Shown here: positions 1 to 24,545 of the stretch, in pieces
Layout of the letters: every line of letters starts with the position of its first letter
Numbering within the stretch: the stretch's first letter is position 1
DNA from: a virus
Length of the DNA stretch: 24,545 nt
Virus record (IMG/VR): IMGVR_UViG_3300021185_000113
Coordinates: 1 to 24,545 of that record
Strand: one strand, 5' to 3'
Notes under the pieces: model-generated
Database searches by the model: none
The model's input: the letters and a program-made list of their open reading frames with translations, nothing else
Told to the model about the DNA's origin: nothing
Translations under genes and position numbers: made by a program

Positions 1-1
1 T

Positions 2-649
2 GGAGGAGACTATAGTACATTTAATATTATAGACGTATCTGTATCACCATTTGAGCAGGTATGTGTATATAAGAACAACCGTATATCTCCGTTACTCTTT
101 CCTAATATCATATATAAGTATTGTTTTAATTATAACGAAGCTTATGTTGTGGTAGAGAATAATGATCAAGGTACAATTGTATGTAACGGATTGTATCATG
201 AACTAGAGTATGAGAATCTACATCTAGAGTCTGCTTTGAAAGCAAACGGACTAGGTGTTATGATGAATAAGAAAGTTAAACGTCTTGGTTGTTCTACAAT
301 TAAAGATATTGTAGAGAGTAGAAAGCTTACTATACACGATCAAGATACTATCATTGAGATGTCTACATTCGTTGCTAAAGGTCAGTCATATGAAGCATCT
401 GATGGTAATCATGATGATCTAATGATGAATCTAGTAATGTTTGGATACTTTACTTTAGGTGATAGGTTTATGGATATGACAGACATATCTATGAAAGAAA
501 TGATGTTTAAACAAAGAATGAGTGAAATAGAGAATGATATCCTTGATTGGGGTTATCATGATGATGGTTTAGCTGATACTCCTGAACCAGAACCAGATGA
601 TCCATGGAATATCGGTAGAGGTAAGCCATGGGTAGAGGAATATTACTGA
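2..649 (+). CDS. 17: Terminase large subunit (gp17), C-terminal nuclease part, 5' truncated by window edge
   Basis: This frame is open from the first bases of the window, so the gene begins upstream; about 215 C-terminal residues are present. They match the RNase H-like nuclease domain of T4-type gp17, the packaging motor that cuts concatemeric DNA and pumps it into the prohead through the portal. The visible start GGDYSTFNIIDV is the first strand of the fold; the first catalytic Asp of the family should lie just upstream. The second acidic residue is the Glu of YVVVENND (codon 155-157) and the third lies in NHDDLMM (Asp codons 413-418), matching the Asp/Glu/Asp triad of T4 gp17. The C-terminus is rich in Asp, Glu and Pro and ends WVEEYY. 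The ATPase domain is not in the window. The GTG at 149 is an internal Val codon, not a start. Gene 18 follows after 78 bases without a visible terminator. Confidence 0.93.
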   Translation, partial: GGDYSTFNIIDVSVSPFEQVCVYKNNRISPLLFPNIIYKYCFNYNEAYVVVENNDQGTIVCNGLYHELEYENLHLESALKANGLGVMMNKKVKRLGCSTIKDIVESRKLTIHDQDTIIEMSTFVAKGQSYEASDGNHDDLMMNLVMFGYFTLGDRFMDMTDISMKEMMFKQRMSEIENDILDWGYHDDGLADTPEPEPDDPWNIGRGKPWVEEYY

Positions 650-661
650 GAATAAAAAGAT

Positions 662-669
662 TATAAATA
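662..669 (+). promoter_or_regulatory. T4-type late promoter before gene 18
   Basis: An exact TATAAATA box lies in the 78-base gap between the terminase and the sheath gene, 59 bases before the sheath ATG. TATAAATA is the -10 box recognised by T4 gp55 with clamp gp45. Similar exact boxes precede genes 20, the small gene at 4903 and the gene at 8371, which supports a real function. It should drive genes 18 and 19. Confidence 0.85.
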
Positions 670-727
670 ACGGTAATTGAACATCCTTATCATGACATCT
701 TATCATTAACTCAAAAGGAAAAGAGAA

Positions 728-2461
728 ATGGCAGCATTTAGTCCCTCTGAATCTCCTGCGATAACAGTAAAAGAAGTAGACCTTTCGGGTTTCGTCCCAA
801 ATGTCCAATCTACTACTGGTGCCTTCGTAGGGAATTTTCGATGGGGTCCCGCCAAGAAAGCTACACTGGTTGACTCAGAAGCTACGCTTGCCGAAAAGTT
901 TGGATCCCCAACAACAACAGGCGCTGTAGACTTTTTGTCAGCAGCACAATTCTTAAGATATTCTTCTGCTATGTTCGTCGTACGCGAACTTACATCAGCA
1001 GCTAAAAACGCAACATCATCCACAACAGTTGTAACTAACGTTAACAACAAAGATCATTGGGATGAAGTTAAAAGCGCATTCGGTGCAGACTCAGGCGATA
1101 CAAACGTTGGAGCATGGATCGGTAAATGGGCTGGAGCATTAGGTAACTCACTTAAAGTAGAAATTTGTACAGCAGCAGGCTTCGCAGCATGGGCTTACAA
1201 AGGTGAGTTTGACGCAGCTCCAGGAACTTCAGCATTTGCTTCAGCACGTGGTGCAGGCGCTGATGAGTGTCACATCGTAGTAGTAGATGAAGATGGCCAA
1301 ATTTCAGGTACAGTTGGTACTGTATTAGAAAGATACGCTTTCTTATCTATGGCATCAGATGCTAAAGCAGCAGATGGTACTAATAACTATGCAGCAGATG
1401 TAATTAATAATGCATCTGAATATGTATGGTTAGCACACTGGGATGCAGATTTATCTACATTATCTAATGCAGGATTAGCAACAACAGTTGCTGGAGTTGC
1501 AACATCGTATGGTAACCCAAGCGCAGCGATTTCTAAATCATTAACAGGCGGTGTAGATTCTGCCTCACTAGGAACAGCTGAGATTGCTACAGGATTTGAT
1601 TTGTATGAAGATGCAGACAATATTCAAGTAGACTTCTTAATTGCTCCTGGTATGTCAACAAACTCAGATCAAGCAACAGTTGTTAACGATCTAGCAGGTA
1701 TTGCTGGAACAACAAGAAAAGATTGTATTGTAGTAACATCTCCTAACAGAGACTCACTAATTAACACATCTACTCCTACAGCTGATTCAGTTGCTTGTGC
1801 GGCGTTATTTAATAACTCATCCTATGTTGTAGTAGATTGTAACTACTTAAAAGTTTATGACAAATATAACGACCAGTATGTATTCATCGCAGCTGCATCA
1901 ACAACAGCAGGTATTATGGCAGCTACAGACGCAAATGCTGCACCATGGTTCTCACCAGCAGGTCAGAGACGTGGACAATACTTCGGTGTAACAGCATTAG
2001 CAACATCTCCTAATAAAGTAGAGAGAGATTTCTTATACAAAGCTGGTATCAACCCAATAGCAAACATTCCTGGCCAAGGCATTCTTCTATTCGGTGACAA
2101 AACATTCTTGAATAGACCATCTGCATTTGACAGAGTAAATGTTCGTAGATTGTTCTTAGTCATGGAAAGAGCAATTGCAGCAGCGGCTAGAAATGTAATG
2201 TTTGAATTCAATGATGAGTTTACTCGCGCTGAATTTACTAACATTGTAGAGCCATTCTTGAGAGAAATCCAAGGTCGCCGCGGTATTACAGACTTCAAAG
2301 TTGTATGTGACTCAACAAACAACGGACCATCTGTAGTTGACCGTAATGAATTCATCGCGAATATCTTCGTTAAGCCTGCACGTTCAATCAACTACGTTAC
2401 ACTAAACTTCGTAGCTGTTAGAACTGGTGTTGACTTCGAAGAAGTCGCAGGCACGGTATAG
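728..2461 (+). CDS. 18: Tail sheath protein (gp18)
   Basis: This gene encodes the contractile tail sheath subunit, which forms hexameric rings around the tube and drives it through the host envelope on contraction. The 577-residue product is shorter than T4 gp18 (659). The N-terminus is typical: an ITVKEVDLSGF strand, then FVGNFRWGPA and a segment on EATLAEKFGSP. The C-terminal part carries GRRGITDFKVVCD, the RNEFIANIFVKPARSINYV segment and a final VDFEEVAG, all typical of the conserved sheath domain that makes inter-subunit strand exchanges. The middle (about residues 130-270) is Ala/Gly/Thr-rich and variable, as expected for the surface-exposed domain. The start is supported by AAAGGAAAAGAG just upstream. 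A late promoter lies at 662 and gene 19 follows after 11 bases. Codon choice is CCA/ACA/GCA-rich, as in the other abundant virion proteins here. Confidence 0.96.
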   Translation: MAAFSPSESPAITVKEVDLSGFVPNVQSTTGAFVGNFRWGPAKKATLVDSEATLAEKFGSPTTTGAVDFLSAAQFLRYSSAMFVVRELTSAAKNATSSTTVVTNVNNKDHWDEVKSAFGADSGDTNVGAWIGKWAGALGNSLKVEICTAAGFAAWAYKGEFDAAPGTSAFASARGAGADECHIVVVDEDGQISGTVGTVLERYAFLSMASDAKAADGTNNYAADVINNASEYVWLAHWDADLSTLSNAGLATTVAGVATSYGNPSAAISKSLTGGVDSASLGTAEIATGFDLYEDADNIQVDFLIAPGMSTNSDQATVVNDLAGIAGTTRKDCIVVTSPNRDSLINTSTPTADSVACAALFNNSSYVVVDCNYLKVYDKYNDQYVFIAAASTTAGIMAATDANAAPWFSPAGQRRGQYFGVTALATSPNKVERDFLYKAGINPIANIPGQGILLFGDKTFLNRPSAFDRVNVRRLFLVMERAIAAAARNVMFEFNDEFTRAEFTNIVEPFLREIQGRRGITDFKVVCDSTNNGPSVVDRNEFIANIFVKPARSINYVTLNFVAVRTGVDFEEVAGTV

Positions 2462-2472
2462 GAGATACATAG

Positions 2473-3000
2473 ATGGCTATTCTAGGAGTAGACGATTTTA
2501 AAGCCAAGTTGAGAGGTGGCGGTGCTAGACCAAATCTGTTCAAAGCAACGATTAACTTCCCAGCATATGCAGGCGGAGATGTAGAAACAACATCATTCCT
2601 CTGCGAGGCAGCACAGCTACCTGGTTCAACAATCACACCGATTGTTGTTCCGTTCAGAGGTAGACAATTAAAAATGGCTGGAGACCGTACATTCGACACA
2701 TGGTCCCCAACAATCATAAACGATACGGATTTTGTAATTCGTGATTCAATGGAACGTTGGATGAATGGTATGAATGCACATAGTGCTAATACTGGTTTAA
2801 CTAACGTTGTTGATTACGAAGCAGACTTACTTGTAGATCAACTTGATAAAGATGGTTCTATTATTAAGACATATAACTTCCGCGGGTGTTTCCCAACAGC
2901 TGTATCACCAATCGATCTGAGCTATGCTTCAGAGAGTGAGATTGAACGATTCACTGTTGAGTTCCAAGTACAGTACTGGGAAGCAAATACCACATCGTAA
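2473..3000 (+). CDS. 19: Tail tube protein (gp19)
   Basis: The product is the subunit of the rigid inner tail tube through which DNA leaves the phage. Its 175 residues compare with 163 in T4. Features of the family are a short N-terminal helix (DDFKAKLRGGGARPNLFKATI), the SFLCEAAQLPGSTI segment, PFRGRQLKMAGDRTFD, the FVIRDSMERWMNGMN helix and a C-terminal YNFRGCFPTAVSPIDLSY...FTVEFQVQYW strand pair. This is the Hcp/lambda gpV-like tube fold by family knowledge. It lies 11 bases after gene 18 with a GGAGA ribosome site, so the two are translated from one late message. A hairpin and a new late promoter separate it from the portal gene. Confidence 0.95.
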   Translation: MAILGVDDFKAKLRGGGARPNLFKATINFPAYAGGDVETTSFLCEAAQLPGSTITPIVVPFRGRQLKMAGDRTFDTWSPTIINDTDFVIRDSMERWMNGMNAHSANTGLTNVVDYEADLLVDQLDKDGSIIKTYNFRGCFPTAVSPIDLSYASESEIERFTVEFQVQYWEANTTS

Positions 3001-3006
3001 GACCAC

Positions 3007-3014
3007 TATAAATA
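3007..3014 (+). promoter_or_regulatory. T4-type late promoter before gene 20
   Basis: An exact TATAAATA lies 6 bases after the gene 19 stop and 47 bases before the portal ATG. By analogy with T4, transcription would begin a few bases downstream, around 3019-3021, almost at the foot of the hairpin at 3018-3041. Confidence 0.85.
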
Positions 3015-3017
3015 GAT

Positions 3018-3041
3018 AGAGGGACTAGAGATGGTCCCTCT
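3018..3041 (+). other. Hairpin in gene 20 leader (possible 5' mRNA stem-loop or weak terminator)
   Basis: AGAGGGAC (3018-3025) pairs perfectly with GTCCCTCT (3034-3041) around an 8-base loop. There is no T run after it (TACTCTAATT follows), so it is not a classical intrinsic terminator. It sits immediately downstream of the late box at 3007 and would form the very 5' end of the portal mRNA. It could also block 3' decay of the gene 18-19 message reading through. Confidence 0.55.
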
Positions 3042-3061
3042 TACTCTAATTAGGAATTAAC

Positions 3062-4564
3062 ATGGCTGAAGACAGTATTAAATTATTTGGCTTTGAGATT
3101 AAACGGGCCCGTAATAGACAACAAGAGAAGTTACAATCAATTGTACCTCCTGTTGATGAAGATGGTGCAGGTTATGTCACGGCTGCAGGTGCACATTATG
3201 GTACCTACGTAGATTTAGACGGTGAAAAGTCTAAAGATGAAAAACAACTTATTAGACAGTATCGCTCTGTATCTCATCACCCTGAGGTAGATGCTGCTGT
3301 TGAAGATATTACTAACGAAGCTATCTCTTCTACATTCGAAGAAGCTTCTGTTAAATTAAATTTAGATAATGTAGATGGTCTTAGTGATCAAATAAAGAAA
3401 GCAATGGAAGAAGAGTTCACAAACGTTCTCTCAATGCTTAACTTTAGAGATATGGGACATGATTTGTTTAAACGTTGGTACATTGACGGACGTATGTTCC
3501 ATCACTTAGTACTAGACGAGAATAATCTTAAAGCAGGTATTCAAGAGATTAGACCTATTGATGCTGCAAAGATTAAAAAGGTTAAACAAGTTAAGAAGAA
3601 GAAAGATCCTGAGACAGGTGCTACTCTTATTGAGAGTGTAGATGAGTTCTATATCTATCAAGAGAAAGCTGGTTCAACTAATCAAGGTATTAAGATTACT
3701 CCTGATTCTGTTTCTTATGTTACATCTGGTTTATTAGATGAAGCACGTAAGAAGGTTGTATCACATCTTCACAAAGCTCTAAAACCAATCAACCAATTAC
3801 GTATGATGGAAGACTCGTTAGTTATTTACAGACTAGCTAGAGCTCCTGAGCGTCGTATATTCTATATTGATGTAGGTAATCTACCTAAAGGTAAATCAGA
3901 AGAGTATATGAAGAACATCATGACTAAGTACCGTAACAAGTTAGTATATGATGCTAACACAGGTGCTATTAGAGATGATCGTAAGCATATGTCTATGCTA
4001 GAAGACTTCTGGCTTCCTAGACGTGAAGGTGGTAGAGGTACAGAGATATCTACATTACCTGGCGGAGAGAATCTAGGTCAGATTGATGATATCGTATACT
4101 TCCAGAAACGCCTATATAGATCATTGAATGTACCTATCAATAGACTTGAGCAAGAGTCTCAATTCTCGTTAGGTAGATCAACAGAGATCACAAGAGACGA
4201 ACTTAAGTTCCAGAAGTTTATTGATAGACTAAGAGCTCGTTTTGATAATCTATTCTATAATATTGTTAAGAAGCAATTAATTCTTAAAGGTATTATTACA
4301 GAAGAAGATTGGGATAACTGGAAAGAAGATATTTCTGTAGAGTATGTACGTGATAGTCACTTTACAGAACTAAAAGAAGCAGAACTTTTAAGAGAGAGAT
4401 TACAAACTCTTGATATGATGCAACAGTATGTTGGAGAGTTCTTCTCTAAAGAATATGTCATGAAGAAAGTCTTATTTATGGATGACTCTCAAATGGACGA
4501 TATGAAGAAGCAGATAGCAGATGAAGTATCATCTGGTGAAATTGAAACGGAAGAGGAAGAATAA
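3062..4564 (+). CDS. 20: Portal vertex protein (gp20)
   Basis: The product is the dodecameric portal, the head entry channel on which prohead assembly starts and to which the terminase and later the neck bind. It has 500 residues (T4: 524). Recognisable stretches include QYRSVSHHPEVDAAVEDITNEA near residues 65-85, the RWYIDGRMFHHLVLD strand near 138-152, RRIFYIDVGNLPKGKSEEYM, the conserved MLEDFWLPRREGGRGTEISTLPGG segment near 313-335, and the LNVPINRLEQESQFSLGRSTEITRDELKF region. The C-terminus is acidic (EIETEEEE). Proline is encoded by CCT in 11 of 12 cases, unlike the capsid genes. An AATTAGGAATTAAC ribosome site precedes the ATG. The next gene starts one base after the stop. Confidence 0.96.
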   Translation: MAEDSIKLFGFEIKRARNRQQEKLQSIVPPVDEDGAGYVTAAGAHYGTYVDLDGEKSKDEKQLIRQYRSVSHHPEVDAAVEDITNEAISSTFEEASVKLNLDNVDGLSDQIKKAMEEEFTNVLSMLNFRDMGHDLFKRWYIDGRMFHHLVLDENNLKAGIQEIRPIDAAKIKKVKQVKKKKDPETGATLIESVDEFYIYQEKAGSTNQGIKITPDSVSYVTSGLLDEARKKVVSHLHKALKPINQLRMMEDSLVIYRLARAPERRIFYIDVGNLPKGKSEEYMKNIMTKYRNKLVYDANTGAIRDDRKHMSMLEDFWLPRREGGRGTEISTLPGGENLGQIDDIVYFQKRLYRSLNVPINRLEQESQFSLGRSTEITRDELKFQKFIDRLRARFDNLFYNIVKKQLILKGIITEEDWDNWKEDISVEYVRDSHFTELKEAELLRERLQTLDMMQQYVGEFFSKEYVMKKVLFMDDSQMDDMKKQIADEVSSGEIETEEEE

Positions 4565-4565
4565 A

Positions 4566-4859
4566 ATGGTAGAAGTATCAGATTTTATTGACCAAGTATT
4601 AGATCAGGACTTCGCATCAGCGGCTCCTACATTTAAAGATATCATGGGTGATGTAATGAACCAATCTCTAGAACAAGAGAAGGTTAAGATTGCTGATCAG
4701 ATGTTTAATGGTATTGGATCAGAAGCTCAAACAGAGCCTGATGTGTATGAGTTAGACTTAGATGGTGATGATGAGATAGAAGACGAGTCAGAAGAAGAGC
4801 TTGATGCTGGTGCTGAAGAAGCATTAGACATGGAAGATGACGACGAAGATCTCGAATAA
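4566..4859 (+). CDS. 67: Acidic prohead core protein at the gp67 position
   Basis: This 97-residue protein lies directly between portal and protease, where T4 has gene 67 (80 residues, acidic internal core protein destroyed by gp21). The first half looks helical (FIDQVLDQDFASAAPTFKDIM) and the last third is almost entirely Asp/Glu, which is the composition of gp67. I chose ATG 4566, one base after the portal stop and preceded by a GAGGAAGAATA purine tract; an upstream in-frame start inside gene 20 would add a Lys/Arg stretch and is unlikely. Assignment rests on position, size and charge rather than on a clear sequence match. It would be made together with gp20 from the late promoter at 3007. 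Confidence 0.7.
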   Translation: MVEVSDFIDQVLDQDFASAAPTFKDIMGDVMNQSLEQEKVKIADQMFNGIGSEAQTEPDVYELDLDGDDEIEDESEEELDAGAEEALDMEDDDEDLE

Positions 4860-4867
4860 TATTTTAT

Positions 4868-4875
4868 TATAAATA
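4868..4875 (+). promoter_or_regulatory. T4-type late promoter before the small head gene, genes 21-22-23
   Basis: An exact TATAAATA begins 9 bases after the acidic core protein gene and 35 bases before the ATG at 4903. It would head the transcript for the small genes, protease, scaffold and major capsid, which ends at the terminator at 8303-8327. Confidence 0.85.
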
Positions 4876-4902
4876 AACCATAAACATAATAAGGCAGTTG
4901 GA

Positions 4903-5115
4903 ATGAGAACGTTCGCTGAGTTAAGAGAAAAACTAGGTAGACATCCTTCAGGACAAATGGTCTTTAATAAAAAAATAGATCGCATACCTGTGATGATTCA
5001 TAAAGAGAGAATGGGTTATGTGGTTTACTTAGATGGTGATAGACTAGATAGTTATAAGACTCAGCGTGAAGCTGAAAAGATGGCTAAACAGTTTGTTAAA
5101 ACATATAAAGGTTAA
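4903..5115 (+). CDS. Small protein at the gp68 position, function unknown
   Basis: A 70-residue basic protein with no clear family signature that I can name. It starts MRTFAELREKLG and then alternates short strands (IPVMIHKERMGYVVYLDGDRLD) with a C-terminal helix (TQREAEKMAKQFVKTY); the pattern looks like a small alpha/beta domain. It is first in the transcript from the late promoter at 4868, between the gp67-like gene and protease gene 21, where T4 carries gene 68, a 141-residue prohead core protein. A role in the prohead core is therefore possible, but it is half the size of T4 gp68. The ATG follows AAGGCAGTTGGA. The next gene begins 2 bases after its stop. Confidence 0.75.
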   Translation: MRTFAELREKLGRHPSGQMVFNKKIDRIPVMIHKERMGYVVYLDGDRLDSYKTQREAEKMAKQFVKTYKG

Positions 5116-5117
5116 AA

Positions 5118-5336
5118 ATGGCATTCGTAGCAATACCTAATAACGATCAATATGAGTATGATAATGCTCCGCCTGATCCAGGTGTTAATCACCCAATGCG
5201 TGCATTGTGGCAGAAATCAACGAATGGTATAAGAACCTCACACGGTCATTCCGTATATGTACGTTGTCGCAGAGTAGGTAGCGGTAACGTAGATCACGGA
5301 GAGATCAGTAAAACATATTGGGACGCAAGAGCATGA
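5118..5336 (+). CDS. Hypothetical protein, 72 aa, upstream of prohead protease
   Basis: A short frame of 72 residues that I do not recognise. The N-terminus is Pro/Asn/Asp/Tyr-rich and looks disordered (IPNNDQYEYDNAPPDPGVNH); the rest is basic with a His/Gly/Arg stretch (SHGHSVYVRCRRVGSGN). Its stop overlaps the start of gene 21 in an ATGA (5333-5336), and it starts 2 bases after the previous stop. That translational coupling argues that it is a real gene in the head operon. Function is unknown; a head-core or protease-associated role is only inferred from position. Confidence 0.65.
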   Translation: MAFVAIPNNDQYEYDNAPPDPGVNHPMRALWQKSTNGIRTSHGHSVYVRCRRVGSGNVDHGEISKTYWDARA

Positions 5337-5992
5337 AACTAATAGCAGAATATAACGAACAAAACATTGAATGTATTGTAGAAGCTAAAGAAGACGGTAC
5401 AAAGAACCACTTCATAGAAGGCGTGTTCATGCAGTCCGAAGCAAAGAATAGAAATGGACGTATCTATCCAAAAGCCATAATGGAAGGCGCAGTAGATAAG
5501 TACGTTACAGAACAAGTTTCCCAGAACAGAGCGGTAGGTGAATTGAATCACCCAGAAGGACCGACTGTAAATCTGGATAAAGTTTCACACAAGATCACAG
5601 AACTTTCTTGGAAAGGAAATGATGTTGTAGGAAAGGCACAAGTATTGGATACTCCAATGGGTAATATCGTTAAGGGATTACTTGAAGGTGGTGTTCAACT
5701 AGGAGTGTCAACTCGTGGTATGGGTAGCCTTGAGGAAAAAAATGGCATAATGTTCGTCAAAGACGACTTCGTTCTTAATACGGTTGATATCGTACAAGAT
5801 CCATCAGCACCAACAGCTTTTGTAAATGGAATAATGGAAGGTGTAGAATGGGTTTGGAACAATGGCATTATTGAACCTCAAGTAATTGAACAAATGGAGA
5901 CTGAAATTAAGAAGGCTCCACGTGCTGATCTCTATGAGACTCAGACGCGTGAGTTTAAGAATTTCCTCTCGTTAATGAAAACTAAATTGTAA
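5333..5992 (+). CDS. 21: Prohead core protease (gp21)
   Basis: This is the maturation protease of T4-type phages, a serine protease of the herpesvirus-assemblin-like fold that cleaves the scaffold, core proteins and the capsid N-terminus before DNA packaging. From the ATG at 5333 it has 219 residues (T4: 212). The catalytic His lies in GELNHPEG (His73) and the Ser in GVSTRGMGS (Ser126), the family's expected pair and spacing; the FMQSEAKNRNGRIYPK segment near residues 33-47 is also conserved. An in-frame upstream start at 5318 would only add five residues, and the ATGA overlap with the previous gene favours 5333. Gene 22 follows after 10 bases. Confidence 0.93.
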   Translation: MKLIAEYNEQNIECIVEAKEDGTKNHFIEGVFMQSEAKNRNGRIYPKAIMEGAVDKYVTEQVSQNRAVGELNHPEGPTVNLDKVSHKITELSWKGNDVVGKAQVLDTPMGNIVKGLLEGGVQLGVSTRGMGSLEEKNGIMFVKDDFVLNTVDIVQDPSAPTAFVNGIMEGVEWVWNNGIIEPQVIEQMETEIKKAPRADLYETQTREFKNFLSLMKTKL

Positions 5993-6002
5993 GGAGTCAA
6001 TT

Positions 6003-6935
6003 ATGACTGATCAAGTAGACCAGGATGTTGTGCTCGACGAGGAAATCGAAGAAGCTCACGATCCGAAGAATGCTGAAGCTCAATCAATTGCATCTGTAGA
6101 TGCAGCTGAGAAGAAGGGACCTAAAGCGCCAAAGCGTAAGGGTGACAAGAGTAACAGCCAACCGTCTGAATTAAAAGCTGCTGGCAAGGCAATGAAGGCC
6201 GAAGATGTAGATTTTGATGGAGACTTTAGTGACGACCTGAATGCGCTTGTAGAATCTGAGGCAACATTGTCAGAAGAATTTAAAGCCAAAACAGCGGTAA
6301 TTTTTGAAGCAGCGGTTAAGTCAAAAATCTCTGAAGAAATCGATCGTTTAGAAACAGAATATGCTGAGCAATTAGCAGAAGAAGTATCTACAACGAAAGC
6401 AGATCTTGTAGAGAAAGTAGACAGCTATCTTAACTATGTAGTTGAGCAATGGATGGAAGACAACAAACTAGCAATCCACTCAGGTCTTCGTACCGAGATT
6501 GCAGAAGGCTTTATGGGCAAGTTGAAAGACGTGTTCACAGAATCTTATATTGCTGTCCCTGATTCCAAAATCGACCTAGTTGATGAATTAGCAGAAGCTA
6601 ACGAAGAGTTAGAAGCTCAAGTTAACGAAGCTACAGCAAAAGCTATGGCAATTAGTGAAGAGCTAGTATCTTTGAAGCGTGCAGCGGTTATCCGTGAAGC
6701 GTCAAAAGACTTAGCAGAAACACAAGTTGAAAAGCTAACATCACTAGCTGAATCAGTAAGTTTCGACAACGAAAAATCTTTCGCACAGAAAGTTGCTACG
6801 TTGAAAGAATCATACTTCAGCAAAACTAAAACAGCTGAGTCCATTATCACAGAAGACACAGACACTTCAGATGAAGTAGAAGTATCTCCAATGATGGAAC
6901 AGTACATTAACGCATTACGCAAATCAAATAAGTAA
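6003..6935 (+). CDS. 22: Prohead scaffolding core protein (gp22)
   Basis: The main internal scaffold around which the capsid forms, later degraded by gp21. It has 310 residues (T4: 269). The N-terminal third is highly charged and low-complexity (acidic stretch, then KKGPKAPKRKGDKSNS). From about residue 75 to 290 it is predicted to be long helix/coiled coil rich in Glu, Ala, Leu and Lys, as expected for a core-forming rod. The C-terminus, PMMEQYINALRKSNK, matches the conserved end of T4-like gp22. It lies between protease and major capsid genes with an AAGGAG ribosome site. The charged N-terminal extension explains the extra length. Confidence 0.93.
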   Translation: MTDQVDQDVVLDEEIEEAHDPKNAEAQSIASVDAAEKKGPKAPKRKGDKSNSQPSELKAAGKAMKAEDVDFDGDFSDDLNALVESEATLSEEFKAKTAVIFEAAVKSKISEEIDRLETEYAEQLAEEVSTTKADLVEKVDSYLNYVVEQWMEDNKLAIHSGLRTEIAEGFMGKLKDVFTESYIAVPDSKIDLVDELAEANEELEAQVNEATAKAMAISEELVSLKRAAVIREASKDLAETQVEKLTSLAESVSFDNEKSFAQKVATLKESYFSKTKTAESIITEDTDTSDEVEVSPMMEQYINALRKSNK

Positions 6936-6950
6936 TTAGGAGATCCAATT

Positions 6951-8279
6951 ATGGAAACTTATGATCGTCTCGTAGAGAAATGGTCTCCGGTATTGAACGA
7001 AGAGTCAGCCGGAAACATTGGTGACGCACACAAACGTGCCGTTACTGCTGTTGTTCTTGAGAACACAGAAAAAGCAATCCGTGAGCAAGGCGAACAAGCC
7101 TCAATGATGACGGAAGATGCAGCAGCTAATAACACATCAGTTGCAGCTAACTGGAACCCAGTACTAATCTCACTAGTACGTCGTGCTATGCCAAACATGA
7201 TGGCTTATGACGTATGTGGTGTTCAGCCAATGTCAGGTCCAACAGGCTTGATCTTCGCAATGAAGTCAAAGTACAAAACAACACGTGCAGGCGCTACAGC
7301 TAATGCTGAAGCATTGTTCCAAGAAGCAGTATCTGGCTTCTCAGGTGACTCAGCTGGTACACAAGGTGCTGATGGTTCAGGTCTAAGTGGATTAGCTGCT
7401 GTTGATTCAGCTGGTGCTATCCCAACATTCGGTGGTGGTATGACTACTGCTAATGCTGAGGGTTTAGGTACAGAAGGTACAGGACCAAATACTGCTTTCG
7501 CTGAAATGGGTTTCACCATTGAAAAAGCAACTGTGACAGCTAAGTCACGTGCTTTGAAAGCTGAATACACACTAGAGCTAGCTCAAGACTTGAAAGCGAT
7601 TCATGGTTTAGACGCTGAGACAGAATTGGCAAACATCTTGTCAACAGAAATCTTAGCTGAAATTAACCGTGAAGTGATTCGTACAATCAACTCTCGTGCT
7701 AAAACTGGTTTCACAACTGCTAACGCAACTAAAAATGGTATCTTTGATCTATCAACAGATGCAGATGGTCGTTGGTCAGCTGAGAAATTCAAAGGTCTAG
7801 TTGTACAGCTTGATCGTGAAGCTAACCAAATCGCAAAAGACACTCGTAGAGGAAAAGGTAACATCGTTATCTGTTCTTCAGACGTTGCAACAGCATTGTC
7901 AGCATCAGGTATGCTAGACTATACACCTGCAATGAACACTGCGTTGAACGTAGACGACACAGGCAACACATTTGCTGGTACTTTAAACGGTCGTATGAAA
8001 GTATACATCGACCCATATGCAACTGCTGATTATATCACAGTTGGATACAAAGGTACAAACGCATATGACGCAGGTATCTTCTATTGCCCATACGTACCAT
8101 TAACTATGGTTCGTGCAGTTGGCGAGAATGATTTCCAACCACGCATCGGGTTTAAAACTCGTTACGGTATGGTTGCTAACCCATTCGTAGGTTCAACACC
8201 AGGCGACGACATTGGTTCAGCTCGCGCTAACCAGTACTACAGAATCTTCCGCGTAGACAATATCTTAAACCCAGCATAG
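6951..8279 (+). CDS. 23: Major capsid protein (gp23)
   Basis: The HK97-fold hexamer protein of the head. It has 442 residues, shorter than T4 gp23 (521) but of the size seen in marine T4-like phages. Diagnostic stretches are NWNPVLISLVRRAMPNMMAYDVCGVQPM (about 67-94), SGPTGLIFAMKSKY and the C-terminal YCPYVPLTMVRAVGENDFQPRIGFKTRYGM. The N-terminal about 55 residues form a charged helical propeptide; the segment MMTE-DAAA (Glu55/Asp56) resembles a gp21 cleavage site, so the mature protein would be about 387 residues. Thirteen of 15 prolines use CCA, typical of the most abundant proteins here. The TTAGGAGATC ribosome site is strong. A terminator follows the stop. No gene 24 vertex protein is adjacent. 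Confidence 0.97.
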   Translation: METYDRLVEKWSPVLNEESAGNIGDAHKRAVTAVVLENTEKAIREQGEQASMMTEDAAANNTSVAANWNPVLISLVRRAMPNMMAYDVCGVQPMSGPTGLIFAMKSKYKTTRAGATANAEALFQEAVSGFSGDSAGTQGADGSGLSGLAAVDSAGAIPTFGGGMTTANAEGLGTEGTGPNTAFAEMGFTIEKATVTAKSRALKAEYTLELAQDLKAIHGLDAETELANILSTEILAEINREVIRTINSRAKTGFTTANATKNGIFDLSTDADGRWSAEKFKGLVVQLDREANQIAKDTRRGKGNIVICSSDVATALSASGMLDYTPAMNTALNVDDTGNTFAGTLNGRMKVYIDPYATADYITVGYKGTNAYDAGIFYCPYVPLTMVRAVGENDFQPRIGFKTRYGMVANPFVGSTPGDDIGSARANQYYRIFRVDNILNPA

Positions 8280-8302
8280 GGCTTAGATACGGAAAATAAC
8301 TT

Positions 8303-8327
8303 GGGCGGCTTCGGCCGCCCTTTTTTT
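8303..8327 (+). terminator. Intrinsic terminator after gene 23
   Basis: GGGCGGC (8303-8309), a TTCG tetraloop and GCCGCCC (8314-8320) form a perfect 7-bp G/C stem followed by seven T. The very stable UUCG loop makes this a textbook terminator, ending the head operon before the next late promoter at 8342. Confidence 0.96.
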
Positions 8328-8341
8328 ATGTTTAAAACCTA

Positions 8342-8349
8342 TATAAATA
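8342..8349 (+). promoter_or_regulatory. T4-type late promoter before the tube-like gene at 8371
   Basis: An exact TATAAATA 14 bases after the T run of the terminator and 22 bases before the ATG at 8371. It would give a very short leader carrying only the AATAGGAGACAT ribosome site. Confidence 0.85.
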
Positions 8350-8370
8350 CATGTGAATAGGAGACATATA

Positions 8371-8931
8371 ATGCCAACATTAGATCCAACATCTTCAGTC
8401 AATGTAGATACAGCGCTTACAGGTACAACAACTGGATTAAATAATCTTAATCTATTACAACCTACGGCGTTTAAACTTCTTGTAGATAGAAAGAACTTTG
8501 CTAATCTAGAGTTCTTTTGTCAGAATGTATCTCATCCTAATATCTCTGTTCCTGTATCAGAAGTGCCTTACTCACGTATTGGTAATCTTGCTATACCAGG
8601 AGACAAGTTGACTTTTGGTGAACTAGAAGCTATAATAGTAGTTGACGAGAATATGAATTCGTATACGGAGATGTATAATTGGTTACACAGAATGGTACAA
8701 AAGCCTGAGAAGTCTAGATTAAATAGATCTGTTACAGATACTGCTCCTCCTACTACAACAGATATTACTCTGATGATGTTGAGTAGTCATAATAATGTTA
8801 CTAGAACGATTAGATATATAGATTGTGTACCGACGAGCTTAGGTCAGATGGATATGTCAGCTGTTGCTGGTGATACTATTGCAATTACTTTTCCAGTTAC
8901 GTTTAGGTTCTCTTACTTTGAATTAGATTAA
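8371..8931 (+). CDS. Tail-tube-fold structural protein, candidate tail completion protein gp3
   Basis: This 187-residue late protein is not a copy of gp19 but shows the pattern of tube-like proteins: FKLLVDRKNFANLEFFCQNVSHPNIS (strand, then the short 'LP'-type turn), IPGDKLTFGELEAIIVVDENMNSYTEMYNWLHRMV (strand plus helix) and a C-terminal ITFPVTFRFSYFELD strand. Its position, between gene 23 and uvsY, is where marine T4-like phages carry gene 3, the tail-completion and sheath-stabilising protein that caps the tube; T4 gp3 has 176 residues. It could instead be a tube initiator of gp54 type. I chose ATG 8371 because GGAG lies 8 bases upstream; an in-frame GTG at 8353 overlaps the promoter region. 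It has its own late promoter (8342). Confidence 0.75.
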   Translation: MPTLDPTSSVNVDTALTGTTTGLNNLNLLQPTAFKLLVDRKNFANLEFFCQNVSHPNISVPVSEVPYSRIGNLAIPGDKLTFGELEAIIVVDENMNSYTEMYNWLHRMVQKPEKSRLNRSVTDTAPPTTTDITLMMLSSHNNVTRTIRYIDCVPTSLGQMDMSAVAGDTIAITFPVTFRFSYFELD

Positions 8932-8947
8932 ATAATGAGGTTATATT

Positions 8948-9391
8948 ATGGATTTGAAACACATTCTAGAAGAATGGGCGAATGATAGTGTTATACAAAG
9001 AACTGCTTTAGACGAGACGTCGAGAGCTACTCCTTCACTACATGCTAAATACCTACAGTGGCTAGCAGAGGCTAAGCTAGCTAAGAAACGTTCTGAGTTT
9101 AAACAGAAGACGTTACTAAAGAAAAAATGGCTATACTATAATGGTAAGATGGATAGAGAGTCTATAGAAGCTCTTGGATGGGAACCTGATCCGTTTGACG
9201 GACTAAAGGTTATGAAAGGTGAAATGGAATACTACTATGATAGTGATCCAGAGATCCAACAAAGCGAAGAGAGAGTTCAGTATTGGAAGACTGTAATAGA
9301 AACTCTTACTGAGATAGTAAACAATCTAAATTGGCGACATCAGACTATCGGCAATATTATAAAATGGAAACAATTTGAGGCAGGTAACTAA
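8948..9391 (+). CDS. uvsY: Recombination mediator UvsY
   Basis: UvsY loads the UvsX recombinase onto single-stranded DNA covered by gp32, as part of recombination-dependent replication. The product has 147 residues (T4: 137). The middle carries the family pattern of a charged helix on KKRSEFKQKTLLKKKWLYYNGKMD followed by QYWKTVIETLTEIVNNLNWRHQTIGNIIKWKQFEAGN, whose last helix and FEAG ending match T4 UvsY. A TGAGG ribosome site lies 8 bases before the ATG. It starts 16 bases after the preceding structural gene with no terminator, so it may be partly read from the late promoter at 8342. It is followed after 2 bases by a nuclease gene, then UvsW. Confidence 0.9.
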   Translation: MDLKHILEEWANDSVIQRTALDETSRATPSLHAKYLQWLAEAKLAKKRSEFKQKTLLKKKWLYYNGKMDRESIEALGWEPDPFDGLKVMKGEMEYYYDSDPEIQQSEERVQYWKTVIETLTEIVNNLNWRHQTIGNIIKWKQFEAGN

Positions 9392-9393
9392 TA

Positions 9394-10065
9394 ATGTTTA
9401 CCCACGTTGATCATGGTATCACTCTACCTAAAATGACTAGAAAAACTACTGAGAAAGGTCGTAAGTACTTTACCCCAGACGGTAATGCTTATCCTTCTAT
9501 CACAACAGTACTTAATATTCTTAGTGTAGATTCTATCATGCGTTGGCGTAAAAGAGTTGGTGAAGAAGAAGCTAATAAGATATCTCATCAAGCAGCTACA
9601 AGAGGTACATCTGTACATAAGTTAGCTGAAGACTATATAGATAATGTAGATGATTGGAAAGGCAAAGCTATGCCTAATAATTTATATACATTCAGTCATC
9701 TAAAAGATATCATTGATAAGAGATTAGATAATGTATGGTTTCAAGAAGAATATCTCTATAGCGATAGACTTAAGTGTGCTGGTCAGGTTGACTGTATAGC
9801 TGAGTTTGATGGAGAATTATCTATTGTTGACTTTAAGACATCTCGTAAACCTAAGAAGATAGAGTGGATAACGAACTACTTTATACAAGCATCGTTCTAC
9901 GCTGCAGCCTTCTATGAGAGAACGGGAGTCCCTATCAGACAAGGGGTCATATTGATCACAGTGGATCACAATGAACCTCAGGTCTTTAAGATTAACACTC
10001 ATGAGTACTTACAACAGTTTTTAGATGTAAGACAGAAGTATAAAGAATTAAAAGAGAATGGTTGA
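9394..10065 (+). CDS. PD-(D/E)XK nuclease of the Cas4/RecB type
   Basis: A 223-residue protein with the ordered motifs of the RecB/Cas4-like nuclease family: RGTSVH (70-75), an acidic residue in WFQEEYLY (Glu118/119), GQVDCI with the metal-binding Asp133, IVDFKTS with Asp146 and Lys148, and the QASFYAAAFYE helix (Gln165, Tyr169), the family's Q-x(3)-Y motif. This gives a complete active site for a metal-dependent DNA exonuclease. No iron-sulphur cysteine cluster is visible, unlike many Cas4 proteins. It lies between the recombination genes uvsY and uvsW, overlapping uvsW by 8 bases, so end processing for recombination or host DNA breakdown is the likely job. T4 itself has no such gene here. 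Confidence 0.85.
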   Translation: MFTHVDHGITLPKMTRKTTEKGRKYFTPDGNAYPSITTVLNILSVDSIMRWRKRVGEEEANKISHQAATRGTSVHKLAEDYIDNVDDWKGKAMPNNLYTFSHLKDIIDKRLDNVWFQEEYLYSDRLKCAGQVDCIAEFDGELSIVDFKTSRKPKKIEWITNYFIQASFYAAAFYERTGVPIRQGVILITVDHNEPQVFKINTHEYLQQFLDVRQKYKELKENG

Positions 10066-11551
10066 CTTTACTGTACGATTAAAAGACTATAGCATGTTGT
10101 ATGTAGACTGTGAAGCAGGACATGCAGCAGAGCTATCTGATTACTTCTCATTCTATGTTCCAGGTTATAAGTTTATGCCTGCATATAAGAACAAAGTATG
10201 GGATGGAAAGATAAAGCTTTTTAATCGCATGAACGGAGAGCTTCCTGCTGGGCTATATGCTTATTTAGTAAAGTTTGCAATTGAGCGATCTTATTCTGTT
10301 GACACAGAAGAGTCTGATTTTGGATTTCCGGTACCGGCTGCTGAACCTCTTCAATCACTACCTGATCTACTTTCTGACGCAGGGCTTCCATTTCAGCCTC
10401 GAGACTACCAATACGATGCCATTGAAACAGCCCTAACAAGATCTCGAGCAATTCTTTTATCTCCTACAGGTTCAGGTAAATCATTTATAATTTATCTCAT
10501 AGCTAAATACTGGTTACAGTATATAGCACAAGGCGTAGGTTATCCTAGAGCTGGGAGAGTGCTGGTTATTGTACCTACTACATCTTTAGTAGAGCAGATG
10601 CATCAAGATTTTATAGATTATGGGATGAGTGAAAATGGACTACATAAAATTTATTCAGGTAGAGATAAATCAACTAACAAAGCTATTATCATTAGTACTT
10701 GGCAATCAATATATAAACTACCTCGGAAATGGTTCGAACAGTTTGGTATGGTACTTGGAGATGAGTGTCACGGATTTAAGTCAAAGTCTCTCTCCTCGAT
10801 TATGAACAAAGCTACCCTAGCTAAATATAGGTATGGGTTCACAGGCACATTAGACGGTACATTAACTCATAAGCTAGTACTTGAAGGATTATTTGGTCCT
10901 GTATATCAGGTTACTACTACAAAGAAATTACAAGACAACGAAACTCTAGCACCGCTAGATATTAAAGTACTATTATTAAACTACACTAAAGAAGTAAGAG
11001 AAGATTTTGGAAAGAAAACTTATCAAGAGGAAATTGACTTCATTATTGGAAATACTGGGCGTAACAGGCTCATTTCTAATCTGGCTTTATCTGCTAAGGG
11101 AAATACTCTTGTCTTATTTAACCGTGTGGACGCTCATGGCAAACCTCTCTATGAGTTGATAAATAGTAAGGTAGAAGAAGGACGTAAAGTGTTCTTTGTA
11201 TCTGGAGAAGTAGATACATCAGACAGAGAAGCAATACGTAAGATTGTGGAGAAGCAGAATAATGCTATCATTGTCGCTAGTCTTGGTACTTTCAGTACTG
11301 GTATTAATATACGGAACTTGCATAATATTGTATTTGCTTCACCTTCGAAATCCCAGATCAAAGTTCTTCAGTCAATCGGACGAGGATTACGGAAATCAGA
11401 CAATGGACAAACTACTACACTCTACGATGTTGCTGATGATCTCCATTGGAAAGGCAGAAAAAACTACACACTCTTACACTCAATTGAAAGAGTAAAGATA
11501 TATGAGAAAGAACAATTTAACTACAAAATGATAAAGGTGGATATTAAATGA
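10058..11551 (+). CDS. uvsW: DNA/RNA helicase UvsW
   Basis: A superfamily 2 helicase that unwinds R-loops and branched DNA, shutting off origin-dependent replication and helping recombination. At 497 residues it is close to T4 UvsW (503). The N-terminal about 100 residues form the UvsW-specific domain (FMPAYKNKVWDGKIKLFNRMNG near 39-60). Helicase motifs follow in order: the Q-motif region FQPRDYQYDAIETAL (112-126), Walker A SPTGSGKS (135-142), DECH (235-238), FTGTLDG (261-267), and motif VI QSIGRGLRKS (438-447). All key residues are intact. The start overlaps the upstream nuclease by 8 bases and the stop overlaps the next gene in an ATGA (11548-11551), so the block is translationally coupled. 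Confidence 0.95.
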   Translation: MVDFTVRLKDYSMLYVDCEAGHAAELSDYFSFYVPGYKFMPAYKNKVWDGKIKLFNRMNGELPAGLYAYLVKFAIERSYSVDTEESDFGFPVPAAEPLQSLPDLLSDAGLPFQPRDYQYDAIETALTRSRAILLSPTGSGKSFIIYLIAKYWLQYIAQGVGYPRAGRVLVIVPTTSLVEQMHQDFIDYGMSENGLHKIYSGRDKSTNKAIIISTWQSIYKLPRKWFEQFGMVLGDECHGFKSKSLSSIMNKATLAKYRYGFTGTLDGTLTHKLVLEGLFGPVYQVTTTKKLQDNETLAPLDIKVLLLNYTKEVREDFGKKTYQEEIDFIIGNTGRNRLISNLALSAKGNTLVLFNRVDAHGKPLYELINSKVEEGRKVFFVSGEVDTSDREAIRKIVEKQNNAIIVASLGTFSTGINIRNLHNIVFASPSKSQIKVLQSIGRGLRKSDNGQTTTLYDVADDLHWKGRKNYTLLHSIERVKIYEKEQFNYKMIKVDIK

Positions 11552-11973
11552 GTTACACACAGTTTAAATTAGCTAACGGTGATGAGATAGTAGCTCAAGT
11601 CGTCCAAGAACCTGAAGGAGATGACTATAACGTTGTAATAAGAAATGCAATGATGGTAGTTAGATCAGAAGCTCTTAGAGATGGTTTTAGATATTATTCT
11701 TTTAGACCGTGGATGTCTTTTCAACTTGAAGATGATTATCTACAGCTACTAAACTTTAATCAGATCATTGGTGAAGCTAAACCATCTAAAGTTCTTTTAA
11801 CTCAATATTTCAAAGCTATTGAGAGTGAGCAAAATATAGAAGCTGATAGTGATGTAGATAACTTAAAAAATATTAGACGCCTTGTAGCTGATCTTCAATC
11901 TGATTATCAAGACTATCAAGACTCAGATCAAGACAATGTTATTTCTCTATTCGATAAGGACAAGTTACACTAA
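11548..11973 (+). CDS. Conserved-type unknown, possible Sm-like N-terminal domain
   Basis: A 141-residue protein that I cannot assign to a named gene. Its first about 75 residues form a string of short strands: FKLANGDEIVAQVV, then NVVIRNAMMVV, YYSFRPWMSFQ and LQLLNFNQII. The order (Gly/Asp turn after a first strand, an 'I.NAM.V' strand, a 'PWM' strand and a final strand) resembles Sm/LSm-like beta barrels, but I see no confirmed RNA-binding motif. The rest is acidic with a small repeat at the protein level (DYQDYQDSDQDN). It overlaps uvsW by ATGA and the next gene by one base, so it is co-translated with the recombination block. Function is unknown; the Sm-like idea is inference. Confidence 0.8.
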   Translation: MSYTQFKLANGDEIVAQVVQEPEGDDYNVVIRNAMMVVRSEALRDGFRYYSFRPWMSFQLEDDYLQLLNFNQIIGEAKPSKVLLTQYFKAIESEQNIEADSDVDNLKNIRRLVADLQSDYQDYQDSDQDNVISLFDKDKLH

Positions 11974-12617
11974 TGGAAGATACAGACGCTTATTTAAAAT
12001 ATCCTAAACAACGTAAGTGGATGAATAAGTTATGGTTAGCTGAAAAGTTTGGTTATGTTTGTGGACCTGCAGGAGTAGAAATACCAGAGACAGGCACGTA
12101 TGTTGTAAGACCTATATATAACTTAGCTGGTATGGGAGCGTGTGCATCTGTACAAAAGCTAGCTAAGGGAGATTATACTTCTATTGCCCCTGGTTATTTT
12201 TGGTGTGAATACTTTGATGGTAAGCATTATTCTGTTAACTATAAATGGATGAGTGATACAATAAAAGGTGGAGAATGGAAAGCATTAGATTGTTGGGAAG
12301 GTATTAATATGCCTATCAATCTGACTAAGTTTGTAGAGTGGAAGAGATCTGATTATAGACCTACACTGCATCATTCCTTTAAGTCAATAGGTGGAGATGT
12401 AACTCATCTTAACGTAGAGTTTATTAATGATAAACCTATAGAAGTTCATCTTAGACTATCTCCTGATCCAGTATACGATCATATGATTCCTGTATGGGCA
12501 TCAGACTTTGGTAAGAAGAAAGAACATATGGAATTACACGGTTTTGAGTTTATAGAAGCTTATGATGATGCGAATGGTTACATAGACGACCCCCGAATCG
12601 GATTCTTAGTTAAATAA
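11973..12617 (+). CDS. Hypothetical protein, 214 aa
   Basis: A 214-residue soluble protein rich in Trp, Tyr and Gly that I do not recognise as a T4 gene. The stretch YVVRPIYNLAGMGACASV (residues about 43-60) and APGYFWCEYFDGKHYSVNY further on resemble the spacing of strands and a Gly-rich loop in ATP-grasp enzymes, where an 'RP...G.G' segment binds nucleotide. The usual metal-binding acidic pair near the C-terminus cannot be identified with confidence, so this is weak. No signal peptide or membrane segment is seen. Its ATG shares one base with the preceding stop. It is the last gene of the uvsY-uvsW block; a gap with a promoter follows. Confidence 0.75.
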   Translation: MEDTDAYLKYPKQRKWMNKLWLAEKFGYVCGPAGVEIPETGTYVVRPIYNLAGMGACASVQKLAKGDYTSIAPGYFWCEYFDGKHYSVNYKWMSDTIKGGEWKALDCWEGINMPINLTKFVEWKRSDYRPTLHHSFKSIGGDVTHLNVEFINDKPIEVHLRLSPDPVYDHMIPVWASDFGKKKEHMELHGFEFIEAYDDANGYIDDPRIGFLVK

Positions 12618-12671
12618 CATATCTCCCCTCTCCCCATATCGCTATATGATTATATACGATCTCGCGAAAAG

Positions 12672-12694
12672 TGCAACTGTTTTCTTTAGTTGCA
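12672..12694 (+). repeat. Inverted repeat overlapping the gp55 promoter
   Basis: TGCAACT (12672-12678) and AGTTGCA (12688-12694) are a perfect 7-base inverted repeat around a 9-base T-rich spacer. The right arm coincides with the -35-like TTGCAT of the promoter at 12690. It could be an operator for a dimeric repressor or an RNA hairpin. No T run follows it on the + strand, so it is not a standard terminator for the upstream genes. Confidence 0.5.
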
Positions 12695-12721
12695 TCTAAT
12701 AAAAAAACATAATATAATATA
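12688..12721 (+). promoter_or_regulatory. Sigma70-like promoter before gene 55
   Basis: TTGCAT (12690-12695) and TATAAT (12713-12718) are separated by exactly 17 bases, ideal for a host sigma70-type polymerase. AGTTGCAT and the extended TATAATATA are shared with the gap before gene 43 (17-base spacing) and, with small changes, before hsp20. It would transcribe gene 55 and the downstream replication genes early in infection. Confidence 0.75.
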
Positions 12722-12742
12722 ATGAATTGAAGGAATTTTATC

Positions 12743-13339
12743 ATGGCTAGAACTAAACGAGCAAGTATCCATTATGTCAACAACAAAGAGTTCTCTCAAG
12801 CAGTTGTAGACTATGTACGTACTCTAAATGAGGCTCAAAAAGCAGAAACTAAACTACCTATTGTACCTAACTATATTGCATCTTGCTTTCTAAAGATCGC
12901 AGAAGGTCTCTCTCATAAGTCAAACTTTATTCGCTATACCTATCGTGAAGAGATGGTTATGGATGCAGTAGAGAATTGTCTTCGTGCGATTGATAACTAT
13001 AATATAGAAGCAGCTACTCGTACAGGTAATCCAAATGCATTCGCATACTTTACTCAGATCTCTTGGTATGCATTCCTTCGTCGTATTGCTAAAGAAAAGA
13101 AACAACAAGATGTTAAGATTAAGTTCTTATCTCAGAGTGGCTTAGAAGAGTATATCGCTACTAATCAAGATGATACTCACTCAGTACAGGTAGTTAGAGC
13201 GTTCGTTGATCAGCTTAAAGATCGTATTGATAAAGTAAAAGAGAAAGATGATGAAGTAAAAGTCTTTGCTCAAGAGGAAAAGAAACGTAAGAAGCGTAAT
13301 GTAAATGTTGATTCAGACTTAGGAGATTTTATAAAATGA
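12743..13339 (+). CDS. 55: Late-transcription sigma factor (gp55)
   Basis: gp55 is the small sigma-family factor that directs host RNA polymerase to TATAAATA late promoters, activated by the DNA-loaded gp45 clamp. The product has 198 residues (T4: 185). The core shows sigma region 2 features: YTYREEMVMDAVENCLRAIDNYN (about 65-94) followed by NPNAFAYFTQISWYAFLRRIAKEKKQ, close to the gp55 family. The C-terminus is Lys/Arg-rich and ends SDLGDFIK (191-198), resembling the SLEDFL-type clamp-binding tail of T4 gp55. The ribosome site is AAGGAA, 9 bases before the ATG. Its stop overlaps the epimerase start in an ATGA. The four late boxes in this window are its expected targets. Confidence 0.93.
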   Translation: MARTKRASIHYVNNKEFSQAVVDYVRTLNEAQKAETKLPIVPNYIASCFLKIAEGLSHKSNFIRYTYREEMVMDAVENCLRAIDNYNIEAATRTGNPNAFAYFTQISWYAFLRRIAKEKKQQDVKIKFLSQSGLEEYIATNQDDTHSVQVVRAFVDQLKDRIDKVKEKDDEVKVFAQEEKKRKKRNVNVDSDLGDFIK

Positions 13340-14088
13340 GAATACTTGTAACTGGTTCAGATGGAATGGTAGGCAGTCGTCTAGTTAAGTTCCTTAAGAA
13401 TAATGACTGTACAGTGTATGAGTTTGGTGATGATAGGGATGTTAGGTCTCAACAAGATTGGCAGTCCTTTGCTGATCTAGACTTTGATTTTATTATTCAT
13501 CTAGCAGCTCTTGCTGGAGTTAGACCTTCGTTTGATAATCCTGAATTGTATTATGATGTTAACGTAAATGGTACCCGCAATATGCTTGAGTTCGCTGAAG
13601 CAAATGCTAAACATATTCTATATGCTTCTTCATCTAATGCTTATGAGTGGTGGGGTAATCCATATGCTGCTACTAAGAGAATGAATGAGATTCAATGTGA
13701 AGATTACTCTGCTATTGGTATGAGGTTTCATACTATCTGGCCTGGTAGAGATGATATGTTGTTTATGAAGTTTAAGAACAATCAGGTTAAGTATATCAAT
13801 AGAAAGCATAACAGAGACTTTGTTCATGTAGATGATGTTATCTCAGCAATTTTTAAGTTGATTAATAACTTCGAATCAGCTATAATAGATAGACGTGTAT
13901 ATGATATAGGTACAGGTCATTCTACTCCTGTAGAGCAAGTTGCGAAAGCATTCGGCTTTGATGGTGAATGGCGTGATGAGAACCCTGCAGGTGAAAGAGT
14001 TCATACTATAGCAGATATCGAACCGCTACTTAAACTAGGCTGGACGCCGAAATGGAACATACTTAATCATGAAAATAGCCCTACTTAA
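13336..14088 (+). CDS. NAD-dependent sugar-nucleotide epimerase/dehydratase (extended SDR)
   Basis: A 250-residue extended short-chain dehydrogenase. The N-terminal Rossmann motif is TGSDGMVGS (Gly7, Gly10, Gly13), followed by DFIIHLAALAGVRPSF, an ASSSNAYEWWGNPYAATK segment containing the Ser and the catalytic pair Tyr110-x3-Lys114, and FVHVDDV near the middle. The family converts nucleotide sugars (for example UDP-glucose 4-epimerase or dTDP-glucose dehydratase); the substrate cannot be told. It is shorter than typical members (about 310-340), mainly in the C-terminal substrate domain. It overlaps gene 55 (4 bases) and gene 47 (20 bases), so it is embedded in the replication operon. It may act on host surface polysaccharide or phage glycosylation. 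Confidence 0.88.
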   Translation: MRILVTGSDGMVGSRLVKFLKNNDCTVYEFGDDRDVRSQQDWQSFADLDFDFIIHLAALAGVRPSFDNPELYYDVNVNGTRNMLEFAEANAKHILYASSSNAYEWWGNPYAATKRMNEIQCEDYSAIGMRFHTIWPGRDDMLFMKFKNNQVKYINRKHNRDFVHVDDVISAIFKLINNFESAIIDRRVYDIGTGHSTPVEQVAKAFGFDGEWRDENPAGERVHTIADIEPLLKLGWTPKWNILNHENSPT

Positions 14089-15130
14089 TGACACTCATTG
14101 TGGCACTCGCAATAGCTCTGACATCTTTCTCGATAACGCAGAGAAATTTTACAATGATGTATTTTTTCCTTGTCTTCTGGAACGGGGTATTAACCATATC
14201 GTGCATCTTGGTGATTACTATGATAACAGGAAGTTTATTAACTTCCGCGCTCTTAACAGGAACCGTAATCACTTTCTTAAACCGTTAAGAGAGAATGGAA
14301 TGACCATGGATATTATCTGTGGTAATCATGATACGTACTATAAGAACACTAATGAGCTTAACAGCCTCAAGGAGCTCTTGGGTCACTATATGAATGAGGT
14401 AAATATACTTCATGAGCCTACTGTCATGGACTATGACGGTTTTAAGCTTGGCCTTGTACCTTGGATATCAGCTGAGAATGAGAAGCAGTCATTAGACTTT
14501 ATTGCTAATGCTAAGTGTGATTGGCTTGGAGGTCATTTCGATATCGAAGGATATGAGATGATGAAAGGTCGTAAGTGTGAGCATGGATTAAAACGATCTA
14601 TCTTCTCTCGCTTTGAGAAAGTATTATCAGGTCATTTTCATACTAAGTCAATTCAAGATAATATTGAGTACCTAGGATCGCAGATGGAGTTCTTCTGGAA
14701 CGACGCTCATGATGATAAGTACTTTCATATCTTAGATACAGAGACTAGAACTATGGAAGCTATACGCAATCCTCATACTCTATATCATAAGATAACTTAC
14801 GATGATCGCAATACTGATTATATGCAATATGACTTATCTCAGATAGAGAATAAGTTCGTTAAGATTGTTGTAATCAATAAAGCTGATACATTTATATTCG
14901 ATAAGTTCGTAGATCGTATTCAGAATAAGTCTATACTTGAACTTAAGATAGCAGAGAACTTCAACGAGTTTGTTGGAGAAAATGTAGAAGATAGTGAAAT
15001 ATCAGTTGAAGATACTTCTACTTTATTATATACTTACATAGACGCTGTAGAGACAGACCTTGATAAAGATAGGATTAAGTCTCATATGTCAGACCTTATG
15101 TTGGAAGCACAAACCTTAGAAATTGCATAA
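14069..15130 (+). CDS. 47: Recombination nuclease subunit gp47 (Mre11-like)
   Basis: gp47 is the metallophosphoesterase half of the gp46/gp47 complex, the phage Mre11-Rad50, which resects DNA ends for recombination-dependent replication and degrades host DNA. The product has 353 residues (T4: 339). The phosphoesterase motifs are intact and in order: NDTHCG (Asp8, His10), HLGDYYD (Asp49), CGNHDTY (Asn86, His87), GGHFD (His156) and SGHFHTK (His189, His191). The gene starts 20 bases inside the end of the epimerase gene in another frame, with no obvious ribosome site, so translation is probably coupled. Its TAA overlaps the gene 46 ATG by one base, the usual pairing. Confidence 0.95.
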   Translation: MKIALLNDTHCGTRNSSDIFLDNAEKFYNDVFFPCLLERGINHIVHLGDYYDNRKFINFRALNRNRNHFLKPLRENGMTMDIICGNHDTYYKNTNELNSLKELLGHYMNEVNILHEPTVMDYDGFKLGLVPWISAENEKQSLDFIANAKCDWLGGHFDIEGYEMMKGRKCEHGLKRSIFSRFEKVLSGHFHTKSIQDNIEYLGSQMEFFWNDAHDDKYFHILDTETRTMEAIRNPHTLYHKITYDDRNTDYMQYDLSQIENKFVKIVVINKADTFIFDKFVDRIQNKSILELKIAENFNEFVGENVEDSEISVEDTSTLLYTYIDAVETDLDKDRIKSHMSDLMLEAQTLEIA

Positions 15131-16842
15131 TGATAACATTTAAGACTTTGAGATGGAAGAACTTTCTATCGACCGGTAACAACTGGTCTGAGATAGACCT
15201 TAAGAAGAATAAGACTACTCTTGTTGTAGGTCAAAACGGTGCAGGTAAATCTACTATGCTTGACGCATTGAGCTTTGCTTTGTTTGGAAAAGCTCATCGT
15301 AACATATCTAAGAATCAACTTGTTAATACTATTAATAATAAAAATACTGTCGTTGAAGTATCGTTCAACGCATTAGGTTCAGATTTCAGAATCGTTAGAG
15401 GTATTAAACCTAACGTCTTTGAAATATGGAAAGGCGAGACGATGATTAACCAATCATCTCATGCCAAAGAGTACCAGAAGATCCTCGAACAGAACATCTT
15501 GAAGCTTAATCATAAAAGCTTTCATCAGATAGTTGTGCTAGGGTCTTCCTCCTTTATTCCTTTCATGCAACTAAGTTCTATGAATCGACGAGATGTAATC
15601 GAGGATCTTCTGGATATTAATGTGTTCTCTAAGATGAATGGTATTCTTAGAGAGAAGACATCACTATTGAAGGATCAAGTAAAAGATGTTACTCATCAGC
15701 ATGCCGTCACGAGCACTAAGATTGATGCACAAAGGAAATACATTAAAGACATCAAAGCAATCAACAAAGAGCAAAGGGAAGAGAAGCTCAAACTCATCTC
15801 TGATTTCCAGGATGAAATCAAAACTCTACATGGAAAGAACGAAGAGCTTAGTGATTCCATTCAATCTCAACTACCGAATGCAGATGTGGAAAGAGGACAA
15901 CGCGAAGCTAAAATCAAAGAGCTCGAAGCATATAAGACGAAGTTCAATACCGAAGCTAAAAAGCTCGTTAAGGATATCCAATTCTTTGAGAATAACGACA
16001 TCTGTCCGACCTGTGATCAAGCCATCACTGAGGAAACAAAAGAGACCCATGTGTTGGAAGGTAAAGGCAGAGCGAAGGAACTTCAAGCGGGAATTGGTAA
16101 AGCAGATGAAGGACTACGAGAGGCTCAAGAAGCTCTATCCTCTGCATTATTAATTATTGAGGAATGTCGAGGCTATCAAAGTGACTTAGCTGCTAATAAT
16201 AAATCTATTGCTCAGTTTCAATCTTCTATTGATCGTACTCAAGAAGAGATAGGTAAGTTAGATACTAACGTTGATATGGATCAAGCAGTACAAGAGTTAG
16301 ATGACTTAACATTCGATAGTAATAACTTTGTAGAAGAAAAGCTTGCACTCAGTGAGCAGTTAAACTATAATATTATAATGAGTACTATGCTTAAGGATAC
16401 TGGTATTAAGACTAAGATCGTTAAGCAGTACTTACCTGTTATTAATCAGCTGTGTAATCAGTACCTAGAGATATTAGACTTCTATGTTTCGTTTAACTTA
16501 GACGAAGCATTCCAAGAGACTATCAGATCACGATTCAGAGATGCATTCTCATACGATTCGTTCTCTGAAGGTGAGAAGCAACGTATAGATCTAGCGTTAT
16601 TGTTTACTTGGAGGATGATAGCTAAGATGAAGAATAGTGTTGCAACTAATCTTCTTATATTGGATGAGACGTTCGACTCATCTTTAGACCACGAAGGTGT
16701 TGATAATCTTATGAAGATCATCTATACTTTAGGTAACGAAACTAACATCTTTGTTATCTCTCATAAGCGAGAGTTACTAGATGATAAGTTCGAGAACAGA
16801 CTAGAAATAGTAAAAGATAAAAACTTTAGTAGGATTACATAA
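15130..16842 (+). CDS. 46: Recombination nuclease subunit gp46 (Rad50/SbcC-like ATPase)
   Basis: The ABC-type ATPase partner of gp47. The product has 570 residues (T4: 560). It has the split ATPase: Walker A GQNGAGKS (34-41) at the N-terminus, a long coiled coil from about 175 to 410 interrupted by the zinc hook CPTC (Cys292, Cys295), then the ABC signature FSEGEKQR (478-485) and Walker B LLILDETFD (508-516). Two ends of the coiled coil fold back so the hook of two molecules meets through zinc. It overlaps genes 47 and 45 by one base each. The coiled-coil part (about 15700-16140) has a different codon style (8 of 12 Ile codons ATC) from the flanks, where ATT/ATA dominate. Confidence 0.96.
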   Translation: MITFKTLRWKNFLSTGNNWSEIDLKKNKTTLVVGQNGAGKSTMLDALSFALFGKAHRNISKNQLVNTINNKNTVVEVSFNALGSDFRIVRGIKPNVFEIWKGETMINQSSHAKEYQKILEQNILKLNHKSFHQIVVLGSSSFIPFMQLSSMNRRDVIEDLLDINVFSKMNGILREKTSLLKDQVKDVTHQHAVTSTKIDAQRKYIKDIKAINKEQREEKLKLISDFQDEIKTLHGKNEELSDSIQSQLPNADVERGQREAKIKELEAYKTKFNTEAKKLVKDIQFFENNDICPTCDQAITEETKETHVLEGKGRAKELQAGIGKADEGLREAQEALSSALLIIEECRGYQSDLAANNKSIAQFQSSIDRTQEEIGKLDTNVDMDQAVQELDDLTFDSNNFVEEKLALSEQLNYNIIMSTMLKDTGIKTKIVKQYLPVINQLCNQYLEILDFYVSFNLDEAFQETIRSRFRDAFSYDSFSEGEKQRIDLALLFTWRMIAKMKNSVATNLLILDETFDSSLDHEGVDNLMKIIYTLGNETNIFVISHKRELLDDKFENRLEIVKDKNFSRIT

Positions 16843-17516
16843 TGGAAATAAGTGCATCAACGGTAAAGATACTACAGAACTTTGCCAGTATAAACAGTAA
16901 TGTTGTTATTCAACCGGGTAATAAGATTATGACTATTGCTGAAGCTAAGAACGTTCTTAGTGAAGCTACTGTAACTGAACAGTTTGATAAACAAGTAGGT
17001 ATATATGACTTGCAGAACTTCTTAAGTGTGCTTGACCTAGTTGATAATCCTTCGGTTCAATTTAAAGATAATAATATGATTGTAGGCGGTAACGCTGGAC
17101 GTGCTATGGTAAAGTATTACTATGCTGATCCTGAGATGCTTACTACGATCGGAAAACCTATTAATATGCCTCAAGCAGATGTATCGTTTACGTTAGAGCA
17201 GTCTACGTTAAACGGTCTTAAGAAAGCTGCTGGCGTCTTTGGTCATAGTCAAGTATTGATTGAACCTGATAACGGTTCGGTTAAACTGACTGTTGTTGAT
17301 CCAGAGAATAGTACTGCTAATACTTACTCTATTATGGTTGAGGGTGAGTATAACTCAGAAGACTTTAGCTTTGTGCTAAACATAAACAACCTTAAAATTA
17401 TTGCTGATGACTATCAAGTTGATATCTCATCTAAACTTATATCACAATTCTCTAGTGTTAATCATGACGTAAAGTACTGGATTGCTCTAGAAAAAACATC
17501 TACTTATGGAGGCTAA
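16842..17516 (+). CDS. 45: DNA sliding clamp (gp45)
   Basis: The PCNA-like trimeric clamp that tethers polymerase gp43 to DNA and, in T4, also activates late transcription by binding gp55 and gp33. It has 224 residues (T4: 228). The N-terminus, ISASTVKILQNFASINSNVVIQPGN, resembles the T4 gp45 start, and the pattern of alternating strands and helices (e.g. YDLQNFLSVLDLV and VKLTVVDPENSTANTYSIMV) continues to the end. The gene shares one base with the gene 46 stop. The last codons and stop contain the GGAGG ribosome site of the next small gene. Its placement before the clamp loader genes is as in T4. Confidence 0.92.
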   Translation: MEISASTVKILQNFASINSNVVIQPGNKIMTIAEAKNVLSEATVTEQFDKQVGIYDLQNFLSVLDLVDNPSVQFKDNNMIVGGNAGRAMVKYYYADPEMLTTIGKPINMPQADVSFTLEQSTLNGLKKAAGVFGHSQVLIEPDNGSVKLTVVDPENSTANTYSIMVEGEYNSEDFSFVLNINNLKIIADDYQVDISSKLISQFSSVNHDVKYWIALEKTSTYGG

Positions 17517-17517
17517 G

Positions 17518-17736
17518 ATGGCTAAAGAAGAAACAAATACACCAGATCACTCTGAGATCTATGAGATCGCTAACAAGACATCACGCAGCACAGTTGCTGT
17601 TATTGATGCGTTAACTGGACGAGGAGCATTTAAAGGTGAAGAGCTATCAACTATTGGTCAGCTTCGCGATCAATGCTTACAAGCTATTCAACTAGCAGAA
17701 GCTTATCAACAAGAAATGGCTACTGAATCGGAGTAG
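17518..17736 (+). CDS. Small protein between gp45 and gp44, unknown function
   Basis: A 72-residue acidic protein with no family I can name. It begins with a polar, probably disordered segment (MAKEETNTPDHS) and then appears all-helical: IYEIANKTSRSTVAVIDALTG, and LSTIGQLRDQCLQAIQLAEAYQQEM. I chose ATG 17518, one base after the gene 45 stop, because GGAGG (17508-17512) lies just upstream; the in-frame ATG at 17506 lies before that site. Close packing with gene 45 supports a real gene. A role with the replisome is possible only by position. Confidence 0.72.
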   Translation: MAKEETNTPDHSEIYEIANKTSRSTVAVIDALTGRGAFKGEELSTIGQLRDQCLQAIQLAEAYQQEMATESE

Positions 17737-17784
17737 ATTTATTAACCTAAGTGAGCTATACTATATTTTTATTATGAGGTTAAT

Positions 17785-18720
17785 ATGTCGAAAGATTTTC
17801 TATGGGTAGAGAAGTACCGCCCGCAAACTATTCAGGATACTATCCTACCTGAGCAGCTTAAGAGTACGTTACAAGCTATTGTCGATACTGGTGAAATACC
17901 TAATATGATGTTTACCGGTACGGCTGGCTTGGGTAAGACTACTGTTGCTAAAGCTATGTGCAAGCAACTAGGACTTGATTATATAACTATAAACGGGTCT
18001 GAAGAAGGAAACATCGACACGTTGAGAGGTAAGATTAAGCAATTTGCCTCTAGTGTATCATTGCAAGGCGGCTATAAGGTTGTTATACTTGACGAGGCAG
18101 ACTATCTGAATCCTCAATCTACTCAACCTGCCTTGCGTGGCTTTATCGAAGAGTTCTCTAATAACTGTAGGTTTATACTTACATGTAACTTTCGGAACCG
18201 TATTATCGAACCCTTACATTCTCGATGTGGTGTGTATGAGTTCAATACGTCTAAGAAAGATATGGCGACTCTTGCAGGTCAATTCTTTACTCGCTTTACT
18301 ACTATACTAGATGACGAAGGTGTGACTTATGATAAGAAGGCTGCGGCTGATCTTATTATGAAGCATGCTCCTGATTGGCGTAGAGTACTAAACGAAGGTC
18401 AAAGATTGTCTATTGCAGGATCTATCGATGCATCTGTAAGTGTTGTATCGAGTGATATGTTTGCTACTCTATGTAAACATCTTAAAGCAAAAGACTTTAA
18501 GTCTATGCGTAAGTGGGTCGTAGATAGTATGGATATCGATACTGTTGCCATATTTAGAGGACTATACGATAATATGAATGAGTTCGTAGTACCTGCTTCT
18601 ATACCTCAATTGATTCTTATACTTGCTGACTATCAGTATAAAGACTCGTTTGTGGCTGATCATGAGCTTAATACTGTTGCTTGTATGACTGAGATTATGG
18701 CTAACGTGGAGTTTGTCTGA
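17785..18720 (+). CDS. 44: Clamp loader large subunit (gp44)
   Basis: The AAA+ ATPase of the clamp loader, which with gp62 opens gp45 and places it on primer-template DNA. It has 311 residues (T4: 319). It starts FLWVEKYRPQTIQDTILP, typical of the RFC/gp44 family, then Walker A GTAGLGKT (45-52), Walker B VVILDEAD (99-106), sensor 1 FILTCNF (130-136) and the SRC motif with the arginine finger (146-148). The C-terminal about 80 residues form the oligomerisation collar. An ATGAGG ribosome site lies 5 bases before the ATG; the 48-base gap before it holds only weak promoter-like sequence. Its TGA overlaps the gp62 ATG. Confidence 0.96.
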   Translation: MSKDFLWVEKYRPQTIQDTILPEQLKSTLQAIVDTGEIPNMMFTGTAGLGKTTVAKAMCKQLGLDYITINGSEEGNIDTLRGKIKQFASSVSLQGGYKVVILDEADYLNPQSTQPALRGFIEEFSNNCRFILTCNFRNRIIEPLHSRCGVYEFNTSKKDMATLAGQFFTRFTTILDDEGVTYDKKAAADLIMKHAPDWRRVLNEGQRLSIAGSIDASVSVVSSDMFATLCKHLKAKDFKSMRKWVVDSMDIDTVAIFRGLYDNMNEFVVPASIPQLILILADYQYKDSFVADHELNTVACMTEIMANVEFV

Positions 18721-19097
18721 TGAATCCTTTTACCTATCTAAACAGTATTAACTTCTCTAAAGAAGATGTTATGGTCGATGACGTTGCTGAGAAAGGCTAT
18801 AACTCTTTTCTTATTAATCGCTCTATGTCCTACTTCTATGATACTGTTGGCATTGCAAACGTAATGAATCGCTATCATCACCTAGATAATAAACTACAAT
18901 ATCACTTTCTTATAAATATCATTCGTAAACGTAAAAGATTTTCGAAATGGATGAAACCAGAAACTGAGAGTGATATTGAAGTGATTAAAGAATACTATGG
19001 ATATAGCAATGATAAAGCTAAACAAGTACTATCCCTTCTATCACCTGAAAACATAAAAATTATAAAACAGAAGGTGAGTAAAGGTGGAAGAAAATAA
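18720..19097 (+). CDS. 62: Clamp loader small subunit (gp62), short form
   Basis: The small, non-ATPase clamp-loader subunit, identified mainly by its place between gp44 and RegA and by the FTYLNSINFSKED start and the helical FLINRSMSYFYDTVGIANVMN segment that resemble gp62. It has 125 residues, against 187 in T4, so it is much reduced; short forms are what I expect in marine relatives. The C-terminus is basic (IIKQKVSKGGRK). The start shares the gp44 stop as TGATG; the end overlaps the RegA GTG start by 14 bases. A TATAAATA sequence at 18911-18918 lies inside the gene and is probably chance. Confidence 0.85.
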   Translation: MNPFTYLNSINFSKEDVMVDDVAEKGYNSFLINRSMSYFYDTVGIANVMNRYHHLDNKLQYHFLINIIRKRKRFSKWMKPETESDIEVIKEYYGYSNDKAKQVLSLLSPENIKIIKQKVSKGGRK

Positions 19098-19491
19098 TAT
19101 AGTCGAATGGCAACCTCAAGACATGCTCGAGGTGGTCTTAAACGAACCAGATGATTTTCTAAAAGTAAGAGAGACGTTGACCCGAATAGGAGTCGCCTCT
19201 CGTAAAGATAAGAAATTATTCCAATCATGTCATATACTACATAAGCAGGGGCGATACTTCATCGTTCATTTTAAAGAGCTGTTTATGTTAGATGGAAAAA
19301 AAGCTAATCTAGAAGCTAATGATGTAGAGCGTAGAAATACTATTACAACATTGCTTAGTGATTGGGGTCTTGTAGAGATACAAGGAGGGTCAGAACTTAG
19401 ATGTGCTCCTCTACGTCAGATCAAGATCATCCCATTTAAGGAGAAGGCACAATGGGAATTATGTCCGAAATATAATATCGGAAATAAATAA
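19084..19491 (+). CDS. regA: Translational repressor RegA
   Basis: RegA binds the start regions of early mRNAs and blocks ribosomes, shutting off early proteins including itself and clamp genes. From GTG 19084 it has 135 residues (T4: 122). The match is very strong: EPDDFLKVRETLTRIGVASRKDK, then QSCHILHKQGRYFIVHFKELF, LSDWGLVEI and the end WELCPKYNIGN. An in-frame ATG at 19123 aligns with the T4 start (MLEVVL against MIEITL) and would give 122 residues, but has no visible ribosome site, whereas AGGTGAG lies just before the GTG. I list the GTG start, with the ATG as a real alternative. Confidence 0.95.
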   Translation: MEENNIVEWQPQDMLEVVLNEPDDFLKVRETLTRIGVASRKDKKLFQSCHILHKQGRYFIVHFKELFMLDGKKANLEANDVERRNTITTLLSDWGLVEIQGGSELRCAPLRQIKIIPFKEKAQWELCPKYNIGNK

Positions 19492-19497
19492 CTTTTT

Positions 19498-19534
19498 AGT
19501 TGCTTTCTAAAAAATAAAAACTATATATAATATA
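19498..19534 (+). promoter_or_regulatory. Promoter-like element before the hsp20 cassette
   Basis: AGTTGCTT (19498-19505) and TATAATATA (19526-19534) repeat the two elements seen before genes 55 and 43. TTGCTT to TATAAT spacing is 20 bases, 3 more than in the other two copies; TATATA at 19524 would give 18. It is 57 bases before the hsp20 ATG. Confidence 0.6.
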
Positions 19535-19590
19535 GCGATGCAGAATAATCTGGTCGCATATCAATCTTGCTTGCTCAAAAGGAGATAACA

Positions 19591-20061
19591 ATGACAGGCT
19601 TACAAACACTATTCCCCCGATCATCTTTCGTTGGTTTTGACCATCTGTTCAACGAACTAGAGTGGACAGCTAAACATGCTCAAGACCATTATCCCCCACA
19701 TAACATTATTAAACAAGGCGATGAGCAATATCTCATTGAATTGGCTATTGCGGGATTTACAAAGGAAGAGATCTCAGTAGAAGTTAAAGATAGAACTTTG
19801 ACTGTAAAAGGTGAACACGTTTCTAAAGGGAGAGAATTTATCCATCGTGGCATTTCGACAAAGAAATTTAAACGAACCTTTAGGCTGTCCGAACATGTAA
19901 ATGTAAACGGAGCAGACATTCAGGACGGAATTCTGGCAATTGAATTGCAGTATGTCATTCCTGAAGAAATGCGTCCTCGTAAAATCAATATTGGTCAAAC
20001 GAGGAAAACAAATGACACAACTAATACTAATACAAGCCAACTTCTTACAGAACGCAATTAG
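19591..20061 (+). CDS. hsp20: Small heat-shock protein Hsp20 (IbpA-like)
   Basis: A 156-residue alpha-crystallin-domain chaperone that would hold unfolding proteins. The N-terminus, LFPRSSFVGFDHLFNELE, is of the bacterial IbpA type. The crystallin domain runs from about 50 to 137: YLIELAIAGFTKEEISVEVKDRTLTVKGEH, then FKRTFRLSEHVNV and the signature GADIQDGILAIEL. The C-terminal KINI is the I-x-I type tail motif for oligomer contacts. The start is ATG 19591, behind AAAAGGAGATAAC; an in-frame TTG upstream is less likely. It has its own promoter-like element, and its last 50 bases overlap the DUF1127 gene. Hsp20 genes are common in marine T4-like phages. Confidence 0.92.
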   Translation: MTGLQTLFPRSSFVGFDHLFNELEWTAKHAQDHYPPHNIIKQGDEQYLIELAIAGFTKEEISVEVKDRTLTVKGEHVSKGREFIHRGISTKKFKRTFRLSEHVNVNGADIQDGILAIELQYVIPEEMRPRKINIGQTRKTNDTTNTNTSQLLTERN

Positions 20062-20242
20062 AGCTCTGTTAGATCTATTTAAAGACGCAAACTCATCACG
20101 CAAGGAAATGTCAACAGCTAGAAAGACTATTAAGGAGCTAAACAAGCTTTCTGATAAAGACTTACTAGACATCGGTATTTGTCGTGGAGACATCTGGAGT
20201 GTCGCTCATAATAAGACCGACGAATTAAGGAGACGTTTCTAA
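20012..20242 (+). CDS. DUF1127 (YjiS-like) small protein
   Basis: A 76-residue protein whose residues about 37-62 carry the DUF1127 signature: TIKELNKLSDKDLLDIGICRGDI, i.e. L-x-x-L-s-D-x-x-L-x-D-I-G-I-x-R-x-x-I. Small DUF1127 proteins are common in Alphaproteobacteria and have been linked there to RNA turnover and stress or nutrient responses; that function is family knowledge, not shown here. The N-terminal about 25 residues form a possible amphipathic helix. I chose ATG 20012 because GAGGA lies 7 bases upstream; it sits inside the end of hsp20 in another frame. The stop overlaps the next ATG by one base. It looks like a host-derived gene. Confidence 0.85.
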   Translation: MTQLILIQANFLQNAIRALLDLFKDANSSRKEMSTARKTIKELNKLSDKDLLDIGICRGDIWSVAHNKTDELRRRF

Positions 20243-20412
20243 TGACTGATGCAGTAATGAAATATGCCTTAGCACCTGTAGGTGGACTCTTTAGTGGATT
20301 TAATAGCTTCTTCCTATCATTAGGAAAAGCAAGAGCAGCATCTGAGCTTCATAGAATGGGTTACCATGAAGAAGCAAAGTATCTAATGCTGACTGACGCA
20401 AAAGACTTGTAA
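20242..20412 (+). CDS. Small protein, 56 aa, third gene of the hsp20 cassette
   Basis: A 56-residue frame starting ATG 20242 (TAATG overlap with DUF1127) and ending TAA 20410-20412, behind AAGGAGACG. The first half is a hydrophobic Gly/Phe-rich stretch (YALAPVGGLFSGFNSFFLSLG, quoted here as about residues 8-28) that could touch a membrane or be a buried helix; the second half is a helix with the pattern ARAASELHRMGYHEEAKYLM. I do not recognise a named family, though the 'A..L.RMG...EA..LM' pattern recalls small proteins next to DUF1127 genes in proteobacteria (impression only). A strong terminator follows 18 bases later. Confidence 0.75.
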   Translation: MTDAVMKYALAPVGGLFSGFNSFFLSLGKARAASELHRMGYHEEAKYLMLTDAKDL

Positions 20413-20430
20413 ATGTCAATACAACTATGA

Positions 20431-20460
20431 AAAGGGGCTGTTGTGGCCCCTTTCCCTTTT
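20431..20460 (+). terminator. Intrinsic terminator after the hsp20 cassette
   Basis: AAAGGGGC (20431-20438) pairs with GCCCCTTT (20446-20453) around a 7-base loop, followed by CCCTTTTTC. The 8-bp stem with a T-rich tail is a good intrinsic terminator. It closes the cassette just before the promoter of gene 43. Confidence 0.88.
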
Positions 20461-20462
20461 TC

Positions 20463-20496
20463 AGTTGCATACTATATCGATATATACTATAATATA
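20463..20496 (+). promoter_or_regulatory. Sigma70-like promoter before gene 43
   Basis: TTGCAT (20465-20470) and TATAAT (20488-20493) are 17 bases apart, with AGTTGCAT and TATAATATA identical to the copy before gene 55. It lies directly behind the terminator and 26 bases before the polymerase ATG. Confidence 0.78.
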
Positions 20497-20521
20497 GTTT
20501 GTTGACACTAGGAGGCGTCAT

Positions 20522-23047
20522 ATGAACTTTTATACAAGCGTTAATCGATATGGTAATAGTATTCTATACAGAGGTATAGAAGATGGAGAGCGTGTAGCTA
20601 AGAAGGTAAAGTATATGCCTACTTTGTTCGTTAACGCTACTCATGAGACTGGTTGGTATAATCTACAGAATCAACCTGTATTACCTAAGACGTTTGATAC
20701 TATGAGAGACGCTAAGGACTTTATGAAGCAGTACGAAGGTGTAGATAACTATACTGTATATGGTACTACTAACTATGTTACTCAATATATCAATGATCGC
20801 TTTCCTGATGCTCCTAAGTTTGATAGAGATAAAGTAAACGTTACTTCTATTGATATTGAGGTAGCTTCTGACGAAGGCTTTCCGTTCGTAGAGCAAGCAG
20901 CTCATCCTGTTATCTCTATCACGATGAAAAATAATATAGATAATATATATCGAGTATGGGGACTATATGACTACAATGAAGACGATTGCACAGTTGAAGG
21001 CGTTGACGCTATCCAATATATCAAGTGTAAGGACGAGATTGATCTTCTATTATCTTGGCTGGCTTACTGGCACGATCCAAAGTATTGCCCCGATATTGTT
21101 ACTGGCTGGAACACTCGTCTATTTGATTTCCCATATCTCATCAACAGGGTAAAGAATATCATAGGCGGTGATGTCTATAAGAAGTTCTCTCCTTGGGGTA
21201 TAGTAGATCAACGAAACATTATGATGGCTCGTGGAGAAGTAATTGCATACGAGATGGCTGGTATTCAGCAGTTAGATTACTATGACTTGTTTACTAAATT
21301 CGGTTATACTTACGGTATGCAGGAGTCATATAAACTAGATCATATAGCGCACGTAGTACTGGGAGAGCGTAAGCTCTCCTATGATGAGCATGGTTCTCTG
21401 CATGGATTATACAAGCATGACTTTCAGAAGTTCATTGACTATAATATAAAAGACGTTCAGATTGTTGATAGACTAGAAGAGAAGATGGGCTTAATTACGC
21501 TTGCTATGACTATGGCTTATAGGGGTGGAGTTAACTATTCAGAGACTTTCGGTACTGTGCAGATCTGGGACTCTATTCTATATCGTTTACTATTCAAGCA
21601 GCAGATAGCTTGCCCTCCTAAGTTTAGTAAAGAGAAGGTTCCTTATCCTGGAGCGTATGTTAAAGATCCTCAGACTGGTATGCATGACTGGGTAGTATCT
21701 TTTGACCTTAACTCTCTCTATCCTATGATTATTGTTCAGTATAATATGAGTCCTGAGACTGTATTGCCTGGCAAAGAGCATCTAGGATTAGATCCTGTAG
21801 AGAAACTCTTGAGTGATGCTGAGGTTAATATACCTGAAGGTACTACTATGGCTGCCTCGGGTGTTAAGTTTAGTAAAGATCAGGTAGGTATTATTCCTGC
21901 TATCATTAAGCAGTACTATAACGAACGTAGACTTATTAAGAAAGCTATGCTTGATACTAAGCAAGAGTATGAGAATACTCCTACTAAGCGTCTAGAGAAT
22001 AAGATGACTATCTTAGAGAATCAACAGATGTCTATTAAGATTCTTATGAACTCTTTGTATGGTGCTCTAGGTAATAAGCATTTCCGTTACTTTAATAATC
22101 ACGTTGCAGAAGCTATTACTACTTCAGGTCAGTTATCTATTCGTTGGGCTGAGAATGCTATCAATAAAGAGATGAATGCTGCTCTAGAGACTGACGATAA
22201 AGACTATGTGATTGCTATTGATACTGATTCGTTGTATGTGAATATGAATGAGCTTGTTAAGAAGTTTAATCCTAAAGATCCTGTTAAGTTCTTAGATAAG
22301 ATATGTCGTGAGCATTTCGAAGGTGTACTAGAGAAGTCATATGCTGTACTGGCTAAGAAGCTAGACGTTATGGAAAATCGTATGGAGATGTCTCGTGAGG
22401 TTATTGCTAACCGAGGTGTATGGATTGCTAAGAAGCGTTATATCTTAAACGTTCATAATAACGAAGGTGTGCAGTATGCTGAACCTAAGATGAAGATGAT
22501 GGGCGTAGATGCTGTACGCTCTTCTACTCCTCAGGTCTGTCGTGATAAGTTTAAGAAGATATTTAAGGTTATTATTGACGAAGGTGAGACTGCTACTCAA
22601 AGGTTTATTGCTGACTTCAAGAAGGAATGGAAGCAGCTTCCTCCTGAGTCTGTATCGTTTCCTAGAGGATGTAATATATCTAAGAAGAAGGACGGTGTAC
22701 CTTTTACTTGGGCTGATAAGAAAACGATCTATAAGAAAGCTTGTCCTATTCATGTAAGAGGTGCTCTGTTATATAATCATTATATAAAGCAAGCTGGCCT
22801 AGATCAGAAGTATGAGCTAGTACAGAACGGTGAGAAGATTAAGTTCGTCTATCTTAAGACTCCTAACTCTATAAAGGAGAACGTTATTGCTTATGCTAAC
22901 GATCTACCTAAAGAGCTTGACTTACATCGATTTGTAGACTATAATAAGCAATATGAGAAAGCATTCGTTGACCCTATCAAGCATCTACTCGATGCTCTTA
23001 ACTGGGATGTTGAACCTGTAGCTACGTTGGAGGACTTCTTTGTATAG
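20522..23047 (+). CDS. 43: DNA polymerase (gp43), family B with 3'-5' exonuclease
   Basis: The replicative polymerase, 841 residues (T4: 898). Proofreading motifs are complete: Exo I SIDIEVAS (Asp111, Glu113), Exo II TGWNTRLFDFPYL (Asn197, Asp202) and Exo III YNIKD (Tyr307, Asp311). Polymerase motifs are complete: motif A FDLNSLYPMII (Asp395), motif B KILMNSLYGALGN (Lys506, Tyr513, Gly514) and motif C IDTDSLYV (Asp567, Asp569). The C-terminus ends TLEDFFV, a clamp-binding type tail similar to that of gp55 and to the end of T4 gp43. A GGAGG ribosome site lies 7 bases upstream. It has its own promoter, and the next gene starts two bases after its stop. Confidence 0.98.
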   Translation: MNFYTSVNRYGNSILYRGIEDGERVAKKVKYMPTLFVNATHETGWYNLQNQPVLPKTFDTMRDAKDFMKQYEGVDNYTVYGTTNYVTQYINDRFPDAPKFDRDKVNVTSIDIEVASDEGFPFVEQAAHPVISITMKNNIDNIYRVWGLYDYNEDDCTVEGVDAIQYIKCKDEIDLLLSWLAYWHDPKYCPDIVTGWNTRLFDFPYLINRVKNIIGGDVYKKFSPWGIVDQRNIMMARGEVIAYEMAGIQQLDYYDLFTKFGYTYGMQESYKLDHIAHVVLGERKLSYDEHGSLHGLYKHDFQKFIDYNIKDVQIVDRLEEKMGLITLAMTMAYRGGVNYSETFGTVQIWDSILYRLLFKQQIACPPKFSKEKVPYPGAYVKDPQTGMHDWVVSFDLNSLYPMIIVQYNMSPETVLPGKEHLGLDPVEKLLSDAEVNIPEGTTMAASGVKFSKDQVGIIPAIIKQYYNERRLIKKAMLDTKQEYENTPTKRLENKMTILENQQMSIKILMNSLYGALGNKHFRYFNNHVAEAITTSGQLSIRWAENAINKEMNAALETDDKDYVIAIDTDSLYVNMNELVKKFNPKDPVKFLDKICREHFEGVLEKSYAVLAKKLDVMENRMEMSREVIANRGVWIAKKRYILNVHNNEGVQYAEPKMKMMGVDAVRSSTPQVCRDKFKKIFKVIIDEGETATQRFIADFKKEWKQLPPESVSFPRGCNISKKKDGVPFTWADKKTIYKKACPIHVRGALLYNHYIKQAGLDQKYELVQNGEKIKFVYLKTPNSIKENVIAYANDLPKELDLHRFVDYNKQYEKAFVDPIKHLLDALNWDVEPVATLEDFFV

Positions 23048-23048
23048 T

Positions 23049-24002
23049 ATGACAATATTTAAGTCTCCTAGATGGTGGGACGCTCAGAATAGATTTGTAT
23101 ATGATAATAAGACTCATAGACGAATGGACTTTGACTCATGGGATAAGTTTACTTTGTTTCTATATAAACTATCTAAGAGAAAGCTTAACGGTAAGCAAGA
23201 CGCAGAGTTAATTACTCCTGCTATATTCAAGCCTGATACTACTCGTAAGAACGAGAACGTTATTCAATGGTCTGGATGGGCAGCAGTAGATGTAGATGAT
23301 CTAGTAATTGAAGGAGACCTAGAAGATGTTTTACGTGATCGTTTTGGTGAATATGATTATGTGGTGTATAGTACTGCTTCAAGTACGGATGATCATCCAA
23401 AGTTTCGGATTGTATTCAATACTGACACACCGATTGTGGCAACTAAACTTCGTCACTTCTGGTACGCTCTTAACCAAGAGCTCAACGAAATTGGAGATGC
23501 ACAGACTAAAGACCTTGCTAGGATGTACTACATACCAGCGGACTATGATGGTGCTAGTAACTTCTTTTACCGTAATAGTGGCGAGCCTATTGACTTGGCT
23601 GTCCTTCTTGCCAAGTGGCCATATGATGATAGTAGAAATGCTCAGTCTTTTCTCGATAGACTACCTCCTGCTTTTAGAGAGCAAGTTATAGAGTATCGTA
23701 AAGGTAAACTAGATAATACTAACTTCGTATGGACGTCATATAGAGATTGTCCTTTCTGGCCTAAGAATCTAGCTGTAGAGTATATCTCTATATCAGGTAC
23801 TGGTTGGTATAGACAGATGTATCGTATAATGATTGCTGTAGCTGGAAAGGCTATAGAAAAAGGATATCCTATTACGGCTACTCAGATAGTAGAGCTATGT
23901 CGTCAATTCGATATAGAGACTGGTAAATGGTATGAGAATAGACCTATGGAGGTAGAAGCGAATAACGCATTAGAATACGCATATAAAAACGGAACAGTAT
24001 AA
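23049..24002 (+). CDS. Archaeo-eukaryotic-primase-like protein (candidate)
   Basis: A 317-residue protein right after the polymerase. The middle shows the layout of AEP/PrimPol-type catalytic domains: a strand with the Asp pair WAAVDVDD (Asp81, Asp83), then YDYVVYSTASSTDDHPKFRIVF (about 102-123) with the Ser/Thr-rich loop, His116 and Arg120, and KDLARMYYIPADYDG (154-168) with the Asp-x-x-Arg helix. The C-terminal part is helical (MYRIMIAVAGKAIEKGYPITATQIVELCRQFD). T4 uses the unrelated DnaG-type gp61, whose gene is not in this window. It could be a primase, a primase-derived replication protein or a homologue without activity. I use ATG 23049; a TTG at 23040 would add three residues. Confidence 0.65.
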   Translation: MTIFKSPRWWDAQNRFVYDNKTHRRMDFDSWDKFTLFLYKLSKRKLNGKQDAELITPAIFKPDTTRKNENVIQWSGWAAVDVDDLVIEGDLEDVLRDRFGEYDYVVYSTASSTDDHPKFRIVFNTDTPIVATKLRHFWYALNQELNEIGDAQTKDLARMYYIPADYDGASNFFYRNSGEPIDLAVLLAKWPYDDSRNAQSFLDRLPPAFREQVIEYRKGKLDNTNFVWTSYRDCPFWPKNLAVEYISISGTGWYRQMYRIMIAVAGKAIEKGYPITATQIVELCRQFDIETGKWYENRPMEVEANNALEYAYKNGTV

Positions 24003-24014
24003 GGAGATACTACA

Positions 24015-24146
24015 ATGACTAAAGCAGCAGAAAGATTACATAAATCAACTACAGCTCGAACTAAGCGTAGAAACTTAAAAACCTTGTTATTAGAAAAACA
24101 AGAACGTCTGTATACTAAACTCCGTAGATTGAGAAAGAAGAAATGA
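24015..24146 (+). CDS. Tiny very basic protein, 43 aa
   Basis: A 43-residue frame starting ATG 24015 behind AAGGAGATAC and ending TGA 24144-24146, overlapping the next start in an ATGA. About 40 per cent of the residues are Lys or Arg; the sequence is a single likely helix with the ending LRRLRKKK and middle TLLLEKQERLYTK. The strong ribosome site and coupling to the next gene support translation. Nucleic acid binding is plausible from charge but unproved. Confidence 0.65.
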   Translation: MTKAAERLHKSTTARTKRRNLKTLLLEKQERLYTKLRRLRKKK

Positions 24147-24545
24147 AAGTAGGCTTTACAGCATCTACGTTTGATTTATTACACGCTGGTCACATTGCAA
24201 TGCTTAGGGAAGCTAAGACGCAGTGTGACTATCTTATTTGCGCTATTCAAGTAGATCCTTCTATTGATAGAGAAGATAAAAATAAACCAGTCCAGACTTT
24301 GGTAGAAAGATATATACAGCTATCTGGAGTTAAGTATGTTGATGAGATTATACCATATCAGACTGAGCAGGACTTAGAAGATATACTGAACACATTTCAG
24401 ATTGATGTTCGTATCATTGGTGAAGAATATAAACACGGTACATTTACAGGTAGAGCTATATGTGCTAAGAGAGGTATAGAGATATACTTTAATAAAAGAG
24501 AACATAGATTCTCTACAAGTGATTTGAGGAAGAGAGTAAACAATG
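24143..24545 (+). CDS. Cytidylyltransferase-like protein, 3' truncated by window edge
   Basis: About 134 residues of a nucleotidyltransferase of the glycerol-3-phosphate/ethanolamine cytidylyltransferase type. It starts MKVGFTASTFDLLHAGHIAML with the family's H-x-G-H motif (His14, Gly16, His17), continues with VKYVDEIIPY and a GEEYKHG segment, and has FSTSDLRKR at the position of the R-x(4)-S-T-T motif (here FSTSDLRKR, slightly altered). The family transfers CMP from CTP to a phosphorylated substrate. The size so far equals that of TagD-type enzymes (about 130), so the gene is probably nearly complete at the window edge. It overlaps the tiny basic gene by ATGA. Confidence 0.85.
   Translation, partial: MKVGFTASTFDLLHAGHIAMLREAKTQCDYLICAIQVDPSIDREDKNKPVQTLVERYIQLSGVKYVDEIIPYQTEQDLEDILNTFQIDVRIIGEEYKHGTFTGRAICAKRGIEIYFNKREHRFSTSDLRKRVNN

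Follow-up and report, generated by a model that had tools for sequence, protein, structure and literature searches.

A candidate temperature-gated hsp20 operon with exchangeable small genes between regA and gene 43 of T4-like phages

In a lineage of marine T4-like phages, the gene encoding a small heat-shock protein (hsp20) is found between regA and gene 43, where it is preceded by a structured leader that resembles the ROSE thermometers of bacteria. The locus can be read as an operon composed of a TATAAATA-type promoter, a ROSE-type thermometer, hsp20, two overlapping small genes and a terminator. It is proposed here, with a probability of about two in three, that this is a late, temperature-gated chaperone operon that carries interchangeable small regulators. 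At low temperature, the leader would pair with the Shine-Dalgarno sequence of hsp20 and limit its translation. Warming, or another loosening of the hairpin, would open the Shine-Dalgarno sequence, and the chaperone would be made in the heat-stressed infected cell. Each small gene begins within, or right at the end of, the preceding gene, so that its translation would probably follow that of hsp20. The interchangeable pairs may represent host- or phage-specific regulators that work as a pair.

The proposed operon at the regA-gene 43 junction

The window, which is the whole stretch of DNA that was analyzed (24,545 nucleotides), is a 24.5-kb IMG/VR fragment of a T4-like phage. It carries virion genes (tail sheath, tube, portal, protease, scaffold and major head protein), the gene encoding the late sigma factor gp55, gp46, and then gp45-44-62-regA and DNA polymerase. 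The gap between regA and gene 43 holds hsp20, a gene encoding a DUF1127 protein, and the gene encoding p56 (Table 1). An earlier note on this DNA had described a self-contained cassette of three overlapping genes, among them a chaperone gene and a DUF1127 gene, closed by a strong terminator, and this description is borne out. All three open reading frames are present, with overlaps of 50 nt (hsp20/DUF1127) and UAAUG (DUF1127/p56), and they stand between a late-type promoter with a structured leader and a terminator. The Hsp20 protein matches PF00011 at 63.7 bits over residues 40-134 (cut-off 20.8) and has the C-terminal I-N-I (IxI) motif within RPRKINIG. The DUF1127 protein matches PF06568 at 33.3 bits (cut-off 23.3). 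Of 107 loci, 62 have an equivalent terminator behind the second small gene, compared with 4% in shuffled sequences. The gene after gene 43 (23040-24002) matches phage primase families (phrog_9765, 4e-41), an unusual neighbor in T4-like phages.

Table 1. Features of the window that bear on the proposed operon
Feature	Position	Strand	Support
gp55 late sigma factor	12743-13339		phrog_234 3.4e-51
T4-late-type promoter element TATATATA (consensus TATAAATA)	19522..19529	+	7/8 match
ROSE-like RNA thermometer candidate, whole element (R1)	19523..19593	+	R1 82.3 bits, E 1.8e-20
Hairpin I of the leader	19535..19557	+	96 double-sided pair changes vs 29.6 in shuffles
Hairpin II, AUCUU(G)CUU predicted to pair with AAGGAGAU, Shine-Dalgarno closed, bulged G	19564..19586	+	
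hsp20, small heat-shock protein, 156 aa	19591..20061	+	PF00011 1.9e-17; phrog_432 3.4e-36
DUF1127 protein, 76 aa, start inside hsp20	20012..20242	+	PF06568 4e-8; overlap conserved
p56, 56-aa protein, new family, core GxxRAAxELxRxGxxxEA	20242..20412	+	at least 95 distinct relatives
Intrinsic terminator, T-rich tail after	20431..20453	+	10 pairs; z -2.3

A megablast search of the cassette region against named phages returned no match. For the comparison of relatives, searches with four proteins (polymerase, Hsp20, DUF1127 and p56) supplied 180 non-redundant contig stretches, the least biased sample being the 48 regA-carrying loci retrieved by the polymerase alone. hsp20 lies between regA and gp43 in 86 of the 87 loci that have both flanks, and it was found in 47 of the 48 polymerase-only loci. 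Its presence at the regA-43 junction is therefore the rule in this lineage, and not an interruption of an otherwise conserved junction, as the earlier note had described it. Dozens of phage contigs show the order hsp20-DUF1127-p56, which the earlier note had proposed to seek in relatives, at the regA-gene 43 junction, and the overlaps are conserved there; of the 82 measurable loci, 81 have the DUF1127 start inside hsp20, 25-46 nt from the end of its coding sequence. All three genes are present in 17 of the 48 polymerase-only loci, and the DUF1127+p56 pair is one of several contents of the junction. An extra 260-aa gene separates regA from the leader in one locus (L264, 2469-3251), and additional genes occupy the same interval in another (L085, about 896-2955); the leader and the operon are intact in both.

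Relatives of hsp20 were found in 508 phage records, mostly of cyanophages, in which hsp20 is a core gene (PMC3037559). The hsp20 of T4-like cyanophages belongs to the orthologous family phrog_432, lies near regA or gene 43 (regA adjoins hsp20 in S-CAM1 and S-B68, too) and has the same type of leader. Unlike in the window, no DUF1127+p56 pair stands behind it in the cyanophage records examined.

The promoter of the operon is likely the T4-late-type element TATATATA, rather than the promoter-like element placed by the earlier note at 19498, a -35-like hexamer with a 20-nt spacer that was absent from the scan. Among 98 homologous leaders, an exact TATAAATA was found in 42 (0.8 expected from shuffles) and a match of at least 7/8 in 86 (11.6 expected). 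Exact copies also precede the tail sheath (662) and portal (3007) genes of the window. Since T4-type late promoters combine this motif with gp55, and gp55 is encoded in the window, late transcription is indicated. The position of the motif suggests that the transcript probably starts near hairpin I. Late transcription fits a chaperone needed during virion production. One cyanophage Hsp20 behaves as a true chaperone in vitro (PMC5028025), and a scaffolding role has been proposed for cyanophage hsp20 (PMC3037559).

The hsp20 leader and its likeness to ROSE thermometers

The 100 bases before hsp20 show an odd conservation in which changes come in pairs. In an alignment of 57 distinct leaders, made by sequence alone, hairpin I is paired in 88.9% of cells, and its covariation score is 0.485, compared with 0.206 in shuffled leaders and no more than 0.128 after sliding of the partner strand. 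In hairpin II, UCUUGCUU pairs with AAGGAGA, and one G is bulged. This hairpin is paired in 94.1% of cells (at most 71% when slid) and has 16 double-sided changes (5.0 when shuffled); the stability of hairpin II alone is not above that of shuffles (z -0.76).

A covariance model, R1, was built from the 57 leaders. The next best match in the window after the leader scores 12.5 bits. A scan of 79 loci (728 kb), most of which had contributed to the model, gave 42 matches; all 42 end exactly at the ATG of an Hsp20 open reading frame, and none lies elsewhere. An independent test was performed on fifteen phage loci outside the training set (cyanophages, pelagiphages and a Sinorhizobium jumbo phage), and the best match was at the hsp20 start in 14 of them. 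Nine E values are at or below 1.1e-5: C48C1 (7.5e-11), S-SM1 (3.4e-7), pelagiphage HTVC103P (9.4e-7), and, at or below about 1e-5, Syn30, S-H35, S-RIM12, P-SSM3, P-SSM4 and S-CREM1. P-RSM4 gave 5.8e-4, Phosso and S-B68 gave values near 0.01, the matches in HTVC115P and S-CAM1 are weak (0.05 and 0.15 being the two weak values), and S-CAM3 had no match.

ROSE thermometers (Rfam RF00435, ROSE_2 and RF02523 ROSE_3) likewise lie in the 5' leader of a small heat-shock protein gene, end at the start codon, and pair a UYGCU strand with the Shine-Dalgarno sequence around a bulged G. The U(U/C)GCU columns are invariant or nearly so in the 57 leaders, with UUGCU in most and UCGCU in one type (that of L047) and in the cyanophages. 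The additional upstream hairpin of ROSE has its counterpart in hairpin I with its strong covariation, and the upstream hairpin shape GAUGC...GGUC is common to ROSE_3 and the phage leader. The ROSE_3 model itself matches the window at 19532-19596 with 28.1 bits (E 0.0029), under its gathering score of 43, and its scores for L119, L176 and Melnitz are 34-37 bits (best relative 36.8). No Rfam ROSE match in the window or its relatives is above the cut-off of 43, and twelve of the fifteen independent loci, cyanophage leaders included, had no match to the Rfam ROSE models. Since the Rfam threshold is a rule of curation and not of biology, the element is called ROSE-like here, and it is very likely either homologous to ROSE or built like it. 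The phage element differs from bacterial ROSE in that it is found in lytic phages, is shorter and scores below the Rfam cut-off, stands behind a late promoter and not a heat-shock promoter, and has two small regulatory genes downstream. Derivation of the leader from present-day Alphaproteobacteria was considered and rejected: under strict filters ROSE_3 found nothing above the cut-off in 240 genomes, and the two hits before hsp20 in these genomes are both on phage contigs inside a MAG.

The effect of temperature was predicted with an energy model. For the leader alone, the predicted open fraction of the Shine-Dalgarno sequence rises from 6% at 5 C through 14% at 35 C to 34% at 55 C, compared with 35% to 46% when the upstream sequence is shuffled. 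When 9 or 18 coding bases are added, most leaders favor a start-codon helix (GCUUG with CAGGC) in the model, and the Shine-Dalgarno sequence is freed. The energy model does not include the non-canonical pairs known from ROSE; the objection raised by the start-codon helix is therefore not decisive, though it is real. The leader probably acts as a thermometer. The stress role suggested in the earlier note is strengthened unexpectedly by a ROSE-type leader that the note had not mentioned, and a response to temperature would be expected of such a leader. Many loci conserve the first codons of hsp20, ATGACAGGC, whose possible pairing with the leader GCUUG would give an alternative helix that covers the start codon.

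RNA thermometers have also been described in the phage leaders of lambda cIII and SP-beta blyA (fourU), which belong to other structural classes and genes. According to a 2023 paper, its own phage RNA thermometer had only a single described predecessor (PMC10586365). A limited search of open-access literature turned up no ROSE-type element reported from a phage.

Exchangeable pairs and competing explanations

Loci that first seemed to carry hsp20 only were found mostly to have another small-gene pair in the slot behind it, with an overlap of like kind. In this alternative pair, the first gene encodes an unnamed protein (motif A..VA.....EYP) and the second a DUF3563 protein (PF12086), two members of which score 37.2 and 28.0 bits, over the cut-off of 26.9, while other members fall below it. 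The unnamed protein and the DUF1127 proteins share their N-terminus, the part encoded inside hsp20, and therefore differ mainly in the C-terminal domain. Because this N-terminus is common, the profile of the unnamed protein also caught DUF1127, and the pair counts rest on the second gene of the pair. Counted in this way, the slot holds DUF1127+p56 in 68 loci, the unnamed protein+DUF3563 in 14, and a mixed pair in none. The state changes between pairs number four on the regA tree and three on the hsp20 tree, both of which are short and poorly supported, so that the number of independent exchanges is rough. DUF1127 and p56 also occur together without hsp20, in either order (Melnitz), and p56 occurs with DUF3563 in two loci without hsp20; the families are therefore not tied to one partner everywhere. 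Five loci with no hsp20 nearby (L113, L120, L124, L128 and L158) have the arrangement DUF1127 - p56 - DUF1127 with two different DUF1127 genes. In C48C1 (L001, 4437-4541) and in L075 (4746-4919), a short membrane-like peptide overlaps the end of hsp20 and takes the place of either pair.

DNA identity across the region forms a mosaic. L106 shares 84-99% identity with the window in the cassette, 51% in the p56-gp43 spacer, and 46% in gp43 at the protein level. In many loci, identity to the window is 92-96% in the 3' half of hsp20, about 60% in the pair behind it and about 75% in regA. This pattern fits hsp20 serving as an anchor for the homologous exchange of the genes behind it. The idea of a transferable module is partly supported by this mosaic. 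It does not stand for a fixed trio, as the genes are not always together and either another pair follows hsp20 or DUF1127+p56 occurs without it.

Could the locus be a mosaic neighborhood, in which a conserved hsp20 anchors recombination and brings along unrelated small genes that have no function in common? The high identity of the hsp20 3' half between flanks of about 60-75% would be expected, as would the fact that all three families occur apart as well. This reading is nonetheless considered unlikely, since the gene overlaps are conserved, each pair is exchanged as a unit, unmixed, at the slot behind hsp20, and DUF1127 and p56 are adjacent even without hsp20. A similarly low probability is given to the view that the leader is a structured translational operator or an mRNA-stability element that binds RegA, the DUF1127 protein or a host factor and senses no temperature. 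The strongest covariation does lie in hairpin I, away from the Shine-Dalgarno sequence, the probable transcript start near this hairpin is reminiscent of a 5' stabilizing hairpin, and a bacterial DUF1127 protein, CcaF1, binds RNA (PMC10253847). However, the anti-Shine-Dalgarno strand and its bulged G are nearly invariant, which is the signature of ROSE, and the element is also found where hsp20 has no DUF1127 gene behind it, as in the cyanophages. Quite improbable is an early host-takeover module, as suggested in the earlier note, whose small proteins would reprogram host RNA or signaling soon after infection. Such a role would agree with the action of DUF1127 relatives on RNA turnover or PhoR in bacteria, and an exchange of pairs is expected of host-adapted effectors. 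It is disfavored by the late-type promoter, whose motif also precedes the tail sheath and portal genes, and by the presence of gp55 in the window.

The reading of the locus as a late, temperature-gated chaperone operon has a wider and more tentative extension. Lytic marine phages as a whole class, whether they infect cyanobacteria, Alphaproteobacteria or methylotrophs, might control their chaperone gene by an RNA thermometer. In one lineage the thermometer might also gate, by way of the gene overlaps, the interchangeable pairs of host-like small regulatory proteins (DUF1127+p56 or the unnamed protein+DUF3563), in which case the regulation of the host by the phage would depend on sea temperature. 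For two decades, to our knowledge, cyanophage hsp20 has stood among the core genes with no known role. If true, a conserved thermometer ahead of this gene would tell when the gene is used and would link infection by phages to the temperature of the water. Very few RNA thermometers are known from phages (PMC10586365). The unmixed pairs give p56 and DUF3563, both without function, a candidate partner.

The DUF1127 and p56 proteins

The DUF1127 protein of the window has the same core, LxxLxDxxLxDIGIxRGDI, as CcaF1 of Rhodobacter sphaeroides, a small alphaproteobacterial DUF1127 protein, and both are small and encoded in stress-linked operons. In contrast to CcaF1, it is phage-borne, its gene overlaps hsp20, and it is paired with p56. 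In addition to binding RNA, CcaF1 has been shown to affect RNase E-dependent maturation (PMC10253847). Another bacterial DUF1127 protein binds the sensor kinase PhoR (PMC12501420), and the Salmonella DUF1127 protein YjiS was reported not to bind RNA (PMC11707872). By analogy, RNA turnover or a sensor kinase is a plausible target of the phage DUF1127 protein.

p56 matched no family in Pfam, NCBIfam or PHROG. Going by these and the genome searches, it is a new family, so far on phage contigs only. Two other origins were rejected: p56 as a diverged DUF1127 protein (profile comparison probability 1.1%) and p56 as a host gene, for which one of 66 pattern matches was confirmed in 84,980 species genomes, on a phage contig. 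A further 295 genomes of the Rhodobacteraceae family gave three weak matches only (E 0.002-0.005), and none was seen outside phage contigs in Rhodobacteraceae genomes. In one metagenomic bin, Rhodobacteraceae bacterium Water_Bin34 (GTDB, G001), hits to p56 or to the ROSE-like element were found on six contigs (L265-L268, L272 and L273). These contigs look phage-derived, being AT-rich and several of them carrying T4-like genes, so that the bin would mix in phage DNA or infected cells.

The AlphaFold models of p56 and of the DUF1127 protein are all-helical and of low confidence (pLDDT 67). The N-terminal half of p56 is hydrophobic or amphipathic, and a conserved helical hairpin is predicted in the low-confidence model. 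A C-terminal motif, NLKGWV (or NLRGWV/I), is common to DUF1127 and DUF3563-like proteins (L033, L021, L188 and many DUF1127 proteins). Before p56, NLKGWV also encodes a Shine-Dalgarno-like AAAGG; the motif is kept where no gene overlaps, and it may therefore be a protein signal.

Follow-up and report, generated by a model that had tools for sequence, protein, structure and literature searches.

The window analysed here is the whole 24,545-base virus record IMGVR_UViG_3300021185_000113, from a marine, T4-like virus of bacteria. Its replication genes follow a T4-like order: gp45, gp44, gp62, regA, hsp20, a DUF1127 gene (B), a 56-aa ORF (C) and gp43. The names gp62, regA and hsp20 come from Pfam and PHROG matches and gp43 from tblastn; the remaining names are our own reading. 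All features described below from regA to gp43 are on the plus strand. The translational repressor regA (19084-19491; Pfam Translat_reg, E 9e-43) lies directly 5' of hsp20, as a preliminary description of this DNA had stated. The gene hsp20 (19591-20061) encodes a small heat-shock protein of 156 aa (Pfam HSP20, E 1.9e-17; phrog_432, Hsp20, E 3.4e-36) and is followed by B (20012-20242, 76 aa) and C (20242-20412), which overlaps B in a TAATG. The 3' neighbour is the gp43 DNA polymerase (20522-23047), and among annotated phage polymerases it is closest to the one from Phage C48C1, aligned by tblastn over the whole length at 55% identity. Another 76-aa ORF is found between gp45 and gp44 (17506-17736) and resembles phrog_13789 only weakly (E 0.0027).

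The preliminary description had read a DUF1127 protein at 20012-20242, and the ORF lies exactly there, with a match to Pfam PF06568 at E 4e-8 and 33.3 bits, above the gathering cut-off of 23.3. The match spans residues 36-61, it is the single DUF1127 match in the whole virus record (20117-20194), and the same profile matches all 17 relatives given to it at E <= 0.1. The 50-base out-of-phase overlap with hsp20 that had been described is also real (20012-20061, 50 nt, in another frame). The frame is conserved in close relatives: 27 ungapped near-relative loci, including the window, reduce to 12 distinct DNA versions, none of which has a stop in the B frame, whereas the two remaining forward frames contain 5-11 stops. 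In this set the dN/dS of B is 0.28, indicating purifying selection. The hsp20 overlap shows less synonymous change (pS 0.09) than the rest of the gene (0.37), in line with double coding. The data support a genuine phage DUF1127 protein that is structurally coupled to hsp20. An AlphaFold2 model of B (mean pLDDT 78) has helices at residues 2-44, 48-54, 58-65 and 69-75. Searches for relatives among solved structures gave none by sequence, with two matches only at E 0.44 and 0.94, and none at E <= 0.001 among eight matches by fold. Arginine makes up 9.2% of B, the same as the mean of 125 phage relatives, and 7.4% on average in 37 chromosomal relatives, a mean that covers only the DUF1127 loci fetched here.

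A first scan of IMG/VR with protein B gave 107 matches at 80 loci, where the gene after B nearly always encodes a second small protein with the core GRARAAsELxRxGYHxEAKxLM, here called C. IMG/VR was then searched with separate alignments of B, C and A, a third small protein with the motif AKTEYGxDW; these had 237, 511 and 211 matches, respectively, and the best 80 of each were retained. The fetched loci were scanned with HMMs and near-identical loci were merged into 115 clusters, 113 of them viral and used for neighbour counts. A neighbour is a gene within 250 nt, counted only if the match lies at least 350 nt from the end of the contig or locus. Among the loci from the best matches listed, C neighbours B in 93 of 97 viral clusters and B neighbours C in 93 of 98, compared with 43 of 97 for hsp20 beside B; A is found before B in 39 of 97. 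Thus, the near-constant partner of B is C, not hsp20. The preliminary description mentioned neither this ORF nor the RNA element before hsp20. By starting point, B is present beside C in 29/29 cases when seeded on C alone (best 80 of 511 matches), C beside B in 46/48 when seeded on B by alignment (best 80 of 237), and B beside A in 35/42 when seeded on A (best 80 of 211).

The pairing is found in both gene orders and with or without hsp20, and the TAATG overlap is present in 60 of the 89 B-C junctions counted. The order C-B also occurs in the isolate Melnitz (genes 45-46). The exceptions to adjacency are L080, L176, L187 and the L252/L254 cluster. In L080 (3400-3821) and L176 (2779-3200), two other conserved small ORFs replace C between B and gp43; these we take to look phasin-like, and a Pfam search with the L080 pair gave nothing above the cut-off. 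Chromosomal and many phage DUF1127 genes occur without C, so a DUF1127 protein can generally do without this partner.

C itself has no family match in Pfam, NCBIfam or PHROG, and its relatives have only scattered weak matches in these collections. Within an annotated phage collection it is found in four Melnitz records only. In near relatives its dN/dS is 0.245. The AlphaFold2 model of C is weak (mean pLDDT 66), with predicted helices at 3-39 and 42-50. The idea that C is a divergent DUF1127 protein was rejected, as hhalign of the B and C alignments gives a probability of 3%.

One phage contig, IMGVR_UViG_3300025832_000005 (L235, 849-5137), carries hsp20 with a thermometer-like UTR, clpS, an IMPDH/GMP-reductase-like gene, A-B-C and an AlgH-like gene, a gene set that forms a protein-quality neighbourhood. 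Two other phage loci have a fatty-acid-desaturase/hydroxylase-like gene near A-B-C (L034, 868-2361, by PF00487; L207, 1513-2577, by eye), and L034 also has a NifU-like gene there. Proteins of about 260 aa that look alike by eye occur near B-C in L082 (2469-3251), L270 (2055-2834) and L161 (2460-2849); the one in L082 sits between regA and hsp20 and has no Pfam match.

The preliminary description regarded a phage DUF1127 gene as unusual, which the searches do not support. With tblastn at E <= 1, weak DUF1127-like matches, none covering 80% of the query, are found in 37 phage records with alphaproteobacterial or OM43 hosts, the Melnitz copy is annotated, and BFVD lists further phage proteins named DUF1127 or YjiS-like. 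Close reading of ten isolate phage regions revealed lone DUF1127 ORFs, mostly unnamed. In Siovirus-type phages and CRP-118, the lone gene adjoins ribonucleotide reductase, mostly behind mazG; others are found in Sinorhizobium phage phiM12, the jumbo phages Phosso and Atu_ph07, and further CRP phages. Roseobacter phage SIO1 has an unannotated DUF1127 ORF before its ribonucleotide reductase gene (L296, 1447-1629), and in SIO1 relatives with an annotated mazG, the ORF lies between mazG and the reductase. Phage DUF1127 is thus not new, and it is the B-C pair that stands out.

The putative 5'UTR of hsp20 contains a ROSE-like element (19535-19585), ending shortly before the hsp20 ATG at 19591. When 19400-20700 was compared with Rfam at permissive settings, the single non-trivial match was ROSE_3, over the whole model (19532-19596, 28.1 bits, E 0.0021; E 0.00022 when 141 nt were searched). 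The element is called ROSE-like here and is not assigned to ROSE_3 (RF02523), because the score is below the gathering score of 43 in the window as well as in Melnitz (34.1) and C48C1 (26.8). Rfam freshwater-2 also matches the region weakly (E 0.33) and may describe a related element. In the predicted fold, hairpin I (19535-19557) is stable and covarying, and hairpin II (19565-19585) pairs UCUU-(bulged G)-CUU with AAGGAGA, the Shine-Dalgarno sequence of hsp20.

For comparison, upstream regions of 87 nt were collected where hsp20 matched at E < 1e-20 and its ATG had a nearby Shine-Dalgarno sequence, giving 127 places and 51 distinct regions (50 relatives and the window). These were selected for the Shine-Dalgarno sequence, not for the UCUUGCU motif opposite to it, which is nevertheless invariant (51/51). 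The sequence of hairpin I is variable, and hairpin II has seven pairs in 42 regions and six in nine. Over the whole structure, 93.5% of cells are standard pairs, compared with 42-58% when the partners are slid. Cells changed on both sides number 76, compared with 24.5 in shuffles, and the signal lies in hairpin I; two of five shuffle measures, the pairs with both-side change and the number of pair types, are not above the shuffles. Hairpin II has no both-side change in this alignment, as the Shine-Dalgarno and anti-Shine-Dalgarno sequences hardly vary. C48C1 has A-U instead of U-A as the first pair of hairpin II, a compensatory change. A covariance model of these regions, R1, built without the isolates Melnitz, C48C1 and HTVC115P, was run on 63 chosen sources (391,568 bases), and every match precedes hsp20: the window, L233-L235, Melnitz (52.3 bits), C48C1 (35.5) and, weakly, HTVC115P (21.6, E 0.067). 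A further search matched the hsp20 5'UTR of cyanophage syn9 (L336, 1458-2151; 30.8 bits, E 1.7e-5).

Folded alone at 20 C, hairpin II pairs the Shine-Dalgarno sequence in 51/51 regions compared with 492/1020 shuffles, and in the window its predicted stability falls from -8.6 kcal/mol at 15 C to -3.9 kcal/mol at 37 C. When the first 12 nt of the gene are included in the UTR fold, the predicted unpaired probability of the Shine-Dalgarno sequence is 0.78 in the window and 0.65-0.73 as the mean of relatives, compared with 0.43-0.47 in shuffled sequences, because of a competing helix with the gene start. This open state in the longer nearest-neighbour fold is evidence against a thermometer. Judged by motif, pairing and covariation, the hsp20 5'UTR still looks like a ROSE-like RNA thermometer.

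Candidate signals for transcription lie around the three genes. A TATAATATAG box, a possible promoter, lies before hsp20 (19526-19535) and again before gp43 (20488-20497); allowing at most one mismatch, it has 18 matches in the window where 6.15 are expected. In 21 of the 51 upstream regions, an exact TATAAATA, which we take to be the T4 late-promoter consensus, is found 64-72 nt before hsp20, compared with 0.28 expected in shuffles. The box of the window has no relation to ACTATANNATATAG beyond chance, and a sigma-70 promoter scan gave no excess (4 found, 7.2 expected). A terminator-like hairpin with a T-rich tail (20431-20453, fold z -1.44) follows C; it is the only such site in 19000-21000, where 1.1 are expected by chance.

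Among named genomes, C matched only L082, a phage contig binned with a Rhodobacteraceae genome. This genome, G001, has three more C genes, one of which shares its contig with bacterial genes; these include a transporter whose relative in another genome is 73% identical. Within one Rhodobacteraceae genus, C is found in the chromosomes of 5 of 33 genomes (6 if G443 is included, which was not counted as its match, E 0.005, lies in a frame of 136 aa that contains a stop). C stands alone in four of them: G001 and G440 share one syntenic place, G458 and G460 another. At the two sites, dS is 0.64 with dN 0.040 and 0.23 with dN 0.026, and the lone copies are under strong purifying selection. In G459, truA and an xdhC-like gene (names by reading) flank a DUF1127 gene with C directly after it, and this DUF1127 protein scores 65.5 bits to window-type phage proteins compared with 47.0 to the best of 36 other chromosomal ones. 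The G459 pair was reached via C and not via the DUF1127 search. Each of the 33 genomes carries between 1 and 8 DUF1127 genes, and among the 30 DUF1127 loci retained from the genus search, only L307, on a phage-like contig, has an adjoining C.

Outside the genus, C matched 3 of 289 alphaproteobacterial class genomes at E <= 0.01, and two of these matches were discounted as weak and inside 413- and 441-aa frames, leaving G001 alone. The Rhodobacteraceae family sample gave 1 of 149 genomes. From these samples, C is apparently limited to one genus and phages at the given sensitivity. Protein A was found in 0 of the 33 genomes of the genus, in a search that had no positive control. In the C tree, which is unrooted and has few informative columns, the five chromosomal copies and the 28-row phage group of the window form a joint group of 33 rows (support 99/95), nested in a larger phage set; the five copies alone are supported at 82/0, with G459 as a long branch. 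This ties the phage group of the window to roseobacters and is compatible with transfer of C in either direction.

We suggest, with a probability of about one half, that hsp20-B-C is a temperature-gated phage operon in which B and C are a small regulator pair. In this operon, the DUF1127 gene would be the middle one of three. The ROSE-like thermometer would cover the Shine-Dalgarno sequence of hsp20 until warming or stress opens the hairpin and Hsp20 is made. B and C would be translated after hsp20 via the gene overlaps: as B starts within hsp20 and C in the stop codon of B, ribosomes loaded on hsp20 should carry all three. Hsp20 would protect proteins in virion assembly. B and C may act jointly, and their role is probably their own rather than a service to the chaperone, since the pair is retained where hsp20 is absent. 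In summary, the computed results cover the reading frames, the pairing of B and C, the overlaps, selection, the conservation of the RNA structure and the chromosomal C genes, and from these we infer a shared transcript of the three genes, its thermoregulation, joint translation, a contact between B and C, the role of Hsp20 and RNA as the target.

What B would act on can be approached by analogy with studied DUF1127 proteins. CcaF1 of Rhodobacter binds RNA and its gene sits behind an RpoHI/RpoHII promoter (PMC10253847), which provides a precedent for linking DUF1127 to heat. Like CcaF1, B could bind host RNA or RNA-processing partners and shift RNA turnover, and C could be a helical partner that sets the specificity or stability of B. 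The redirection of host RNA metabolism proposed in the preliminary description is therefore possible, but it is not the only precedent. In another study, the sensor kinase PhoR is the binding partner through which the DUF1127 proteins of Agrobacterium and E. coli (YjiS) act, CcaF1 can substitute for them in this role, and the authors call the contrast between RNA and kinase roles a puzzle (PMC12501420); Salmonella YjiS was found not to associate with RNA (PMC11707872). No CcsR-like small RNA was found near B by Rfam at gathering, and the best other Rfam matches in 19400-20700 are at chance level. RNA turnover is the likeliest target of B, but a tentative assignment, a little short of an even chance, and a sensor kinase such as PhoR is unlikely although a real contender; what is left falls to other targets. 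On the best reading, the operon would tune host stress and RNA or signalling physiology.

The overlap with hsp20 could be a matter of genome packing, with B-C as one interchangeable occupant of a slot that many marine T4-like phages would fill with one small ORF or another, and no link to heat. In syn9, an unrelated 66-aa ORF (gp169) overlaps hsp20 by 50 nt, in C48C1 a 34-aa ORF overlaps it by 26 nt, and hsp20 adjoins B in only 43 of the 97 clusters. This frequency also qualifies the tight coupling suggested earlier, since the overlap is real but hsp20 is an optional neighbour. However, B-C near hsp20 does recur in these 43 clusters, and hsp20 is directly followed by B in 47 clusters, with an overlap of 26-59 nt in 43 of them and of exactly 50 nt in 32. 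L235, which lacks the overlap, still has hsp20 and clpS near A-B-C, and packing would leave the B-C pairing intact. We consider packing an unlikely explanation of the locus. It is likewise doubtful that B holds or displaces a host sensor kinase, most plausibly PhoR, and so alters phosphate uptake during infection with C as a modulator. Besides the binding of PhoR by Agrobacterium DUF1127 proteins and YjiS and the complementation by the Rhodobacter protein, the Melnitz paper connects phosphate stress in marine phages with the genes mazG and phoH (PMC9004378), and the DUF1127 genes of Siovirus and CRP-118 lie between mazG and ribonucleotide reductase. However, it is loss of DUF1127, not gain, that raises phosphate uptake, so an extra copy should lower it, against the interest of the phage unless it is dominant-negative, and the window contains nothing indicating phosphate control.

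The chromosomal copies suggest a further possibility, in which B-C would serve phages as a factor for takeover or superinfection, while hosts would use the C genes that stand alone in their chromosomes as antidotes or decoys of phage origin. The five copies lie next to the phage group of the window in the tree, and four of the five occur without B, at two syntenic sites and under strong purifying selection. However, the tree is unrooted as to the direction of transfer and the five copies are weakly supported as a group of their own, toxicity and immunity are hypothetical, and a host gene acquired by phages would look alike. We regard this as improbable. Returning to the temperature-gated operon, its widest extension would be that in marine phages a thermometer-gated Hsp20 and B-C module reprograms host RNA turnover, while roseobacters and their phages exchange C and some hosts have fixed it, possibly blunting the pair. 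This is quite a speculative scenario, which we would not expect to hold in full.

In the literature covered, which consists largely of open papers, we found neither the B-C pair nor a phage ROSE-like element described. The pair, the phage ROSE-like element before hsp20 and the chromosomal C of a Rhodobacteraceae genus appear to be new. Two conflicting activities have been proposed for DUF1127, RNA binding and sensor-kinase binding, and the near-obligatory partner C could serve as a handle to pull out or modulate the target of the phage protein. The phages with putative ROSE-like elements before hsp20 infect methylotrophs and cyanobacteria and, as we infer, also roseobacters, and the Rhodobacteraceae are a candidate host group for this uncultured T4-like phage group. 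If the operon works as suggested, chaperone production by marine phages would be temperature-dependent, which bears on the effect of warming on infection, and the virus may carry a small heat-stress response of its own.

Compared with CcaF1, the small DUF1127 proteins of Agrobacterium and YjiS, B has the same domain and a similarly small size, and heat-related control has been described for the Rhodobacter protein. B differs in being phage-encoded, in overlapping hsp20, in having the partner C and in its arginine content of 9.2%, compared with about 14% given for the family (PMC12501420), and no CcsR-like or other Rfam small RNA was found beside it. T4-like cyanophages and Melnitz share with the window a homologous Hsp20 and a matching 5'UTR element, but in Melnitz, unlike the window, B and C are far from hsp20. 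A fourU thermometer is reportedly present in blyA of prophage SP-beta, which would also be an RNA thermometer in a phage genome, but of another class, before another gene and in another host. The closest counterpart of the element is the thermometer of Pseudomonas ibpA, which is a tested two-hairpin ROSE element with a U(U/C)GCU motif and a G opposite the Shine-Dalgarno sequence (PMC3669281). Each belongs to the 5'UTR of a gene for a small heat-shock protein and has two hairpins, and in each the Shine-Dalgarno sequence faces U(U/C)GCU, with the opposing G and a U-G pair. Unlike that of ibpA, the element described here is phage-borne, is known from its sequence and predicted fold, and heads a putative operon with a DUF1127 gene and C.
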